Of a stretch of 64,000 nucleotides of DNA, positions 1 through 64,000 are shown piece by piece. The stretch is from Candidatus Eisenbergiella merdavium (GTDB lineage: Bacteria; Bacillota; Clostridia; Lachnospirales; Lachnospiraceae): the NCBI GenBank assembly GCA_019119595.1, contig DWWS01000027.1, positions 1 to 64,000 on the forward strand, written 5' to 3'. Under the pieces are notes generated by a model. It had not been told where the DNA came from, did no database searches, and was given only the letters and a program-made list of their open reading frames with translations. Position 1 is the first letter of the stretch. Each line of letters begins with the position of its first letter. The translations under genes were made by a program, and so were the position numbers.

Positions 1-140
1 ATTTTTGTACGAACTGTTTTTTGAGAAGCAGCAATCAGCTTCATAAAAGGGCAAAAGCCCTTTTATGAAACTGACATTTTCCCAAGTGAAACTTTAAATT
101 AAAAAGTGACATTTTCAAAAGTTATTGACATTGGGGGGAG
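1..140. mobile_element. possible terminal region of an IS21-like insertion sequence
   Basis: No gene is visible here. A perfect inverted repeat with 13-bp arms (41-70) is followed by two spaced copies of TGACATTTTC (72-81 and 108-117) and a related TTGACATT at about 125. Multiple spaced copies of such a motif are typical of the ends of IS21-family elements in Firmicutes. The transposase genes would lie upstream of the window, so this is an inference from the repeat pattern only. Confidence 0.3.
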
Positions 141-173
141 AGACTTTAGCCGGAAATAGTCTGATCCGCTTTA

Positions 174-216
174 AAATAAAAACGGAGAAACAGCCCTGTC
201 CTGCAGCCGTTTCTCC
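174..216 (-). terminator. rho-independent terminator of the 252-965 gene
   Basis: On the minus strand GGAGAAAC pairs with GTTTCTCC across a GC-rich loop and is followed by a run of T residues. It lies about 35 bases after the stop codon of the secreted protein gene. Confidence 0.75.
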
Positions 217-251
217 ATTTTCTCAGATTCTCTTTTTTACTTTTTTAAAGC

Positions 252-965
252 TTAATCAGCAGGATGCATGATCATAGCATATGCGCCAAGTCCGCCTGTC
301 GTCTGGAAAGATACAGTGTTTAAATCCTGATCCAGATCCGGAAGGATCTCCACTGTTCCGCCAGGCCGCACGCTTACCATTTCATAGGTATATCCGTCCT
401 TCACCTGATTGACGGGTATGCTGAAAATCATGGTAATCTTTCTTCCATCCTGAGCAAACAGGGTGAATTTTCCTTCCTCAAGGCTGCCGATTTCCATATT
501 TACAGCTCCGATCACAGAGCCGCCGACCGCCTCTGCCGCAGCTTCAATGCTCTCCATTGCCGCAGGCGTATTTTTTTCAGTTATATCATAAATCTTAATA
601 TAGGGCTGCGCGGAATCCCCTACGCCATATGCCTCTGCCAGAACGTCTTTGTCCGTACCGACAATAGTTCCCTGGAACGTCTCGGACATATAAGCCCCTT
701 TTAACGTAGATGTACGGAACTCGCCGTTAAATTTTATCATGCTTGTGGAAGGGATTTCAGCCACTTCCTCTTCTCTCTCTCTTTCCTCAGAGCCTCCCTC
801 CTCATCTCCGGAATTGTCAGGCGCACTTGTATTGCCGGATACGGAATTGTCAGGCGCGCTCGTATTACCGGATACAGATCTGGCGTTTGCCCCAACAACA
901 GGAGCCATCACCAGGCTCAGAGCCATTGCTGCGACCAGCATTTTCATAGACTTGTTCTTGATCAT
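252..965 (-). CDS. secreted protein of unknown function with duplicated N-terminal repeat
   Basis: I do not recognise this 237-residue protein. It starts at ATG 965, seven bases after an AGGAGG site. Residues 1-28 form a signal peptide (basic start, hydrophobic core, Ala-rich cleavage zone), so the protein is probably exported. An 11-residue unit (SVSGNTSAPDN) is then repeated twice, encoded by an imperfect 33-bp tandem duplication, followed by an acidic Glu/Arg stretch that may be a flexible spacer. The rest (about 75-237) looks like a compact mixed alpha/beta domain with no recognised motif. It has its own promoter (1074-1102) and terminator, so it is a monocistronic unit. A surface or cell-wall-associated role is a guess. 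Confidence 0.75.
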   Translation of the reverse strand: MIKNKSMKMLVAAMALSLVMAPVVGANARSVSGNTSAPDNSVSGNTSAPDNSGDEEGGSEEREREEEVAEIPSTSMIKFNGEFRTSTLKGAYMSETFQGTIVGTDKDVLAEAYGVGDSAQPYIKIYDITEKNTPAAMESIEAAAEAVGGSVIGAVNMEIGSLEEGKFTLFAQDGRKITMIFSIPVNQVKDGYTYEMVSVRPGGTVEILPDLDQDLNTVSFQTTGGLGAYAMIMHPAD

Positions 966-1073
966 TACAGCTTCCTCCTTGAGTCTAAGATTTTTATATT
1001 CATTAATCGGAAAGGTCCCGTTCCGAAATGAACATCTTTTACAATTGCTTTCAATCTATCTATTTGTGGTTAT

Positions 1074-1102
1074 AGTATATATTTGTCTCAAAATAAAGTC
1101 AA
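1074..1102 (-). promoter_or_regulatory. sigma-A promoter of the secreted protein gene
   Basis: Minus strand: TTGACT, 17-bp spacer, TATACT. The start codon is about 100 bases downstream, leaving a leader with no obvious riboswitch. Confidence 0.75.
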
Positions 1103-1148
1103 GAGGCCTTCCGTTTTGGAAACACCTTCCGTCTTTTCCTAATCGGAA

Positions 1149-1192
1149 AGCAGGAGCGCTGCACCGGAAAACCGCCGGTGCGCGCTCCTGCT
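1149..1192 (-). terminator. long hairpin downstream of the sugar operon
   Basis: Arms GCAGGAGCG and CGCTCCTGC plus an inner GCACCGG/CCGGTGC stem form a very stable hairpin 33 bases after the isomerase stop codon. The T-run on the minus strand is weak, so termination there is inferred from position and stability. Confidence 0.55.
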
Positions 1193-1224
1193 TCTTTTGC
1201 TGTGTTATTGCATTTCCGTTTCTA

Positions 1225-2703
1225 TCAGGCAAAGGGATTCTCGGAAGGATAAAGCATGCCCTTGGGCTGATTGAAGTTGATCTCATCAAGCTCTACGCCG
1301 ATATACTTGAACACCTCGTACAAAGCCTTTCCATAATGGCCGAAGGCCACCGCGCCGTGATGAGGATAGTTTTTCTCAATGAGCACATGACGGTAGAAGC
1401 GTCCCATCTCCGGGATAGCGAAAATGCCGATGCCGCCGAAGGAACGGGTGGCCACAGGGAGCACCTCGCCCTGCGCGATGTAAGCACGAAGCTTGCTGTC
1501 GGACGTGCTCTGCAGGCGGTAGAAGGTGATGGAGCCGGGAACGATATCGCCCTCCAGCGTACCCTGGGTCACCTCTTCGGGCAGGCTTCTTGCCATGATG
1601 AACTGATATTTCATCTCGCAGAAGGAAAGCTTGCTGGAAGGAGTGTTTCCGCAGTGGAAGCCCATAAAGGTATCCTTCTGGGTGTAGCCGTATTTTCCGG
1701 CGATCTCGCTCTGATACATGTCCGCCGGAACGGTGTTGTTGATATCAAGCAGGGTGACCGCATCCTGGCTGATCACGGTTCCGATGAACTCGCTCAGCGC
1801 GCCGTAGATATCCACCTCGCAGGATACCGGGATGCCACGTTTGGTCAGGCGGCTGTTCACATAGCAGGGAACGCAGCCGAACTGGGTCTGGAAGGCGGGC
1901 CAGCACTTTCCTGCGATGACTACATGTTCTCTGCTGCCCTTATGCTCTTCGATCCAGTCAAGCAGGGTAAGCTCATACTGAGCCAGTCTGGAAAGGATCT
2001 CAGGCTTTTTGTTTCCAGCACCAAGCTCCGCTTCCATATCGGCTACCACGGAAGGGATCCTCTCGTCGCCCGCATGATTGTTGAAGGCCTCGAACAGATC
2101 CAGCTCGGAATTTTCCTCGATCTCAACGCCCAGGTTGAACAGCTGCTTGATCGGAGCGTTGCAGGCCATGAAATCTCTGGGACGGGGGCCGAAGGAGATG
2201 ATCTTCAGGCTGTGCAGGCCGACCACCGCTCTTGCGATGGGAGCGAATTCCGCGATCATATCCGCGCACTCCTCCGCCGTTCCCACCGGATATTCCGGAA
2301 TATAGGCCTTCAGATTTCTCAGCTTCAGGTTATAGCTGGCATTCAGCACGCCGCAGTAGGCGTCTCCTCTTCCCCCGATCAGATTGTCTCCGGTTTCCTC
2401 CGCGGCGGCCACCACCATGGCGGGGCCGTCAAATTCCTTGATCAGCAGGGTTTCCGGCGTTTCAGGGCCGAAGTTTCCAAGATAGACCACGATCGCGTTG
2501 CAGCCGGCGGTCTTCACGTCCGCAAGGGCTTTTCTCATATCGATCTCATTCTCGATGCAGACAGGGCATTCATACAGACCCTCTCCGTACTTCTTTTCGT
2601 AAGCGGCGACAACGGCCTTCCTTCTGGATACGGACAGATCCATGGGGAAGCAGTCACGGCTTACGGCCACAATTGCAATTTTTTCTTTCGGCATGTTGTT
2701 CAT
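1225..2703 (-). CDS. L-fucose/L-arabinose isomerase family protein
   Basis: The 492-residue product has the size and character of the L-fucose isomerase superfamily, ketol isomerases that convert an aldose to a ketose using a divalent metal. The middle and C-terminal parts carry conserved Glu/Asp/His-rich segments (for example FMGFHCGN and the RSFGG region) of the kind that bind metal and substrate in this family. The start is taken as ATG 2703 (MNNMPKEK) because a GGAAAGGAAG site lies seven bases upstream; the upstream ATG has none. It is last in a three-gene operon after an FGGY kinase and a DUF4867 protein, so the three probably convert one imported sugar to a phosphorylated ketose. The actual sugar cannot be read from the sequence, and no transporter or aldolase is adjacent. 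A hairpin precedes the ribosome binding site. Confidence 0.8.
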   Translation of the reverse strand: MNNMPKEKIAIVAVSRDCFPMDLSVSRRKAVVAAYEKKYGEGLYECPVCIENEIDMRKALADVKTAGCNAIVVYLGNFGPETPETLLIKEFDGPAMVVAAAEETGDNLIGGRGDAYCGVLNASYNLKLRNLKAYIPEYPVGTAEECADMIAEFAPIARAVVGLHSLKIISFGPRPRDFMACNAPIKQLFNLGVEIEENSELDLFEAFNNHAGDERIPSVVADMEAELGAGNKKPEILSRLAQYELTLLDWIEEHKGSREHVVIAGKCWPAFQTQFGCVPCYVNSRLTKRGIPVSCEVDIYGALSEFIGTVISQDAVTLLDINNTVPADMYQSEIAGKYGYTQKDTFMGFHCGNTPSSKLSFCEMKYQFIMARSLPEEVTQGTLEGDIVPGSITFYRLQSTSDSKLRAYIAQGEVLPVATRSFGGIGIFAIPEMGRFYRHVLIEKNYPHHGAVAFGHYGKALYEVFKYIGVELDEINFNQPKGMLYPSENPFA

Positions 2704-2719
2704 AGGTTTCTTCCTTTCC

Positions 2720-2736
2720 GCGGCAGTCACAGCCGC
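2720..2736 (-). repeat. hairpin immediately upstream of the isomerase Shine-Dalgarno
   Basis: GCGGC pairs with GCCGC over a seven-base loop, and on the minus strand the stem is followed directly by GGAAAGGAAG and then the start codon. It resembles the GGCGGC-GAAAG cassettes at 17.2, 42.6 and 61.4 kb. Confidence 0.55.
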
Positions 2737-2790
2737 CCTTTCCTTATTGAAACAGCCTGCGGGCGCAGGCGTTCATCCTCTTTCAGCTTT

Positions 2791-3423
2791 TCAGCGCTCC
2801 AGATCGTTCACGCAGATATTTTCTCCCACAAGGCCCAGGTGGGTTCCCTCGGGGAGCCCGCCCTCCGGGTGGCCGATTAGCCACTTGTTCTTCGCGGTGA
2901 GCAGCCTGTCCTCTCCTCCGGCATAGTGGTTTTCATCCAGCGCCTGATTGGTTCCGTCTGGAAGCACGATCACGCAGCGGAAGCCCTCGTCCGAAGCGTT
3001 GCAGGGCGCATAATGCAGGCTGGTGGCATACAGCTCCACGCCAACGCCCGCAGGAAGAAGGAACGCTTCCACTTTCGCGGTATCGTAGGTATCTCCCTCT
3101 TCGATATCCTGCTGCTGTCCCAGGAGCAGGATCAGGTCGTTCGCCGCCACGTCGATCTCAGATGTTCTGTGGTATTCCAGCGCGTTCAGATACACATTGT
3201 TCCCGTTGCAGTAGCCGATCTGAATGGGCATCTCTCCATAGGTCACATCCTGCAGCGCCTGGTAGACCGGAAGCGCCTCAAGCTGCTCCACGCTGGGCTC
3301 ATACACTACATCCTGCGGGCAGGGCGTCTTCTTCAGCTCCTCCACCAGCTCTGAAAAATCCACATTTTCCACTACCCTCCCGTACTTTTTAAAAGACGGG
3401 TCTGTCACTTTCTGCAGCTTCAT
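2791..3423 (-). CDS. DUF4867 family protein
   Basis: The 210-residue product matches what I recall of DUF4867, a family found beside fucose-isomerase-like genes in Clostridia. It is soluble, acidic and cupin-like in feel, with a GYCNGNN segment, a VEAFLLPAGVGVELY strand and an RCVIVLP strand in the second half. No signal peptide is present. ATG 3423 is chosen over an upstream TTG because GGAGGG lies eight bases before it. It sits between the kinase (34-base gap) and the isomerase (87-base gap), which suggests a role in the same sugar pathway, perhaps as an epimerase/mutarotase-like or lyase-like enzyme. That role is inference; the family has no established reaction known to me. Confidence 0.8.
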   Translation of the reverse strand: MKLQKVTDPSFKKYGRVVENVDFSELVEELKKTPCPQDVVYEPSVEQLEALPVYQALQDVTYGEMPIQIGYCNGNNVYLNALEYHRTSEIDVAANDLILLLGQQQDIEEGDTYDTAKVEAFLLPAGVGVELYATSLHYAPCNASDEGFRCVIVLPDGTNQALDENHYAGGEDRLLTAKNKWLIGHPEGGLPEGTHLGLVGENICVNDLER

Positions 3424-3457
3424 CTTCTTTTCCCTCCGTTTCAAAGCTCATTGGTTG

Positions 3458-4930
3458 TTAAAACACAAGTTGGTCAAACAGCTGCCTGCAGGCCGGATAA
3501 ATCTGCTTAAACTGCTGATATCTTGCCTCATATTTTGCCGCGAGAGCCGCGTCCGGCATCTCCGTTCCGGCCGCCTTCACCAGCCGATCCGCCGCGTCCT
3601 CCACGCTCGCGAACGCGCCGCAGCCCACCGCCGCGAGGATCGCGCCGCCAAGACCGGGGCCTTCCTCGCTCTCGATCTGCTCCACCGGAATGTTCAGTAC
3701 GTTGGCCATGATCTTTCTCCAGAGCGGACTCCTGGCCCCGCCTCCGCAGATCCTCGTTTTCTCGATCCGGATCCCCTGTGACTTTGCCACCTCAAAGGAA
3801 TCCCGCAGAGCAAAGGCAACGCCCTCCAGCACCGCCTGCGTCATGTCGGCGCGCGTGGTATCCATCGTCATGCCGATGAAGGTGCCTCTCGCGTTCGGAT
3901 TGTTGTGGGGCGAGCGCTCTCCCATCAGATAAGGAAGGAAAAATACCCGGTTTTCTCCCAGCTCCCCGATCCGGGCCTGCTCTCCCGCATAATCGGAGGT
4001 TTTCAGGATGTCGTCCATCCACCATTTGTTGCAGGAAGCAGCGCTGAGCATGCAGCCCATCAGGTGCCAGCTCCCGTCCGCGTGCGCGAAGGCATGCAGC
4101 GCATTGTTTTCATCCACGCAGAAATGCTCTGAGGAAATGAAGATCGTCCCGCTGGTTCCCAGGGAAATGTTGCATTTTCCGTCGCCCACGGTTCCCGTTC
4201 CCACGGCTGCCGCCGCATTATCCCCGGCTCCGGCGATCACCTTCACATTCTCAGATATCCCAAGCTCCTTCGCGATCTGCGGAAGCACGCAGCCCACCGC
4301 CTCATAGCTTTCGTATACCTTCGCAAGCTGCTCCGGGCGGACGCCGCAGATCTCACACATTTCCTTCGACCAGCAGCGGTTCTTCACATCGAACAGAAGC
4401 ATTCCCGAAGCGTCCGAAACGTCGGTGCAGTGCGCGCCCGACAGCCGGTAGGCCAGATAATCCTTGGGCAGCATGATCTTCGCGATCGCGTCAAAATGCT
4501 CCGGCTCATGCTTTTTCACCCAGAGAAGCTTCGGCGCGGTAAAGCCCGCAAACGCGATGTTCCCCGTATATTCGGAAAGCTTTTCCTTTCCGATCACCTG
4601 ATTCAGATAATCCGTTTCCTCCCCGGTCCTGCCGTCGTTCCACAAAATGGCCGGACGGATCACCTCATCCCTTTCATTCAGGATCACCAGCCCGTGCATC
4701 TGCCCGCCGAAGCTGATGCCCTCCACCTGCGACCGGTCGCAGTCCGAAAGCAGCTCCTTTAATCCCGCCATCGTCTGCTCAAACCAGTCCTCCGGACGCT
4801 GCTCCGACCAGCCCGGCTGCGGAAAAAACAGAGGGTATTCCTTCGATACCACCCTGTGTATGACTCCCCTTTCATCCATCAGAAGCAGCTTTACCGCAGA
4901 GGTTCCAAGGTCCACTCCTATGTACAGCAT
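3458..4930 (-). CDS. xylB: xylulokinase-type FGGY carbohydrate kinase
   Basis: The 490-residue product is a full-length FGGY sugar kinase. The N-terminal IGVDLGTSAVK phosphate-binding segment, the GGQMHGLV substrate region and the WNDGRT signature are typical of xylulokinase, and the second actin-like domain carries the adenosine-binding GGGARSPLW segment near residue 400. It transfers phosphate from ATP to a ketose in the cytoplasm. ATG 4930 is supported by GGGAGG six bases upstream. It is the first gene of the operon with DUF4867 and the isomerase, driven by a strong promoter with a nearby palindrome. D-xylulose is the usual substrate of close relatives, but with a fucose-isomerase-like partner another ketopentose or deoxyketose such as ribulose or fuculose remains possible. 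Confidence 0.88.
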   Translation of the reverse strand: MLYIGVDLGTSAVKLLLMDERGVIHRVVSKEYPLFFPQPGWSEQRPEDWFEQTMAGLKELLSDCDRSQVEGISFGGQMHGLVILNERDEVIRPAILWNDGRTGEETDYLNQVIGKEKLSEYTGNIAFAGFTAPKLLWVKKHEPEHFDAIAKIMLPKDYLAYRLSGAHCTDVSDASGMLLFDVKNRCWSKEMCEICGVRPEQLAKVYESYEAVGCVLPQIAKELGISENVKVIAGAGDNAAAAVGTGTVGDGKCNISLGTSGTIFISSEHFCVDENNALHAFAHADGSWHLMGCMLSAASCNKWWMDDILKTSDYAGEQARIGELGENRVFFLPYLMGERSPHNNPNARGTFIGMTMDTTRADMTQAVLEGVAFALRDSFEVAKSQGIRIEKTRICGGGARSPLWRKIMANVLNIPVEQIESEEGPGLGGAILAAVGCGAFASVEDAADRLVKAAGTEMPDAALAAKYEARYQQFKQIYPACRQLFDQLVF

Positions 4931-4971
4931 GCTGCGCCTCCCTTCCGTTTTCATCACCTGTTATCCTGTTT

Positions 4972-4985
4972 CGTGCCCGTGCACG
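4972..4985. promoter_or_regulatory. candidate LacI-family operator
   Basis: CGTGC-CCGT-GCACG is an inverted repeat with perfect 5-bp arms lying just downstream of the -10 box of the kinase promoter, where a repressor would block transcription. The adjacent LacI-type gene is the obvious candidate regulator; binding is inferred. Confidence 0.4.
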
Positions 4986-4993
4986 TTATCTTT

Positions 4994-5022
4994 ATCATAA
5001 TTGATTTTCATTAAAAAATCAA
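4994..5022 (-). promoter_or_regulatory. promoter of the sugar operon
   Basis: Minus strand: TTGATT, 17-bp spacer, TATGAT. The spacer lies within an AT-rich inverted repeat (5000-5023) with 9-bp arms ATTGATTTT/AAAATCAAT, which could be a second operator. Confidence 0.65.
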
Positions 5023-5205
5023 TCCGATTTTCCACTTTTTCCATTTTTCTGTTTCTTTGTTACTTTTTACTGATTTTTGCTGTATTTGACTGCACTTTCT
5101 GCTTTTTCCCCTGTGTTTTCTCTCTGTTATCTCTCTGCTTTCCCTCTGTTTTACGCCGTCTGACCGGCGTGCAGTGCCCGGACACATTTTGTACGCGGTT
5201 TCAAA

Positions 5206-5234
5206 TTGACTTTGCTTCCGGTTTATGTTAGGGT
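5206..5234 (+). promoter_or_regulatory. possible promoter of the LacI-type regulator
   Basis: TTGACT is followed after 17 bases by TAGGGT, a poor -10 box. It is placed about 75 bases before the TTG start codon. The 377-base divergent region 4931-5307 otherwise holds only the operon promoter and its palindromes. Confidence 0.4.
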
Positions 5235-5307
5235 AAAAGAAAAAACTGACGCGGCAGTCCGGCCGAATGCCGGCTGCTGCGATCTGACACAGACGGGAGG
5301 GGTCGGA

Positions 5308-6324
5308 TTGGCTACCATCAAAGAAATCGCAGAACTTGCCGGTGTTTCCAGAGGCACCGTGGACCGCGTCCTCAATAACCGCGGCGCGGTCAGCGAACAG
5401 ACCGCCCGCAAGGTGCTGGATATCGCCCGCGCGCTCCAATACCGTCCCAATCGGGCCGGCATCGTTCTCGCCGCCCGCAAAAGAAATCTGAAGATCGGCA
5501 TCATTCTTTTCGACAACGGCAATCCTTTTTTTGACGAGGTGCTGGACGGCGTGCAGAAAAAGGCCCGTGAGCTGGAGGACTACAACTGCTGCGTCAGCGT
5601 ACGCCGCGTGGGCTTCAATCCGGATGCCCAGCTTGCCGCCATGGAGGAAATGGCTGCCGACGGCGCCTCCGGCCTCATCCTCTCCCCCTGCAACGATCCC
5701 GGGATCCGGGAAAAGATCAACGAGCTGGACGCCAGGGGAATCCCTGTCATCACCACCAACACGGATATCGAAAACTCCGCCCGACTGGCCTATGTCGGCT
5801 GCGATTTTTACCGCTCCGGCCAGACTGCCGCCGGCCTCATGCACCTGATCGGAAAGCCGCCTGTCCGCGTCGGGATCATCACCGGCTCCTCCCATGTCCT
5901 CTGCCACACCGACCGGATCGCCGGCTTTCAGGATCAGATCCGCTCCCACTATCCCGACATCCGCATTCTGGACACCAGGGAAAACAGCGACGACGAATTT
6001 GAAAGCTATTCCAACACCCTCGCCATGCTGCAGGAGCGCCCGGACCTCAACGCCCTCTATTTCGCCGCCGGCGGCGTTTACGGCGGCTGCCGGGCCATCC
6101 TCGCATCCGGCCGCAGCGACATCACCGTCATTTCCTGCGACAAGGTTCCCACCACCCGGGAAATGCTCCTGAACGGCGTCATCGACGCCACCATCTGCCA
6201 GCAGCCCGCCGTTCAGGGAAGCCTCCCCCTCGAGCTTCTCTTCACCCACCTCGCCACCGGCCAAAAACCCGCCCGTGAATATAACTATACCTCTATAGAT
6301 ATCAGGATACGGGAAAATGTCTAG
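5308..6324 (+). CDS. LacI family transcriptional regulator
   Basis: A 338-residue regulator beginning at TTG 5308, chosen because GGGAGGGG lies just upstream and the typical LacI N-terminus (ATIKEIAELAGVSRGTVDR) follows at once. Residues 1-55 are the helix-turn-helix and hinge; the remainder is a periplasmic-binding-like sensor domain (KIGIILFDNGNPFFDEV, then TTNTDIENSARLAYVGCD and a GGVYGGCRAI segment). The longer reading frame upstream does not fit the family. It is transcribed away from the kinase-DUF4867-isomerase operon and most likely represses it, with the sugar or its phosphate as inducer. A strong terminator follows immediately. Confidence 0.9.
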   Translation: MATIKEIAELAGVSRGTVDRVLNNRGAVSEQTARKVLDIARALQYRPNRAGIVLAARKRNLKIGIILFDNGNPFFDEVLDGVQKKARELEDYNCCVSVRRVGFNPDAQLAAMEEMAADGASGLILSPCNDPGIREKINELDARGIPVITTNTDIENSARLAYVGCDFYRSGQTAAGLMHLIGKPPVRVGIITGSSHVLCHTDRIAGFQDQIRSHYPDIRILDTRENSDDEFESYSNTLAMLQERPDLNALYFAAGGVYGGCRAILASGRSDITVISCDKVPTTREMLLNGVIDATICQQPAVQGSLPLELLFTHLATGQKPAREYNYTSIDIRIRENV

Positions 6325-6349
6325 CTACGAGCCATGCGTCCATAAAAAC

Positions 6350-6390
6350 AAACCCCCGACGTGAGCTTGCTCACAGGAGGGGGTTCGTTT
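6350..6390. terminator. bidirectional terminator after the LacI-type gene
   Basis: AACCCCC pairs with GGGGGTT around an inner GTGAGC/GCTCAC stem. TTTTT follows on the plus strand and AAAAAC precedes it, so it can stop transcription from both sides. Confidence 0.8.
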
Positions 6391-6394
6391 TTGT

Positions 6395-6684
6395 GGACAT
6401 ACGGCGACAGCCGCAGCCGGATGATGCGTCAGCGTCATCCGGCTGGCATGGCGGATTCCGCGTGGACGACTCCCTTCTCCTGAAGCAGGCTTGCCTGGTG
6501 AAGGAGCTTGGGTTGTATGGACATACGGCGACAGCCGCAGCCGGAAAATGCGTCAGCGTTTTCCGGCTGGCATGGCGGATTCCGCGTGGACAACTCCCTC
6601 TGCAAGCTTGTTTGCAGAACGGATTTTGGCTGAATGAGCATACGGCGACAGCCGCAGCCGGATGATGCGTCAGCGTCATCCGGC
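6395..6684. repeat. three copies of a structured hairpin repeat
   Basis: About 50 bases beginning near ACATACGGCGACAGCCGC recur three times, with hairpins at 6416-6443, 6540-6567 and 6657-6684 (124 and 117 bases apart). Each 28-base hairpin has arms of 12 pairs, including one possible G-U pair, around a GTCA loop. Copies 1 and 3 have GATGA/TCATC in the arms, copy 2 has GAAAA/TTTTC, so both sides changed together. Copies 1 and 2 also share a flank containing GGCATGGCGGATTCCGCGTG. The third copy contains the stop codon of the neighbouring minus-strand gene. This accounts for the 351-base gap 6325-6675. Confidence 0.85.
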
Positions 6685-7092
6685 TGGCTCGGAATCCAGC
6701 AATGCGTTCGCATACCTGCTGAGCGCTTCGCAGGGCTCATATTCTGTCCGGTAACCAATACCGTCAATGACAAGAAACGGATTATACGCCATGATCTCTG
6801 TCCGCGTGCCGTCCGTCATGATCAGCGTAAAAACAACACCCTGTCCGGCATAGTCCGTATAGGAATCATCTTCCCTGTAAATGACCACATCCCGCAGGAT
6901 ATCCAGCAGTTCCTGAATATCTTCTATTTCAACCGTTTCGCCCGGCGGAGTTAATAACACTCTGGCCGACGCGATCTGCGCCGCGTCCAGATCTTTGTAT
7001 GGCTTTTTCCCCTTTGGAAAAAAGAATGCCGCCGCAAGCACAGCCAAAAGGGCGATGCTCAGTGCTGCAATGATCAGGCTCTTCTTTTTCAT
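6676..7092 (-). CDS. membrane-anchored DUF5301-like protein
   Basis: A 138-residue protein with a basic start and one hydrophobic helix (about residues 5-24), so it is probably an exported, membrane-tethered protein. The outer part has LTPPGETVEI, a DDSYTDY segment, then MAYNPFLVIDGIGYRTEYEPC, which I recognise as resembling DUF5301, a small family in Clostridia of unknown function. ATG 7092 is preferred because GGGAGG lies eight bases upstream; the in-frame upstream ATG at 7143 has no such site. The last codons and the stop lie inside the third hairpin repeat, so the C-terminus (EPAG) is supplied by the repeat. Stand-alone gene. Confidence 0.65.
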   Translation of the reverse strand: MKKKSLIIAALSIALLAVLAAAFFFPKGKKPYKDLDAAQIASARVLLTPPGETVEIEDIQELLDILRDVVIYREDDSYTDYAGQGVVFTLIMTDGTRTEIMAYNPFLVIDGIGYRTEYEPCEALSRYANALLDSEPAG

Positions 7093-7272
7093 ACCACAGG
7101 CCTCCCGTCCATTTTCAGCGATCCATAACAGACATGAAAACAAAAACCCCTCGCTTCATAAATATACTAACACAGGGTCAAAGGCAAATCCACTCATTTC
7201 AGCCTGCCGGCACCTGCATTCCCGCACAGCGCCACAGCTCCCTCTTTTTTTCTCCCCCAAAAGCAAAAAAGC

Positions 7273-7301
7273 TTGCATAACCTCCCCCTATCACGTATCA
7301 T
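7273..7301 (+). promoter_or_regulatory. promoter of the sulfite reductase gene
   Basis: TTGCAT, 17-bp spacer, TATCAT, with a second AT-rich TATAAT six bases further on. The start codon lies about 75 bases downstream. Confidence 0.55.
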
Positions 7302-7378
7302 TAATATAATCAGTACGATCACACGGGCCCTTACAGGCCCTTATATTTTCCATGTCAAAAGGAAGAGAGGTAACAAAA

Positions 7379-8938
7379 ATGGCAGCAGACATGAAACAGC
7401 TTGAGATTTCTTCCATCCGCGAGGAAATGAAGGAATTCAAGGAAAAAACGGACGCTTTTTACGCGGGAGAAATGGATAAGGGCGCTTACAAATCCTTCTC
7501 CGGCAGATTCGGAAGCTACGCGCAGAAGGGCGGAAAGGCCAGCATGCTGCGCCTGCGCATGCCCGCGGGACGGATCACGAAGGAAAAGCTCAGATTTGTT
7601 GCGGACTCCATCGCCGCGCATCAGGTGAAACGGGCGCACTTCACCACCTGCCAGACCATCCAGCTTCACGATCTGAGCGGCGAGGATGCGTATGAGATCA
7701 TGTCCGCCGCACTGGATGCGGGAATCGTTACCCTGGGCGGCGGCGGAGATTTTCCCAGAAACGTCATGTGCTCTCCCTTATCCGGCGTGGAACAGGACGA
7801 GTGCTTCAATCCTCTCCCCTGGGCGGAAGCGGCGGGCGAATACCTGATGACCTTTATCCATGCGCAGAAAATGCCGCGCAAGCTGAAGGTTGCTTTTTCC
7901 AATTCCCCCAAAAACATCACCCACGCCACCTACCGTGACCTTGGCTTTACGGCCCGCCCTGATGGGAAATTCGACGTTTACAGCGCCGGCGGCCTTGGAA
8001 ACAATCCCCGTCTCGGCGTGCTGGTAGCGGAGGCTGTGGAGCCCACCGATATCCTGTATCATATCAAGGCCATGTGGCTCACCTTCCTCGCCTACGGGAA
8101 TTATGAATCCCGCGCAAAGGCGCGCACGCGCTACATGCAGGAGGCGCTTGGCGGGCCGGAGGCCTATGCGAAGGCATATCGGGAAAAGCTTGATGAGGTT
8201 TATGCCTCCGGTGAGGATCTGAAGCTCTCCGTTTCGGAAACGCCTCTTATGAAAAAAGGCGACGGAAGCACGGCGGAAGGCTTCCGTGTCATTCCCCAGA
8301 AGCAGGAAGGCCTTTATATCGTCCTGTACCATCCCGTCGGCGGTCAGCCCCCGGTTGAATGGTTCGCTTCCATTTATGAAGTGATCAGGGACATGCAGGA
8401 TGTGGAGCTGCGCCTTTCCCCGGATGAAACCGTCTATATCATCAACCTGACCGGGAAGGAGGCGCAGGCCGTTCTGAAAGCCACGGAAGGCGGCGCGGAG
8501 ACTCTGTTTGAAACCTCCGTCAGCTGTATCGGAGGCACCACCTGCCAGGTAGGCCCCAGAGATTCCCAAGGACTCCTCGCCTCCTGCGTACAGGCGGTGC
8601 GTGAGGCGAACCTTCCCGCCGACGCGCTTCCGCAGATCCACATTTCCGGCTGCACCTCCTCCTGCGGAACCCATCAGACCGGCGCCATCGGCTTTAACGG
8701 AACGGTGAAAATGATCGACAAGGTCGCCCATCCTGCCTTCTTCCTCCATGTGAACGGCAGGGAGGGACAGGCCGACGCCTGCATCGGTACACAGCTCGGC
8801 GTCATGCTCGAAAAAGATATCCCCGCCTTCCTTGTTGAGCTCGGCAAAACCGTGGCTGAAAGCGGACTTTCTTTCTTCGCGTGGAGGGATGCGAATCCCG
8901 GAAAACTGGAAGAGCTTGCGGGGAAATATATTGCCTGA
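7379..8938 (+). CDS. nitrite/sulfite reductase (siroheme, 4Fe-4S)
   Basis: A 519-residue single-chain hemoprotein reductase of the nitrite/sulfite reductase family. Two ferredoxin-like half domains alternate with two siroheme/4Fe-4S domains. The cluster ligands are visible as CIGGTTC (Cys-x5-Cys) near residue 385 and CTSSC (Cys-x3-Cys) near residue 425, with an RAHFTTCQTIQLH substrate-side segment near residue 80. It would reduce sulfite or nitrite by six electrons in the cytoplasm. ATG 7379 is chosen because AGAGG precedes it; the ATG at 7352 has no ribosome binding site. It stands alone between its promoter and a terminator, with no siroheme synthesis or reductase subunit beside it, so the electron donor, probably ferredoxin, is not shown. 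Which of the two substrates it uses is undecided. Confidence 0.9.
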   Translation: MAADMKQLEISSIREEMKEFKEKTDAFYAGEMDKGAYKSFSGRFGSYAQKGGKASMLRLRMPAGRITKEKLRFVADSIAAHQVKRAHFTTCQTIQLHDLSGEDAYEIMSAALDAGIVTLGGGGDFPRNVMCSPLSGVEQDECFNPLPWAEAAGEYLMTFIHAQKMPRKLKVAFSNSPKNITHATYRDLGFTARPDGKFDVYSAGGLGNNPRLGVLVAEAVEPTDILYHIKAMWLTFLAYGNYESRAKARTRYMQEALGGPEAYAKAYREKLDEVYASGEDLKLSVSETPLMKKGDGSTAEGFRVIPQKQEGLYIVLYHPVGGQPPVEWFASIYEVIRDMQDVELRLSPDETVYIINLTGKEAQAVLKATEGGAETLFETSVSCIGGTTCQVGPRDSQGLLASCVQAVREANLPADALPQIHISGCTSSCGTHQTGAIGFNGTVKMIDKVAHPAFFLHVNGREGQADACIGTQLGVMLEKDIPAFLVELGKTVAESGLSFFAWRDANPGKLEELAGKYIA

Positions 8939-9018
8939 GCTTAAACGGCCGGCCAGTTTTCGCCTCTGCCTGATTTAATCGTCCACAGGCAGAACATGTA
9001 TTCCAGGCATATCGGCAC

Positions 9019-9045
9019 CGGAAAGCGGCCTTCGGACGCTTTCCG
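9019..9045. repeat. intergenic perfect hairpin
   Basis: CGGAAAGCG and CGCTTTCCG form perfect 9-bp arms around a nine-base loop, just before the terminator that follows the reductase gene. No T-run follows, so it is not itself a clear terminator. Confidence 0.6.
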
Positions 9046-9054
9046 ATTTGAGCA

Positions 9055-9102
9055 AAAAGGCGGCAGGTTCTGTGATGATCGCAGTTTCCTGCCGCCTTTT
9101 TT
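9055..9102. terminator. bidirectional terminator between reductase and coiled-coil gene
   Basis: AAAAGGCGGCAGG pairs with CCTGCCGCCTTTT. A-run before and T-run after allow termination from both converging genes. Confidence 0.85.
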
Positions 9103-9179
9103 ATACGCCTGACGGCATATCTTTCTCCACATCAGTCAGTTTTTTCTGAACCGTCTCCCGGCGAGCCGCATCTCTTTCC

Positions 9180-10160
9180 TCAGCTGCACGGTACCGGTCT
9201 GTGGTACAGGTCATACCTGTCTCTGTAATCCCCCATCAGACGCAGCGCATATTCCAGCACATGGGTGCCCATATCCGACCAGTCAATCAGCGTACCTCTC
9301 AGATCCTTTCTGAGCCTGCGGATCTCCAGCTGAAACTGCCCCACGATCGCCTCATCCATGGAATCCACCACTGTACTGACATGATGCATCTCCCGGCTGA
9401 GGTTCTCATACCCGGCATCCAGCCCGGCAACATGCTTCTTCAGATCAGAGATATCCTCCTTCATGCCGGAGATATCCTCCTGCATTCCCGTCATCCTTTC
9501 CTGCATTTCCGACACATTCTGTTTCAGACCGGATACGTCTGTCCGCACGGCTTCCATGTTCTGCTTCAGGCCCGCCACGTCTGTCTGCACGGCTTCCATG
9601 TTCTGCTTCAGACCCGCCACGTCGCTCTGCACGGCTTCCATGTTCTGCTTCAGCTCCGTGATCTCTCCCTGCATGGTATCCATGTTTTCCTGCATCACAG
9701 ACATATCCGCTTTCAGCCCCGCGACATCCGACTGCAGAACGGTCACGTCCTCTTTCAATCCTGCAACGTCCGTCTTCAGTTCTGCAACATCTGTTTTCAG
9801 TACCTCCACGTCCGTCTTCAGCTCTGCAACATCTGTTTTCAGCTCCGCGACATCCGTCTTCAGTACTGCGACATCTGTTTTCAGCTCCGCCACGTCCGTC
9901 TTCAGTTCCGCGACATCTGTTTTCAGTACCTCCACGTCCGTCTTCAGACCGGCTACATCCGTCTTCAACTCCGCGACATCCGTCTTCAGTACCGCCACGT
10001 CCGTCTTCAGCTCCGCAACATCCGTCTTCAGACCGGCTACATCCATCTTCAGACCGGCTACATCGGATTTCAGTCCGGACACATCCACCCGGATCTCCTT
10101 CACCTCTGCGCTGACGCCGTTGATCGCTTCCAGTATTCTTCTTTCTGCATCTTCGCTCAT
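9180..10160 (-). CDS. long heptad-repeat coiled-coil protein
   Basis: A 326-residue protein of unknown function dominated by about 31 consecutive seven-residue units of the form x-x-L-K-T-D-V (residues roughly 25-245). The 3-4 spacing of Leu and Val is an ideal left-handed coiled coil, predicted to form a rod of some 30 nm that probably dimerises. The first half is nearly perfect (AELKTDV, AVLKTDV, AGLKTDV), the second is degenerate with a 14-residue period (AGLKQNMEAVQTDV). A short N-terminal SEDAERRILEAINGV helix and a C-terminal helical domain of about 80 residues cap it. There is no signal peptide or membrane segment, so it is probably cytoplasmic. ATG 10160 follows GGGAGG; the upstream ATG at 10190 does not. 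The repeat DNA makes copy-number change by slippage likely. A hairpin sits just upstream of its ribosome binding site. Confidence 0.8.
   Translation of the reverse strand: MSEDAERRILEAINGVSAEVKEIRVDVSGLKSDVAGLKMDVAGLKTDVAELKTDVAVLKTDVAELKTDVAGLKTDVEVLKTDVAELKTDVAELKTDVAVLKTDVAELKTDVAELKTDVEVLKTDVAELKTDVAGLKEDVTVLQSDVAGLKADMSVMQENMDTMQGEITELKQNMEAVQSDVAGLKQNMEAVQTDVAGLKQNMEAVRTDVSGLKQNVSEMQERMTGMQEDISGMKEDISDLKKHVAGLDAGYENLSREMHHVSTVVDSMDEAIVGQFQLEIRRLRKDLRGTLIDWSDMGTHVLEYALRLMGDYRDRYDLYHRPVPCS
9735..10085 (-). repeat. 21-bp tandem repeats inside the coiled-coil gene
   Basis: About 16 tandem units of 21 bp, each one heptad, with third-position and one-residue variation alternating GCC/GCG/GCA-type codons. 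Identical 14- and 21-residue blocks recur, which points to recent duplication within the array. Confidence 0.9.
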
Positions 10161-10180
10161 TCCATCCTCCCTTCCAGAGT

Positions 10181-10265
10181 GCCGCAGCAATGTACTGCGG
10201 CGACGTTTTGCGGTGACGGGACGGCGCTGAACGTTGTCTGTAACGCTCCGGCACTGACAGCCGCC
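10181..10265 (-). repeat. structured leader element upstream of the coiled-coil gene
   Basis: A perfect 7-bp hairpin (GCCGCAG/CTGCGGC, 10181-10201) lies nine bases before the GGGAGG site of the coiled-coil gene. Its distal edge holds GTAACGCTCCGGCACTGACAG (10240-10260 region), nearly identical to the edge of the two elements at 45.9 and 46.6 kb. Confidence 0.55.
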
Positions 10266-10345
10266 GTACCCGTTCGCTGTGTCTCTATTTTTTCAGATCG
10301 ATCTGCTTGCAGATACAATAACGGATTTTTCCCGTTTTTTCAATA

Positions 10346-10370
10346 GAAAAAACCACTGAAATGTAGTGGG
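10346..10370 (-). terminator. terminator of the zinc transport operon
   Basis: On the minus strand CCACT-ACATTTC-AGTGG is followed by TTTTTT, about 90 bases after the ZnuB-type stop codon. The rest of the 10161-10460 gap is the structured leader described separately. Confidence 0.75.
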
Positions 10371-10460
10371 ATTTTCAATGGTTCTTATGGCAGTTTGTGT
10401 CGTTTTTTTGTCTTTTTGGTAATGTTTTTTTATGTCACATTTGCACAGTAGATGTTCTAA

Positions 10461-11288
10461 CTAATGGGCCCGAATTGCCCCGAAAGCCACGAAAATACAG
10501 TAAAAAATGATGTCAACGACCACGATGCTCGCCCCCGCCGGAGTTGCGAACAGGAAGGATACCGTCATCCCCAACGCAAAGCCGGACACGGAAAGCACTG
10601 CGGCAGTGAGCATGACAGAGCGGTAGCGCCTGCAGACGCGCATGGCGGTCAGGGCGGGAAAGATGATCAGGCTGGAGATCAGAAGCGCCCCCATCATGCG
10701 CATGCCGAGCACCACCGTCACCGCTGTCAGAACAGCGAGCAGCACGTTGAAAAAGCCGGTTTTCACTCCCGTTGCCCTTGCAAAAACAGGATCAAAGGTG
10801 ACGGCGAAAAGCTGGTTGTAGAACACCAGATACAGAATCAGCACCAGAACGGCAAGCACCACGCTCAGAACCACATCGCTGCGGCTCATGGCGAGGATGG
10901 AGCCGAAAAGATAGCTGTTCAGATCCGCATTCATCCCGCTGGTCACAGAAACCACCATGACGCCGATGGCCAGCGCCCCGGTGGAAAACAGGGCCACTGC
11001 CGCGTCTCCCTTCAGCTTTCCGTTTTCACTGAGGCGAAGGAGCACGAAGGCCGCAAGGATCACCACCGGAACCGCCACCGCCAGGGGCGCAAGATGCAGG
11101 GCGGAGGCCACGGCGAGCGCGCCGAAGCCCACGTGGGAAAGGCCGTCCCCGATCATGGAGTAGCGCTTCAGGACCAGGCTCACGCCGAGCAGGGAAGCGC
11201 AGACGGAAATGAGGATTCCCGCAAGGAAGGCCCGCTGCATGAAGGGATAGGAAAACATTTCACTCAAATATATAAGCAGTTCCGTCAT
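10461..11288 (-). CDS. znuB: zinc/manganese ABC transporter permease (ZnuB-like)
   Basis: A 275-residue integral membrane protein with about eight hydrophobic helices, typical of the ABC-3 permease family for Zn2+, Mn2+ or Fe2+. The segments SMIGDGLSHVGFGALA near residue 45 and GMRMMGALLISSLIIFPA near residue 195 are the conserved membrane and ATPase-contact motifs. It forms the channel of the importer with the ATPase and the lipoprotein encoded just upstream. Its ATG overlaps the stop codon of the ATPase gene by four bases, so the two are translationally coupled. Zinc is the likely substrate because of the His-rich binding protein and CobW neighbours; manganese cannot be excluded. Confidence 0.88.
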   Translation of the reverse strand: MTELLIYLSEMFSYPFMQRAFLAGILISVCASLLGVSLVLKRYSMIGDGLSHVGFGALAVASALHLAPLAVAVPVVILAAFVLLRLSENGKLKGDAAVALFSTGALAIGVMVVSVTSGMNADLNSYLFGSILAMSRSDVVLSVVLAVLVLILYLVFYNQLFAVTFDPVFARATGVKTGFFNVLLAVLTAVTVVLGMRMMGALLISSLIIFPALTAMRVCRRYRSVMLTAAVLSVSGFALGMTVSFLFATPAGASIVVVDIIFYCIFVAFGAIRAH

Positions 11289-11998
11289 CGTCCCGTTTCC
11301 TCCTCTCCCAGAAATCTCCTTCCGAAGCCGCTGTTCTCATATTCCTGCGTCGTCCCGAAAAAGCTTCCGTCCTGGGACAGGTGCAGGATATGATCCGCAT
11401 GCTCCACCGCCTCCCGGATCGCGTGCGACACCATGATCAGCGTCATATGATGCTCCCTGTTCAGGCTGTCCATCAGCGCGTAAAACTCCTCAATGGCAAG
11501 AGGATCCAGGCCGGTAGTCGGCTCATCCAGAAGGAGCAGACGCTCTGCGGCGCACAGAGAGCGGGCAAGAAGCACTCTCTGTCGCTGGCCGCCGGAAAGC
11601 TCCTGAAAGCTTTTATTTTTCAGCTCTCCGATGCCAAGAAGCTCCAGATTCTGCGCGGCCCTCTTTTTCTGCGCCGCACTGTAGCCGGGAAGCAGCCCTC
11701 TCGCGTTCAGGCAGCCGGAAAGCACCACCTCCTGTACGGAGGCGGGAAAATCCTTCTGCACCGCATCCTGCTGGGGCACATAGCCGATCTGGGTGGATCT
11801 GAGCCCCTCACCAAAAACAAGACTGCCAAAGGAGGGCCGTTTCAGGCCGAGAAGCCCCCGGATCAGGGTGGTCTTTCCCGTCCCGTTTTCTCCCACGATG
11901 CACAGATAATCCCCCTCGTTCACCTGAAAGCTCAGGCCGGAAACCACGGTCTGATTTTCATAGGAAAAGGCAAGGTTGCTGCATGCGATCAAAGACAT
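11285..11998 (-). CDS. znuC: zinc/manganese ABC transporter ATP-binding protein (ZnuC-like)
   Basis: A 237-residue ABC ATPase. Walker A is GENGTGKTT near residue 38, the signature is LSGGQRQR near residue 133 and Walker B LLLLDEPTTGLD near 153, followed by the switch His in MVSHAI. It powers the ZnuB-type permease from the cytoplasmic side. ATG 11998 is chosen since AAAGGAGA precedes it; the upstream ATG at 12028 adds ten residues that do not fit the family. A 64-base gap separates it from the binding-protein gene upstream. Confidence 0.9.
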   Translation of the reverse strand: MSLIACSNLAFSYENQTVVSGLSFQVNEGDYLCIVGENGTGKTTLIRGLLGLKRPSFGSLVFGEGLRSTQIGYVPQQDAVQKDFPASVQEVVLSGCLNARGLLPGYSAAQKKRAAQNLELLGIGELKNKSFQELSGGQRQRVLLARSLCAAERLLLLDEPTTGLDPLAIEEFYALMDSLNREHHMTLIMVSHAIREAVEHADHILHLSQDGSFFGTTQEYENSGFGRRFLGEEETGR

Positions 11999-12062
11999 CC
12001 GTTTTCTCCTTTCCAAAACGAAGCACATTCAGGCTGAGCTGCTATTTCAGAGCCGGGCCGCC

Positions 12063-13058
12063 TCAGTCGTTCAGCGCCCTCTCCAGCGTTTCCAGGTTCT
12101 GCCGCATCAGGGACAGGTAGGTTTCTCCCCGTTCTGCCTCCTGCCGGGTCAGGGTATGGCAGGAGTGAAGCATGGCCGTCCCCGCTCCTGCCGCCTCCGC
12201 AATGGCGTCCGCCACCCTGCCGTTTGACAGCTCCAGGGAAAATACCACCGGGATCTGCTCCTCCCGGACTTTTCCTGTCAGAAAGGCGATGGTGGCCGCG
12301 CTCGGCTCCGTTTCTCCGCTACAGCCTGGAAAGGCGGCGTAATATTCCAGCCCGTAGGTCCGAACCAGGTACAGAAAAGGGAAACGATCCCCGAACACCA
12401 GCGTTTTTCTCCGCGCGTTTTCCGCCATCCGCCGGTAGTCCGCATCCAGCGCGCGCAGCTCTTCCAGATAGGCCGCCGCCTTCTCCTCATAGATCTGCGC
12501 TCTGTCCGGATCGATGGAAACCAGCATGTTCCGGATGTTTTCCACAAGAAGCTGCGCGTTCACCGGAGAGGTCCACACATGTTCGTCATACTCCGCCTCT
12601 TCCAGATGGACGCCGTCCGTCTCTCCTTCCCCGTGCTCATGGTGGTGGCCGGTCACCTGCATGCCCTCCGCCGTTTCCTCCTCCAGAGGCTCCACCCAGT
12701 CAAGCAGGCTGCAGGCCGTCACCGGCGCGTCGCTGCCGTCCAGGATCTCCTCCACCCAGACGTCGGATTCGCCGCCCGCATACAGAAACAGGTCGCTGTC
12801 CGTGATCCGGATGATGTCCGCCGGTGAAGGCTCGTAGGAATGGGCCTCCATCCCCGGCTTTAAAAGCTGCGTCACCTCCACATATTCCCCGCCGATCTGC
12901 CGCGCGAAATCACAGGGCGGAAAAATGGTGGTCACAACACGTACCTTTTCCCCGCCGTCCGGCGCAGGCCCCGTTTCCTCCTGCAAAGCCGAACAGCCGG
13001 TCAGAAGCAGGCCGGCTGTAAACAGAATCATAAGCATCCCAAGCTGCAGTTTTCTCAA
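12063..13058 (-). CDS. znuA: zinc-binding lipoprotein of the ABC transporter (ZnuA-like)
   Basis: A 331-residue cluster A-I metal-binding lipoprotein. Its signal peptide ends in the lipobox LLTGC (Cys22), so it is anchored outside the membrane. Metal ligands of the family are visible: His in MEAHSYEPSP (about residue 73), the His in EYDEHVWTSP (about 160) and a later HSCHT/FGDRF region. Between the first two ligands is a short flexible His-rich loop (HHHEHGEG) followed by an acidic stretch, a hallmark of zinc-specific rather than manganese-specific members. The start codon overlaps the stop of the CmpB-type gene by four bases, so the two genes are co-transcribed. Confidence 0.9.
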   Translation of the reverse strand: MRKLQLGMLMILFTAGLLLTGCSALQEETGPAPDGGEKVRVVTTIFPPCDFARQIGGEYVEVTQLLKPGMEAHSYEPSPADIIRITDSDLFLYAGGESDVWVEEILDGSDAPVTACSLLDWVEPLEEETAEGMQVTGHHHEHGEGETDGVHLEEAEYDEHVWTSPVNAQLLVENIRNMLVSIDPDRAQIYEEKAAAYLEELRALDADYRRMAENARRKTLVFGDRFPFLYLVRTYGLEYYAAFPGCSGETEPSAATIAFLTGKVREEQIPVVFSLELSNGRVADAIAEAAGAGTAMLHSCHTLTRQEAERGETYLSLMRQNLETLERALND

Positions 13059-14104
13059 TCCTCGTCTCTCCTGTCTTTCTCTGCCTCTCCGGAAGGAGCA
13101 TTTTCCCCGGAATGTTTTCCGGGATCCTTCCCGGAAGCTCCCTTCCGGTAGCCGTCCGCCGCTTTTTTCAGCTCCTCCAGAGCCTCCTGGAACCGCTTCG
13201 ACGTCATGGTGGGATTGCTTCGTAACAGCCTTCTCCGGTTGATCCCCTTCAGGAAGGTCTCCCGCTTTTCCTCTCCCACTCTGCGGCTACCCACAAAGCC
13301 TTCCCACAGCTCCATAAGCTCTTCTCTCTTTTCTTTCAGCAGCTCGGAACCGGGCATATCTCTCCTCAGCCGTTCAAACCGCTCCTCAATGCCGGACAGC
13401 AGATCATCCTTTCCGGAAACAAACTCTTCCTTTCTGAAAAGAAGCTCCTCCCGCATCTGCGCATTGCGCTGGGCAAGCGCCTCTTTTCTGCTGTCAAGCT
13501 CCTCTCCCGTAACCGCAATGAGCACATCCAGCCGCTTCTGCATGCGCTCCAGCTCCTTTTTCGCCTGCTCGGCGCGCACCAGGATATCCCGCAGATCCAT
13601 GGCCGCCTGGAAGGAAAACGCGAAGTCCACGGAAAACCAGACCAGCACCACCGTCACGATGACCGCGAGCGCTGCGGGAGGGATCCGGAACACAAGCCTC
13701 TCCACCGCCGGATGCAGGAAACGGGACATCAGGACCGTGAGCGCTCCCCAGCAGAGCGTGGAGCTTAAGCAGATCTGCCCCTGAAAATTAAAGCGTTTGT
13801 GGGAATAATCCCAGTACCGCACCTTGAAAAGGGCCTCCATCACCACGCCCGTCACATATTCCAGCGCCGTGGCTCCAATGCAGCCTGCCGCATAGACCAG
13901 AACCAGGTTATCCCGAACAGGGGCGGACACCAGAAGCATCATGATCGCCCCGGAGCCGTACAGCGGCAGGAAGGGCCCCCGGATGAACCCCCGGTTCACA
14001 AATTTTCCTTTACAGATGGAAACATAGGCGGATTCAAAGCACCAGCCGAAGAAGCAGTAAAAGAAGAAAAAGAAAAGCCATTGAACAGCCGTATAATGAT
14101 ACAT
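13055..14104 (-). CDS. CmpB-type putative ABC transporter permease with long cytoplasmic helix
   Basis: A 349-residue membrane protein of the ABC_trans_CmpB family (putative ABC-transporter type IV, common in Firmicutes). The N-terminal 170 residues hold about four or five hydrophobic helices with the family hallmarks FFGWCFESAY, NRGFIRGPFLPLYG and WDYS. Residues 175-290 are strongly helical and charged, probably a coiled coil, and the last 40 residues are Lys/Glu-rich and disordered. Transport activity has not been shown for the family as far as I know. It is co-transcribed with the zinc genes: its stop overlaps the ZnuA start and 78 bases separate it from the S4 gene upstream. Confidence 0.75.
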   Translation of the reverse strand: MYHYTAVQWLFFFFFYCFFGWCFESAYVSICKGKFVNRGFIRGPFLPLYGSGAIMMLLVSAPVRDNLVLVYAAGCIGATALEYVTGVVMEALFKVRYWDYSHKRFNFQGQICLSSTLCWGALTVLMSRFLHPAVERLVFRIPPAALAVIVTVVLVWFSVDFAFSFQAAMDLRDILVRAEQAKKELERMQKRLDVLIAVTGEELDSRKEALAQRNAQMREELLFRKEEFVSGKDDLLSGIEERFERLRRDMPGSELLKEKREELMELWEGFVGSRRVGEEKRETFLKGINRRRLLRSNPTMTSKRFQEALEELKKAADGYRKGASGKDPGKHSGENAPSGEAEKDRRDED

Positions 14105-14182
14105 TTCCTCACCCTTTTCCTTTCCGCACCCTGACGGGAGGTCCGCAAAAATGCCGCAGCAGAGAGGAAACGGCCCTCTGCG

Positions 14183-14962
14183 TCAGCGATAGATCCCCAC
14201 CGTCACGCCGAGCCTTCCCTTTTTCGTCTCCGCCCCTTCCTCCAGAAAAACAAAGCGGCCAAAGCCCCGGACGCTCACCCGATCCTGCACCTTCAGGGCC
14301 TGGCTGTTGTTCTCGCACAGCCTGCCGTTCACATAGACCTTTCCCGCACGGAACAGCTCCAGGCTGCGGCTCCGGGACAGGCTGAACACCTTCGCCGCCA
14401 CCGCATCCGCCCGGTTCGCGCTCACCACCAGGCGGACGGCCTCCGGCTGCCTCGCCGCAGGCCAGGAATCTACCGCCCCGTTTTTTTCGATCCGCTCGCA
14501 GCGCACGCTGGTGTGCCGCACCCGGTCCAGATTTTCACAGATAAAAGGGGCGATGGTTTCCGTACAGAAGATCCAGGCGTGCTTTCCCTCCAGAAAAATG
14601 TCGCCCACCGTGCTCCGGTCTATCCCAAGGTTCATCACCGCGCCCAGAAAATCCCGGTGGGAAAAATCCTCCGCAAATTTCTCCGAAAGCGGACTGACCC
14701 GCACCGCCGCAATGGGAAAATCCTCCTCATAGCCAAGCTCGTCCGGGGAACCGAAGCGGGCCATCCGCCTCTCGCAGTCCTCGTTTCCGCCCCACAGCTT
14801 CCAGGGCCAGGCATTTTTTCCCATCGCCTCCTGCAGCGCGTCCTGCTCCGCCAAGGACAGAAAGCCGGTGAAGGCGAACACGTTCTGCCTGTAGGATTTA
14901 TCCGAAAGCTCCAGAAATCTTTTTTTCAGCTGTTCCAGTTCCTTCTGCGTTTCCGCCGCCAT
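14183..14962 (-). CDS. YlmH-like S4 RNA-binding protein
   Basis: A 259-residue soluble protein. Residues 180-240 form an S4 RNA-binding domain (SRSRSLELFRAGKVYVNGR, then VSVRGFGRF), and the preceding 170 residues match the YlmH family, with FTGFLSLAEQDAL near the N-terminus and an AVRVSPL segment. YlmH proteins have been connected with cell division gene clusters and with rescue of stalled ribosomes through 50S-peptidyl-tRNA complexes. It normally sits in a divisome cluster; here it lies inside a metal operon between a CobW GTPase and a CmpB protein, with 66- and 78-base gaps. Whether this placement is functional is unknown. Confidence 0.8.
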   Translation of the reverse strand: MAAETQKELEQLKKRFLELSDKSYRQNVFAFTGFLSLAEQDALQEAMGKNAWPWKLWGGNEDCERRMARFGSPDELGYEEDFPIAAVRVSPLSEKFAEDFSHRDFLGAVMNLGIDRSTVGDIFLEGKHAWIFCTETIAPFICENLDRVRHTSVRCERIEKNGAVDSWPAARQPEAVRLVVSANRADAVAAKVFSLSRSRSLELFRAGKVYVNGRLCENNSQALKVQDRVSVRGFGRFVFLEEGAETKKGRLGVTVGIYR

Positions 14963-15028
14963 CTTCCCTTCAGCCTTTCTTACCGCCTCTTCCGCGCCGC
15001 TCCTGTGTTTTCTTCCGTCAGAACAAAG

Positions 15029-15964
15029 TTACACAAAGCTGATGACCGCATCCTTCGGCGCCTTCGTCTTCACCACGCTGCTGGCGTGCAGCACGGGGCC
15101 TTCTCCGCCGTACTCCGCCCAGTATTCCTTTTCCACCCGGGCCGTCACCTTTACCCAGTCCTGCTCCTTAAACGCCTCCGCGCCCTTATAGACGCAGACA
15201 TACCCGAGGAAAGCCATGTCGTCCGCACAGCAGGTCATCGCCATCCGTCCCGGAATGAAATGATCCTTCGGATAGCCGTCCGGCTTCATCACCATGGCGG
15301 TGAACTGGATATTTTTTCCCACGTAGCGGTCCAGATTGTCCAGGGAATCGATATACCAGATTCCGTAGCCCATATCGTCCAGCACGATGGGATCGCTGTT
15401 TAGATCAAACGGCAGATCCTCCTCAAACATCTGATTGATCTCGCCGTTTTCATCCTCAAAAATGATCTCTCCCTGCTGGTTCACCGCCTTCACATTCCTG
15501 CGGTAGCCCGCCAGCGCCTGCTCGTCCAATCCGTCGCAGCGGTTGAAAATGATCATCTCGGACTTGCGGAGCATCTCGGCCAGAAGAGATTTCATATTGG
15601 TGAAATAGGCCGCGAAGGTGGAAGCGTCGATGGTCGTGATCTGCTGCTCCACCCTCCAGTGCCAGGGCAGCTTCATATTTTTAAAATTCCACATGCCGTT
15701 GTACTCGATGATGATCCGCTCCGGTTTATGCTTTTTTTCCAGCTCCAGCAGATGCTCGGGCGTGAAATCCTCCTCCCGCTCCACCGGCTCCAGCACGGAA
15801 TTGCTCCTTTTTAAAAGCGCGGGCGAATATTCGTTTTCGCCGTCCTCGCACAGCACGATCAGCGTTTTTCCCTTGATCTGAAAATAGGGCTGATCCAGCG
15901 TATAGGTGATAAACTCCGTCTTTCCGCTCTCCAGAAAGCCGTTGATGATATATACAGGTTTCAT
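15029..15964 (-). CDS. CobW/P47K-family GTPase (second copy)
   Basis: A 311-residue G3E-family GTPase. Walker A is INGFLESGKTEF (residues 6-17), the acidic IIIEYNGMW segment serves as the switch region and NRCDGLDE supplies the guanine-specificity motif. Unlike the neighbouring copy, it has Cys only singly near residue 40 (LCEDGENEY) and no CxCC metal motif, so it may act with a different metal or as a partner. The C-terminal 110 residues resemble an OB-like domain found in related two-gene GTPase pairs. ATG 15964 is supported by GGAGG five bases upstream. It follows the His-rich CobW gene after a 46-base gap and precedes the S4 gene. Roles as metallochaperones supplying zinc under limitation fit the context; this is inference. 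Confidence 0.8.
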   Translation of the reverse strand: MKPVYIINGFLESGKTEFITYTLDQPYFQIKGKTLIVLCEDGENEYSPALLKRSNSVLEPVEREEDFTPEHLLELEKKHKPERIIIEYNGMWNFKNMKLPWHWRVEQQITTIDASTFAAYFTNMKSLLAEMLRKSEMIIFNRCDGLDEQALAGYRRNVKAVNQQGEIIFEDENGEINQMFEEDLPFDLNSDPIVLDDMGYGIWYIDSLDNLDRYVGKNIQFTAMVMKPDGYPKDHFIPGRMAMTCCADDMAFLGYVCVYKGAEAFKEQDWVKVTARVEKEYWAEYGGEGPVLHASSVVKTKAPKDAVISFV

Positions 15965-16010
15965 ATCTACCTCCATACCGAAGCGTTTCCATATCGGGGC
16001 ATTGCTCCGA

Positions 16011-17219
16011 TCAGACAGTGAACAGCTCCTTCAGGGCATCCTCCTTCAGTCCGGAGCCGATGACGCAGAATTTTCCGGTCACATCCGGCTTGCCTTCCCG
16101 CACATTGCTTTCCTCCGGCACATAGTCGAAGTATACCCAGGTGCCGTCTCCGGCGGGAACCATTCCCTTCGCCCGGAGCACAAAGCCGTAGGTTTTCTCG
16201 TCCTCCAGCGCTTTCAGGATGCTCTCCACCTTTTCTCTGGAATAGGATGCGGGCGTTTCCATGCCCCAGCTCGTGAACACCTCATCCGCATGATGATGGC
16301 CGTGATGATCATGATCGTGGTGATGGCCGCAGCTGCAGACTTCTCCGTGCTCGTGGTCATGATGGTGCTCATGCTCGTGATGATGGTCATGATCATGGTG
16401 ATGCTCACAGCCGCAGGTCTCCTCGTGGTCGTGATGATGATGCTCATGGTGGTCATCATCGTGATGGTGCTCGCAGCAGCAGGCTTCTCCGTGATCATGG
16501 TCATGATGGTGCTCATGCTCGTGATAGTGCTCGTCATCATGATGATGGTCGTGATCATGGTGATGCTCATGCTCCCCTTCCTGCGCAGCCAGCACTTCCC
16601 TCATCAGCTCCTTCTCCAGCTCGGAGCCGTTTTCGATGGTTTTCAGGATCTCCTTTCCGTCAAGCTGGGCAAGAGGGGTGGTGATCAGCGCGGCTCTGCT
16701 GTTGTGCTCGCGGATCAGCTCCACGGCCTGCTGCACCTTCTCCGGGCTCGCCACATCCGTCCTGCTCAAAATGATCGTTCCCGCATGCTCGATCTGATTG
16801 AGGAAAAATTCTCCGAAGTTTTTGATATACATTTTGCACTTGGAAGCATCCACCACCGCAACGGCGCTGTTTAAGGTGATCTCCTCTCCCATGTCCACAT
16901 TTTCAACCGCCTTCATCACGTCCGAAAGCTTGCCCACGCCGGAGGGCTCGATCAGCACGCGGTCCGGATGGTAGGTCTCCATGACCTCCTTCAGTGAGGT
17001 TCCGAAATCTCCCACCAGGGAGCAGCAGATACAGCCCGAATTCATTTCCTTGATCTCGATCCCGGATTCCTTCAGAAAGCCGCCGTCAATGCCGATCTCT
17101 CCAAACTCATTCTCGATCAGGACCACCCGGCTTCCCGCCAGCGCATCCTTCAGAAGCTTCCGGATCAGCGTGGTCTTTCCCGCTCCCAGAAAGCCCGATA
17201 CAATATCAATCTTTGTCAT
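16011..17219 (-). CDS. CobW-family metallochaperone GTPase with His/Cys-rich repeat segment
   Basis: A 402-residue G3E GTPase of the COG0523/CobW family. Walker A is GFLGAGKTT (9-17), the CxCC metal-binding motif is GCICC (62-66), and LIEPSGVG and LSRTD complete the nucleotide site. Residues about 218-313 are an extraordinary His/Asp/Glu-rich stretch holding roughly 50 His and three CxC-type motifs (ACCCE, TCGCE, VCSCG) in a threefold repeat of about 31 residues. The C-terminal CobW domain (TSWGMETP onward) follows. ATG 17219 is chosen because AAAGG lies eight bases before it; ATG 17225 is too close. As first gene of the metal operon it probably stores or delivers zinc, or buffers it when zinc is scarce. 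A hairpin precedes the ribosome binding site. Confidence 0.88.
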   Translation of the reverse strand: MTKIDIVSGFLGAGKTTLIRKLLKDALAGSRVVLIENEFGEIGIDGGFLKESGIEIKEMNSGCICCSLVGDFGTSLKEVMETYHPDRVLIEPSGVGKLSDVMKAVENVDMGEEITLNSAVAVVDASKCKMYIKNFGEFFLNQIEHAGTIILSRTDVASPEKVQQAVELIREHNSRAALITTPLAQLDGKEILKTIENGSELEKELMREVLAAQEGEHEHHHDHDHHHDDEHYHEHEHHHDHDHGEACCCEHHHDDDHHEHHHHDHEETCGCEHHHDHDHHHEHEHHHDHEHGEVCSCGHHHDHDHHGHHHADEVFTSWGMETPASYSREKVESILKALEDEKTYGFVLRAKGMVPAGDGTWVYFDYVPEESNVREGKPDVTGKFCVIGSGLKEDALKELFTV

Positions 17220-17225
17220 TTCCAT

Positions 17226-17249
17226 TACCTTTCCGCCGCCGAAGGCGGC
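17226..17249 (-). repeat. GCCGCC-TTC-GGCGGC hairpin plus GGAAAGG leader cassette
   Basis: The minus strand reads GATGCCGCCTTCGGCGGC then GGAAAGG immediately before the start codon of the CobW gene. It is identical in the hairpin to the copy at 42527-42541 and closely similar to those at 61402 and 42620. Confidence 0.8.
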
Positions 17250-17292
17250 ATCTAAATCAAAACACAAACGTCTGTTTTCCGGCACTCCTCTT

Positions 17293-17321
17293 ATTTTGCC
17301 CCGTTTTTCCGCTCTTGTCAA
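17293..17321 (-). promoter_or_regulatory. probable promoter of the metal operon
   Basis: Minus strand: TTGACA, 17-bp spacer, CAAAAT. No clear Zur-type palindrome (TAAT-N-ATTA) was found around it, so its regulator cannot be named. Confidence 0.5.
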
Positions 17322-17469
17322 CCGCCTGGAGCCCGTATTTTCCGTTCTGCCGAAGCACTTTTCGTACGACTGAGCAGTAAATGCGCAGGCCTGGCCGAAC
17401 TGATACGTTCTGTGACCAACCGGCAAACTGGCCGGCTGCATGCCGGACTGTTTGTCGGGCTGTTATATT

Positions 17470-18285
17470 TTATGGCTGGCCGCCATAGGCATCCGTCTCG
17501 CGGCGTATCCCGCAGACCTCCTCGCAGGCATCGTTTACCAGCTCCATGGACAGGGCCGCCGTCTGCTCCCCGGTCCCTCCGAGCACCAGCCCCACAAAGC
17601 TGCCGCAGCCGTCAAAGACCCCGGCGCCGGAGGCGCCCGCCTGTGCGTCACAGGCAAGGATCATCACGTCACTGCCGAATTCCTCCCGGTACCAGGCCCT
17701 TTCCAGAAGGGAGGCGTCCAGAATCAGGTCCGCGCAGCCATCCTGGGTGGATATGGCCGCAAACAGGACGCTGGCTTCATCCATTGTATCAAATCTGCGC
17801 TGATGCAGGTTCACAAGGGCAGGCAGCTCCTCCGCAGGCTGTGGTCTGCCAGACGGCGCTTCGGCAGAATCTGCCAAAGCAGGCTTCCAGACGGCTTCCA
17901 CAAAGCCTACATCCAATGAATCACTGACGCCGACGTTGTTTCCCTGCGCAATGGTTCCGTCATAAAAAACAACGCGCAGAACCTCTCCCTCTTCCAGAAG
18001 ATGTCCTGCGGTCGCTATGATCAGCCGGCCGTCCTGCTGATCCCACACGACGCCGCTTCCATAATATTCCGCCTCTTTTCCCGCCACATCCAGCCGGACA
18101 CAGCAGCGCGGAACCATCTGCTTCGCTTCCTGCGTCCGTTCTCCGTCCAGCGCCTTCAGAACCGGAAAGACCTGCGCGCAGCCGGCAGACAAAAGCAGGG
18201 AAAACAAAACCGTCCCCGCCGTCAGACATTTGAAACCTTTCATGAGCAGAGAACGGACGGCGCGGAATCTGTGCTTTTCCTTCAT
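17470..18285 (-). CDS. trypsin-like serine protease lipoprotein
   Basis: A 271-residue secreted protein with the chymotrypsin-fold triad: His95 in ATAGHLL, Asp125 in LDVGFVE and Ser219 in AGASGAGVF. The signal peptide ends with SAGC (Cys36), so it is probably a membrane-anchored lipoprotein. The nucleophile motif GASGAG differs from the usual GNSGGP or GDSGGP, so activity or specificity may be unusual. There is no PDZ domain, unlike the HtrA protein at 29 kb. ATG 18285 follows AAGGA; the ATG at 18243 lacks a site. It lies alone between the metal operon and rnpB. The function in envelope proteolysis is inferred. Confidence 0.75.
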   Translation of the reverse strand: MKEKHRFRAVRSLLMKGFKCLTAGTVLFSLLLSAGCAQVFPVLKALDGERTQEAKQMVPRCCVRLDVAGKEAEYYGSGVVWDQQDGRLIIATAGHLLEEGEVLRVVFYDGTIAQGNNVGVSDSLDVGFVEAVWKPALADSAEAPSGRPQPAEELPALVNLHQRRFDTMDEASVLFAAISTQDGCADLILDASLLERAWYREEFGSDVMILACDAQAGASGAGVFDGCGSFVGLVLGGTGEQTAALSMELVNDACEEVCGIRRETDAYGGQP

Positions 18286-18341
18286 TTTCAATCCTTCATC
18301 CGGCTTCGGGAGTCCTTTTCTCTTTTTTTAAAAAGAAAAAT

Positions 18342-18727
18342 GAGCAGGACTGTAAGCCGGGTTATGTCGTGAATGATCATCTATCCAGGACTGCCGTTGC
18401 CGGCAGCCTCAAGCAACCTACCTGAAAGCAGGCCGGGCAAGCCTGTAGCTTTCTGTTTGGTCTTGCTTCGGATGGGGTTTACATGTGCCCCGCCTGTTAC
18501 CAGACGGGCGGTAGTCTCTTACTCTGCCTTTCCACCCTTACCAGGCCCGAAGGCCCTTTCCGGGGCTTTCGTTTCCGAAAGCTCCGGGGCGGTTTATTTC
18601 TGTTGCACTGGCCTTGGAGTCGCCTCCACCGGACGTTATCCGGCATCCTGCCCTGTGAAGCCCGGACTTTCCTCACCTGCCGCCTCCATGGGAGGACGGA
18701 CAGCCGCGATCATTCATCCTGCTCATT
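18342..18727 (-). ncRNA. rnpB: RNase P RNA
   Basis: The minus strand carries the universal RNase P core GAGGAAAGTCCGGGCTTC near the 5' end and the matching 3' core CATAACCCGGCTTACAGTCC near the 3' end. The ends GAGCAGGAT and AGTCCTGCTC pair as stem P1. The length of about 386 bases and the internal GC-rich hairpins fit a type A bacterial RNA, the ribozyme that trims tRNA 5' ends. A strong promoter lies just upstream and a T-rich tract follows. The ends are approximate to a few bases. Confidence 0.95.
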
Positions 18728-18739
18728 TTTCTTCCATAT

Positions 18740-18768
18740 AATATACCTTTTTATGCTGATTTTGGCAA
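18740..18768 (-). promoter_or_regulatory. rnpB promoter
   Basis: Minus strand: TTGCCA, 17-bp spacer, TATATT, ending about six bases before the inferred transcription start near 18733. Confidence 0.8.
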
Positions 18769-18797
18769 GCTTGTTTTTTGACGGCTTATTTTTGAGA

Positions 18798-18826
18798 TTG
18801 ACTTTTTTATTCTACTACGATAGAAT
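18798..18826 (+). promoter_or_regulatory. promoter of the BlaI/M56 operon
   Basis: TTGACT, 17-bp spacer, TAGAAT. The -10 box is the right arm of the first operator dyad, so repressor and polymerase cannot bind together. Confidence 0.85.
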
Positions 18827-18855
18827 GAAACCACAATATTCTACTCCAATAGAAA
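18809..18855 (+). promoter_or_regulatory. two tandem BlaI-type operators
   Basis: Two copies of a dyad with a shared half-site: ATTCTACTACGATAGAAT at 18809-18826 and ATTCTACTCCAATAGAAA at 18838-18855. Their starts are 29 bases apart. Arms TTCTA/TAGAA are conserved in both. The first overlaps the -10 box, the second covers the early transcribed region up to the ribosome binding site. BlaI/MecI repressors bind such paired dyads; here the gene for one is in the same operon, implying autoregulation. Confidence 0.8.
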
Positions 18856-18869
18856 GGAGATATCAAAAC

Positions 18870-19064
18870 ATGCGCACAATGCTTTTTCTCTGTATCCTTT
18901 CCCTCCTTTTCCCTTTTTCACGGGAGAAGCCAACGCATTACGAAAGCCATAATATCACTATGGACGTGGTCGGCATGAGCTGTGAAGACGCCGTAAGGGT
19001 TCTGTCAGAGGCCGGTTATCATGTGGTGCATACCGCATATATCACCGGTCAGGCTCCGAAATGA
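18870..19064 (+). CDS. small secreted protein with a PASTA-like segment
   Basis: A 64-residue protein beginning at ATG 18870 after an AAAGGAGA site, first gene behind the BlaI operator. Residues 3-16 are a hydrophobic signal or anchor segment. Residues 31-54 (DVVGMSCEDAVRVLSEAGY and on) match the PASTA pattern of a conserved V-GM followed by an amphipathic A-LxxAG helix, as found in penicillin-binding proteins and PknB kinases. The same pattern occurs at the end of the M56 protein two genes downstream. The protein could present a muropeptide- or beta-lactam-binding module outside the membrane, as ligand sensor or sensor partner. This is inference, and the short length means only half a PASTA fold is present. 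Confidence 0.65.
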   Translation: MRTMLFLCILSLLFPFSREKPTHYESHNITMDVVGMSCEDAVRVLSEAGYHVVHTAYITGQAPK

Positions 19065-19116
19065 GGATTGATGCGGATGGCATGCCCCGACCGCATGCTC
19101 CGAAATGAGGAATATC

Positions 19117-19476
19117 ATGAAGATTTTTGAAAGCGAGCTTCGCATTCTCGACATACTCTGGCGTTTCGGCCCCCTTTCCGCATCGGAAACGGCCAAAAGG
19201 GCGGAGGCGGAATACGGCTGGAGCGTAACGACCACTTATACCGTGATCAAGAAGTGTATTTCCAAAAAGCTGGTCAGGCGCGAGGATCCGGGCTTTCTCT
19301 GCCAACCTCTCGTCACCAGGCATCAGGTGCAGGCAGACGAGGCGCAGACGCTGCTTGGCCGTCTGTTTAACGGGAAGATAGACTGTCTGGTGGCTTCCCT
19401 TGCCAGCGAAAACTCCATCACAGCGGATGAGATCGAGAATCTGAAGAAGATCATTGAGGATTACGAGGCAAAATAA
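19117..19476 (+). CDS. blaI: BlaI/MecI/CopY family repressor
   Basis: A 119-residue winged-helix repressor of the Penicillinase_R family (LRILDILWRFGPLSASETAKR followed by the recognition helix WSVTTTYTVIKKCISKKLVRR). The C-terminal 45 residues form the helical dimerisation part. ATG 19117 is chosen since TGAGGA lies five bases upstream; the ATG at 19105 has none. In known systems the repressor is inactivated when an M56 membrane protease senses its signal; here that partner is the next gene, 23 bases downstream. The operator pair at the operon promoter is its probable binding site. Confidence 0.92.
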   Translation: MKIFESELRILDILWRFGPLSASETAKRAEAEYGWSVTTTYTVIKKCISKKLVRREDPGFLCQPLVTRHQVQADEAQTLLGRLFNGKIDCLVASLASENSITADEIENLKKIIEDYEAK

Positions 19477-19499
19477 AAAGCTTCTGAAGGGAGTCTCCC

Positions 19500-20522
19500 A
19501 TGCTGCTTTCCATGACCGCAGGCGGAAGTCTGCTGACCATTTGCTATCTGCTTCTGCGGCTTTTTTTGAAGGACCGCAGCCGGAATCTCTGCAGGAGGCT
19601 GTCTTTTTTCCCGGTTCTCCGGCTCCTGCTTCCCGTTTCCATCCCCTGCCTGCCGCCGCTTGACGGCCTTGCGGCCGGAAGCCCGGAGCGGTTTGCGTCC
19701 TTCCGGTTTTGGCTGCCCGGCTATCTGACGATATGTGCCGTTCTGTTTTTCTTCCTGTTCATCCGGCACTTTATTTTTCTGAAAAAATATGACGACGCGC
19801 TTCCGGCCAGCGATCCCCTTATTCAGGAATGGCTTGCGGGGAAAAAAGGCGCTGTTACCTTTACCGGGAAAGTATCCGGGCAGGCCGCCGTTCCCTTTAC
19901 CGTGAAAGCATCCGGGCAGGCCGCCGTTCCCTTCGTCTATGGGCTGTTCCATCCGGTCATCCTTCTTCCGGCCGGAATGAGGAAGGACGATCCCTGCCTT
20001 TTCTGTCTGCTTGAGCATGAGTATACCCACATCCTTCACCGGGATATCTGCCTGAAATACCTGGCGGGAATGGCGCTGTGCGTCCACTGGTTCAATCCGC
20101 TCTGCTGGATCCTTTTTTTCATCATCGATCAGGATATCGAATTCGCCTGTGACGAAACCGTCGCCGCAAAAATGAACCGCGCGGAAAAGGCGGAATATGC
20201 CAGACTGCTTTTGTCCTTTTCCCAGCCTTCCCACATAAGGGCGGGCCTGTGCCAAAGCTCCGGGGGCCGCAGGCTGGAAAAGCGCATTCGGGCAATCTTA
20301 AAGGAAGCAGGCGGCAAATCTGCCGGGCACCTGCTTCCCCTGAAAAAAATCACCCTCTGCACTTTTCTTCTGATGGCGTTTCTTTTGATCCCGTCGTTTT
20401 TTACCTGTTCCGATGCGCGTTCCGAAAGCCAGACTGTCCCGGACGTGGAAGGAATGGCGCTGGAGGACGCCCGGAACCTGCTGGAGGCCCGGGGTCTTTC
20501 CTGCTTCAGCCTTACACCCTGA
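19500..20522 (+). CDS. BlaR1-like M56 membrane metalloprotease with C-terminal PASTA-like segment
   Basis: A 340-residue M56-family protein. Hydrophobic helices lie at about 5-22, 35-50, 73-95 and 284-302. The zinc protease motif HEYTH is at 173-177 in the cytoplasmic loop, with CDE at about 217-219 as the third ligand region, and the family segment VYGLFHPVILLP at 146-157. Just before it a 12-residue unit (VSGQAAVPF) is tandemly duplicated by a 36-bp repeat. The large extracellular penicillin-sensing domain of BlaR1 is absent. Instead, after the last helix and a Cys, residues 313-336 (VPDVEGMALEDARNLLEARGL) form a PASTA-like half domain. It probably cleaves or triggers loss of the adjacent repressor when a cell-wall ligand is sensed. 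The 3' end overlaps the convergent nucleoside kinase gene by 11 bases. Confidence 0.82.
   Translation: MLLSMTAGGSLLTICYLLLRLFLKDRSRNLCRRLSFFPVLRLLLPVSIPCLPPLDGLAAGSPERFASFRFWLPGYLTICAVLFFFLFIRHFIFLKKYDDALPASDPLIQEWLAGKKGAVTFTGKVSGQAAVPFTVKASGQAAVPFVYGLFHPVILLPAGMRKDDPCLFCLLEHEYTHILHRDICLKYLAGMALCVHWFNPLCWILFFIIDQDIEFACDETVAAKMNRAEKAEYARLLLSFSQPSHIRAGLCQSSGGRRLEKRIRAILKEAGGKSAGHLLPLKKITLCTFLLMAFLLIPSFFTCSDARSESQTVPDVEGMALEDARNLLEARGLSCFSLTP
19860..19932 (+). repeat. 36-bp tandem duplication inside the M56 gene
   Basis: Two imperfect copies with period 36 (TTTACCG repeats at 19860 and 19896; CCGGGCAGGCCGCCGTTCCC at 19877 and 19913). It inserts twelve residues in frame just before the conserved segment that precedes HEYTH. 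Confidence 0.8.
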
Positions 20523-22200
20523 AGCAGCTCCCTCCCACAAATTCCCTGACGATGGAATTCTGAGGGATGTTCTCACTGCTGACGCCGAGGAAATATTCCA
20601 GAAATTTCAGCAGCCGTTTGGCCTCAAAAAACTCGGGAGTGTCCCTTTCCACGCTGTACAGAAGCGGCTCCGCGTACTGCTTGAGCACGGAAAGCTCGTA
20701 GATCAGAGCGGAATTGAACATGGCGTCGGCGCTCTCCTGGAAGGGGAAAATATTTTCCTCCTCCCCTCTTCTGACGGAATTCCACATCCGCAGAGTATGT
20801 GTGGCGCTGGCTCCCCGGGTTCTGGCATCCCGCACCAGGCGGCGGATCAGTCTGCCGTCCGTGGTGGCGATCCGGTTGTGGTAGTCCACGTTCAGGCTGG
20901 TCAGGGCGCTGATATAAATCTTATACTTGCTTTCCAGCGGCAGGGAATGGGAGAGCCTGTCGTTCAGCCCGTGGATTCCCTCGATGACCAGGATATCGTC
21001 CTCTCCCAGCTTCAGAAAATCCCCCTTATATTCCCGCAGTCCGGTCTTGAAATTGAACCGGGGCATTTCCACCCGCTTTCCGGCGAGCAGATCGCACATA
21101 TCCCGGTTGAAGCCCTCCACGTCGATGGCCTCCAGGCATTCAAAGTTATAATTGCCGTCCTCATCCAGCGGCGTGTCCTTCCGGTTGACGAAATAATCGT
21201 CCACGGCGATGGGATGGGGCGTCAGGCCGTGGGTCTTTAACTGGATGGAAAGGCGGTGGGAAAATGTGGTCTTTCCGGAGGAGGAGGGGCCCGCGATCAT
21301 GACGAATTTCACGTTTCCCCGATGAGCGATATCGCTGGCGATCTCCCCGATCCGCCGCTCCTGCAGGGCCTCCTGCACCAGCACCAGCTCCGCCAGATCG
21401 CCCCCGCAGATCTTGTCGTTCAGATCCCCCACCGTCTCGATCCCCATTTCCGCGCCCCAGTCATTGGAACGCTCCAGCACCTGAAACAGCTTTTCTCTCG
21501 TCTCCAGAGCCGGAACCCGCTCCGGCTCCTGCCGGTCCGGCAGCATCAGCATCATCCCGTTCCGGTAGGGCACCAGGTCAAAATACTGCAGATAGCCGGT
21601 GGAGGGCACCATATAGCCATAATTATAATCATAGTAGCCGTCCAGACAGTAGACGTTGATATAGGAGCCTCTTCTGTAACGGAACAGCCGCACCTTGTCG
21701 TCCATTCCCTGGGCGACGAACAGCTCGATGGCTTCATCCGTGGGATAAGCCCGCTTCATGACGGGAATGTCCTCCCGCACCAGCTCCTGCATCCGCTCCT
21801 TTACCTTTTGGACAAAAGAAGGATCGATCCGTCCCGCTCCTTCTCCTGAAACCAGCTTTTGCGCCAGAGCCCCTCTTGGCATGCAAAAATACCCCCGTCC
21901 AATGGAAAATTCCACCGAAGCCTTTCCTTCCTGCGGGGAGCCCGCCACATCGCTGACAGCCTTCAGCATGAGCATGCAGGCGCTTCTCACATAGGTATCA
22001 TGGCCGATCCGGTCCGCCGTGGTCTGAAAGGTCACCGTCACGTCCTTCGCCACGTTTTTATACAGCTCTTTGATCTTGTTGTTCGCCACCGCCAGCACGA
22101 TTTTGTGATCATATTCCTTCTGATGCTCCGCGGCAAGCTGTTCATAGGTCACGGGCGATCTGTACTGTCTGCACACGCCGTTCACTGTCACCTTCACCAT
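20512..22200 (-). CDS. nucleoside (uridine-type) kinase with N-terminal TGS-like domain
   Basis: A 562-residue protein typical of Clostridia. Residues 1-70 resemble a TGS domain, residues 70-270 resemble the threonyl-tRNA synthetase-type second domain, and the last 280 residues are a uridine kinase/phosphoribulokinase-type domain with the P-loop GPSSSGKTT near 303, the VDDYFVNRKDTP segment and VIEGIHGLND. It would phosphorylate a nucleoside such as uridine or cytidine using a nucleotide triphosphate. Its start overlaps the end of trmK by seven bases, so it is coupled to the rpoD region operon, of which it is the last gene. Confidence 0.82.
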   Translation of the reverse strand: MVKVTVNGVCRQYRSPVTYEQLAAEHQKEYDHKIVLAVANNKIKELYKNVAKDVTVTFQTTADRIGHDTYVRSACMLMLKAVSDVAGSPQEGKASVEFSIGRGYFCMPRGALAQKLVSGEGAGRIDPSFVQKVKERMQELVREDIPVMKRAYPTDEAIELFVAQGMDDKVRLFRYRRGSYINVYCLDGYYDYNYGYMVPSTGYLQYFDLVPYRNGMMLMLPDRQEPERVPALETREKLFQVLERSNDWGAEMGIETVGDLNDKICGGDLAELVLVQEALQERRIGEIASDIAHRGNVKFVMIAGPSSSGKTTFSHRLSIQLKTHGLTPHPIAVDDYFVNRKDTPLDEDGNYNFECLEAIDVEGFNRDMCDLLAGKRVEMPRFNFKTGLREYKGDFLKLGEDDILVIEGIHGLNDRLSHSLPLESKYKIYISALTSLNVDYHNRIATTDGRLIRRLVRDARTRGASATHTLRMWNSVRRGEEENIFPFQESADAMFNSALIYELSVLKQYAEPLLYSVERDTPEFFEAKRLLKFLEYFLGVSSENIPQNSIVREFVGGSCFRV

Positions 22201-23195
22201 TTCGTTCTTCCCTTCTCAAGCCAGCCGACAAGCCTTCCGGCAAGGAACGCCTCCTTCTCAAGCTGTTCAAGCCTCTCCCGGCTTCTCTCCGGGAGTTCCT
22301 CCGGGCTTCCGTTTTCCTCTGCGCCCACGCAGATGGCCCCCGTGCGGATGGCGTCCGCGCTGATACCCCCCGTGCGGATGGCCCCCGAGCGGATGGCCTC
22401 CTGCGCGGCGCGGTTTTTTAAAAGCGCGTCCTTCAGATATTCCAAAAGCACCGGATGCCGACCCTCGATCAGCGGATGTCCCCAGCGTTCCCCCGCCTCC
22501 TGCCATTCCTCCCGGGTCAGGGGAAGGTCCTCCGGCATTGCGGAGTCTTCCGGCGCTTTCGATGCTACGGACGTTTTTGATGCTTCGGATACTTTCAACG
22601 CTTCTGCTCCGCCCTCCCCGCAGGTACGAAAGCAGGCGGCCTGCTGCGCCCGGATGGCGGTATAGAATTTGCCGTCCTCCTTCACCATATCCTCGGCCGT
22701 GATCCGATAACCCAGCCGCATAAGCGTTTGCCGGACCAGCCACAGCTCCGACTGGGGCTGTACGATGACCGTCCGCATGCAGGCAAGCTTGTCGGCCCCG
22801 TCCTGCAGGATGCGCGCCGCAAGCCTTCCGCCGATCCCCGCCATGAGAAGGGTATCCGCCTCCGGCCTCCGGCAAGTCCCCGCCCCGGAGGGAGCGGCGG
22901 CCTCCGGCTTCCGGCCAGGCTCTATCCCAGAGGGAGCGGCGGCCTCCGTCCATCTCATGGCGGAAAGGCCGTCGGAAAGCCTCGTTTCTATGTAAGCGGT
23001 CAGTCCCGCTTCCCGGATATGCTCCCTGGCTGCCGCCAGAGGGCCTTCGTTCACATCCATCGCGAGCACGCGGGGACAGATGCCGTTTTGCACCAGATAT
23101 ATGGCCGTATAGCCGTGATCGCAGCCCACGTCGGCCACGATGCTGCCCCGCTCCACCATGGACGCGGTCATGAAAAGCCGTTTTGACAGCTCCAT
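22194..23195 (-). CDS. trmK: tRNA (adenine-N1)-methyltransferase TrmK with low-complexity inserts
   Basis: The SAM-binding Rossmann core is clear: VADVGCDHGYTAIYL (20-34), AMDVNEGPL (44-52), RLSDGLSAM, and the catalytic-side motif LLMAGIGGRLA. It would methylate adenine 22 in tRNA, as known for TrmK in Bacillus. Located after rpoD as in many Firmicutes. At 333 residues it is about 100 longer than usual because of three inserts: a 14-residue tandem repeat (EAAAPSG units, period 42 bp) between SDGL and the LLMAGIGG strand, an Ala/Ser/Glu-rich stretch near residue 200 and a repeat of GAIRTG-type residues near 275. The catalytic motifs are intact, so the inserts are probably flexible loops. Confidence 0.87.
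   Translation of the reverse strand: MELSKRLFMTASMVERGSIVADVGCDHGYTAIYLVQNGICPRVLAMDVNEGPLAAAREHIREAGLTAYIETRLSDGLSAMRWTEAAAPSGIEPGRKPEAAAPSGAGTCRRPEADTLLMAGIGGRLAARILQDGADKLACMRTVIVQPQSELWLVRQTLMRLGYRITAEDMVKEDGKFYTAIRAQQAACFRTCGEGGAEALKVSEASKTSVASKAPEDSAMPEDLPLTREEWQEAGERWGHPLIEGRHPVLLEYLKDALLKNRAAQEAIRSGAIRTGGISADAIRTGAICVGAEENGSPEELPERSRERLEQLEKEAFLAGRLVGWLEKGRTKW
22862..22945 (-). repeat. 42-bp tandem duplication inside trmK
   Basis: Two imperfect 42-bp units with the shared core GAGGGAGCGGCGGCCTCCG at 22888 and 22930 add 28 residues at a surface loop of the methyltransferase. Confidence 0.8.
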
Positions 23196-23219
23196 TTCTT
23201 CCTGATCCTTTCGCAGCGT

Positions 23220-24407
23220 TTAATCCAGATAATCCTTCAGCTTGCGGCTGCGGCTGGGATGGCGGAGCTTGCGCAGCGCCTTCGCCTCAATCTGGCGGAT
23301 ACGCTCACGGGTTACGTTGAATTCCTTGCCCACTTCCTCCAGCGTCCTGGCGCGTCCGTCGTCCAAACCGAAGCGCAGGCGCAGCACCTTCTGCTCTCTC
23401 TCGGTCAGCGTTCCGAGCACCTCGTTGAGCTGCTCCTTCAGCAGAGAAAACGCAGCAGCGTCCGCGGGAACGGGAACGTTGTCGTCCTGGATGAAATCTC
23501 CGAGATGGCTGTCCTCCTCCTCGCCGATGGGCGTTTCCAGAGAAACCGGCTCCTGGGAGATCTTGAGGATCTCGCGCACCCGCTCCACGGGCATGTTCAT
23601 TTCTTCCGCGATCTCCTCCGGGGCAGGCTCCCGTCCCAGCTCCTGCAGAAGCTGTCTGCTGACGCGGATCAGCTTATTGATGGTCTCCACCATATGAACC
23701 GGAATACGGATGGTCCTAGCCTGGTCCGCAATGGCTCTGGTGATGGCCTGACGGATCCACCAGGTAGCGTAGGTGGAAAACTTATAGCCCTTGCGGTAAT
23801 CGAATTTTTCCACTGCCTTGATCAGGCCCAGATTTCCTTCCTGGATCAGATCCAAAAACAGCATGCCGCGGCCCACGTAGCGCTTGGCGATGCTGACTAC
23901 CAGACGCAGGTTGGCCTCAGCCAGGCGCTTCTTGGCGTCCTCGTCGCCCTCCTCCATGCGCTGCGCCAGCTCGATCTCCTCCTCTGCGGACAGAAGCGGC
24001 ACCTTTCCGATCTCCTTCAGATACATGCGCACCGGATCCTCGATGCTGATGCCGTCGGGAACGGAGAGGTCGATATTTTCCATATCCACCTCATCCTCCT
24101 CGGACAGAAGAATCTCCTCATCCGGGATATCGTCCTCCTCGCCGGTGATGCGCAGCACGTCAACGCCGCTCTGCTCCAGCAGCTCCAGCAGCTTGTCAAA
24201 CTGCTCCTCATTGAGCTGCATATCTGCAAAGTAGTCGTTTACCTCCTGATATTCCAGGATATTCTTCTTTTTTCTGGCGACCGTGATCAGGCCGCGCACT
24301 CTTTCAAGAAACTTCGCCTCTGCCGCCGCCCGCTCTTCCGGGGTCATTTCAGAGACGGGAGTCGTCTTCTTTCCTTCTTCCGCTTTTTCCTGTGTCTTTT
24401 TACCCAT
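23220..24407 (-). CDS. rpoD: RNA polymerase primary sigma factor RpoD (sigma A)
   Basis: A 395-residue vegetative sigma factor. Region 1.1 is short and acidic; region 1.2 and 2.1-2.4 are textbook ([62 protein letters not shown]), region 3 follows, and region 4.2 has [26 protein letters not shown]. It recognises TTGACA/TATAAT promoters, as many in this window are. The start is uncertain: ATG 24407 has an AAGGA site 11 bases away, while ATG 24419 abuts it. The gene lies in the conserved dgt-dnaG-rpoD-trmK order, 41 bases from dnaG. Confidence 0.96.
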
Positions 24408-24448
24408 CTTTACGTCCATCCTTCCTGCGCATGTTACTATTGTTATCC

Positions 24449-26221
24449 TTAATCAAGGGAAATATGCGTTTTGCTAAGTTCTTCCAGTGCCTTTTTCCCC
24501 GCAATGACGCGGTTTAGCGCCTCCACGTCGCTGCCGAGCCGCCCGCTGTTGTATTCATAGCTGATCCGTTTGACGGCGACCAGAATATCGTGCAGGGCCT
24601 TTTCCTTTTCCTTTTTTGTCTCCGGCTCCACCAGGCTGGTGTTGAAAATGGCCGCCACCTCTCTCTGCTCCTCTTCCTCCGGAAACATGCTCACGATGGC
24701 CGCCGCGTTCAGCTCGCCCCGTGACAGATCCGAAAACAGCCTGTCCGCCACCTTCCGGTACAGCTCCTCGGTAAAATCCTCCGGCGAAAGAAACGGAGCG
24801 ATCTTCGGATAGATCTGCGGCTCCTCCACGATCCAGGTCAGAAGCAGCCGCTGGGTCTTTTTTCCGTGATCCTCCGCCGTGGCCTTCTTCTGGATCCCGG
24901 ACTTCGGCCGCTCCACCGGTCTGGCAAAGCCCGTGCTCGCAGCGGTGGATGCCACCAGCTTCCTGAGGCTTTCATAGCCGATATGGTACGTTTCCGCCAC
25001 GGCCGACAGATAGTTTTCCCGCTCCACCTCCTCCGGAAATTCGCAGAGCTTCTTCGCCACGGCCCGGTGGAATTCCGTTTTTTTCTCCGGATCGTTCAGG
25101 TCATATTCCCGCTGGAGCATGCGGATCTCAAACAGAAAGCTGTTCTCCGCGTTGTCGATCCTCTCCTGAAAAGCCTCGGCGCCCAGATTCTTGATAAATT
25201 CATCCGGATCCTTATAGGGCTCCAGATTGATGATCCGGCCGGAAAGCCCTGCCTCCTTCAGGATCCCGATGGCCCGAAGCGCCGCTCGCACGCCCGCTCC
25301 GTCGCTGTCGTAGGACAGGAGCACCTCCTTCGTATACCGCTTTAAAAGCCCGGCCTGTCCCGGCGTAAAAGCGGTTCCAAGGGAGGCAACAGCCTGATTG
25401 AAGCCCGCCTGATGCATGGCGATCACGTCCATGTAGCCCTCGCAGAGAATGATGTTCCCTTTGCGCGAGGAACGGGCGAAATTCAGCCCGTACAGGTTCC
25501 TGCTTTTGTCAAAAACGGGCGTCTCCGGTGAATTCAGGTACTTCGGCTTCCCGTCGCCCATCACCCTGCCGCCGAAGCCGATGACTCTGTGGTTGATATC
25601 CTCAATGGGAAACATCACCCGGTTCCAGAATTTATCGTACATGCCGTGCTTTTCATCCGTATGGCACAGCCCGGCTTCCCGGATCAGATCCTCGGAAAAG
25701 CCCTTGCCCTTCAGATAGCGCACCAGATCGTCCGCCGTCTTGTTCGCGTAGCCCAGGCCGAAGCGGTGGATCGTCTCGTCCGTCAGCTGACGCTGACGCA
25801 GGTAGGCAAGCCCCTGCTCTCCCTGCTTCGCCCGGAGCTGAAAATAAAAATACTTCGCCGCCTCTTTATTGATGGAAAGCAGCCTGCTCCTTCTGCTCTG
25901 CTCTTTTTTTGCCTCCTCCGATTCGTCCGCCTGCGGCAGGCTGATGCCCGCCCTGTCCGCCAGCGTCTTCACCGCCTCCGGGAAGGTGGCGTTTTCGTAT
26001 TCCATCAGAAAGGTGAAAACGTTTCCTCCGGCCCCGCATCCGAAGCAGTAATACATCTGCTTGGAACGGGAAACGGAAAAGGAGGGAGATTTTTCATTAT
26101 GAAACGGGCACAGCCCGAAATAATTGGCGCCCTTTTTCTGCAGGTGGACATAACCCGAGATCACGTCCACGATATCATTTCTCGACCTGACCTCCTCGAT
26201 CAGCTCGTCCGGATAAAACAC
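24449..26221 (-). CDS. dnaG: DNA primase
   Basis: A 590-residue bacterial primase that makes RNA primers at the replication fork. The N-terminal zinc finger is CPFH...CFGCG near residues 35-62, and the TOPRIM core holds [17 protein letters not shown] and [10 protein letters not shown]. The C-terminal part, which binds DnaB helicase, is helical. The start is set at GTG 26221 rather than GTG 26230, because GGAGGT then lies nine bases upstream and the N-terminus reads [16 protein letters not shown], matching the family. It is followed by rpoD and preceded by dgt, 37 bases away. Confidence 0.95.
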
Positions 26222-26257
26222 GCCGCTCACACCTCCTTCTTCCCTGATCCATTGGTT

Positions 26258-27268
26258 TTATTTATTGGGCCAGCATTTTGGAATATAGATCTCTTCATAT
26301 GTAGCGATGGCAAAACGGTCGGTCATCGCGCTGATATGATCGCAGACCACCCGCTCCCTTGGCTCGCCCTTCTCCATGAGCGCGATCAGCTCCGGGGATA
26401 ATTTCTCCAGATGGTGCAGATAATACTCATACAGGGTCTCTATGAGAAGCTCCGCCTTTCCCTCTTCCGCCTTCGCATACGGATTGATATAGACATTTGT
26501 GTACAAAAAAGCCCTCAGCTTTTTCATCGCCTCTCCAACCGGAGGAGACATGCAGATTTCATTTTTTCCAAAGCTGTTCGTCACGATATCATGGATAAAA
26601 TGATCCAGCCGCTCTCCCGTTGTCTTCCCTGCCACCTCCTGGATCTCCTTCGGGATGTCCTCCTCCTTCAGGATCCCGGCCCTGATGGCGTCGTCGCAGT
26701 CGTGATGGATATAGGCAATCTTGTCGGAAAGCCGGACGATCTTCCCCTCCAGCGTGGCGGGATTTCCCTTCGTCTGATGGTTGCGGATGCCGTCCCTCAC
26801 TTCAAAGGTCAGGTTCAGCCCCTGTCCGTCCTTCTCCAGCACATCAACCGTGCGCACGCTCTGCTCGCTGTGTTCGAAGCCGTAGGGGCAGACCCGGTCA
26901 AGCGCCCGTTCTCCCGCATGGCCAAAGGGCGTATGGCCCAGGTCGTGGCCCAGCGCGATGGCCTCCACCAGCTCCTCATTCAGCCTCAGCGCCTTCGCGA
27001 TGGTCCTTGCGTTCTGGGAAACCTCCAGCGTATGCGTCAGCCTCGTGCGATAATGATCTCCCTCCGGCGCCAGGAATACCTGGGTCTTATCCTTCAGCCT
27101 TCGGAATGCCTTGCAGTGCAGGATCCGGTCCCGGTCCCTCTGAAAAACCGGCCGGATATCACAGGGCTCCTCGTCCTTCAGCCGCCCCAGGGAATTTTTG
27201 CTTAAGGTCGCATAGGGACTCAGATATTTTTCTTCCCATTTTTCCAGATTTTCCCGAATCGTTGTCAT
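26258..27268 (-). CDS. dgt: deoxyguanosinetriphosphate triphosphohydrolase-like HD protein
   Basis: A 336-residue HD-domain protein. The N-terminal RDRDRILHCKAFRRLKDKTQVF, THTLEVSQ and GHDLGHTPFGHAGE contain the metal-binding His and Asp residues of the dGTPase family, which cleaves dNTPs to nucleoside and tripolyphosphate. Length is normal for the short Firmicute type (about 330-340), and the C-terminus is intact. ATG 27268 is preceded by GGAGA. It opens the cluster with dnaG and rpoD, a common Clostridia arrangement suggesting control of nucleotide pools with replication. Confidence 0.9.
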   Translation of the reverse strand: MTTIRENLEKWEEKYLSPYATLSKNSLGRLKDEEPCDIRPVFQRDRDRILHCKAFRRLKDKTQVFLAPEGDHYRTRLTHTLEVSQNARTIAKALRLNEELVEAIALGHDLGHTPFGHAGERALDRVCPYGFEHSEQSVRTVDVLEKDGQGLNLTFEVRDGIRNHQTKGNPATLEGKIVRLSDKIAYIHHDCDDAIRAGILKEEDIPKEIQEVAGKTTGERLDHFIHDIVTNSFGKNEICMSPPVGEAMKKLRAFLYTNVYINPYAKAEEGKAELLIETLYEYYLHHLEKLSPELIALMEKGEPRERVVCDHISAMTDRFAIATYEEIYIPKCWPNK

Positions 27269-27660
27269 CCGACGTTCTCCCGCCCCATGCAGCTGCCGCC
27301 TCCGGCATACCGTAGGCCTGCGTTTTTAAGTGAAAAAAGGAAAGGCGTTTCTTCCTTCCCGTTTTATTCCATCCGTTCCGGGAACCGGAGTCGTTCCTGT
27401 CTGCGGACGATCCCGTAAACAGCAGCCCGGAATCCACCGATTCCCGAAACCCTGCTATTTTATTATTCTGCGTTTTCTTTCAAAATCCTTTTTCTTTCTC
27501 GAAAGAATTTTGCAGTAACTATTCAGCCAGATCTGCGCATTTCCTGCGCAGACCGTACGAAAATGATTCAGCGGGGAGCATCCGGCCTCGCGAAGCGATT
27601 GGAATGGCGGGATGCAGTAACAGTTTAAACGAAGGCTGAACTGTCACATTTTGCAACTCG
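27269..27660. other. gene-free structured region between dgt and the DnaJ gene
   Basis: No gene is seen in these 392 bases. It holds perfect short palindromes, the best at 27532-27552 (TCTGCGCA-TTTCC-TGCGCAGA), a GCATCC/GGATGC pairing at 27578-27615 and ACAGTT/AACTGT arms at 27621-27645. A candidate dgt promoter was not found. The closely spaced hairpins could belong to an intergenic repeat family, but no second copy is in this window. Confidence 0.5.
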
Positions 27661-28698
27661 TCATGCAGCGGGATTGCGGTTCCTTCTGCCCCCGTTCTGC
27701 CCGCGCCCGCCGCAGGCCTCCTCATATTCCTTCAGCTTCTGCTTTGCCTCCCGGCTTAAGTGCGTGGGCACCTGGATCTGCACCGTCACGTACTGATCCC
27801 CATGGACGTTCGGATCGGATATGGAAACGATGCCCTTTCCCCGAAGCCGGATCCTGGAGCCGGACTGTGTCCCTTCTTTGATCCTGCAGATCACGTGCCC
27901 TGTCAGGGTGGGAACCGTCGCCTCCCCGCCGAAAACGGCTGTGGTGAAGGGGATGGAAACGGTGGTATATACGTCCAATCCCTTCCGCTCAAAGCCGGGC
28001 TTATCTCCCACCGTCACCTGAAGGAGCAGATCCCCGGCCTGCCCGCCGCCGGTTCCGGGCGCGCCCTTTCCTCTCAGGCGGATGCTCTTTCCCGACTCGA
28101 TCCCGGCGGGGATATGAACCTGCAGGGACTGCAGCCTTCCGTCCTCTCCCTGCAGACGGATCACCTTGTCGCAGCCAAAGGCCGCTTCCTCAAAGCTGAC
28201 GGATACCTCCGCCCGCAGATCGGCTCCCCTGCGGCTGCCGCTTCCGCGGAACCCACCGCCGAACAGGTCTCCGAACAGATCGTCCATATCGCCGCCTTCA
28301 AAATGAAACTCCTGATAGCCGCCATTTCCGCCAAAACCGCGGAAGTTATGGAAGCCCTGATAGCTCCCGGAATCCTGAAAGCCGTCAAAGCCATGGAAGC
28401 CCTGATAGCTCCCCGCTCCCCGGAAGCCGCCCGTGTTTCCGGCTCCGCCGGATGCATCCTGCCAGGAGCTTCCGTCAAAGGCCGCGTGGCCGAAGCGGTC
28501 GTAAAGCTTCCTCTTCTCGGGATCGCTCAGCACCTCGTAGGCCTCCGTCGCTTCCTTAAACATCTGCTCCGCATGCTGATCTCCCGCATTCGTATCGGGA
28601 TGATATTTCTTTGCCAGCTTCCTGTATGCCTTCTTGATCGCCGCAGCGTCCGCACTGCGTTCCACACCAAGTACCTCATAATAATCTCTCTTGCTCAT
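27661..28698 (-). CDS. DnaJ/CbpA-type J-domain co-chaperone
   Basis: A 345-residue co-chaperone. The J domain is residues 3-68 with the HPD tripeptide in [11 protein letters not shown]. Then comes a Gly/Phe-rich linker with repeated SYQGFH units (about 75-140) and two C-terminal beta domains ([17 protein letters not shown] to the QVPTHLS end). The Cys-rich zinc finger of true DnaJ is absent, placing it with CbpA or DnaJ-like proteins. It would stimulate DnaK ATPase and present clients. It is a single gene with a strong promoter; the GGF linker repeat is imperfectly duplicated and compositionally biased. Confidence 0.88.
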
Positions 28699-28788
28699 TC
28701 TATCCAGCCTCCCTTCTGCGGGGCGCGTCGCTCTGCCGCATCCTGCAGATCATTTGCTGTTGTCGGTTTCTGTTTTTGTTCTATTTGT

Positions 28789-28817
28789 AATATAACAACT
28801 ATTTCATGCTGTGTCAA
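28789..28817 (-). promoter_or_regulatory. promoter of the J-domain gene
   Basis: Minus strand: TTGACA, 17-bp spacer, TATATT, a near-consensus sigma A promoter. No CIRCE repeat was seen. Confidence 0.85.
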
Positions 28818-28897
28818 GAGGGTGAGAACAGGAGATCGCTTCTATCGCCGTAAGAACACTGGCGGAAGGATTTTATCCGTCTTCTATTCCCTCCCGT

Positions 28898-28972
28898 TCA
28901 CAATTTCTCCTCACTTTTTTCACAATTACTCCCCACAATCTCAACTTTTTCATCACAAATCTCCCCTATACT
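28898..28972 (+). promoter_or_regulatory. repeated boxes and -10 element upstream of the HtrA gene
   Basis: Three related boxes TTCACAATTTCTCCTCAC (28898), TTCACAATTACTCCCCAC (28919) and ATCACAAATCTCCCC (28952) precede TATACT at 28967-28972. The first two are exactly 21 bases apart, two helical turns, and the third abuts the -10 box in place of a good -35. This looks like a regulator-dependent promoter. Confidence 0.55.
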
Positions 28973-29078
28973 GCAAAGCATAGAAACAAAAACAAGAGCC
29001 AGAGGGCCTGCGGCAGAAGCCGCCCGGCGACGATGGCCGAAGATAAAAGACAGTTTTCAGCGAAAGGAGATTTTTACA

Positions 29079-30503
29079 ATGTCAGAATATTCTTATAATA
29101 ATTACGATCAGAATCCTTACATGCAGAATCAGGATATGGGAAATGCTTACGGAAACGGCGCGCCCGCACCGCAGCAGCCGCCGAGAAAGCGGAAATCCTC
29201 CGGCAGAGCCGCGCGGACCGCGAAGAAAATCGGAGCGATCACCTTAAGCGCCGTCCTGTTCGGCGGCGTTGCGGCGGGCACCTTCCAGACGGTCAACTAT
29301 CTGACCGGGTATCAGACCTCTCAGGAACAGGCACAGACCGGGACGGGCGGACAAACGGGCGAATCCGCTTCTGCGGCAGGAAGCACGGAAAGCAGTCCGA
29401 TCCTGCAGACCACCGCATCCGCTTCATCGGGAGAGGCCAGCGTGGCGGACATCGCGGAAGCCGTCATGCCCTCCATCGTTTCCATCACCAATCGCTCCGT
29501 GCAGGAGGTACAGAATTATTTCAGCATGTTCGGCTATTACGGCAGTCAGCCCATGGAGCAGGAGACGGAAAGCGTCGGCTCCGGTATCATCATCGGACAG
29601 AATGATTCCGAGCTTCTGATCGTTACAAACAATCATGTGGTGGAGGGAGCCGATTCCCTGACCGTTTCCTTCATCGACAATCAGGCGTACGAAGCCAACC
29701 TGAAGGGAACCGATTCCGGCAATGATCTGGCCGTTATCGCGGTGCCCCTCGCTGATCTTTCCGCCGACACCATGTCCCAGATCAAGACCGCGACGCTCGG
29801 TGATTCCGATTCGCTCCGTGTTGGCGAGCAGGTAGTGGCCATCGGCAACGCGCTTGGCTACGGCCAGTCCGTTACCACAGGCATTGTGAGCGCCACCAAC
29901 CGCACCCTGACCACCGCGGCGGATAACAGCACCGACAGCTCGACTGCAGCCTATATCCAGACGGATGCTGCCATCAATCCCGGCAACTCCGGCGGGGCGC
30001 TGGTGAACATGCAGGGCGAGGTCATCGGCATCAACTCCGCCAAGCTTGCCAGCACCGAGGTTGAGGGCATGGGCTATGCCATCCCGATCACCAGGGTTTC
30101 CTCCATCATCAGCACGCTGATGAACGAAACCACCCTGACGAGAGTGGCCCAGGAGGCTCAGGGCAGTATCGGCATCACCGTGACCACGGTTCCCGCCAGC
30201 GTTACGCAGGCCTACGGCATCCCCACCGGCGTATATGTATCTGAAGTCCCTTCCGGCAGCAACGCGGAGGCGGCAGGCCTGCGCAGGGGCGACGTGATCA
30301 CCGCACTGGACGGCAGGAGCGTGACGGACGTATCCCAGCTTCAGGATCTGCTTCAGTATTACAGCGCGGGCCAGAGCGTAACGCTCACCGTACAGAGCAT
30401 TGAAAACAACGCTTATGCGGAAAAAACCATTGTGACCATGCTGACGGCCTCGGTAGGAAATGGCGCAGCGGCAGGAAACGGCGCGAAGGCCGCAGAAGGC
30501 TGA
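29079..30503 (+). CDS. HtrA/DegP-type S1C serine protease with PDZ domain
   Basis: A 474-residue envelope quality-control protease. A cytoplasmic Asn/Gln-rich tail (1-45) is followed by one membrane helix (50-70), so the catalytic part lies outside. The triad is His186 (NNHVVEG), Asp216 (GNDLAVI) and Ser304 (NPGNSGGAL). A PDZ domain occupies about 370-460 (GVYVSEVPSGSNAEAAGLRRGD). ATG 29079 is preceded by AAAGGAG. It degrades misfolded exported proteins in the family; the repeated boxes upstream suggest stress induction, perhaps by a two-component system. A strong terminator follows. Confidence 0.92.
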   Translation: MSEYSYNNYDQNPYMQNQDMGNAYGNGAPAPQQPPRKRKSSGRAARTAKKIGAITLSAVLFGGVAAGTFQTVNYLTGYQTSQEQAQTGTGGQTGESASAAGSTESSPILQTTASASSGEASVADIAEAVMPSIVSITNRSVQEVQNYFSMFGYYGSQPMEQETESVGSGIIIGQNDSELLIVTNNHVVEGADSLTVSFIDNQAYEANLKGTDSGNDLAVIAVPLADLSADTMSQIKTATLGDSDSLRVGEQVVAIGNALGYGQSVTTGIVSATNRTLTTAADNSTDSSTAAYIQTDAAINPGNSGGALVNMQGEVIGINSAKLASTEVEGMGYAIPITRVSSIISTLMNETTLTRVAQEAQGSIGITVTTVPASVTQAYGIPTGVYVSEVPSGSNAEAAGLRRGDVITALDGRSVTDVSQLQDLLQYYSAGQSVTLTVQSIENNAYAEKTIVTMLTASVGNGAAAGNGAKAAEG

Positions 30504-30525
30504 CGGAATCTGACTACAACACAAC

Positions 30526-30571
30526 AAAAACCAGACTGAAGCTCCCTATTTGTGGGGTCAGTCTGGTTTTT
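30526..30571. terminator. terminator after the HtrA gene
   Basis: AAAACCAGACTGA pairs with TCAGTCTGGTTTT with A-run and T-run on either side, so it works in both directions. Confidence 0.9.
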
Positions 30572-30896
30572 ACAATGAATTTTTCGTGACTTTTAAAGTG
30601 TCCAAATGGTACCCGAATTTCCTATAGCGATATAAAACGATACGGGCAGATATAAGAAAAACATACTGTTCGAGAGCGAAAGCACTCGTTGCTTTTGCTC
30701 TTTTGGTTACCCACGCAAGCAGGGGCAGGCGTACTTGTCAACGGCGGCGCATTTATGCGACGTTCATATTGGCTGTTGACGGGGGCGGCTGGCTCTGCTA
30801 CTTCATACAAATGCAAGGGAATAATAGAAAAATTCATATATAGGTGCTATAATATAAACATACAAAGTGGCAAATTTGAAGTTGGAGGACATTTAT
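30572..30896. other. AT-rich fossil segment without a gene
   Basis: No intact gene is seen between the terminator and the acetyltransferase. Composition drops towards AT, and the strand carries isolated coding-like fragments without a usable start. An extended -10 (TGCTATAAT, 30845-30853) near the end probably serves the next gene. The segment looks like the remains of a mobile element, but I cannot assign a family. Confidence 0.4.
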
Positions 30897-31292
30897 ATGC
30901 AGTACTCCGTATGTAAAAAATTTGACGTAGACCAAATGTGCCATCTTCGAAAAAGTGTTGGATGGAATGAGTTAAAAGCAATGATGTCAAATCCCCAAAT
31001 GGAAAATCTTTTTAGTATCATATGTACGGAAAACGGAAAAATGATAGGATTTTTGAATGTTGTAAGCAACAATGTGACTGATGCTTACATTCAGGATGTT
31101 ATGGTTGCACCTGAATTCCAGGGAAAAGGCATAGGTACAGAGCTTATGAACAGGGCGATATCAGAAATCAGGGCCAGAAGCATCTATATGATTTCTGTAA
31201 TATATGGAGAAGAAAAACTACGCTGTTTTTATGAGAAATTTGGTTTTTGCACCATGCTTTGCGGCCAGTTGGAGACCAGATTTGAACAATGA
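30897..31292 (+). CDS. GNAT family N-acetyltransferase
   Basis: A 131-residue acetyltransferase. The acetyl-CoA-binding motif A is DVMVAPEFQGKGIGTELMNRA (about 68-88), with motif B in MISVIYGEEKLRCFYEKFGF. ATG 30897 is supported by GGAGGA seven bases upstream; an ATG 30 bases earlier has no site. Codon use is AT-rich against the background, in keeping with acquisition by transfer. The substrate is unknown. It stands alone at the left end of an AT-rich island. Confidence 0.85.
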   Translation: MQYSVCKKFDVDQMCHLRKSVGWNELKAMMSNPQMENLFSIICTENGKMIGFLNVVSNNVTDAYIQDVMVAPEFQGKGIGTELMNRAISEIRARSIYMISVIYGEEKLRCFYEKFGFCTMLCGQLETRFEQ

Positions 31293-31572
31293 CATAATGC
31301 GCAAAATTCCAGTTTGATGTGGGTTTGGGATACTCCCAACAAGCCAATAACTCTCATTCTTTCGCGGACGAAAACGAGTGATTTTTACGGAAAGGGTACC
31401 CCTTTCCTATGCTTGCTACGGAACTTTTTATAAAGGAACAGAAGGGATTACCTTTTTGGGCGTGATAACATCGCCTATGCCTCTGTGTATTGCCTCATTT
31501 GTGGTGCTAAAATGGTGCCCAAGATACTGACCACGATGTGACCAAGTTGATATTGTAGTAGGAGGATGCACG
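31293..31572. other. AT-rich intergenic segment
   Basis: No gene is seen. A GTGGTGCTAAAATGGTGCC direct-repeat-like motif at about 31502-31520 resembles sequences found beside integrase genes, but no integrase is present. This may be debris of an integrated element. Confidence 0.3.
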
Positions 31573-31827
31573 ATGCCAGTCATATCAAGATTTTACGGTA
31601 TAATTATTAAAATGTATTTCAGACAGGCGGAACATAACCCACCGCATTTCCATGCAATCTACGGTGAGTATATCGGTACCATTGATATACAGACCGGAGA
31701 AATGTTAGAAGGGGATCTCCCCAAAAGAGCCTTAAAGATGGTTCAGGAGTGGACGGAACAGCACAAAGAGGCACTTTTAAATATTTGGAACACTCAGAAT
31801 TTTGCAGAGCTGCCACCGCTGGAGTAA
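31573..31827 (+). CDS. DUF4160 family protein
   Basis: An 84-residue protein with the DUF4160 pattern: MPVISRFYGIIIKMYF, the HNPPHFHAIYGEY metal-like motif and a C-terminal WNTQNF segment. GGAGGATG precedes the ATG. It is followed 31 bases on by a DUF2442 gene. The two families occur together very often and have been predicted to be a toxin-antitoxin-like pair, with DUF4160 as a candidate toxin. The biochemical activity is not established to my knowledge. AT-rich coding sequence suggests transfer. Confidence 0.85.
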   Translation: MPVISRFYGIIIKMYFRQAEHNPPHFHAIYGEYIGTIDIQTGEMLEGDLPKRALKMVQEWTEQHKEALLNIWNTQNFAELPPLE

Positions 31828-31858
31828 TCTGGCAGGCAGTGATTAAGGAGGCGGGAAA

Positions 31859-32107
31859 ATGTTTTACAAAGTGCAGAGTGTAACGCCAAAAGATGATTTT
31901 ATATTATCTGTTTTGTTTACAGACGGAGTAAAAAAAGAGTATGATATAAAGCTTCTTTTTGACAAGTGGCCGGTTTTCAGGAATTTGAAAGAGATTCCGG
32001 GTTTATATAAACAAGTCCGAGTTGATGCCGGAGGATATGGAATCAGCTGGAACGATGAAATCGATCTGGAAGGAAACGAAATCAGAGAAAATGGAAAAGA
32101 TACTTAG
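31859..32107 (+). CDS. DUF2442 family protein
   Basis: An 82-residue protein with the DUF2442 pattern (VTPKDDFILSVLFTDGVKKEYD, then GYGISWNDEIDLEGNEI). AAGGAGG lies seven bases before the ATG. As partner of the DUF4160 gene it is the probable antitoxin or regulator of the pair, a prediction from neighbourhood rather than proof. The pair ends at a terminator-like hairpin and has no promoter of its own that I could identify. Confidence 0.85.
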   Translation: MFYKVQSVTPKDDFILSVLFTDGVKKEYDIKLLFDKWPVFRNLKEIPGLYKQVRVDAGGYGISWNDEIDLEGNEIRENGKDT

Positions 32108-32199
32108 GATCCGGATTTTACAAAAGTAACACCTGCGGAAAGATCGGCAGTTTTTTCGACGCAAAAGCTGGACGGATACGTAAATCTTTGAACAGACCC

Positions 32200-32252
32200 A
32201 AAAAAGAACCCATACGTCATTTCGTTACGAAATAACACGCAGGTTCTTTTTG
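32200..32252. terminator. hairpin between the DUF2442 gene and the convergent transporter gene
   Basis: AAAAAAGAACC pairs with GGTTCTTTTT, and an inner CATTTCGTTACGAAATA palindrome fills the loop. It can terminate both converging genes. Confidence 0.7.
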
Positions 32253-32321
32253 GCAATAGCTGTTTGTCAACCATTCGGTTTGAAATCCTCTTTTCTGGCT
32301 TCTTCCAGATAAAATTTTTTC

Positions 32322-32762
32322 TCACCCCTGCGACTCCCACTTGAAAACCACGATCCCGGCGATGGCCAGCGCCATCCCGATCGCCTTTCTCCAGTCCCAG
32401 GCCGCTTTTTCCACGCCGAACATGCCGAACAGCTCGATCAGATAGGCCACAAGAAGCTGCGCCACCACGATGAGCATGACGGCCCTCGCCGGGCCCAGCA
32501 TATCCATGCTCTTAATCACCGTATAGGTGATGAACGCGCCGATTGCGCCGCCGAGGAGCATATATTTGGGCTGCACCTGAAAAACGCCCAGAAGCGAGCT
32601 TCGATCCGTCACAGCCCAGGCCGCGATGCATACCAGCAGGGCCGTAAACTGCACGAAGCAGTTGGCCGCCCAGATGCTCGACGCCTTGGTAACCTGCGTA
32701 TTGAAAACTCCCTGCACGCTCATCAGTGCGCCGGAAACGAGCGCGATGATCAGACCCCACAT
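32322..32762 (-). CDS. YdcZ/DUF606-type DMT transporter
   Basis: A 146-residue membrane protein with five hydrophobic helices and the motif SGALMSVQGVFNTQV near the N-terminus, as in the YdcZ family of the drug/metabolite transporter superfamily. The small size suggests it works as an oligomer or a pair. The substrate is unknown. It is 80 bases downstream of the solute-binding protein gene on the same strand, so it could be the last gene of the arg cluster transcript. Confidence 0.78.
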   Translation of the reverse strand: MWGLIIALVSGALMSVQGVFNTQVTKASSIWAANCFVQFTALLVCIAAWAVTDRSSLLGVFQVQPKYMLLGGAIGAFITYTVIKSMDMLGPARAVMLIVVAQLLVAYLIELFGMFGVEKAAWDWRKAIGMALAIAGIVVFKWESQG

Positions 32763-32842
32763 AAATGTACCTGCCTTTCCCGTCAGAATCCTGCTGTCAT
32801 AAGCTCATTCTGTCCGGAAGGCATGAATTTTATGCAGAAGCC

Positions 32843-34498
32843 TCAAAAATCCGCTTCTCCTTCCTGGTTCTCCTCCGCCTGCGTCTCCTCCACAGGCGGC
32901 TCGATGTATTCCTCCGTATAGGCTTCTCCCGTCACCTGTGTCATGATCTGCTCGGAGATATCCTTCAAAACGGCGGATACCTCCTCCCCGTTCCAGACAC
33001 GGGTGAAGGCGATCTCCATCTGCACCCAGTAATTGCTGGTCGTCATCATTTTGGGGATAGGAACGGATGCGGCGTATTCCTCCGCGAAAACGGCAGCCTG
33101 TTCACTGGGAAGAGTGACCTGCGTATCCGCGGGCAGCTTTCCGGAGCTTTCATACAGCCTTTCAGCCGCGCTTTCCGTCAGATAGCGGGCAAACTCGTTC
33201 GCAACGTCCTTCTTTTCACTGTAGCCGTTCACCACTACTGCGCTCGTCACGGACAGGCTTCTGGCCTCCAGCCCGCCGATATCCGGCACGCGTGCCACAC
33301 CATACGCATAGGGAAAGCTTCCGTCAGCCGCGGCCTGCTCCAGCCTGGAGAGGATGTCCGTGGTCGCTATGGTGAAAACCAGCTTCCCGTCCAGAAACTC
33401 CTGAGCCACGGATTCATAGCTCACCTCCTCCGGATCGATGGAGAAATACTGGGTCAGCTCCTGGTAGGCGCTCAGACAGCGTATGGCGTCCAGATTGTAA
33501 ATATCGATCTGCTCCTCGTCATCCCCATACGTTCCGCCCACATCCACATAATTCCCGATGAAGAAATAGTTGTAGAAAACGTCCGAAACATCCCAGCGGA
33601 ATACCGCCTCCACCTGCTCCGGCGCGTTATAGCTGTCCGCGAAGGAAAGGATATCGTCGATATCCGCCGGGATCAGCTCCTGCGTCCTCTGAGCGATCTG
33701 GCTGTCTGGCCCTCCGTTCTGAGCGTCTTGGCTGTCCGTGCCGTCATTATCTGCATCTCCGACGCTCGTACCGCTGCCGTCCGTGCCTTCGCCGTTCGTG
33801 CTCCCGCCGCTCGTACTGCTGCCGTCCGCATCTTCCCCGTCCGCACTTCCGGCGTTCTCTGCCTGCACCGGCTCTCCGTTTTCATCCAGAGCCGCCATCG
33901 CCTCCTGTCCGGCAAGCGCGTCGGCCTCCGCCTGGAGCTGGTCGGCCGCAGCCGTCTCCAGATAGGACAGATTGTAGACCAGGGCGCTGGTTTCATAATA
34001 AAAAGGATACCCGATCAGGCGGTTCTGATAGGTAACGGCACGGATCGCGGCCTCCGGGAAATGCTCCGTGGATACATAGCCCTCACCGTTGCGGATCTCA
34101 CACGCGAGCCCGGACAGCCAGGCTTTTTCCAGGCTCTCATTTCCGAGGATATACACATCCGGAACCATATTTGTGTTCAGGGAAGCCTCATTGATGCTCT
34201 CCAGATACTCCAGACCGGAAACCAGTCTGGGGATCACGCGCACCTCGCTTCCCTCCGAAAAATCCAGCGCCGCGGCCGCGAGAAAATCGGAAAGTGACTC
34301 GTCCGTATACCAGAGGTTCAGGGTCGGCTTATCCACCAGCGCATTTTCCGGTATCGGAGAAAGGCTTTCCAGACGATCGCTCCCTATCCCGAAATAAAGC
34401 AGAAGCGCCGCGGCCGCAAGAAGGGCGGCCACGGCTGATATTCTGGAGCGCAGAGAGACTCTGTGCGTTCGGTTTTCCTTTGCCTTTTTATTTTTCAT
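32843..34498 (-). CDS. membrane-anchored extracellular solute-binding-like protein with Ser/Gly/Asp-rich insert
   Basis: A 551-residue protein with one N-terminal membrane helix (about 20-37) and then a family 1 extracellular solute-binding fold (TLNLWYTDESLSDF, PDVYILGNESLEKAW, FPEAAIRAVTYQNRLIGYPFYYETSALVYN). About 70 residues of Gly, Ser, Thr, Asn and Asp (roughly 205-280) interrupt the domain before the second lobe (ELIPADIDDILSFADSY). The C-terminal tail is acidic. There is no lipobox, so it is anchored by its helix rather than lipid. No permease or ATPase genes are nearby, so a role in import is unproven. Its start overlaps the argD stop by four bases, placing it in the arginine operon. 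Confidence 0.75.
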   Translation of the reverse strand: MKNKKAKENRTHRVSLRSRISAVAALLAAAALLLYFGIGSDRLESLSPIPENALVDKPTLNLWYTDESLSDFLAAAALDFSEGSEVRVIPRLVSGLEYLESINEASLNTNMVPDVYILGNESLEKAWLSGLACEIRNGEGYVSTEHFPEAAIRAVTYQNRLIGYPFYYETSALVYNLSYLETAAADQLQAEADALAGQEAMAALDENGEPVQAENAGSADGEDADGSSTSGGSTNGEGTDGSGTSVGDADNDGTDSQDAQNGGPDSQIAQRTQELIPADIDDILSFADSYNAPEQVEAVFRWDVSDVFYNYFFIGNYVDVGGTYGDDEEQIDIYNLDAIRCLSAYQELTQYFSIDPEEVSYESVAQEFLDGKLVFTIATTDILSRLEQAAADGSFPYAYGVARVPDIGGLEARSLSVTSAVVVNGYSEKKDVANEFARYLTESAAERLYESSGKLPADTQVTLPSEQAAVFAEEYAASVPIPKMMTTSNYWVQMEIAFTRVWNGEEVSAVLKDISEQIMTQVTGEAYTEEYIEPPVEETQAEENQEGEADF

Positions 34499-35712
34499 TC
34501 AGTTCTCCCTTGCTCCGTCTCATCCAGGCATTCCGTAAGGATACGGATCATGTCGTCCACGTTCTGCTCCGAAATGATGAGGGGCGGAACGAAACGGATG
34601 ATGCTGGTTCCGGCGTTGATCAGGATCAGCCCCTTTTCCAGCGCCCGGTTGATGATATCCCCCACAGGAATGGAGCAGGCAAGCCCGCGCATCAGCCCCA
34701 CACCCCGGCTTTCCTCGATAAAGTCGTATTTTGCCGCAAGCTCCTCCAGCTTTTCTCCCAGATATGCGCCCACCCGGTTCACATGTTCCAGGATATTTTC
34801 CTGTTCAAACAGCTCGAACACCTTACAGATGGCCGCAGCCGCAAGGGGATTTCCCCCATAGGTGGTGCCGTGGTCGCCGCTGGTGAGGGAGTTCGCTCCC
34901 ACCTTTTCCGTCATCACGAAGGCTCCCACCGGAACTCCGCAGCCCAGCGCCTTGGCCGTGGTCATGATATCCGGCTTCACGCCGTAGCGCTGCCAGGCAA
35001 ACATGGTTCCCGTCCGGCCCATGCCGCACTGGATCTCGTCCAGGATCAGCAGGATATCCCTCTCGTCGCAGAGAGCGCGCAGCTTCCGCAAAAACTCCCC
35101 GTCCGCGGGATGGATGCCCCCCTCTCCCTGCACCGTTTCCAGGATGATGGCGCAGGTGCGGTCATTTACCTGGGAAAGCACGCTGTCATAATCGTTCATT
35201 TCCGCGAAGCGGATGTTGCCGATCATGGGCTCAAAGGCCTCCCGGTAATGGGGATTACCCGTCACGGACAGAGCGCCGAAGGTCCTTCCGTGAAAGGAAT
35301 GGTTCATGGCGATGATCTCATGATCCTTTCGCCCGTCCTTCAAATAGGCGTATTTTCTCGCGGCCTTCAGAGCGCCTTCCACCGCCTCCGCTCCGCTGTT
35401 GGTGAAAAATACCCGGTCCATGCCGGAAGCTTTTTTGATCTGCTTTGCCGCCTCGATTGCAGGCACATTGTAATAGTAGTTGGAGGTGTGGATCACCTTA
35501 TCGATCTGCGCCTTCAGCGCGTCGTTGTACTCCCTGTTATTGTAGCCCAGCGCGAACACCGCGATCCCCGCCACAAAATCCAGATAGCGTTTTCCGTCCA
35601 TGTCATAGAGATAGACCCCGTCCCCGTGATCCAGCACCACCTGGTACCGGTTATAGGTATGTAAAAGGGCCGCCTCCGCCTCGTCGATCACCCGCTTCAT
35701 CGTCTCGCTCAT
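34495..35712 (-). CDS. argD: acetylornithine aminotransferase
   Basis: A 405-residue class III PLP aminotransferase. The PLP lysine lies in TTAKALGCGVPVGA, and TNSGAEAVEGALKAARKY, HGRTFGALSVTGN and LILDEIQCGMGRTG are the cofactor and substrate motifs of ArgD. It converts N-acetylglutamate semialdehyde to N-acetylornithine. ATG 35712 is used because AAGGAG lies nine bases upstream; ATG 35718 is only three from it, and longer readings do not fit the family. It follows argB, as in many Clostridia, with a 94-base gap. Confidence 0.93.
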   Translation of the reverse strand: MSETMKRVIDEAEAALLHTYNRYQVVLDHGDGVYLYDMDGKRYLDFVAGIAVFALGYNNREYNDALKAQIDKVIHTSNYYYNVPAIEAAKQIKKASGMDRVFFTNSGAEAVEGALKAARKYAYLKDGRKDHEIIAMNHSFHGRTFGALSVTGNPHYREAFEPMIGNIRFAEMNDYDSVLSQVNDRTCAIILETVQGEGGIHPADGEFLRKLRALCDERDILLILDEIQCGMGRTGTMFAWQRYGVKPDIMTTAKALGCGVPVGAFVMTEKVGANSLTSGDHGTTYGGNPLAAAAICKVFELFEQENILEHVNRVGAYLGEKLEELAAKYDFIEESRGVGLMRGLACSIPVGDIINRALEKGLILINAGTSIIRFVPPLIISEQNVDDMIRILTECLDETEQGRTE

Positions 35713-35806
35713 GCTCATCCGCTCCTTTTTTATCATGCGCAAACGGCGCGTCATCAGCGCCGCCTGCTTCTGCGGCGCTCCCGCCGCCCCGCACTCATGC
35801 AGTCTC

Positions 35807-36694
35807 TTATACCATGTCTCCGTCCTGTATGATGGCCGTTCCGATTCCCTGGTTCGTAAAAATCTCAAGCAGCATGCAGTGAGGGATCCGCCCATCCAGG
35901 ATATGCACCCGGTTGACGCCGTTTCTGACCGCGGAGGTACAGTTCCCAAGCTTGGGAAGCATGCCTCCTCCGATCACGCCCTCCGAGATCAGCGATTCCG
36001 CCTGGCTGGCCGTAAGCCTGGAAATGAAAGTGGATTTATCGTTGATGTCCCGGTACAGGCCCTCGATGTCCGTCAGAAATACCAGCTTGTCGGCTCCCAC
36101 CGCCTTTGCGATGGCGCAGGCCGCGTCGTCCGCGTTGATGTTGTAGGTCTGGAAATTTTCATCCAGGCCGATGGGCGCGATGATGGGAAGAAAATCCTTT
36201 TCCAGAAGGTCATAGATCACCTTGGGATCCACATCCGTGATATTCCCCACAAAGCCGATGTCCTTTCCGTCCGAATATTTTTTCTCCACCTTCAGAAGCC
36301 CGCCGTCCTTGCCGCTGATGCCGACGGCCTTCACGCCAAGCTCCTCCACCATGGTCACCAGATTCTTGTTGACCCTGCCGAGGACCATTTCCGCGATCTC
36401 CATGGTCTCCTCGTCCGTGACCCGCAGCCCGTTGATAAAGGAAGGCTCCTTTCCAACCTTTTCCACCCATCTGCTGATGGCCTTTCCGCCGCCGTGCACG
36501 ATGATGGGCTTAAAACCCACCAGCTTCAGGAGCGTCACGTCCTTGATCACGTTTTTCTGCAGCTCCTCGTTGCTCATTGCGCTGCCGCCGTATTTTACCA
36601 CAATGATCTTTCTGTTGAATTTCTGGATGTAAGGCAGCGCCTCGATGAGCACCGACGCCTTCTGCATCACCTGATCCATTTCTCTCTGTTCCAT
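35807..36694 (-). CDS. argB: acetylglutamate kinase
   Basis: A 295-residue amino acid kinase family enzyme that phosphorylates N-acetylglutamate. Glycine-rich [21 protein letters not shown] (substrate and ATP side), [11 protein letters not shown] and [25 protein letters not shown] are the active-site motifs. The N-terminal helical extension is of the kind found in arginine-inhibitable hexameric forms, so feedback control by arginine is plausible. AAAGGA precedes ATG 36694. Directly followed by argD and preceded by argJ (26-base gap). Confidence 0.95.
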
Positions 36695-36720
36695 GTTCGT
36701 TTCCTTTCACCCCGGCCGTC

Positions 36721-37944
36721 TCACGACCGGTAATCCGCATTTATTTTCACATAATCATAGGAAAGATCGCAGCCCCATGCGGCCGCCTCCGCTTCTCCCA
36801 TCTTCATATCCACAAAAGCCGTTACCGCCGGGCAGGACAGGATGCGGGTGGCTTCCTCCTCACTGTAGTCCGCCGCGCTTCCGTTCTGATAGATCAGAAT
36901 CCTTCCCGCCTCGCTTTCGATGTAAAGCTCGATGGCCTCCGGATCGAAATTCGCGCCGGAATAGCCCAGGGCGCAGAGGATCCGTCCCCAGTTGGCGTCA
37001 TGCCCGAAAACAGCCGCCTTGGTCAGGCTGGAGCAGATGACGGACTTGGCCAGCGTTCTCGCATCCTCCTTGGTTGCCGCATGAACCACCCGGCATTCAA
37101 ACAGGGCGGTTGCCCCTTCCCCGTCTCCCGCCAGCATCTTCGCCAGCGTCACGTTCACCTCATGAAGGGCCTCGCAGAAAATGCGGTAATCTTCATTTTT
37201 CTCTGTGATCTCCGGATTGCCCGCGCAGCCGTTGGCAAGCACCAGAAGGGTGTCGTTGGTGGAGGTATCCCCGTCCACGGAGATCATATTGAAGGTATCC
37301 TGAACGTCCGCGCTCAGCGCTTCCTGCAGAAGCTCTTTGGAAATGGCGGCGTCCGTGGTCACGAACGCGAGCATGGTGCACATATTGGGATGGATCATCC
37401 CGCTTCCCTTTGCCATGCCGCCGATGGTGACCGTCTTTCCGGACAGCTCAATGGTGACCGCCACCTGTTTGGAATGGGTGTCCGTGGTCATGATGGCCTC
37501 CGCCGCCGCCTGGCCGCCCTCTTCTGTATCAGAGAGGATTCCGGCAAGCGCCTTCACTCCGGCCGTGATCCGATCCATGGGAAGCTGCATCCCGATCACG
37601 CCCGTGGAGGCGACCAGCACGCTGTTTTCCGGGATCCCAAGCTCTCCGGCCGCCGTCTGCGCCGTCTGCCTGCAGTATTCCCGTCCCTGTTCGCCCGTGC
37701 AGGCGTTGGCAATCCCCGAATTGACCACAACGGCGTGAACCGCAGGAGCGCTTTCCACGATCTCCCGGTCCCACACCACCGGAGCCGCCTTCACCACGTT
37801 GCTGGTGAACACGCCCGCCGCCCGGCAAGGCGTGCGGCTGAACACCATCGCCATATCCTTCCTGTTCTGATATTTGACCTGCGCCTCGGCGCCTGCCGCT
37901 TCAAATCCCTTCGCCGCGGTCACCCCGCCTGTGATGTGCTGCAT
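36721..37944 (-). CDS. argJ: bifunctional ornithine acetyltransferase/glutamate N-acetyltransferase
   Basis: A 407-residue ArgJ enzyme that moves acetyl groups from N-acetylornithine to glutamate, closing the acetyl cycle. It is made as a precursor that cleaves itself at the Thr of KGSGMIHPNMCTMLAF near residue 190, leaving Thr as nucleophile. Other motifs: GVFTSN, NSGIANACTG, VASTGVIGMQLPM and HDANWGRILCALGYSG. A near-perfect hairpin lies between the upstream stop codon and the GAAAGG site of this gene. The presence of ArgJ means no separate acetylglutamate synthase is needed for steady running. Confidence 0.95.
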   Translation of the reverse strand: MQHITGGVTAAKGFEAAGAEAQVKYQNRKDMAMVFSRTPCRAAGVFTSNVVKAAPVVWDREIVESAPAVHAVVVNSGIANACTGEQGREYCRQTAQTAAGELGIPENSVLVASTGVIGMQLPMDRITAGVKALAGILSDTEEGGQAAAEAIMTTDTHSKQVAVTIELSGKTVTIGGMAKGSGMIHPNMCTMLAFVTTDAAISKELLQEALSADVQDTFNMISVDGDTSTNDTLLVLANGCAGNPEITEKNEDYRIFCEALHEVNVTLAKMLAGDGEGATALFECRVVHAATKEDARTLAKSVICSSLTKAAVFGHDANWGRILCALGYSGANFDPEAIELYIESEAGRILIYQNGSAADYSEEEATRILSCPAVTAFVDMKMGEAEAAAWGCDLSYDYVKINADYRS

Positions 37945-37960
37945 TGTTACCGCCTTTCTC

Positions 37961-37977
37961 GCTGCCCAAGGGGCAGC
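37961..37977 (-). repeat. hairpin directly upstream of the argJ Shine-Dalgarno
   Basis: On the minus strand GCTGCCC-CTT-GGGCAGC is followed by GAGAAAGG and the ATG. The hairpin fills most of the 36-base gap after the acetyltransferase stop codon. Confidence 0.7.
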
Positions 37978-37980
37978 ATA

Positions 37981-38424
37981 TCATTCATTAAACCGCTCTA
38001 TGTTTTTTTCATTGAGGACAAAATCGTAATAGTTCAGATCCTCGCGCTTCGTCCAGCCGATGGTGCGCCAGAACATGTTTCCCACGTCGTTTTTGGTAAA
38101 GGCGATCAGGGAAACCTTGCTGATGTTCTCCTGCTTCAGCGCGTTCATGCAGAACACCGCCATGGACTTTCCGATGCCGCGCATGCGGTATTCCGGGTCC
38201 ACGCACACATGATACAGGCAGCCTCTACGGCCGTCGTGTCCGCACAGGATCGCGCCCACCACTTTGCCGTCCTCTATGGCGACCACACTGGTATCCGGGT
38301 TCCTGTTCAGGAACCGCTCCACCCCTTCTCTGGAGTCGTCAATGCTCCGGATGGAAAAGCCCCGTATCTTATGCCAGAGCGCGCTCACATTTTCATAATC
38401 TTCTATCGTCATCTTTCGCAGCAT
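37981..38424 (-). CDS. GNAT family N-acetyltransferase in the arginine cluster
   Basis: A 147-residue acetyltransferase with motif A in CVDPEYRMRGIGKSMAVFCMNAL (about 76-98) and the beta-4 pair SVVAIEDGKVVGAILCG. ATG 38424 has GAGGA eight bases upstream; the ATG at 38412 has only a weak site. It precedes argJ, in the position where some Clostridia keep small acetyltransferases, so it may act on an amino acid or polyamine precursor. The substrate cannot be read from the sequence. The four-hairpin repeat at 38433-38548 forms its leader. Confidence 0.82.
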   Translation of the reverse strand: MLRKMTIEDYENVSALWHKIRGFSIRSIDDSREGVERFLNRNPDTSVVAIEDGKVVGAILCGHDGRRGCLYHVCVDPEYRMRGIGKSMAVFCMNALKQENISKVSLIAFTKNDVGNMFWRTIGWTKREDLNYYDFVLNEKNIERFNE

Positions 38425-38432
38425 CAGCGTTT

Positions 38433-38548
38433 CCTCGATTTCTGCCGCCGTAGGGCGGCACCTTATTTCAAAGGAGAACGACGTCAGGCGTTCTCCGGCA
38501 CGAACCGTTGGTTCGTGCCAGCCTCGATTTCTGCCGCCTTCAGGCGGC
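38433..38548 (-). repeat. four-hairpin leader repeat ending at a start codon
   Basis: Two outer hairpins (38443-38460 and 38532-38548, GCCGCC/GGCGGC type) each followed on the minus strand by GAAATCGAGG lie 89 bases apart. Between them are two hairpins, 38473-38496 (GGAGAACG/CGTTCTCC) and 38497-38519 (GGCACGAACC/GGTTCGTGCC). The proximal GAGG acts as ribosome binding site of the acetyltransferase. The layout matches the element at 42525-42645. Confidence 0.8.
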
Positions 38549-38598
38549 TTTTTCCTTTCGTCAGACCCTTTGCAGTTTACGCCCTTGGCTTTCGTCTG

Positions 38599-39129
38599 TC
38601 AATCCTTCAAAATAACCTTCCATGCCTCCAGCAGCTTCGGAAGCGTCCAGGCCGCGTTTGCAGGGCTGGTGGAGGGGAGGCAGACCGCCTTCAGCCCGGT
38701 CTGAGGAAAGCAGTATTTCTCATAAAGCCGGAAGGCCGTCGTTCCATTCGCGTATACGGCCCGGATCCGGCTTTTTTGCAGGAGCCCCGCGATATCGTTG
38801 GCCTTCACGTCACGGATGGAGCTGTCGCTTGAGCCGGTGATCCGGCAGGAGGCGATCACATCCCAGACGGCGATCCCGTTTTTCAGAAGCATCGTCTTCT
38901 TCTCCTCGATGCTTTCCGGCGTCCCGCTGCCGGTCAGTGCCGCGATCACCTGCCAAAACCGGTTCTGGGGATGGCCGTAATAAAAATGCTGCTCTCTGGA
39001 TTTCACAGAAGGGAAGGTTCCCAGGATCAAAATTCTGGAATCCGCGTCATAGACCGGCGGAAATTCATGCACGACGGCTTCCGGGCCGGGTGCGCCCGCG
39101 GCTTTTTCTTTTTTTCTGCTGGTATTCAT
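38599..39129 (-). CDS. uracil-DNA glycosylase superfamily protein (hypoxanthine-DNA glycosylase type)
   Basis: A 176-residue protein with ILILGTFPSVKSREQHFYYGHPQNRFW near the N-terminus, NGIAVWDVI in the middle and LPSTSPANA near the end, the pattern of DNA-deoxyinosine glycosylases of the UDG superfamily. It would remove deaminated purines or uracil from DNA. The ribosome binding site is weak. It has no evident link to arginine synthesis, yet is located between argC and the acetyltransferase, on the same strand. Confidence 0.83.
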   Translation of the reverse strand: MNTSRKKEKAAGAPGPEAVVHEFPPVYDADSRILILGTFPSVKSREQHFYYGHPQNRFWQVIAALTGSGTPESIEEKKTMLLKNGIAVWDVIASCRITGSSDSSIRDVKANDIAGLLQKSRIRAVYANGTTAFRLYEKYCFPQTGLKAVCLPSTSPANAAWTLPKLLEAWKVILKD

Positions 39130-39233
39130 CTTATTGTAAACATTCCAAAGCGCCTTATATCAGTGCTTTCTTGCAAGCTGCAGATCAATGGTATCATATA
39201 TCGTTAGGGTTCCGCCATGCGCATCGATCCTTC

Positions 39234-40286
39234 CTACGGGAACAGGGGAACCAGCTCCAGGCCCATCGTCTCGGGAAGGCCGAACATCAGGTTCATGTTC
39301 TGGACGGCCTGCCCGGCGGCTCCCTTCACCAGATTGTCCATTGCGCCCATCATGATGACGCGTCCCGTGCGTTCGTCGATCTTAAAATTCACGTCCACAT
39401 AGTTGCTCCCCTCCACCCAGCGGGTTTCCGGACAGACGCCGGCGTCGAGGACGCGCACGAACCTCTCGGAGGCGTAGTATTTCTCATAGGCTGCGCGCAC
39501 CTCCTCACTAGAAGGCAGGTGGCCGTCCTTTTTCTTTAAGGAAGCGTAGGCCGTGATCAGGATTCCCCGGTTCATGGGCACCAGATGGGGGGTGAAATTC
39601 AGCACCACCGGCTCGCCCGCTGCATAGGTAAGCTGCTCCTCGATCTCCGGCGTATGTCTGTGATTCGCCACGCCATAAGCCTTGATATTCTCGTTCACCT
39701 CGCAGAACAGGTTGTTCACCTTCGCTCCTCTTCCCGCTCCGGAGGTGCCGCTCTTGGCGTCGATGATGATGGTGGACGGCTCGATCAGCCCTTCCTTTAA
39801 TAAAGGATAAATAGACAGCGTGGAACAGGTGGGATAGCAGCCGGGATTGGCGACCAGCCGCGCGCCCTTCACCGCCTCCCTGTTGATCTCGCAGAGGCCG
39901 TAAACCGCCTCGTCCAGATACTGGGGAGCAGCATGCGTGATGCCGTACCATTTTTCATAGATTCCCACGTCCTTCAGGCGGAAATCCGCGCTCAGATCCA
40001 CGATCTTCGTCTGAGACAAAATTTCGTCGTTTACCAGAGAGGCGCACAGCCCCTGCGGCGTGGCCGTAAAGATCACGTCCGCCTTCGACGCAAGCTCTTC
40101 CATATTATCATCCATGCAGGCCGCGTCCACCAGCTCAAACATGTTCTGGTAAACCTGTGCATATTTCTGATCGATATAGCTTCTGGAGCCGTACCAGACG
40201 ATCTCCGCCTGCGGGTGGGCAAGAAGCAGCCTTACCAGCTCGCCTCCCGCATATCCCGTCGCTCCGATAATGCCCGCCTTTATCAT
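39234..40286 (-). CDS. argC: N-acetyl-gamma-glutamyl-phosphate reductase
   Basis: A 350-residue NADPH-dependent reductase. The Rossmann motif is AGIIGATGYAGGELVRLL (4-21), the active-site Cys is in VANPGCYPT near residue 150 and the His in ANHRHTPEIEE near 205. It reduces N-acetylglutamyl phosphate to the semialdehyde, the step after ArgB. ATG 40286 has AAAGGA seven bases upstream; the longer frame from 40397 does not match the family. It leads the arginine cluster under a strong promoter in the argG-argC intergenic region. Confidence 0.94.
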   Translation of the reverse strand: MIKAGIIGATGYAGGELVRLLLAHPQAEIVWYGSRSYIDQKYAQVYQNMFELVDAACMDDNMEELASKADVIFTATPQGLCASLVNDEILSQTKIVDLSADFRLKDVGIYEKWYGITHAAPQYLDEAVYGLCEINREAVKGARLVANPGCYPTCSTLSIYPLLKEGLIEPSTIIIDAKSGTSGAGRGAKVNNLFCEVNENIKAYGVANHRHTPEIEEQLTYAAGEPVVLNFTPHLVPMNRGILITAYASLKKKDGHLPSSEEVRAAYEKYYASERFVRVLDAGVCPETRWVEGSNYVDVNFKIDERTGRVIMMGAMDNLVKGAAGQAVQNMNLMFGLPETMGLELVPLFP

Positions 40287-40506
40287 CCTTATGTCCTTCC
40301 TTTCCTTCTTCCATATTTGTTTTTCCGGCTGACCGGCTCTTTCTTTCAGGCGTCCGCAGCCTGTTTTCAGTATAATCAGAAAATCCTCTGCTGACAATCT
40401 TTATTTCCTGTTTTCCCTGCCGCAGAAAGCGCAGGCCGTGATACGGAAGTTTTCCTTCCCGCCGTGTGAGGGAAGCTGATGCATACATCCGGCATTACTT
40501 CGCATA

Positions 40507-40535
40507 ATTATACGTCTTATAAGCATATTATGCAA
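40507..40535 (-). promoter_or_regulatory. argC promoter
   Basis: Minus strand: TTGCAT, 17-bp spacer, TATAAT. The region reads GCATAATTATAC and GCATATTATGC, AT-rich dyads with similarity to ArgR operator half sites. Transcription leaves a leader of about 215 bases. Confidence 0.8.
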
Positions 40536-40891
40536 TACCCTTTTATACTTTCTTTTTTCCTCCCCTTTTCCCGGTTCCTCCTGTTTCCCCGTTTTTCGCT
40601 GCTTATTCCGCCCAATTTCTGTATTTTCTGAAATTCCCCTTTTGTGGCATGCTGTATAAAATGACGGAAAACCCACTCATTTTATGCATATTTTTTCACT
40701 TGCAATGCAGAAGCATTTGTTGTATATTAGTTGAGAGCTGAGAGCCGCTCATGCGGCAGAGGATGGAACGGATGCGCGCTCTGCATATCCGCACAGCCTC
40801 TCTAAACCAGGAGACGGCACAAGCCGCCGATTCATACCGGAGAATGGCCTGCGTCATTCTTCTACGATAATAAATGGAGGAAACAAAGATT
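40536..40891. promoter_or_regulatory. argG/argC divergent control region with argG promoter and ArgR-like boxes
   Basis: The argG promoter is TTGCAA, 17-bp spacer, TATATT at 40700-40728. Upstream of its -35 lies TTTATGCATATTTTTTCAC (40681-40699), AT-rich and similar to ArgR half sites (TGAATATTTTTATTCA type). The argG leader (40729-40891) has GC hairpins but no T-box motif. Regulation by arginine through ArgR is likely but inferred. Confidence 0.6.
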
Positions 40892-42115
40892 ATGAAGGAA
40901 AAAGTGATTCTCGCCTATTCCGGCGGACTGGACACCACCGCGATCATCCCGTGGCTGAAGGAAAATTTTGATTATGAGGTCGTCTGCGTCTGCATCGACT
41001 GCGGTCAGGAGGAGGAGCTTGACGGCCTTGAGGAGCGCGCGAAATTCTGCGGCGCTTCCAAGCTTTACATACTGGATGTTGTTGACGAATTCTGCGACGA
41101 GTATGTAATGCCCTGCGTGAAGGCTCACGCCGTTTATGAAAACAAGTATCTGCTGGGCACCTCCATGGCGAGACCGCTGATCGCTAAGAAGCTGGTGGAG
41201 ATCGCCCGCAAGGAGGGCGCGACCGCCATCTGCCACGGCGCGACCGGCAAGGGAAACGATCAGATCCGTTTCGAGCTCGGCATCAAGGCACTGGCTCCGG
41301 ATATCAAGATCATTGCCGCCTGGAGAAACGACAAGTGGACTCTGGATTCCCGCGAATCCGAGATCGAATACTGCAAGGCCCACGGCATCAATCTTCCCTT
41401 CTCCGCGGATTCCAGCTACAGCCGCGACCGTAACCTGTGGCATATCAGCCATGAAGGACTGGAGCTTGAGGATCCTGCCAACGAGCCTAATTATGAGCAT
41501 CTGCTGGTTCTGGGAACCACTCCGGAAAAGGCTCCCGACGAAGCGGAATATGTGACCATTTCTTTTGAAAAGGGCACACCCGTCGCCGTCAACGGTGAGA
41601 AGCTGAAGGTTTCCGACATCATCCGCAAGCTCAACGCCCTTGGCGGAAAGCACGGCATCGGTATCGTGGATATCGTGGAAAACCGCGTTGTGGGCATGAA
41701 GTCCCGCGGCGTTTACGAGACTCCCGGAGGAACCATCCTGTACGAGGCTCATCAGCAGCTTGAGGAGCTGATCCTCGACCGCGAAACCACTACCCTGAAG
41801 CTGGATATGGGCAACAAGTTCGCTCAGATCGTATACGAAGGAAAATGGTTCACCCCTCTGCGTGAGGCAGTTCAGGCCTTCATTGAGAAAACGCAGGAAT
41901 ATGTGACCGGAGAAGTGAAGTTCAAGCTTTACAAGGGCAACATCATCAAAGCCGGAACCACCTCTCCCTACACCCTGTACAATGAGTCCATCGCCTCCTT
42001 CACCACCGGAGACCTGTACGATCACCACGATGCGGAAGGCTTTATCAATCTGTTCGGTCTTTCCTCCAAGGTGCGCGCCATGAAGCATCAGGAGCTGGAA
42101 AACACAGACAAATAA
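40892..42115 (+). CDS. argG: argininosuccinate synthase
   Basis: A 407-residue ATP-dependent ligase that joins citrulline and aspartate. The ATP pyrophosphatase P-loop is AYSGGLDTT (8-16), and ATAICHGATGKGNDQIRFE, WRNDKWTLDSRESEIEYC, and SYSRDRNLWHISHEGLELEDP are substrate-binding motifs of ArgG. ATG 40892 is used because GGAGGA lies ten bases upstream of it (the ATG at 40874 is itself part of that site). It is transcribed divergently from argC. The next arginine gene, argH, is not in the window. Confidence 0.95.
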   Translation: MKEKVILAYSGGLDTTAIIPWLKENFDYEVVCVCIDCGQEEELDGLEERAKFCGASKLYILDVVDEFCDEYVMPCVKAHAVYENKYLLGTSMARPLIAKKLVEIARKEGATAICHGATGKGNDQIRFELGIKALAPDIKIIAAWRNDKWTLDSRESEIEYCKAHGINLPFSADSSYSRDRNLWHISHEGLELEDPANEPNYEHLLVLGTTPEKAPDEAEYVTISFEKGTPVAVNGEKLKVSDIIRKLNALGGKHGIGIVDIVENRVVGMKSRGVYETPGGTILYEAHQQLEELILDRETTTLKLDMGNKFAQIVYEGKWFTPLREAVQAFIEKTQEYVTGEVKFKLYKGNIIKAGTTSPYTLYNESIASFTTGDLYDHHDAEGFINLFGLSSKVRAMKHQELENTDK

Positions 42116-42158
42116 TGCCCTGCCGTAGGCTTCCAGGCTTACATTTACAGAATCTTCA

Positions 42159-42190
42159 GCGGATGACGCGGAAAATGCGCCATCCGCTTT
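42159..42190 (+). terminator. hairpin downstream of argG
   Basis: GCGGATG-A-CGC pairs with GCG-C-CATCCGC around seven bases, followed only by TTT. A weak or partial terminator is likely. Confidence 0.5.
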
Positions 42191-42217
42191 CCTGGTTTAA
42201 AAGAGGAGAATTTCCAT

Positions 42218-42514
42218 ATGAATGTTATTTTCATTCTGGCGCTTTATGTTATAATAGTGAATATAGTGGGATTTGCCGAAATGGGGATTGACAAGCGCCG
42301 TGCAAGAAAGGGCGCTTACCGGATTCCGGAAGCCAATCTGTTTCTCACGGCCATCATCGGCGGAAGCATCGGCTGTATCGCCGGAATGTATACCTTCCGT
42401 CACAAAACCAGACATATGAGCTTCGTCCTCGGCATGCCCGCAATCCTGGTGGCGCAGGCGGCAATCCTGGGCTATCTCCTTTTTGCCGCTCCGATCCGCT
42501 TTACATTTATGTAA
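42218..42514 (+). CDS. DUF1294 membrane protein
   Basis: A 98-residue protein with about three hydrophobic helices and the DUF1294 pattern (DKRRARKGAYRIPE followed by LFLTAIIGGSIGCIAGMYTFRHKTRH). The function of the family is unknown, though it is often associated with nucleotide or RNA-binding domains elsewhere. GAGGAGA lies eight bases upstream of the ATG. It is followed 137 bases on by the response regulator, with a structured repeat in between. Confidence 0.85.
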   Translation: MNVIFILALYVIIVNIVGFAEMGIDKRRARKGAYRIPEANLFLTAIIGGSIGCIAGMYTFRHKTRHMSFVLGMPAILVAQAAILGYLLFAAPIRFTFM

Positions 42515-42524
42515 GTTGATTTAT

Positions 42525-42645
42525 ATGCCGCCTTCGGCGGCGGAAAGCTGAGACGGATGAAATCCTTACGGATTTCATCCTGGGAATTGTCCTGGCGGCC
42601 AATTCCTTTGGATTTGAATGCCGCCTTGGGCGGCAGAAAGCTGAG
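42525..42645 (+). repeat. four-hairpin leader repeat upstream of the response regulator
   Basis: Two near-identical 28-base units (42525-42552 and 42618-42645: ATGCCGCCTT..GGCGGC..GAAAGCTGAG) lie 93 bases apart. Between them are hairpins 42555-42580 (GGATGAAATCC/GGATTTCATCC) and 42583-42606 (GGAATTG/CAATTCC). The second unit ends with GAGG five bases before the ATG at 42652. The layout equals that at 38433-38548. Confidence 0.85.
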
Positions 42646-42651
42646 GTACTT

Positions 42652-43425
42652 ATGCATCTTGCGGTTTGTGACGATAACATCGCGGACAGAAAACAGATGG
42701 AACGGCTTCTGGGCCGGGAATCCGACCGGCGGCTGAACACCACCGGCGTGCTGTACGTGGATTCCTACGGAAACAAAGAAGCCATTCTGACGACGCCCAT
42801 GATCTACGACGGGCTTTTTATCGACATGACGGAGGAGGGAAGCGACGCCGTGGAGATCGCAAACATGCTCCGGGCGGACGGTGCCGTTCTTCCCATCGTG
42901 TTCTGCTGCTCCAAAATTGATTACAGGAAGTCCCCGTCCCTTCCGGACAACTGTTTCTTTTTGGACAAACCGGTGAATCCCTCCGAGCTTTCAGCCATGT
43001 GCGACCAGCTTCTTTCCATCAAAAACAGCCAGGTCAAAAGGTATGAGTTCCGCTCCCTTACGGAAACCTTTTATCTGGAGGAAAAAGACATCATGTACGC
43101 CTGGCAGGAGGATGAACAAATGGTCCGCATCCGCCTTATGGACGGGAGTGAAAGAACCGCCGTGTCCACGCTCCTGAATTTCTGCGCAAACCTGGGCTTC
43201 GACGTGGACAGCTCCAACCGCGGCATCGTTAAGGCGGATATCGGTTATATCCGGATCAGTCCCTCCGGCCGCCTTGCCATGATCGGCTGTATCTATGCCG
43301 TCAGCCTGAAGGACGTGAGCAAAATCGGCTTTTTTGACCTTACCATGACGGACGGGCACAAATTCCGCATCGCTCCCTCCAGCCGCCGGACGCTGCAAAA
43401 CGCCAAAAGCGCGGTAAAGGAGTGA
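42652..43425 (+). CDS. response regulator with LytTR-like C-terminal domain
   Basis: A 257-residue regulator. The receiver domain (1-120) has the acidic pair Asp7/Asp8, the phospho-acceptor Asp58 in LFIDMTEEG and Lys106 in FLDKPVNP. Residues 130-250 resemble LytTR DNA-binding domains (FYLEEKDIMYAWQEDEQMVRIRLMDGSE at the first strands). No sensor kinase gene is adjacent, so it is an orphan regulator. It would control gene expression in response to phosphorylation, targets unknown. The start has a GAGG site from the hairpin repeat. Confidence 0.75.
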   Translation: MHLAVCDDNIADRKQMERLLGRESDRRLNTTGVLYVDSYGNKEAILTTPMIYDGLFIDMTEEGSDAVEIANMLRADGAVLPIVFCCSKIDYRKSPSLPDNCFFLDKPVNPSELSAMCDQLLSIKNSQVKRYEFRSLTETFYLEEKDIMYAWQEDEQMVRIRLMDGSERTAVSTLLNFCANLGFDVDSSNRGIVKADIGYIRISPSGRLAMIGCIYAVSLKDVSKIGFFDLTMTDGHKFRIAPSSRRTLQNAKSAVKE

Positions 43426-43440
43426 TTCTCTGACTGCGAA

Positions 43441-43476
43441 AAGCAGCGGCTTTGGTTGAGCCGCTGCTGCTTTTTT
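43441..43476. terminator. terminator between response regulator and iron-sulfur subunit genes
   Basis: AGCAGCGGCT pairs with AGCCGCTGCT and is followed by TTTTTT; AAAA precedes on the other strand. It ends both converging genes. Confidence 0.9.
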
Positions 43477-43479
43477 GTC

Positions 43480-44172
43480 TCATCGTCTGCCTGCTCTGCC
43501 AGGGCGGTTCAGCTTCGCCATCGAGGCCAGGGTGTCGATGCCCATAGGGCAGACCTCCACACAGGAAAGCACCTTCGAGCAGCCGCCCGCGAAATGTCTT
43601 GCATATTCTTTTCTCAGCTCCTCGCCCCGATCTGCGCTCTGGAGGGAAAGCAGATACATCTCATTCGCAAAAAGCGCGCCGAAGAAATTCTCCCCCCTGA
43701 TATAGTTGGGACAGGCTTCCAGGCAAAGCCCGCATTTCAGGCATTTTGCGACGGAATATAGCTGCGGGAAGCTCTTTTCCCCAATCCCTTTGTATTCGCC
43801 CAGGTATGCCCTCGCCCTGTGCAGATTCTCCTCGATGATGCTGCGGTCAACGATCAGATCCGCTATCACGGGAAATTTTGACAGCGGCTCCAGCGTGAGC
43901 TCACCGCCTTTTATATCGCGCAGAAACGTCGCGCAGGCAAGACGCGGGATGCCGTTGATCACCATGGCGCAGGCACCGCACATTTTTTGCTGACAGCTGC
44001 ATTCCCAGCGGATCCGGGGCGCCGGCTTTCCTTCCGTATCATACAGGTCGTCGGTATAGTTCAGCTTGTCGAGCAGGGCACTTATAGTCATTTCGGGGTC
44101 GGCGTCGCACGCAAAGGACTGCCAATAGGGCTCGCTGTCCGCGTCCCGCTGGCGTTTGATCTTTATAAGCAT
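43480..44172 (-). CDS. fumarate reductase/succinate dehydrogenase iron-sulfur subunit
   Basis: A 230-residue protein with an N-terminal plant-type ferredoxin domain (CSCQQKMCGACAMVINGIPRLAC holding the 2Fe-2S cysteines, about 58-80) and a C-terminal alpha-helical domain with CLKCGLCLEACP (4Fe-4S and 3Fe-4S ligands) and CVEVCPMGI. It relays electrons between the flavoprotein and the cytochrome b subunit. Its start overlaps the flavoprotein stop by ten bases. In anaerobic Clostridia the complex usually works as fumarate reductase with a menaquinone or other donor; direction cannot be told from sequence. Confidence 0.92.
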   Translation of the reverse strand: MLIKIKRQRDADSEPYWQSFACDADPEMTISALLDKLNYTDDLYDTEGKPAPRIRWECSCQQKMCGACAMVINGIPRLACATFLRDIKGGELTLEPLSKFPVIADLIVDRSIIEENLHRARAYLGEYKGIGEKSFPQLYSVAKCLKCGLCLEACPNYIRGENFFGALFANEMYLLSLQSADRGEELRKEYARHFAGGCSKVLSCVEVCPMGIDTLASMAKLNRPGRAGRR

Positions 44173-45800
44173 ATCTCATCCTCGCTCTCATAGGTTATGT
44201 CGTACTTACCGCCGCTGTAGCTGATCACGGAGCATTTTTCATACGCGTCGCTGCGTAAGGGATAATCGGCCCGGATATGGGCGCCGCGTGTTTCCCTGCG
44301 GCGTTCGGCGCAGGCCAGGATCGCCCTTCCCAGCGTCAGCATGGCGCTGAGGCTGTAGCCCTGATACGGGGAAACCTCGCTGTCGTAGATGATCTTGTCG
44401 CAGACGGACAGGTAATAATCCACGCTCTCAAGCCCTTCCTTCAGCTTTTCCCCCGTCCGAAGGATGCCAAGATCCTCGTTCATGATCTGGGAAAGGCTGT
44501 TTCGTATGTATACCGCGGAAAAGGGGCTTTGGGATTCCAGCCGCCGGTTCAGTCCGTCGCTCTGCTCCCTGATGTAGCTGTCAAAGCCGGGGGAGGGCAC
44601 AGGGCTTCCGTCCTCGCAGATGGAACGGGCCGCGGCCTTTCCTCCGTGCACGGCCGCAAGGAGCGAATTTCCCCCCAGGCGGTTCGCGCCGTGATAGATG
44701 GACGCGCATTCGCCCACGGCGTACATGTTTTTAATATTGGTGCGGTGACGGATATCAACCGCAAGACCTCCCATAAAAAAATGCACAGACGGAGCCACGG
44801 GAATGCTCTCCTTCGTCACGTCCAGTCCCAGATATTCCCCGCAGAGGTCGTATACCTCCTTCAGATTTTCCTTTATTTTTTTCTCGCCCAGGAAGGAAAT
44901 GTCGAGGTAAACCTGCAACGGCGCGTCGTAAATGCATTTGGACACGATATCGCGGGGCATGAGGTTTCCCCGTTCCCCATACATATCCTCCATAAAATAA
45001 ACCCGCTTCCCTCCGCCGTCCACATAATAGAGCCTGCCGCCGTCGCCGCGCGCGCCCTCGGTGATCAGCATGCGCTTCTGCGGCGTTTCGATGGTGGTCG
45101 GATGGTATTGAATAAATTCCAGATTCTTAAGCTTTGCTCCCTGCAGAAACAGCCTGCCCGCCGCATAGCCGTCGCAGAGCGCAGAGCCTGTGGTCTTTCC
45201 GAACAGGCAGTTTTGTCCGCCCACGGCAAACACCGTCGCGTCGGCATACAGCGGCACAAGGCTTTTTGTCTTTTCACAGTAAAACAGAGCGCCGAAACAG
45301 ACGCCGTCGTTTATGAGCGCGGAGTGAAACGTCAGCCCGAGGCGTCTTACGATCCTGCCCTCGCACTCCCATCTGCGGGCCTCCTGCACCAGAGCCGTTA
45401 CGATCTGCTTTCCCGTAGAGGCTCCCGCATACACCGTGCGTTTTCGGGATTGTCCGCCAAAGGCCCGGCGCGCCACGCCTCCGCCCGCTTCTCTTGTAAA
45501 TACCACGCCGATGCTTTCCAGCCACTCGATCAATGCGGGCGCGTCCTCGCATAGAGCCGTGACGGTCCCTGTTCCCGCAATGTCGCACCCGCTCTTTATC
45601 GTCTCGCTGATATGAAGCTCCACGCTGTCCCCCTCCTCGCAGCCCGCAAGAACGGCATTGATGCCGCCCGCCGCCATGACCGACTGCGAACGCTCGGAGG
45701 GGTAAGGGGATACCAGCACGGCTGTGCCGCCTCTTTTTGCCGTTTCAATGGCACAGGTGAGCCCTGAAATTCCGCTGCCAATGATCAACACCCGATTCAT
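44163..45800 (-). CDS. fumarate reductase/succinate dehydrogenase flavoprotein subunit
   Basis: A 545-residue FAD flavoprotein. FAD-binding motif GSGISGLTCAIETAKRG near the N-terminus, GGINAVLAG and the catalytic-domain LEFIQYHPTTI near residue 235, then GARGDGGRLY, VHFFMGGLAVD and GECASIYHGANRLGGNSLLAAVHGGKA. It reduces fumarate or oxidises succinate. ATG 45800 is set because GGAGA lies five bases upstream; the longer upstream frame reads only the structured leader. It follows the cytochrome b gene after a 132-base leader holding a branched repeat. Confidence 0.93.
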   Translation of the reverse strand: MNRVLIIGSGISGLTCAIETAKRGGTAVLVSPYPSERSQSVMAAGGINAVLAGCEEGDSVELHISETIKSGCDIAGTGTVTALCEDAPALIEWLESIGVVFTREAGGGVARRAFGGQSRKRTVYAGASTGKQIVTALVQEARRWECEGRIVRRLGLTFHSALINDGVCFGALFYCEKTKSLVPLYADATVFAVGGQNCLFGKTTGSALCDGYAAGRLFLQGAKLKNLEFIQYHPTTIETPQKRMLITEGARGDGGRLYYVDGGGKRVYFMEDMYGERGNLMPRDIVSKCIYDAPLQVYLDISFLGEKKIKENLKEVYDLCGEYLGLDVTKESIPVAPSVHFFMGGLAVDIRHRTNIKNMYAVGECASIYHGANRLGGNSLLAAVHGGKAAARSICEDGSPVPSPGFDSYIREQSDGLNRRLESQSPFSAVYIRNSLSQIMNEDLGILRTGEKLKEGLESVDYYLSVCDKIIYDSEVSPYQGYSLSAMLTLGRAILACAERRRETRGAHIRADYPLRSDAYEKCSVISYSGGKYDITYESEDEICL

Positions 45801-45805
45801 ACTAA

Positions 45806-45905
45806 TCTCCATTCCGGAGCGTGCGACGGGGTGAATCGAAATCGCGGATGTGATTTCGATTCCGCCATAACGGCTACTTGTGACGCTCCGGCACAAACAG
45901 CCGCA
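45806..45905 (-). repeat. branched leader element copy B, upstream of the flavoprotein gene
   Basis: Outer arms CCGGAGCGT (45814-45822) and ACGCTCCGG (45883-45891) enclose an inner stem GAATCGAAATC/GATTTCGATTC (45833-45843, 45852-45862). On the minus strand the outer stem ends just before GGAGATTAGTATG, the ribosome binding site and start codon. It is homologous to copy C at 46490-46590. Confidence 0.75.
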
Positions 45906-45932
45906 TAAACGATCAGCCATCGGGCTGACCGC

Positions 45933-46484
45933 TTACGCCAGTCCTCCCAAAAAGAAACGGATCACCGCAAAGAGCGCCGCAAGTCCCGCCGCTGTGCAGA
46001 CGGTATAGGCGGCGATATCAAGGCGCCTCGCCGTTTTTGACGAGCCGGCCAGGCCGAGGGTGATAAAGGCCTTGCTGAAGGATACCGAGATGTGCAGAAA
46101 CACGGAGATCAGATAGAGACATTCCGTCAGACAGGTAACGACAGCCTGTGACCGGCTCAGCGTCTCGCCCGTAGCCATGTGCGAATATGCGCCGATATGC
46201 AGGTGCACAAGAACGATCATCAAAAGAGCCGTCACGCGCTGGATGACCGCGCGGCTGTTCATCCGCGGATAACGCAGACTGCTTCCGTCGTGCGAAAAGA
46301 AAAATATGCACAGACTCGTCAATATATGTACGAACAGGAGCGACACCGCCGTATGGGCGAGAGCCTTGCATACGGCAAGGCTGTACCAGGAGGTGATCAG
46401 CGAATACGTCATCGTACCCGCATGGCAGAGCACGGCGGCAATGATCGCCAGGCCAAGAATCGCGTTGCATTTTTTCACCTTCAT
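45933..46484 (-). CDS. succinate dehydrogenase/fumarate reductase cytochrome b subunit
   Basis: A 183-residue membrane protein with five hydrophobic helices. His residues in LCHAGTMTYSL, ALAHTAVSLLFVHILTS and VHLHIGAYSHM are positioned as heme b ligands in this family. It anchors the flavoprotein and iron-sulfur subunits to the membrane and exchanges electrons with quinone. ATG 46484 has GGGGA seven bases upstream. It opens the three-gene operon, whose order is cytochrome, flavoprotein, iron-sulfur. Assignment of ligands is by comparison with the family, not certain. Confidence 0.82.
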   Translation of the reverse strand: MKVKKCNAILGLAIIAAVLCHAGTMTYSLITSWYSLAVCKALAHTAVSLLFVHILTSLCIFFFSHDGSSLRYPRMNSRAVIQRVTALLMIVLVHLHIGAYSHMATGETLSRSQAVVTCLTECLYLISVFLHISVSFSKAFITLGLAGSSKTARRLDIAAYTVCTAAGLAALFAVIRFFLGGLA

Positions 46485-46489
46485 AAAAA

Positions 46490-46595
46490 TTCCCCATTTC
46501 GGAGCGTACGACCGGGCGAAGCGAAACCGGATATACAATCTCGCTTCTTCCCTGACGGCTGCCTGTGACGCTCCGGCACAAGCAGTCAGGCGGAC
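46490..46595 (-). repeat. branched leader element copy C, upstream of the cytochrome b gene
   Basis: Outer arms CGGAGCGT (46500-46507) and ACGCTCCG (46568-46575), inner stem GAAGCGA/TCGCTTC (46518-46524, 46541-46547). The outer stem ends four bases before GGGGA and the ATG. Compared with copy B, the inner arms differ on both sides while pairing is kept. Confidence 0.75.
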
Positions 46596-46670
46596 ATGTT
46601 CCGTCCGTTGTAATAAAAACAGGATTCCCGTCACAGATCCTCCTGCTTCTGCATGTAAAACAACGTTTTT

Positions 46671-46700
46671 ATTATAGCATTAGAGGGATGTTTTTTTCAA
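46671..46700 (-). promoter_or_regulatory. promoter of the fumarate reductase operon
   Basis: Minus strand: TTGAAA, 18-bp spacer, TATAAT with an upstream TGC that makes an extended -10. The 5' leader contains copy C of the branched element. The gap 46485-46860 holds only this leader and two promoters. Confidence 0.75.
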
Positions 46701-46721
46701 CCGCTTAGAGCAGCGCCAGGC

Positions 46722-46750
46722 TTGTTTCCCGGGCCGGTTTGTGTTAGTAT
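46722..46750 (+). promoter_or_regulatory. promoter of the ABC exporter gene
   Basis: TTGTTT, 17-bp spacer, TAGTAT, back to back with the fumarate reductase promoter. Confidence 0.5.
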
Positions 46751-46860
46751 GGTTCTGTCACGCTCCATCCGGCAAAGGCCTGCCGCACGGCTCTCCGATC
46801 CTTCGCCGGAAGGCAGGCGTAAGCAAAAGAAGGGGCCGTGTGCCCGCACGGGGAGGAATC

Positions 46861-48600
46861 ATGAGCACATCAGGAACACTGAAAAAATTCATCCGATACT
46901 ATGCACCCTATAAAACCGTTTTCTTTCTGGATCTGATCTGCGCGACCGTCATCAGCGTGGTGGATCTGGTCTATCCGCAGCTTCTGCGCAGCCTGACCGG
47001 AACGCTGTTCACTCTTGACGGCCAGACCATCATGCGGGCGCTTCTTCCGCTGGCCGCCGGGCTTTTTCTTATGTATGTCATTCAGAGCCTGTGCAAATAT
47101 TATGTGAGCTACCAGGGCCACATGATGGGCGCGAACATGGAGAGGGACATGCGCCAGCAGCTTTTTGACCATTACGAGAAGCTTTCCTTTTCCTATTACG
47201 ATCAGAACAATTCCGGCCAGATGATGAGCAAGCTGGTCTCCGATCTGTTCGATATCGCGGAATTTGCCCACCACGGCCCGGAAAACCTGTTCATTTCCCT
47301 GATCAAGGTGGTCGGCTCCTTCGCTTTTCTTTTCCTCATCAACTGGAGGCTCGCCATCCCCATGGCCGTGCTGGTGGTCTGCATGCTCCTGTTTTCTCTG
47401 AGCCAGAATCAGAAAATGCAGCTCACCTTCATGGATAACCGCCGAAAGATCGGAGACGTGAACGCAAGCCTGCAGGATACGCTGGCCGGGATCCGCGTGG
47501 TGCAGTCCTTCGCCAACGAGGATGTGGAACGGGAAAAATTTCAGAAGAGCAATCACGGCTTCCTGCTCTCCAAGGACGCCAATTATAAATGCATGGGAAC
47601 CTTCATGGGCAGCAACCTCTTTTTCCAGGGCATGATGTATCTGGTCACCCTGGTGTTCGGCGGCTACCTGATCGCCAAAGGGCAGATGGAGGTCGGCGAC
47701 CTTGCCATGTATGCCCTCTATATCGGCATTTTCATCAGCCCGATCCAGATCCTGGTGGAGCTGACGGAAATGATCCAGAAGGGCCTGTCCGGCTTTAAAC
47801 GCTTCATCGCGGTCATGGAAACCGAGCCGGATATCGAGGACGCCCCCGACGCAAAGCCCCTGGAGGATGTGAAGGGTCTTGTTTCCTATGAAAATGTGTC
47901 CTTCCACTACAGCGACGACGATACCCCGGTGCTTTCCAGCGTATCCTTCCAGATTCCGGCGGGCAAATCCATCGCCCTCGTCGGCCCCTCCGGGAGCGGA
48001 AAGACCACCATCTGCAGCCTGCTGCCCCGTTTCTATGACGTGACGGGCGGCCGCGTCACCATTGACGGGAAAGACGTGCGCACCCTGACGCTTCAGACCC
48101 TGCGCCGCCAGATCGGCATCGTCCAGCAGGACGTTTATCTGTTCTGCGACACCGTCCGGGAAAATATCGCCTACGGCAAGCCCGGCGCCTCCATGGAGGA
48201 GATCATCGACGCCGCCAAAAAGGCCAACATCCACGACTTCATCCAGTCCCTCCCGGACGGCTACGACACCTTCGTTGGAGAACGGGGAACCCGGCTTTCC
48301 GGCGGCCAGAAGCAGCGCATCTCCATCGCCCGCGTTTTCTTAAAGAATCCGCCCATCCTGATCCTGGACGAGGCCACCAGCGCCCTGGACAACGAAAGCG
48401 AGCGCTGGATCCAGCAGAGCCTGGATGAGCTGGCAAGGGACCGGACCACCATCACCATCGCCCACCGGCTGTCCACCATCCACGGGGCGGACGAGATCCT
48501 GGTGGTCGCGGACAACGGTATCGCGGAGCGGGGAACCCATCAGGAGCTGCTTGAGAAAAAAGGGATTTACGCGCATTACTATGAAATGCAGTTTCAGTGA
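46861..48600 (+). CDS. ABC transporter, fused permease and ATPase (exporter type)
   Basis: A 579-residue half-transporter of the type that forms dimeric exporters. Six membrane helices occupy roughly residues 15-320, and the ATPase domain follows with Walker A GPSGSGKTT near 378, signature LSGGQKQR near 480, Walker B ILILDEATSALD and the H-loop IAHRLST. The likely role is export of lipids, peptides or drugs. ATG 46861 is used because GGGAGG lies just upstream. A hairpin (CCGTG/CACGG) directly precedes that site. It is single, followed by the immunity-like gene. Confidence 0.88.
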   Translation: MSTSGTLKKFIRYYAPYKTVFFLDLICATVISVVDLVYPQLLRSLTGTLFTLDGQTIMRALLPLAAGLFLMYVIQSLCKYYVSYQGHMMGANMERDMRQQLFDHYEKLSFSYYDQNNSGQMMSKLVSDLFDIAEFAHHGPENLFISLIKVVGSFAFLFLINWRLAIPMAVLVVCMLLFSLSQNQKMQLTFMDNRRKIGDVNASLQDTLAGIRVVQSFANEDVEREKFQKSNHGFLLSKDANYKCMGTFMGSNLFFQGMMYLVTLVFGGYLIAKGQMEVGDLAMYALYIGIFISPIQILVELTEMIQKGLSGFKRFIAVMETEPDIEDAPDAKPLEDVKGLVSYENVSFHYSDDDTPVLSSVSFQIPAGKSIALVGPSGSGKTTICSLLPRFYDVTGGRVTIDGKDVRTLTLQTLRRQIGIVQQDVYLFCDTVRENIAYGKPGASMEEIIDAAKKANIHDFIQSLPDGYDTFVGERGTRLSGGQKQRISIARVFLKNPPILILDEATSALDNESERWIQQSLDELARDRTTITIAHRLSTIHGADEILVVADNGIAERGTHQELLEKKGIYAHYYEMQFQ

Positions 48601-48648
48601 GTTGCGCAAGAACGCAAAACCAGACTTTGATTTCAGGAGGATTCATCC

Positions 48649-49188
48649 ATGCCTGCCCTTAGAAAAATGCTGGGAGACATCAACGGCCCTTCGGTCAAGG
48701 CCCTGATGTCTCTGATCGAAACACAAAGTAAGGAAACGCTTGCCCGCTGGGCCGCAAAGTACGCCGGAGAGCACTATTTTCCGCTTCTTCAGACGGAAAC
48801 GGAGCTTTTTGACCGGATGGAACAGGCCCTGTCCGCTGTGAAACGCTTTTTGAATAAAGAATCGTCTTTAAAGGAGCTAAAACCTTTTCTCGCCGACGCG
48901 AGAACCGCGGCAAAGGCTCTTGCCGACAGCCGGACGGCCGATCCTGTCATTCTTGCCGCGGCAAGAGCGGTTTCCACCGCCTGCGCCGCGGCTCAGACGC
49001 CCTCCAACGCCCTGGGCTTCCTGTTTTACGGAGCCGCAGCCCGCGTCTATCACGACGCGGGACTCTCTGCCCCGCCGGAGGTCTGCGACCGGCTTGCGGA
49101 GGATGAGCTGCACCGAGCTCTCCTTTCTCTTCAGGAAGCCGCGGTGCCGGATGAACCCCATCCCGTTTCCATCCGCTGGAACTGCTGA
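48649..49188 (+). CDS. putative immunity protein (Imm-5-like)
   Basis: A 179-residue soluble, all-helical protein. The pattern MSLIETQSKETLARWAAKYAGEHYFPLL, then LADARTAAKALADS and a C-terminal HPVSIRWNC is the one I recall from proteins annotated as putative immunity protein in Firmicutes. No toxin with polymorphic-toxin features lies nearby, so its partner, if any, is absent or elsewhere. AGGAGG lies eight bases upstream of the ATG. It follows the ABC exporter by 48 bases and may be co-transcribed with it. Confidence 0.65.
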   Translation: MPALRKMLGDINGPSVKALMSLIETQSKETLARWAAKYAGEHYFPLLQTETELFDRMEQALSAVKRFLNKESSLKELKPFLADARTAAKALADSRTADPVILAAARAVSTACAAAQTPSNALGFLFYGAAARVYHDAGLSAPPEVCDRLAEDELHRALLSLQEAAVPDEPHPVSIRWNC

Positions 49189-49199
49189 ACCTGCGCGCA

Positions 49200-50321
49200 T
49201 CACTTCATCTGCGTGAGCATCTTCTCTGCCTGCGCGCATCGCTCCATCTGCGCGCACATCAAAAGAAACGCTCCGACGCCGTGCAGGTCGTTGACGGAAA
49301 CCGGGCGTTCGCAGTAGTGCCTGTAATCTCCCACCCCGGTTCCGATGCACACGTTGCCCACCAGCAGGTCGTCTCCGTCCCATTCCAGCGAACGGATCAC
49401 GCCCTCATAGCCTCTTTTCGCCTTTTCCAGATACTCCGTGGGCAGGATGCCCTTCTCCACCGCCTTGCAGATGGCCGCGACGAACAGGCAGCTGCAGGAA
49501 TTTTCCAGCCAGTTTCCTTCCATGCCGCCCTTATCCACCACCTGATACCAGCGACCGTCCTCCGACTGATACCGGCAGACCGCATCCAGAAGATTTTTTA
49601 CCAGCTCACAGAGCTTCCCATATCCCGAATGGCTTTCCGGCAGGAAATCCAGATCGTCCAGCACCGCGACGGGAACCCAGCCGATGCTTCTTCCCCAGAA
49701 TTCCGGAGACAGCCCCGTTTCCGGATCCGCCCATTCCTGCTTCTTCGCGCAGTCCCAGGCGTGATACCACAGGCCCGTTTTATCATCCCGGGTCTTTTCC
49801 TGCATCAGGAGCGCCTGCTGTACCACCAGGTCCAGAAACTCCGGTCTGTCAAAGCGGCTCCCATACTCCGCCGCGATCGGCCCTCCCATATAAAGGCCGT
49901 CCAGCCACATCTGCTCAGGACACCCTTCCTTGTGCCAGAAGCCGCCGATCTCGTTTCTCGGGAAATCCCATATCGCCGCAAGCAGGGTATCCAGCGCCTT
50001 CTTGTATCTTTCCTCCCCCGTTTCCGCAAGGAGCGGATAGAGCAGGATGCCGGGCTGGATATCGTCCAGTTCTCCAAGATCACATTCGTGGATCTCGCCC
50101 TTCTCGTTCACGCAGGAATCTACCCAGTTTTTCACATAGTCAAAATACCGTCTGTCGCCGCACAGCCGGTACGTCTGGTATACGCCGGATAGGAACACGC
50201 CCTGATGATAGTGGAAGTGTCCCTTCGGCGGCAGCTCCTGTGCCTGAAATTTGCGCATCATGGTTTCCACGGACGCCTTTGCGTAAAACAGCGGTTCTTT
50301 TACTGTTGCTTCTGCACTCAT
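49200..50321 (-). CDS. glycoside hydrolase family 105 / unsaturated rhamnogalacturonyl hydrolase-like
   Basis: A 373-residue enzyme with an alpha/alpha barrel pattern and the GH105/GH88 motif MWLDGLYMGGP; the Asp (about 141) is the likely acid that protonates the double bond of an unsaturated uronic acid. Upstream HFHYHQGVFLSG and downstream WGRSIGWV line the barrel. It would release 4-deoxy-uronic acid from pectin fragments made by lyases. No signal peptide is present, so it acts in the cytoplasm on imported oligosaccharides. No pectin transporter or lyase is adjacent. AGAGGA precedes the ATG; a perfect 7-bp hairpin sits before that site. Confidence 0.88.
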   Translation of the reverse strand: MSAEATVKEPLFYAKASVETMMRKFQAQELPPKGHFHYHQGVFLSGVYQTYRLCGDRRYFDYVKNWVDSCVNEKGEIHECDLGELDDIQPGILLYPLLAETGEERYKKALDTLLAAIWDFPRNEIGGFWHKEGCPEQMWLDGLYMGGPIAAEYGSRFDRPEFLDLVVQQALLMQEKTRDDKTGLWYHAWDCAKKQEWADPETGLSPEFWGRSIGWVPVAVLDDLDFLPESHSGYGKLCELVKNLLDAVCRYQSEDGRWYQVVDKGGMEGNWLENSCSCLFVAAICKAVEKGILPTEYLEKAKRGYEGVIRSLEWDGDDLLVGNVCIGTGVGDYRHYCERPVSVNDLHGVGAFLLMCAQMERCAQAEKMLTQMK

Positions 50322-50341
50322 GCTTTTCCTCTCTTTCCGGA

Positions 50342-50414
50342 CGGCCTTCCTGTGAAAGGCCGCCTGCTGCTATTTTGTAGAAAAAATAGATTTCTGTTAT
50401 TTTGTAGTATACTA
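50342..50414 (-). promoter_or_regulatory. hairpin and palindromes upstream of the GH105 gene
   Basis: A perfect hairpin CGGCCTT-TCACAGG-AAGGCCG (50342-50362, minus strand) leads into GGAAAGAGAGGA and the start codon. Further upstream two copies of TATTTTGTAG (50371, 50398) and a TAGTATACTA palindrome (50405-50414) look like regulator sites, but no -35/-10 pair is convincing. Confidence 0.45.
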
Positions 50415-50489
50415 TAGGAAGCCGAGCAAAGCAATCCTGCACGCATCATCCCTTCCGCCTCAGGCCTTCGCTGTTCAGGCTTTCGCCGT

Positions 50490-51518
50490 TCAGACCTTCG
50501 CCGACCAGACATGCTTTTCCTTCGCGGTTTCTCTGGTGTTCTGCGCCATCACGCCCACCAGCGCATGGGGCACATAGGGCTCCTCCAGGTACGCCGTTTC
50601 CTCCGGCGTCAGATGAAGCTGCGCCGCTTTTGCCGCTCCCTCGATATGGGAAAGCTTCGTCGCGCCAACAACGGGAGCCGTCACCTTCTGAAGAAGCCAG
50701 GCCAGGGATACCTCCGTCATGGTGACGCCGTGCTTTTCTGCAACCTCCGCCACGCGGCGGATGATGAGCTCGTCCTGTTCCTGCGTAGCTCCGTATTTCA
50801 GGCGGGCGTAGCTGTCCTGCTCATACCGCTTCGTGGTTTCTCCGGGATGCCGGGACAGCCGCCCTCCCGCAAGGGCGCTGTATGGCGTCATCGCGATCTG
50901 ATCCTCGGCGCACAGCCTTGCCATTTCCCGCTCCTCTTCCCGGAAGATCAGGTTATAATGCCCCTGCACAGAAACAAAGCGCGGAAAGCCCTCCTTCTCC
51001 GCCAGCGCGTTCGCCTTCGCGAGCTGCCAGGCAAAGCAGTTGGAAATACCGATGTAGCGGACCTTTCCTGCCTTCACCGCACGGCTTAAGCCCTCCATGA
51101 TATCGTACAGCGGGGTCTGATAATCCCACATGTGATAAATATAAAGATCCACATGATCCAGTCCCAGGTTCTCAAGGCTCTTATCCAGCATCCGTTCGAT
51201 ATGCCGCTGCCCGGTGATCCCGGCCTCGATCTCCTCCTGTGTCCGGGGCAGAAATTTGGTGGCCACCACCACATCCTCCCGTCTGGTAAAATCCCGCAGG
51301 GCGCGGCCCACATACTGCTCGCTGGTGCCGTTCTGGTAGGAAATGGCCGTATCAAAAAAATTGATGCCAAGCTCCAGCCCTCTTTTTATGATCTCGCGGG
51401 AACGGGCCTCGTCCACCGTCCAGGTATGCTGCCCGTTTCCGGCCTCTCCAAAGCCCATGCAGCCCATGCAGATGCGGGATACCCGCAGCTCTGATCTCCC
51501 AAACTTCGTATATTCCAT
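50490..51518 (-). CDS. aldo/keto reductase
   Basis: A 342-residue NADPH-dependent reductase. Motifs: MGFGEAGN near the N-terminus, INFFDTAISYQNGTSEQYVGRAL with catalytic Asp and Tyr, VVVATKF with Lys, LYIYHMWDYQTP with His, and a NADP-binding PVVGATK near the C-terminus. ATG 51518 has AAAGGAGA seven bases upstream; the longer frame has no support. It is followed on the same strand by GH105 and preceded by a LysR gene, which may regulate it. The natural carbonyl substrate is unknown. Confidence 0.9.
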   Translation of the reverse strand: MEYTKFGRSELRVSRICMGCMGFGEAGNGQHTWTVDEARSREIIKRGLELGINFFDTAISYQNGTSEQYVGRALRDFTRREDVVVATKFLPRTQEEIEAGITGQRHIERMLDKSLENLGLDHVDLYIYHMWDYQTPLYDIMEGLSRAVKAGKVRYIGISNCFAWQLAKANALAEKEGFPRFVSVQGHYNLIFREEEREMARLCAEDQIAMTPYSALAGGRLSRHPGETTKRYEQDSYARLKYGATQEQDELIIRRVAEVAEKHGVTMTEVSLAWLLQKVTAPVVGATKLSHIEGAAKAAQLHLTPEETAYLEEPYVPHALVGVMAQNTRETAKEKHVWSAKV

Positions 51519-51612
51519 CTGATTCTCTCCTTTCCATAACGTCGTGCAAAAAAGGCGCCCCCTTACCGGAACACCTTCATTGTAACGCACTTTATCTTTT
51601 TTTGTAAAATGC

Positions 51613-52500
51613 TTATCTCTTATTCTCAGGAATAGCCCTGAGGCATTGTGAGGCGAACTCGATGAAGGCCGCGGTCGCTGGGGAAAAAACGGAGTCCTTT
51701 TTCCAGACCAGAGCCGTGCGCGACTCAACGACGGGGAACAGGGGAATAAACTGGAGATTGTCATAGGTGCAGTTTAAACGGATACAAAGCACCGCGCCCA
51801 TCCCGCTCTCCACCAGCATGGCTTCGTTGTAAAGCAGGTTGCCCACCGCCGCGATCTCCAGCCTGTCGTTCAGCCCGCCGAGCCAGCCCGCAAGCTCGCC
51901 CCCGATGTCGCGGGATGCCGTGACCAGAGGAATGTCCAGAAGATCCTCGGCCCGGATACTCTCCCTCCCCGCCAGGGGCGAATCCTTCCGCACCAGGACA
52001 CCCCACTCCTCCTTCATCCGCATGGAAACGAAATCGTATTTCCGGATATCCACCGGCTCTCCCATCACGCCAAGATCCAGGTGGCCACGCTCGATATAAT
52101 CCTGAATGTTGTCCGCGTTCCCGCTGTAGATCCGAAACTGCACCAGCGGATGCTTCTTACGGAATTCCACCATGATCCCGGCAAGCTCGCTGGTGCTGCG
52201 AAACTCCCCGCTTCCGATCATGATCTCCCCGGCAAGCTCCGTTTCCTTATGCAGAAAATCGCGCCTTGTTTTCTCCGCAAGGGAAAGCAGCTCCTGGGCC
52301 CGACGTTTTAACAGCAGGCCATCTTCCGTCAGCACGATATTTCGATTGCTCCTGAGAAAAAGCTTCACCCCGAGCTCTTCCTCCAGCTGCATCATCTGGC
52401 GGGACAGCGCTGGCTGGCTGACGTGGAGCATCTGCGCCGCCTTTGTTATATTTTCCTCTCTGGCAATCGCCAGGAAATAGTTTAATACGCGTAATTCCAT
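51613..52500 (-). CDS. LysR family transcriptional regulator
   Basis: A 295-residue LysR-type regulator. The winged helix-turn-helix is residues 1-60 (ITKAAQMLHVSQPALSRQMMQLEEELGVKLF) and the effector-binding domain follows from about 90. It is upstream of the aldo/keto reductase on the same strand with a 94-base gap, so it may activate it or its own operon. The AKR remnant of the same strand lies just upstream. Confidence 0.92.
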   Translation of the reverse strand: MELRVLNYFLAIAREENITKAAQMLHVSQPALSRQMMQLEEELGVKLFLRSNRNIVLTEDGLLLKRRAQELLSLAEKTRRDFLHKETELAGEIMIGSGEFRSTSELAGIMVEFRKKHPLVQFRIYSGNADNIQDYIERGHLDLGVMGEPVDIRKYDFVSMRMKEEWGVLVRKDSPLAGRESIRAEDLLDIPLVTASRDIGGELAGWLGGLNDRLEIAAVGNLLYNEAMLVESGMGAVLCIRLNCTYDNLQFIPLFPVVESRTALVWKKDSVFSPATAAFIEFASQCLRAIPENKR

Positions 52501-52533
52501 GTTTTTACTCCCGCCGCTTTCTCACGATCCGGT

Positions 52534-52848
52534 TCATCGTCCAAAATATGCCGCGATCTCCTGCATCCGCGCGGACTGCGCTACCGAAAACGGGCAGCGG
52601 CTGTCGCAATGGCCGCACTGCACGCAGTCGCCGGCGTGAAGTCCAAGGCCCTGATAATGCTCCGCCGCCATGGCGTCGGCGGGGCTGAAGGAGCCGAGGA
52701 CAGAATAACCCCGTTCTTCCTCCGGAGCATCAAAAAAGCCCAGCAGCTGCTCCACCTGTTTTACGTTGCTCATGCCCGGAAGCACAGTCAGGCCCCCGGA
52801 CGGTCAAGCGCATACTGCATGCACTGATACTGGGTCAGCGCCTTCCCA
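52534..52848 (-). pseudogene. aldo/keto reductase remnant with ferredoxin-like C-terminus
   Basis: Only the C-terminal quarter survives. The reading frame TVLPGMSNVKQVEQLL to the end carries CVQCGHCDSRCP, a 4Fe-4S motif seen at the C-terminus of one group of aldo/keto reductases. Just upstream ALTQYQCMQYALDRPG continues the homology in a different frame, so a one-base shift near 52788 separates them, and the N-terminal barrel is missing. It is a decayed gene. Confidence 0.8.
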
Positions 52849-53186
52849 TATCAGCCAAATCCCTGTTGATTACTTTCTCCTGCTCTCGTAAAGGTGCATT
52901 ATCTCTTTTTCTGGCTGGGATACTATCCGTACCTTTCTGCTTTATTCATATACCATGTATCCGACTATGTATTGATAGTGTACCACAGACAAGACGCTTT
53001 TTCCACAAGAAAATAAAAAACTTCTTTGAACCAAATCACATTCATCTGACTGTCCGTATCCTTCTCAAACTGCTCACACTTAATCAGCGCTCTGTTGCCA
53101 GGATAATTCCGGCGAATGACAAAAAGGCAAAAAATAACAACTGGCAGAGAACCAAATCTCCACCAGCCGTCATTCATTTCCATTAA
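52849..53186. other. AT-rich gap at the edge of the accessory island
   Basis: No gene, promoter or repeat that I can support is seen. The composition turns AT-rich at about 52860, marking the left boundary of the toxin-antitoxin island. Confidence 0.4.
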
Positions 53187-54215
53187 TTAAATTTGCAGGC
53201 TTTCTGTATATTTAAACTGAATGACATCCCTGGGGGCAGTTTCAATATATGCCTGCTCTTTATGCATAAATGCAATAATGTCATTTTTACTCATTTTACC
53301 CAGTTTATCTATGACTAAATCCAGTATTTCCTTATCATCTTTTGATAATGCTGAAAACTTGCATTCTCCACTTAAGGCGAAATGATAAGCATTTGTTTCG
53401 TCCATATCAACTTCCTCGCAAGGAACATCCTTTAAGTCAATGATTGAATTATGCCCTACAGGAACTGCTCCCATTGGTAGTGCCTGATAAACCAATCCTG
53501 TAATTGCACGTCCTCTTCTTTTATAAGCCAACGCATCTGCATACCACATAAGCTTCATCAACTTGACTTTGTAAAGACTTGTAACTTTAGAAGAAACAGC
53601 AAAATATCTTATCACATCAACAACCTTATCAAGTGAAAGCGGAGTATTCCCATGAAACATCTTATTACCCTGAAATCTTGCATAACTTGCCTCAATAGCT
53701 TTTCTCAAATATGCATCTTGATCCTCTTCAAATAATGAAGTTGCTGCCTCCATATATTTTTGATAAGATTCAGCTGATAAGCTGTCTTTTGCATCATTTA
53801 GTAAAGACAAGAACCATTCTGGATCCTGATCAATTTTCTTTAAAATTGTGTCATGAGCTTTATCTTGAACCTGATGGCTCTCATATCTGGTAATGGTTTT
53901 ACCGCCCCACCCAAGCAATACGCATAAATCACTCTGGCTAATACCATATTTTGCTCTTATTCCGCTTATCTGAGTTGATGTCAAAAGACCCTTCTTTTCT
54001 CTATATGAATCCTTCATTCTGGTATCATTATCCTGCATCTGTTTTTCATCCATATACAGTTCTTTTGCCAAATCGCAATACAAATAACAGGCTTCATAAT
54101 CTACTTCTGTATTCTTAAAAGTGGCCTTATCCATAACAAGAACTGTTTTCACTTCATGTTCTTCCATGCAACATGTACAAAGCCTTTTTTCACTTTTCAG
54201 AATCTTCATATCCAT
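53187..54215 (-). CDS. Panacea-domain (PanA/DUF4065) antitoxin with zinc finger and HTH
   Basis: A 342-residue three-part antitoxin. Residues 10-50 have a Cys cluster (CTCC and CYLYC) of the MqsA zinc-binding type. Residues 80-125 form an Xre-type helix-turn-helix (ISGIRAKYGISQSDLCVLLG). Residues 190-310 are the Panacea domain (VTSLYKVKLMKLMWYADALAYKRRG, LPMGAVPVGH), known to neutralise many different toxins. It overlaps the upstream gene by ten bases, an arrangement of toxin first, antitoxin second. AT-rich codon use fits recent acquisition. The HTH probably binds the palindrome at the operon promoter. Confidence 0.82.
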   Translation of the reverse strand: MDMKILKSEKRLCTCCMEEHEVKTVLVMDKATFKNTEVDYEACYLYCDLAKELYMDEKQMQDNDTRMKDSYREKKGLLTSTQISGIRAKYGISQSDLCVLLGWGGKTITRYESHQVQDKAHDTILKKIDQDPEWFLSLLNDAKDSLSAESYQKYMEAATSLFEEDQDAYLRKAIEASYARFQGNKMFHGNTPLSLDKVVDVIRYFAVSSKVTSLYKVKLMKLMWYADALAYKRRGRAITGLVYQALPMGAVPVGHNSIIDLKDVPCEEVDMDETNAYHFALSGECKFSALSKDDKEILDLVIDKLGKMSKNDIIAFMHKEQAYIETAPRDVIQFKYTESLQI

Positions 54216-54667
54216 GAAAACACCCCCTGATTCTTTTTATAAGGAAATATTTCTGGTGTAAATGCCTTTTCAGCAAAATGAAATGACATAACAAAAGTAG
54301 TTGTGTTTCCATACATTCCTAAAAGTTCCACTCTTATTTTAATATATACGTCATCTGTACCGTTATATACCTTACCAAATTCTCTCATTTCACTTCTTTT
54401 GGGAAATCTAATGTCTTTTACTGTCTGCATATAGTCTTCCACAGATAGTGTCAGTAATTCGCGTTTTAAGGCATCAACAGGATTTTCATCAGGAAATAAT
54501 ATATTAACAGTGTATTGGTTAGTATATTTTTCATCGCGCTTTTCATCAACGAGGCGCTTTACTTGAAAATCAATCTTAGCCCCATTATTGAGTGCAAATT
54601 TTAAATCCTGAATATATGCTTTTACTTCAATTTCACTCTCTATACGTGATTTTGTTTCTTCAGTCAA
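54206..54667 (-). CDS. putative toxin of the Panacea system
   Basis: A 153-residue protein I do not recognise. It is rich in charged residues, with predicted beta strands (KVYNGTDDVYIKIRVELLGMYG, TTTFVMSFHFAEKAFTPEIFP) and no membrane segment. Its start is a TTG at 54667 behind AAGG, as the longer alternatives are missing. Because it lies directly upstream of, and overlaps, a Panacea antitoxin gene, it is the probable toxin partner. It does not show a RelA/SpoT, Fic or MqsR signature that I can identify, so its target is unknown. Confidence 0.6.
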   Translation of the reverse strand: MTEETKSRIESEIEVKAYIQDLKFALNNGAKIDFQVKRLVDEKRDEKYTNQYTVNILFPDENPVDALKRELLTLSVEDYMQTVKDIRFPKRSEMREFGKVYNGTDDVYIKIRVELLGMYGNTTTFVMSFHFAEKAFTPEIFPYKKNQGVFSWI

Positions 54668-54686
54668 TTTCTCGCCTTTCTTTATC

Positions 54687-54733
54687 GTATCAATTGATAC
54701 CTATACAATACATCCAATTTGTCGACTTGTCAA
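54687..54733 (-). promoter_or_regulatory. promoter and palindromic operator of the Panacea locus
   Basis: Minus strand: TTGACA (54728-54733), 17-bp spacer, TATTGT (54705-54710), followed near the expected start by the perfect 14-bp palindrome GTATCAATTGATAC (54687-54700). This is a classic place for antitoxin autorepression. Confidence 0.75.
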
Positions 54734-54838
54734 CCTCATACCCCATCTTCCATTTCGCGATTTTGCACAGAAGAGGTGGCACCGGTCCTGGAACCTAAGA
54801 CCTGTAGAGATTCAAATTCCCCTATTTTGGGGAAATCT

Positions 54839-54871
54839 TACATAGTCTTATGTATCAATCTGTGCTATACT
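54839..54871 (+). promoter_or_regulatory. promoter/operator of the small RHH gene
   Basis: TACATA-GTCT-TATGTA inverted repeat (54839-54854) precedes an extended -10 TGCTATACT (TATACT at 54866-54871). A TTCCCC/GGGGAA pairing lies upstream. Confidence 0.5.
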
Positions 54872-54912
54872 TTTTACAGGCATATCTGACAATACACATG
54901 CTGGAGGCTGTC

Positions 54913-55152
54913 ATGAGTAAAGAGAAAAATGGTTCCTATAAGGGCTTAACCGAAGCTCGTCGAAGAGCGAACAAAAAATATAATGATCGTTTCGTTGAAA
55001 TCAAGGTTCGTGTCACCCCAGAGAAGCGTGCCATCATTAAAGACCACGCAGAAAAGATGGGTGAAAGTGCCACTGCCTTTATCAATAGAGCAATCGATGA
55101 AGCCATGAAACGCGATCGGGAATCAAATCCCGAAACACAAAAAATCCGATGA
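54913..55152 (+). CDS. small ribbon-helix-helix (Arc-type) DNA-binding protein
   Basis: A 79-residue basic protein with the RHH pattern: strand FVEIKVRVTPEKRAI, then helices KDHAEKMGESATAFINRAIDEAMKRD. ATG 54913 has GGAGG five bases upstream. Such proteins are often antitoxins or mobile-element regulators. No partner gene follows; a terminator is next. It may be the surviving half of a toxin-antitoxin pair or the regulator of the island. Confidence 0.8.
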   Translation: MSKEKNGSYKGLTEARRRANKKYNDRFVEIKVRVTPEKRAIIKDHAEKMGESATAFINRAIDEAMKRDRESNPETQKIR

Positions 55153-55192
55153 TGTATGGATACATTTCCACACATCACCGGATGATTTTTTC
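55138..55192 (+). terminator. terminator of the RHH gene
   Basis: Arms AAAATCCGATGATGT and ACATCACCGGATGATTTT with small mismatches, followed by a T-run. Confidence 0.8.
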
Positions 55193-55293
55193 TCTCATGA
55201 GTAGTCTCCGTTGTGTAATTTTCTATATGATCATAGCAGCAACAAGGCTCCCCATCTGCATGTTTTTCATTAATTTTCTCACACAGGTGTCAT

Positions 55294-55750
55294 TCATTTT
55301 TTGATAAGAAGCAGCTCCCGCATCCCGTCCATCCCTTTTTCCCGGCAGAATTCCGTAAAACCCCGGAAGCATTCATCCTGCAGTTTATCCTTGTGGTAGG
55401 CCAGCACAAACTGTCTGCCGAAGAGCTTTTCCCTTACGCTGATCTGAACCAGCCTTCCCTCCCGCAGCTCTTCCTGTACCAGGAAGCGGGATCCATTCCA
55501 GATATTGGGACAGTTTTCCCGCCTTAACCACCGCAAGATCCAGCCGGGCGTTCAGCAGACGCTTTTCCAGAGACCTGCTGTTACCCACCTCCACGCTGAA
55601 CTCGATCCCAAGCTCCCTTCGGCAGGCGGCGGTCATCGGGTAGGCCAGACAGCTCCCGATCGTCGTGCATACCCCGAGTCTCAGGGTATTCCTGCACTCC
55701 GCTCCTTCCATCCTTTTCCTGAGCTGCTGCGCGCTTTTTATATTTTTCAA
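55294..55750 (-). pseudogene. LysR-family regulator remnant
   Basis: The effector-binding domain of a LysR regulator is split between two frames: NTLRLGVCTTIGSCLAY to ARLDLAVVKAG in the upstream part and QEELREGRLVQISVREKLFGRQFVLAYHK in the downstream part, a shift near 55500. The N-terminal DNA-binding half is missing. The gene is dead. Confidence 0.82.
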
Positions 55751-55837
55751 TGATCTTTTTCTGTGTTAGGCTTGATATACAGATCTGTACGAAGAAGCAT
55801 GAGAAAGCATAAAAGAACATTTCAAACGGAGGTTTTT

Positions 55838-56592
55838 ATGGAAAAATGATGATTCTTGTTGTGGACGGCTGCGCGCCGGAGTATCTGACCGAGGAGACGG
55901 CTCCGGATCTTTTCCGTCTGGCCCGGGAGAATGGCTTCGCTAAAATCGTGGAAAGCCAGATGCCTTCCGTCACCAATGTAAACCATGCCTGCATCCTTTC
56001 CGGGCTCTGCCCGAAGGATACCGGGGTTGTGGGAAATTATTACTATGATCCGGCTACCGGCGGAGAGGGCTTTATAGAAGAGCGCGGATTCATGCAGGCC
56101 GAAACCATTCTTCAGGCATATCGGAAGGCCGGCGGAAGCACTGCGCTTTTCACCGTCAAGGGAAAGGTTCTCGGCGTATACGGCGAGGGGGCGGATATCG
56201 GGCTCAGTGCCCAGGATCCGGATGAAGAGCTGGTAAAAGCCCTCAGCCTTCCCCCCGCTCCCCCCATCCACTCCGCCCGGAGCACGGAATGGATTCTGCA
56301 GGCGGCCCTTTCCTGCATGGAAAAATACTCCCCGGATCTTATGTACTGCACCAATAATGATTTCATTTTTCATCACTACGCGCCCGGAACGCCGCAGGCG
56401 AAGCAGCAGATCGCCTATGTCAACGAATATGTACGCAGGATCCATGAGCTGGAGCCGCAACGGCAGATTTATATTACGGCGGATCCCCCTTCTTGCTATC
56501 CATTCGCAGGCGGACGAAAGCCAGTACCGGTACAGCAAGGATATTGCCGCCATCGCTCTGCGCCGCATCTGATACAGGAGGAAGCACCATGA
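55838..56592 (+). pseudogene. remnant of an alkaline phosphatase-type (phosphonoacetate hydrolase-like) gene
   Basis: The product MMILVVDGCAPEYLTEE... with MPSVTNVNHACILSGLCPKDTGVVGNYYYD and LMYCTNNDFIFHHYAPGTPQAKQQ resembles phosphonoacetate hydrolase and related phosphodiesterases. The original start is ATG 55838 behind GGAGG, but it runs into a stop after two codons, as if one A were lost from the run at 55842-55846. After TAD near 56488 the frame changes again and a different C-terminus (SKDIAAIALRRI) of another gene follows, suggesting an internal deletion. A short 20-codon fragment begins at 56589. The divergent LysR remnant probably controlled it. Confidence 0.78.
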
Positions 56593-56705
56593 AAAAAATC
56601 ACGAAAAAAAGAAAGGGCTGCCGCCATTTTCTTTCCTGTTCTCATAAATAAGTTTTCCCCGCAACATTCCGGAAAGCTCATGCGCCTCTTTAACCGGCGG
56701 CGGAC

Positions 56706-57187
56706 TTACAGGTTCATCCCCTCAACCCAGGAGGAAACCTCCTGCGCGGACGCTGCGCCGCTCAGCCTCTTTCCGGGCAGCACCCTTGCCGCCGGACAGC
56801 TTTTCTGCAGAATGGAGGCCGTTTTCCCCATTCCGCTGCCGCCGGAGGTAGCAAAGGGAACCACCGTTTTGCCGGAAAGATCATAGCTCTCCAAAAAAGT
56901 CTGAACGATCCGGGGCGCTTCGTACCACCAGATAGGAAAACCAATGAATACCACATCATACCGGGCCATATCCTCCACAGCGCCCGCGATGGCCGGCCGG
57001 GACGCCTTGTCGTTCATCTCCCTGCTGCTCCGGCTCTGCCGGTCGTTCCAGTCCAGATCCGCATCGGTATAAGAAACGGCGGGCCTGATCTCATACAGCT
57101 CTCCTCCGACCCCGCCTGCGCCAGTGTGTCCGCCAGCCGTGCGGTCACGCCGCTGGCAGAAAAATACGCGACTAAAATTTTGCTCAT
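56706..57187 (-). pseudogene. flavodoxin-like gene with a single-base frameshift
   Basis: Reading MSKILVAYFSASGVTARLADTLAQA from ATG 57187 (GGAGGA upstream) ends prematurely. In the next frame GGELYEIRPAVSYTDADLDW to MARYDVVFIGFPIWWYEAPRIVQTFLESYDL and TSGGSGMGKTASIL completes a standard flavodoxin fold. The shift lies at the C-run 57110-57113 and is repaired by one additional base. Either a homopolymer sequencing error or a fresh mutation; apart from it the gene is intact. Confidence 0.82.
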
Positions 57188-57221
57188 GCTCTCTTCCTCC
57201 GTTTCGTTTTCATTCAGTATA

Positions 57222-57914
57222 TCACTTTTCCTGATGATTGGAATAAGAAATCTTCCGTTTCCTGTTATATACATACATTCCAAACGAAACAACAGCCATA
57301 AGCGCCATAAGCATTCCTGAGATCCAGAAGGCAGGAGAACCGGGATCTTTTATGCTTGCTCCAAAAATCGTAGACAACACAACGCCCGGCGTTGTTCCCA
57401 GGATGCCTCCTGCCAGGTAACAGGAAAAAGGAATTTTCACAGCGCCAAGATAAAGGCTTACGACATCCCCGGGCAGGAAACAGAACGTGCGCAAAAGAAA
57501 GGAAAGAAAAACAGGATTTTCTCTCTGGCCCGAACAAATATCCTTCAATTTCGGATATTTCTCTGACAGGCTGTCTATCAGGCCGGAGCCGGAAAAGCGT
57601 CCGATCCAATAAGGGATCATAAGGGTAACAGCCCGGCCCATAAAATTTACCAGCAAAGCCAGAGGCGTCCGGAACAGATGCCCCGTCGCGATCTGGAGGA
57701 CAGCGATCGGGAATACAAAGGACGCGCTTTTCAAAGCATATAAAAGCAGAATGACCACAGCCGCTGCAAGTGGAGATTCCGGCGTATAATCCAGAACCGT
57801 CTGTACGGTTATCTCTTTCCCGGATGCAAAAAGCAGAATGATCAATATGGCACAGACCGCCAACGGCAGGAATTTCAGAACCGTATGTGATTTTTTATGC
57901 TTATGAGGTTCCAT
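57222..57914 (-). CDS. TVP38/TMEM64 family membrane protein
   Basis: A 230-residue membrane protein with six hydrophobic helices in the DedA/VTT fold (FPIAVLQIATGHLFRTPLALLVNFMG, then FLLRTFCFLPGDVVSLYLGAVKIPF). The family is linked to lipid scrambling or small-molecule flux, roles not settled in bacteria. ATG 57914 has GGGGA eight bases upstream. It is divergent from the TetR gene, which may control it. Confidence 0.85.
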   Translation of the reverse strand: MEPHKHKKSHTVLKFLPLAVCAILIILLFASGKEITVQTVLDYTPESPLAAAVVILLLYALKSASFVFPIAVLQIATGHLFRTPLALLVNFMGRAVTLMIPYWIGRFSGSGLIDSLSEKYPKLKDICSGQRENPVFLSFLLRTFCFLPGDVVSLYLGAVKIPFSCYLAGGILGTTPGVVLSTIFGASIKDPGSPAFWISGMLMALMAVVSFGMYVYNRKRKISYSNHQEK

Positions 57915-57978
57915 AGAATCATTCCCCGTATATGATCGACCAGTCTCAAAAAATGAAAAAATGGAATATCTGCGTATA

Positions 57979-58007
57979 TTGAAAACAATGTCGGATTTTT
58001 GTATAAT
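57979..58007 (+). promoter_or_regulatory. promoter of the TetR gene
   Basis: TTGAAA, 17-bp spacer, TATAAT. Confidence 0.85.
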
Positions 58008-58037
58008 GACTCCAATATGATCTTGGAGGTAGCTTTT

Positions 58038-58604
58038 TTGAATCGGACGAAAAAAGCCATGAGCGACGTATTCTGGCAGCTTCTGGAGGAAAAACCCTAC
58101 AGCAAAATCACAGTGCAGAATATCGTAGAACGCTGCCAGGTAAACCGGAATACATTTTACTACCATTTTAAAGATATCCCTGATCTTGCCGAGTATTCCA
58201 TTAAGGCATGGACGGACCAGGTGATCCAGAACAACTGCGAATTTGGCACTCTCATAAGCTGTGTTACCCCTATCGCACAGGAGCTTATGAAGCGCAGGAC
58301 TGCGTTCATCCATATTTACCGTTCCGCCCATCGGGAAGCGGCGATCCGTTATCTGAATGAGATCAGTTCTTATATCGTGCAGTCATACATAGACACCGCG
58401 ATCCATAAAAACGGCCTCCCGTCAGAGAACAGCTCTATCGTTGCCAAAGTCTACAAATGTACCTTTGCCGGTATTATTCTGGACTGGCTGGATGCAGGAG
58501 CTTCTTATGACCTCCCCGATTTCTGTGAAAAGATGTGTGTCTCTTTCGCGGGGGCGGGCAAAAGGGCGCTCCTTGGCCAGTCAGAAGAATCCTGCGGCTG
58601 TTAG
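58038..58604 (+). CDS. TetR/AcrR family regulator
   Basis: A 188-residue regulator beginning at TTG 58038, chosen because GGAGGT lies seven bases upstream; ATGs further up lie between -10 and SD and lack sites. The DNA-binding domain (1-60) has ITVQNIVERCQVNRNTFYYHFKDI, a TetR-type helix-turn-helix of the DhaS-like group (TetR_C type). The effector domain is helical. It is divergent from the TVP38 gene and its last bases overlap the radical SAM gene on the other strand. Ligand unknown. Confidence 0.88.
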   Translation: MNRTKKAMSDVFWQLLEEKPYSKITVQNIVERCQVNRNTFYYHFKDIPDLAEYSIKAWTDQVIQNNCEFGTLISCVTPIAQELMKRRTAFIHIYRSAHREAAIRYLNEISSYIVQSYIDTAIHKNGLPSENSSIVAKVYKCTFAGIILDWLDAGASYDLPDFCEKMCVSFAGAGKRALLGQSEESCGC

Positions 58605-59962
58605 ATCACCGTGTTTTGCTTTTTGTTTCTGTCGCTCTTATCCCAAAGCTCGTCCGCCACGGGCTTCCAGTTTTCCGCATAGCGGTCGCATTTGGCGCAG
58701 AGGTGCTCCACGCTTTCCGGGGATTGCAGATCCGTGGAATGCGCTCCGGCGCAGGAAACCATTTCACGAAGCTTTTCCGGGTTTTCAAGCATCGGGCAGG
58801 GGCGCAGCATGTTCTCATTAAAGGGCTGGCCCTTGTGGTAAGCCATCATCATGGGGGATCGCAGCGCCTCCAGCAGTGTTTTTTCCCGGATATTGGAATC
58901 CGAATAATGGATAAATACGCAGGGGTCAATATCTCCGTTCGCATTGATATGAAGATACCGGTGCCCTCCCGCGATACAGCCGCCCACATACTCAGCGTCA
59001 TTCTGGAAATCCATGGCAAACAGGGGCTTTCTGGCACGATAGCTGCGGATTTTGTCATAAGTGCCCTTACGCTGGTCAGGCGAAGGCATCAGCTCCGGGA
59101 CAGCGTCATTTCCTACGGGCATGTAATGGAAATACCAGATGAACCACGCGCCCATCTCGATCAGCCTGTCCAGATATTCCTCGGAGGTGATGGATTCATA
59201 ATTTGCGCTGGTATAGCAGGAAGAAATCCCGTATATCAGTTTTTTGCTCCGAAGCAGCTCAAGCGCCCGGATCACCTTCCGGTAAACGCCGCTGCCGCGC
59301 CTTCCGTCTGTGGCCTCCTCAAAGCCCTCCAGGGAGATCGCGGGAACAAAATTCCCCACCCGGAGCATTTCATCCGCAAAATCCTCATCGATCAGTGTTG
59401 CGTTTGTAAAGCACAGGAACACGCAGTCCGAGTGCTTCTCACACAGCCGGATCAGATCCTTTTTGCGGACTAACGGCTCCCCGCCGGTATAGATGTACAT
59501 ATAGACGCCAAGCTCCTTGCCCTGACGGATGATATCGTCGATCTCATCACAGGTCAGATTCAGCCTGTTCCCATATTCCGCGGCCCAGCAGCCGGTACAG
59601 TGGAGGTTGCAGGCGGAGGTGGGATCAAGCAGGATCGCCCAGGGGATATTGCAGTCATATTTTCTGCGCAGCTCTTCCTCCTTCGGCCATCCGATCAGCC
59701 CGGCATTGATAAAAAAGTTTACCGCCAGCGTTCTTGTCACATTCGGGTCAACATCCGTAAAAAGCCGGCGCACGTAGGAATAATAAGGATGCTCCGGGTT
59801 TGTGATGACTTCCCGAATGATCTTTCTCTGAGAAACAAACTCATCTCCGGCAAATTTATCCGCCCAGTCCATGATCCTGAGCATATTCTTCTCCGGATCC
59901 CTGTAAATATAATGGAACGCCTGTTCCAGACCAAATTTTTTCAATGTTGTTGATGCGTTCAT
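58601..59962 (-). CDS. radical SAM protein with SPASM-like C-terminus
   Basis: A 453-residue radical SAM enzyme. The cluster motif is CNLHCTGC near residue 117, and GGEPL near 160 binds SAM. The C-terminal third holds further Cys (GGCIAGGHRYLHINANGDIDPCVFIHY, RPCPML, CAKCDRY) typical of SPASM or twitch domains with auxiliary 4Fe-4S clusters, as in peptide maturases and heme-modifying enzymes. An N-terminal helical domain of about 100 residues precedes the barrel. The neighbouring gene encodes a mechanosensitive channel 27 bases upstream, and no small precursor peptide is seen, so the substrate is unknown. Confidence 0.85.
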   Translation of the reverse strand: MNASTTLKKFGLEQAFHYIYRDPEKNMLRIMDWADKFAGDEFVSQRKIIREVITNPEHPYYSYVRRLFTDVDPNVTRTLAVNFFINAGLIGWPKEEELRRKYDCNIPWAILLDPTSACNLHCTGCWAAEYGNRLNLTCDEIDDIIRQGKELGVYMYIYTGGEPLVRKKDLIRLCEKHSDCVFLCFTNATLIDEDFADEMLRVGNFVPAISLEGFEEATDGRRGSGVYRKVIRALELLRSKKLIYGISSCYTSANYESITSEEYLDRLIEMGAWFIWYFHYMPVGNDAVPELMPSPDQRKGTYDKIRSYRARKPLFAMDFQNDAEYVGGCIAGGHRYLHINANGDIDPCVFIHYSDSNIREKTLLEALRSPMMMAYHKGQPFNENMLRPCPMLENPEKLREMVSCAGAHSTDLQSPESVEHLCAKCDRYAENWKPVADELWDKSDRNKKQNTVI

Positions 59963-59989
59963 GTATCTTATCTCCTCTTTTGCCGTATC

Positions 59990-61180
59990 TCATTTATCGC
60001 CTTCATCCTCTGTCAGGCAGGTATCCTCCAGTTTTTTCAGGACTTTTCCCGCAAAGTCCCTGCCGCCTGTGCCGAAGGAAATGGCAAACGCTGTCGCAAG
60101 AGCCGCAAGGATCAGGATAAACGCAGTATTCACCAGCTCCTTTGCAATCCCAAGCTCATTCAGTATCATAAAGACGCCGACGACGGAAACCGCCGTCCTG
60201 CAGACAAGCGCCAGTACGGTGTGGCCGTTTCCGGATAACGCTTTCCCGATCAGCCCGTTACATATATAACATATGAGCAGGATCAGAGCGGCTGCCAGGA
60301 CAGAGGGCATATAACCGATCACCGCGTTCCCGATACCGGTAAGGACATCCAGATGCAGCACGCCGAAGCTCTCTACGATAAAGAATATCACCATGATGAT
60401 CCGTACAATGGTTCCGACGGCCTTTGACAAAATAAAGGCCCTTCCCCTCTCATCCAGATGCTCGGAAAGCTTTGCGTCAAAGCCGGCAGAAGCGATCAGG
60501 TTTTCCACGATATTTCCCGAAAATCTGGCCGCCATGCAGCCGATGATGATAATGACCAGAGCGGCAAGGATATTGGGGATAAAGGCAAAGATCTCATCAA
60601 GCATTTGAATGGCCGGATCGGAAACCGCCTGAATGTTCAGCACCTGGAGGGCTGCTATGAGGACCGGGATCAGGATCAGCACATATACGATGTATGCCAG
60701 CGTATCGGACAGCCTGCCCGTATCCGTAACCCGGATTCCCGCTTTTTCCTGCAGGGTATTCACTTTCAGGCGGTCAAATACCGGAATCAGAAGCTCACGT
60801 ACCAGCCTTGCGATAAAGAACCCTACCCATACCACAAGCACTGCCGCAAGGATGTTTGGCAGGTAGCCCCACAGGGTATCCAGAAGCTTCAGGATCGGGG
60901 AAGCTGCCTCCCCCAGGCCAAGGCTTTCAAAGATTCCCGGAACAAAGAGAAGAAAAACAAACAGGTGGGCGAGTTTTCCGATAAACTCCGCGTTTTTTTC
61001 ATTTTCCCCTGAAGCGGACGGCCTCTGACGGAGCATGGCGCTCCACTTTGTTTTGGTAAAAAGCTTTACGACCAGCGACCTGACAATAGCCGCCGTGATA
61101 AATGCAAGCAGCAGGATCAGCACGGCTTTGATAACCGCCCAGATTCCGCTGCCCAAAAGTGACGTAAACATTTCGTTCAT
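59990..61180 (-). CDS. mechanosensitive-channel-like membrane protein (TM-helix repeat family)
   Basis: A 396-residue membrane protein built of repeated units of hydrophobic helices (LPNILAAVLVVWVGFFIARLV, IPNILAALVIIIIGCMAARFSGNIV, MPSVLAAALILLICYICNGLI), the conserved TM-helix repeat found in MscS-related proteins. The typical MscS beta domain is missing, so it may form a small-conductance channel or a different pore. ATG 61180 has AAAGGAGG upstream. It precedes the radical SAM gene on the same strand and may be co-transcribed. Confidence 0.78.
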   Translation of the reverse strand: MNEMFTSLLGSGIWAVIKAVLILLLAFITAAIVRSLVVKLFTKTKWSAMLRQRPSASGENEKNAEFIGKLAHLFVFLLFVPGIFESLGLGEAASPILKLLDTLWGYLPNILAAVLVVWVGFFIARLVRELLIPVFDRLKVNTLQEKAGIRVTDTGRLSDTLAYIVYVLILIPVLIAALQVLNIQAVSDPAIQMLDEIFAFIPNILAALVIIIIGCMAARFSGNIVENLIASAGFDAKLSEHLDERGRAFILSKAVGTIVRIIMVIFFIVESFGVLHLDVLTGIGNAVIGYMPSVLAAALILLICYICNGLIGKALSGNGHTVLALVCRTAVSVVGVFMILNELGIAKELVNTAFILILAALATAFAISFGTGGRDFAGKVLKKLEDTCLTEDEGDK

Positions 61181-61341
61181 AAGAGAACCTCCTTTGGATG
61201 AATGAGCTCATTTTGTCAAATGTTTTTATTTTTGTACTTTACACCTGTTTTCTGCGCCTGAAAATGGACAAATGAGGCTCAATATCCAAAAACCGGACAA
61301 ACGCCCTGTTTTTGTCTGGTTTTTATCGGAAGGTAAACGGA

Positions 61342-61370
61342 TTGCGCCGCCCTTTCTTCCATGCTATACT
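61342..61370 (+). promoter_or_regulatory. promoter of the glutamate synthase-like gene
   Basis: TTGCGC, 17-bp spacer, TATACT with an upstream TG (extended -10). Confidence 0.6.
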
Positions 61371-61401
61371 GAAGCCAGAAAGACCGAAACAGCAGACAAA
61401 G

Positions 61402-61436
61402 GCCGCCTCACGGCGGCAGAAAGGAAGGGGAATATG
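61402..61436 (+). repeat. GCCGCC-TCA-CGGCGGC hairpin plus GAAAGGAAGG leader cassette
   Basis: GCCGCC-TCAC-GGCGGC is followed by AGAAAGGAAGGGGAAT and the ATG at 61434. The hairpin and following GAAAG match the copies at 17.2, 38.4 and 42.6 kb. Confidence 0.8.
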
Positions 61437-62822
61437 GCAAAATACCGCTGCAGCGTCTGCGGCTACATCTACGACGAGGAGCAGGAGGGAGCTCCGTTTT
61501 CCGGGCTGAAGGAATGTCCCGTCTGCCATCAGAGCGCGGACAGATTCGCGCTCTGGCAGGAGGAACAGACAAAGGAGGAACGGCCCGCAAGGGAGCTGAA
61601 GCTGGACTATCCGAAGGAATTTGTCCGCACCGATCATTCCTGCCGTTATATGAAGGAGATCCATGAAATGGCGGTAACTGGAAAGAGTATCTCCGCCGCC
61701 ATGGGAACGCTTCTTCCCATGCCGAACTGGGACGATATCCTCATCCTGGGAGCGCAGCTCGATCCCATGCCGCTGGAGGAAAACGCGGAGGTCCGTACCA
61801 CCACGGTGATCGGCCCCAATGCGGCGAAGCCGCTCATCCTGGAGAACCCCGTCTACATATCGCATATGTCCTTCGGCGCTCTCTCCAGAGAGGCCAAGGT
61901 ATCCCTGGCCCGCGGCTCAGCCATGGCACACAGCGCCATGTGCTCCGGCGAGGGCGGAATCCTCCCGGAGGAAATGCAGGCGGCGGACAAATATATCTTT
62001 GAATATGTGGGAAATCTTTACAGCGTGACGCCGGAAAACCTGCGAGGCGCGGACGCCATCGAGATCAAGATCGGCCAGGGCACCAAGCCCGGCATGGGCG
62101 GTCATCTTCCCGGTGAAAAGGTGACGGAGGAGATCAGCCGGATCCGCAACAAACCTATGGGAAAGGATGTCATCGCTCCCTCCCGCTTCCCGGGAATCGA
62201 AACGAAGGAAGATATGAAGGCCCTCGTCAGCCAGCTTAGAATGGCCTCCGAGGGACGCCCCATCGGCATCAAGATCGCCGCAGGACGCATTGAACGGGAT
62301 CTGGCCTTCTGCGTATACGCCGAGCCGGATTTCATCACCATCGACGGCCGCGGCGGCGCGACGGGCTCCTCCCCCATGCTGCTTCGGGATTCGGCCAGCG
62401 TTCCCACCGTCTATGCGCTCCACCGCGCCCGGAAGTATCTGGACAGCATCGGATCGGACATCAGCCTCATCATTACCGGAGGCCTTCGGGTTTCCTCTGA
62501 TTTTGCGAAGGCCATCGCCATGGGCGCGGACGCCGTAGCAGTAGCCTCCGCCCCCCTCATTGCCATGGCCTGCCAGCAGTACCGGATCTGCGGAACGGGC
62601 ATGTGTCCCATGGGCATCGCAACACAGGACGAAGAGCTGCGCGCGCGGCTGAACCAGGACGCTGCGGCGGCAAGGGTGGCAAATTTCCTGAACGTCTCCT
62701 TATCCGAGCTGAAAATGTTCGCCCGCATCACCGGCCACGCCGATCTGCATGACCTTTCCGTGGAGGATCTGTGCACCGTCAGCAGGGAGATCAGCGAATT
62801 TACGGACATTCCTCATGCCTGA
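61434..62822 (+). CDS. rubredoxin-fused FMN-binding glutamate synthase family protein
   Basis: A 462-residue protein. Residues 1-42 are a rubredoxin (CSVCGY near the start, CPVCHQ at about 31-36), and residues 80-455 are the FMN-dependent GltB2 domain (VYISHMSFGALSREAKVSLARGS, IEIKIGQGTKPGMGGHLPGEKV, FITIDGRGGATGSSP, GADAVAVASAPLIAMACQQ, CGTGMCPMGIATQ with Cys for the Fe-S cluster). The amidotransferase half of glutamate synthase is absent, so it could be an archaeal-type GltB or a different oxidoreductase with rubredoxin as built-in electron carrier. ATG 61434 is chosen by its ribosome binding site; the longer frame has no support. Confidence 0.87.
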   Translation: MAKYRCSVCGYIYDEEQEGAPFSGLKECPVCHQSADRFALWQEEQTKEERPARELKLDYPKEFVRTDHSCRYMKEIHEMAVTGKSISAAMGTLLPMPNWDDILILGAQLDPMPLEENAEVRTTTVIGPNAAKPLILENPVYISHMSFGALSREAKVSLARGSAMAHSAMCSGEGGILPEEMQAADKYIFEYVGNLYSVTPENLRGADAIEIKIGQGTKPGMGGHLPGEKVTEEISRIRNKPMGKDVIAPSRFPGIETKEDMKALVSQLRMASEGRPIGIKIAAGRIERDLAFCVYAEPDFITIDGRGGATGSSPMLLRDSASVPTVYALHRARKYLDSIGSDISLIITGGLRVSSDFAKAIAMGADAVAVASAPLIAMACQQYRICGTGMCPMGIATQDEELRARLNQDAAAARVANFLNVSLSELKMFARITGHADLHDLSVEDLCTVSREISEFTDIPHA

Positions 62823-63610
62823 TCCTGCCGCAGAACCTCTCTGATCTTTTCAGCCAGCAGACAGGCGATCACCTCGTTTCCCTTATCCGAAGGATGAAGG
62901 CCGTCATAGGTATAGTCGGCGGCCTCCGGCGGATAAGGGTATTCGTCTCTCTCATGATCCACAGGAACGCCCACATATTCCGGCCACACAAGATCCCGAT
63001 ACCCCTCTGCCGTCTTTACCCGCTTAAAGCGCACTGCCGTCTCCGGGGAAAAGCCGGAAAGACCGTGCAGATCCAATACCGGAATACCCTCGTTTCTACA
63101 GGTTTCAAAAATACCCTTTGCGATATCGCAGAGCCTCTGCCCCTGATCCGGCACATAGCTTCCATGCGCATGGTTCATCGGATCCAGGATATAGACAAAA
63201 TCTCCCCGCTCCACCGGATTCATCACGATGACTTTTCCATTCGGACCCGCCTGTCTGATATGGGAAAGAAGGACGCCCAGGTTTCCCAGAATGGTGCCCT
63301 CTCTCATTGTTCTAAAATCCTCTTCTGTTCCAAGCGGAACCCCTCCGTGCCAGTCGTTGGTTCCCAGAAGAACCGTATACAGCTCTGCCTCCGGAAGCTC
63401 CGCCTCCAGCCAGTCCGGTGTCGCGGAACCGTTTCTTCCAAGATTGATCACGGTCAGCCCTCCCACCTTCCTGGCGGTTCTGCTGACGTAACCTTCCTTC
63501 ACCCGGCCTCCTGTTTCGTCCGGATGATCGTTCAGATAGGTGAATGAATCCCCGATCGCGCACCAGCGGATTGAGCCGTTTTTTCTTTGTGTGCTGGTTT
63601 GAGTGTCCAT
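62813..63610 (-). CDS. SGNH/GDSL-type hydrolase
   Basis: A 265-residue esterase-like enzyme. Block I is AIGDSFTY (catalytic Ser in GDS), block II has NLGRNG, block III GTNDW, and block V is DGLHPSDKG with Asp and His. It hydrolyses esters of sugars, lipids or cell-wall acetyl groups in the family. No signal peptide is seen, so it is probably cytoplasmic. It converges with the glutamate synthase-like gene, overlapping ten bases at the 3' ends. Confidence 0.88.
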   Translation of the reverse strand: MDTQTSTQRKNGSIRWCAIGDSFTYLNDHPDETGGRVKEGYVSRTARKVGGLTVINLGRNGSATPDWLEAELPEAELYTVLLGTNDWHGGVPLGTEEDFRTMREGTILGNLGVLLSHIRQAGPNGKVIVMNPVERGDFVYILDPMNHAHGSYVPDQGQRLCDIAKGIFETCRNEGIPVLDLHGLSGFSPETAVRFKRVKTAEGYRDLVWPEYVGVPVDHERDEYPYPPEAADYTYDGLHPSDKGNEVIACLLAEKIREVLRQDQA

Positions 63611-63634
63611 CTAACAATGCCCTTTCCTTCATGG

Positions 63635-63667
63635 CAAAAAAGGAGCTCCGTCTTACGGAACTCCTTC
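63635..63667 (-). terminator. terminator of the rplT operon
   Basis: On the minus strand AAGGAGTTCCG pairs with CGGAGCTCCTT and ends in TTTTTT, about 25 bases after the rplT stop codon. Confidence 0.85.
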
Positions 63668-63689
63668 TGTTTCTTAAATATCCTGCTTT

Positions 63690-64000
63690 TTATGCGATCT
63701 TGGACTTTGCGACCTCAGCCAGCGTAGCAAATCCTTCCGCATCGTTTACTGCCATCTCGGCAAGCATCTTTCTGTTGATGTCCACGCCGGCCAGCTTCAG
63801 ACCATGCATGAACTTGCTGTAGGAAAGGCCGTTGATCCTTGCCGCAGCATTGATACGTGCGATCCAGAGCTGTCTGAACTGACGCTTTCTCTCCTTACGT
63901 CCTGCATAGGAGGAGGTGAGCGCTCTCATAACGGACTGCTTCGCAATCCTGTACTGCTTGGATCTCGCTCCTCTGTAGCCCTTTGCGAGCTTTAATACTT
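63690..64000 (-). CDS. rplT: 50S ribosomal protein L20, C-terminal part
   Basis: The last 102 residues of L20 are visible, from [19 protein letters not shown] to the end; the start lies beyond the window. L20 is a 23S rRNA-binding assembly protein with helices rich in Arg and Lys, here [25 protein letters not shown] and a C-terminal globular domain. In Firmicutes it ends the infC-rpmI-rplT operon, and the terminator downstream agrees. Confidence 0.97.

Follow-up and report, generated by a model that had tools for sequence, protein, structure and literature searches.

At positions 18798-20522 of the window, by which we mean the whole analysed stretch of 64,000 nucleotides (contig DWWS01000027.1, positions 1 to 64,000, forward strand, to which all coordinates refer), lies an apparently self-regulated BlaI-M56 cassette of three genes, encoding in this order a mini-protein, a BlaI repressor and an M56 membrane metalloprotease. 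A sigma-70-type promoter, TTGACT-17-TAGAAT, was assigned by its match to the consensus at 18798..18826 of the plus strand. Two putative operators, recognized from the sequence pattern on the same strand, are palindromic and belong to the type TTCTA-N6-TAGAA: operator 1 (TTCTACTACGATAGAA, 18810..18825) covers the spacer and the -10 box, and operator 2 (TTCTACTCCAATAGAA, 18839..18854) is located downstream of the likely start site. An earlier, sequence-only reading of this DNA had proposed two matched operators, one of them over the -10 box, and a self-regulated operon; the two sites are as it described, and their location on the operon's own promoter supports self-regulation. The single operator pattern is not rare in the genome itself, with four sites versus five for the reversed control; the close pair occurs once, versus none for the control. 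Among 397 genomes of the family, the pair was found in 14 and its reversed control in three.

That reading had also placed a BlaI gene and an M56 gene here as an operon. Both genes are present, with Pfam matches above cut-off, but the first gene of the operon had been overlooked. It is a 64-aa ORF (18870..19064, plus strand) with a strong candidate for its ribosome-binding site, AAAGGAG, at 18853..18859, and it encodes an N-terminal hydrophobic segment followed by a PASTA-like part (residues 32-61). No clear signal-peptidase site was visible by eye, and the mini-protein may be anchored in the membrane. That the ORF is non-coding was considered and rejected on account of the ribosome-binding site, the PASTA match and a counterpart in another genus (locus L162, below). 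A direct repeat, GCTCCGAAATGAGGA, occurs at 19053 and 19097 (19053-19111); its first copy contains the stop codon of the small ORF, and the second precedes the BlaI start. The BlaI gene (19105..19476, plus strand; PF03965, E 2.1e-19) passes the curated cut-off of the winged-helix family Penicillinase_R with 70.4 versus 22.6 bits; of its possible starts, 19117 has the better ribosome-binding site.

The third gene (19500..20522, plus strand) encodes an M56 protein of 340 aa (PF05569, E 7.1e-28, 98.1 bits, cut-off 31). The zinc motif HEYTH occupies residues 173-177 (20016..20030), and H173, E174 and H177 are identical in all 35 aligned M56 proteins. The last membrane helix was placed at about residues 284-303 (20349..20408) from the sequence and from the AlphaFold model, where a helix spans residues 286-300. 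In a Foldseek search with this model (35 sequences, pLDDT 79.7), the best PDB matches were six chains of S. aureus BlaR1 entries (8exq, E 4e-6), with TM-scores by query length of 0.40-0.50. The protein is a BlaR1-type protease with a BlaR1-like predicted fold, in agreement with the HEYTH motif and the BlaR1-like membrane topology noted in the sequence-only reading. Equally borne out is its claim that the large penicillin-binding sensor is missing: the 36 residues that follow the last membrane helix (305-340) contain neither SxxK nor a KTG/KSG motif. The protein reaches 58.9 bits against the NCBIfam model blaR1_generic, for which the cut-off is 400, and no beta-lactamase or low-affinity PBP output gene was found in the operon. 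When 35 related M56 proteins were scanned with Pfam (E 0.05), none matched a penicillin-binding or beta-lactamase family, and the idea that the gene is a truncated penicillin-sensing BlaR1 was rejected on this count of 0/35. Single members of the alignment of 35 M56 proteins (A4) match the FtsX extracellular domain (E 8.1e-12) or DUF5780 (E 1.1e-32), so that M56 proteins of the group carry varied extra domains.

In place of the sensor, a PASTA-like half domain had been proposed. A PASTA domain is formed by a helix packed on a beta-sheet and has a full length of about 65 residues. Residues 312-334 of the M56 tail (20433..20501, plus strand) match positions 2-24 of the 64 positions of Pfam PASTA (PF03793; E 0.00087), and the small ORF matches model positions 5-44 (E 0.0012); both scores, 19.6 and 19.2 bits, respectively, are below the gathering score of 23.2. 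Hence the profile similarity claimed for the M56 C-terminus was found, but below the cut-off and over about a third of the model. Structure prediction did not yield a PASTA fold. In the AlphaFold model the tail forms a helix at residues 321-330 only, with low confidence, the model of the small ORF is poor (4 sequences, pLDDT 60.8), and no PASTA sheet was predicted in either. Among the 35 related M56 proteins scanned at E 0.05, the window's M56 alone matched PASTA. The half domain is thus partly confirmed: the two ends are PASTA-like in sequence, and the fold itself is unsupported by prediction. As judged by profile, they resemble the first part of the PASTA domains of the PknB/PrkC kinases and of PBP2x; unlike these, they score below the Pfam cut-off, lack the second part of the domain, and are carried by an M56 protease and a mini-protein rather than by a kinase or a transpeptidase.

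A similar pair was found in a genome of another genus of the family (G281), at locus L162. There, on the minus strand, a BlaI gene (5127-5483) is followed by an M56 gene (4047-5117) and then by an 81-aa ORF (3753-3998) with a signal-peptide-like start. The last 55 residues of this ORF align to the end of the M56 protein (BLAST E 1.8e-7), and both proteins end in GFSYIVK. The operators, TTCTACTGTGATAGAA and TTCTATTACAGTAGAA, are of the same type as those of the window. Taken singly, neither L162 protein matched Pfam PASTA. Within the genus of this genome (3 genomes), the L162-type M56 was found in that genome only. A profile was then built from four ends, the window M56, the window ORF and both ends of L016 (the same place as L162), with no known PASTA sequence included. 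Against the PDB sequences, its five best matches were all PknB PASTA constructs (2kui, E 3.6e-5, then 6.6e-4, 7.2e-4, 0.022 and 0.058), and the following matches, at E 0.34 and up, were mostly unrelated.

The two ends within the window are less easily aligned to each other. By BLAST, the M56 tail and the small ORF gave no match at E<0.1, nor at E<=1e-3. Direct alignment gave a score of 40 with 10 identities in 18 positions, a score reached by one of 5000 shuffles and by four of 8467 ORFs of other loci; one of the 1165 frames of the window outscored the small ORF against the tail (43). Furthermore, when the other three ends were combined into a profile, the frame of the small ORF reached only E 6.7. 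The window pair is therefore weaker than the other pairs; it rests on the two PASTA matches, the direct alignment and the shared layout. One could argue that the PASTA resemblance is due to chance or to convergence of short helices, the two ends being unrelated, since neither match reaches the gathering score, the small ORF is not recovered by the three-end profile, and neither L162 protein matches PASTA singly. Two sub-threshold matches to one family within one operon, the return of PknB PASTA constructs from the PDB and the strong L162 pair nevertheless make this explanation highly improbable.

The surroundings of the operon bear on whether the tail is complete. On the left, the operon is flanked by the RNase P RNA gene rnpB (18337..18725, minus strand; Rfam RF00010, 303 bits), and on the right the 3′ end of the M56 gene overlaps, at 20512..20522, the 3′ end of a convergent gene of the PRK/uridine-kinase family (PF00485), as deduced from the kinase 3′ ends of same-genus relatives. 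The stop codon of the kinase gene occupies 20512-20514, with the conserved end of that gene beyond, and the M56 gene ends at 20522, its last codons and stop sitting on kinase DNA; the tail may therefore have been trimmed at an insertion junction. Twelve same-genus relatives were compared. The gap between rnpB and the kinase gene is 54-212 bp in six of them (L377-L381, L383), 712 bp in L382 and about 1 kb in L385 and L386, while in L384, L387 and L388 rnpB falls outside the stretch examined. At E<=1e-4, none of the 12 stretches resembled BlaI, M56 or the small ORF at the nucleotide level. No close orthologues were found, the full M56 gene being present in one of 13 genomes of the genus, its own. 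Among 80 relatives retained out of 202, the best segment identity was at most 45%, and a plasmid search gave 42 records, all under 60% identity and none covering 80%. One same-genus relative carries, at another place, two separate pieces of an M56 gene (L117 1404-1529 and 1534-1755; L305 9035-9386); no tail was found on these pieces, and its 14-kb stretch contained no BlaI match and no TTCTA operator. Within the window's M56 gene, a 36-bp tandem duplication (19850-19933, 2.3 copies, 91% match) creates a 12-residue repeat ahead of a strand of the protease domain, and in the 35-protein alignment the protein departs from the consensus at five of 18 nearly invariant positions.

These features could be those of a decaying guest, that is, an operon which entered between rnpB and the kinase gene and whose M56 end was cut at the junction, leaving a tail without function. 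The short rnpB-kinase distance in six of the 12 relatives, the missing similarity in all 12, the M56 stop on kinase DNA, the duplication and altered positions, and the broken M56 of the relative would all fit. However, the M56 reading frame runs uninterrupted for 340 codons and retains HEYTH as well as 13 of the 18 nearly invariant positions, and the promoter, the operators and the ribosome-binding sites look intact. Moreover, the L162 M56 tail, with its own stop, ends within two residues of the window's end point, which argues that the window tail is close to its natural length. We consider decay unlikely.

The layout was not restricted to the window and L162. At operator-pair loci with the same BlaI type, the M56 proteins carry other outer domains, and each is accompanied by a separate protein having that domain. 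Five distinct loci combine the TTCTA pair with the window's type of BlaI (window, G281, G046, G250 and G179; G149 repeats G046, with the same operon), and all five have a copy protein. Four of these proteins are encoded within the operon, among which that of the window is the weak case, and that of G179 is encoded elsewhere in the genome. This trans copy (E 4.6e-21 to the M56 outer domain) stands behind TTCTATCGTAGTAGAA and TTCTACTACGATAGAA, which are operators of the same type; the operator before the trans copy in L161 is the identical 16-mer to operator 1 of the window. G281 had been noticed for its PASTA-like tail and several other copy-bearing loci were picked by operator pattern, which entails a selection bias.

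In a broader survey, each M56 tail was set against the remaining ORFs of its locus, a copy being counted at E<=1e-5 and the expectation being that copies are no nearer than in other loci. It comprised 226 tails in 208 M56 clusters and was confined to M56 proteins that have the HExxH and E..[CAS][DE] signature and a tail of at least 15 aa; loci at the same places as longer ones (L177-L206, L163, L171-L176) were left out of the counts. Nine of the 208 clusters had a copy in their own locus versus 0.33 expected (4/81, 1/40, 2/24, 1/60 and 1/3 by set), and 10 of 208 if L162 is added, which had been left out since the M56 profile picks up the end of its small ORF (E 2.9e-5). In the BlaI group near that of the window, five of 44 tails had a copy at this threshold versus 0.28 expected, whereas in a more distant BlaI group the count was 0 of 39 versus 0.04 (L158, the same operon as L157, was left out of this comparison). 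An M56 profile search of the order gave a match in 67 of 392 genomes, from which 40 further loci were taken, one with a copy (L364). Operator-pair matches with another BlaI type provided three testable M56 clusters, one of them with a copy (L297), and at some operator-pair matches (L296, L298, L302) no BlaI or M56 match was found beside the sites.

The remaining 198 of the 208 clusters had no copy within the stretch examined; since about 3 to 15 kb were covered per locus, distant copies are missed. No copy was found in the stretches of L207, L208 and L209 either, in which BlaI is close (185-189 bits) and the operators differ by one mismatch. A second operator pattern, pairs of ACTAY-N3-RTAGT, was used to look for trans copies in 43 genomes and gave no match, known loci included, so that this search tests little. 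The copies in L211 and L242 are related, and L112 and L113 come from one genus; the 10 clusters are therefore not 10 independent events. A separate pair of sites, GACTACTATGATAGTC and GACTATCATAGTAGTC, accompanies the L211 copy. The BlaI-M56-copy operon at L157 8485-10118 and L158 1108-2741 is common to two genera and adjoins a gene for a phage-type integrase (PF00589, E 7.1e-17) and a short ORF with a helix-turn-helix (PF12728), which suggests a mobile element.

Taken together, the sequences suggest that the cell makes a stand-alone copy of the tip of its own sensor, and the window seems to be a small example of a layout that recurs, with a BlaR1-type sensor accompanied by a separately encoded copy of its outer tip. 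The sequence-only description was largely right and its interpretation is partly supported, the proposed binding of muropeptides or beta-lactams by the tail being conjectural; the more interesting feature is this stand-alone copy of the sensor's outer end, met here in its smallest form. With the overlooked 64-aa protein at the head of the operon, which has a similar part, the picture is no longer that of a shortened sensor alone, but of a sensor joined by a separate copy of its outer tip.

We tentatively favour a self-regulated cassette in which the M56 protein senses through its PASTA-like tail and the mini-protein shares the ligand, and damps or executes the response. For repression, cleavage, induction, the ligand and the role of the copy, we infer the following scheme. 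In the absence of a signal, BlaI would occupy both operators and block the promoter. Once the outer tail of M56 encounters its ligand, which is probably some component of the envelope, for instance a precursor or fragment of peptidoglycan, BlaI would be cut by the protease and the operon switched on; by analogy with BlaR1, an envelope signal sensed by the tail would in this way relieve BlaI repression of the operon. The mini-protein, with the same kind of outer end, would meet the same ligand beside the membrane and damp or execute the response, by likeness to the role of beta-lactamase for BlaR1. Such a small protein offers little room for an enzyme, which makes binding, as a decoy, a buffer or a partner, its likeliest role.

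Several elements of this scheme have known parallels. According to PMC9834060, BlaR1 cuts BlaI directly. Like the BlaR1/BlaI and MecR1/MecI systems of Staphylococcus, the cassette has a BlaI-family repressor, a protease with a predicted BlaR1-like M56 fold and operators on its own promoter. Unlike them, it has no class-D beta-lactamase-like sensor, and no beta-lactamase or PBP2a gene in the operon; its sensor is reduced to a PASTA-like part, and a mini-protein with the same kind of part is encoded in the operon. The sensor of BlaR1 resembles a class-D beta-lactamase (PMC7593790), so that one ligand is handled by both sensor and output. As described in PMC9834060 for S. aureus, BlaR1 is cut by SpsB between the last helix and the sensor, whereas in the window a separate gene encodes such an outer piece. 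The logic is also that of the RsgI anti-sigma factors of Clostridium thermocellum, for which PMC4711584 describes outer modules (CBM3, GH10) of a kind also present in the secreted proteins that they control; RsgI differs in being an anti-sigma factor, not an M56 protease, and in carrying carbohydrate-binding modules instead of a PASTA-like part.

The features of the copies allow a different role for the mini-protein. The copy proteins are apparently exported; an N-terminal hydrophobic stretch is present in all of them (a loose count, with L162 judged from the sequence), and three match a lipobox pattern. The copies in L162, L160/L161 and L112 align beyond the outer part, into the last membrane helix of M56. 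Such a copy might act on the receptor, taking one place in a BlaR1-type dimer and holding the protease off, as a built-in inhibitor rather than a ligand binder. This would be in line with the domain-swapped dimer of BlaR1 described in PMC9834060, and with a window mini-protein that may stay anchored for want of a clear signal-peptidase site. Some other copies, however, look like lipoproteins or secreted proteins and would keep no matching membrane helix, and we regard inhibition as doubtful. It is still less probable that the mini-protein is incidental and that muropeptides or beta-lactams are sensed by the PASTA-like tail on its own, as a functional shortened sensor. Besides the profile similarity, a proposal touched on in PMC9834060 speaks for it, namely that PknB with its PASTA domain might make up for the absent sensor of one BlaR1 homologue, apparently the M. 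tuberculosis protein; against it, the tail covers about 23 of 64 PASTA positions, below threshold and with no sheet predicted, and the pairing with a small exported protein recurs in a second genus.

The reading with a shared ligand may extend beyond the window. With more reserve, we consider it possible that the BlaI-M56 systems constitute a wide class with free exchange of the sensor's outer domain, and with a recurring subset where a co-regulated exported copy serves as decoy or effector and sets the threshold of the response; the window, with its half-PASTA peptide pair, would be the smallest form. If the exported copy shares the ligand of the sensor, each copy would point to the signal and the output of its system, much as beta-lactamase points to those of BlaR1, and would be a soluble tool with which to identify the ligand. 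An M56 protease with a PASTA-like tail would also allow a minimal test of the ability of cell-wall pieces to operate a BlaR1-type switch, an idea already touched on for the sensorless BlaR1 homologue (PMC9834060). Among the literature matches listed, no title or beginning of an abstract dealt with an M56 protein with a PASTA tail or with exported copies of M56 outer domains.

On the left side of the operon, a gene for a trypsin-like protease (17470-18288, minus strand; PF13365, E 1.1e-10) adjoins rnpB, and DNA similar to it was found in the rnpB stretch of four relatives. Further to the left, two CobW-family genes (PF02492) lie on the minus strand at 16011-17441 (E 8.6e-40) and 15029-15976 (E 7.9e-12); one product has a long histidine-rich stretch and the other a DUF1980 C-terminal domain, and the pair is possibly involved in metal handling.
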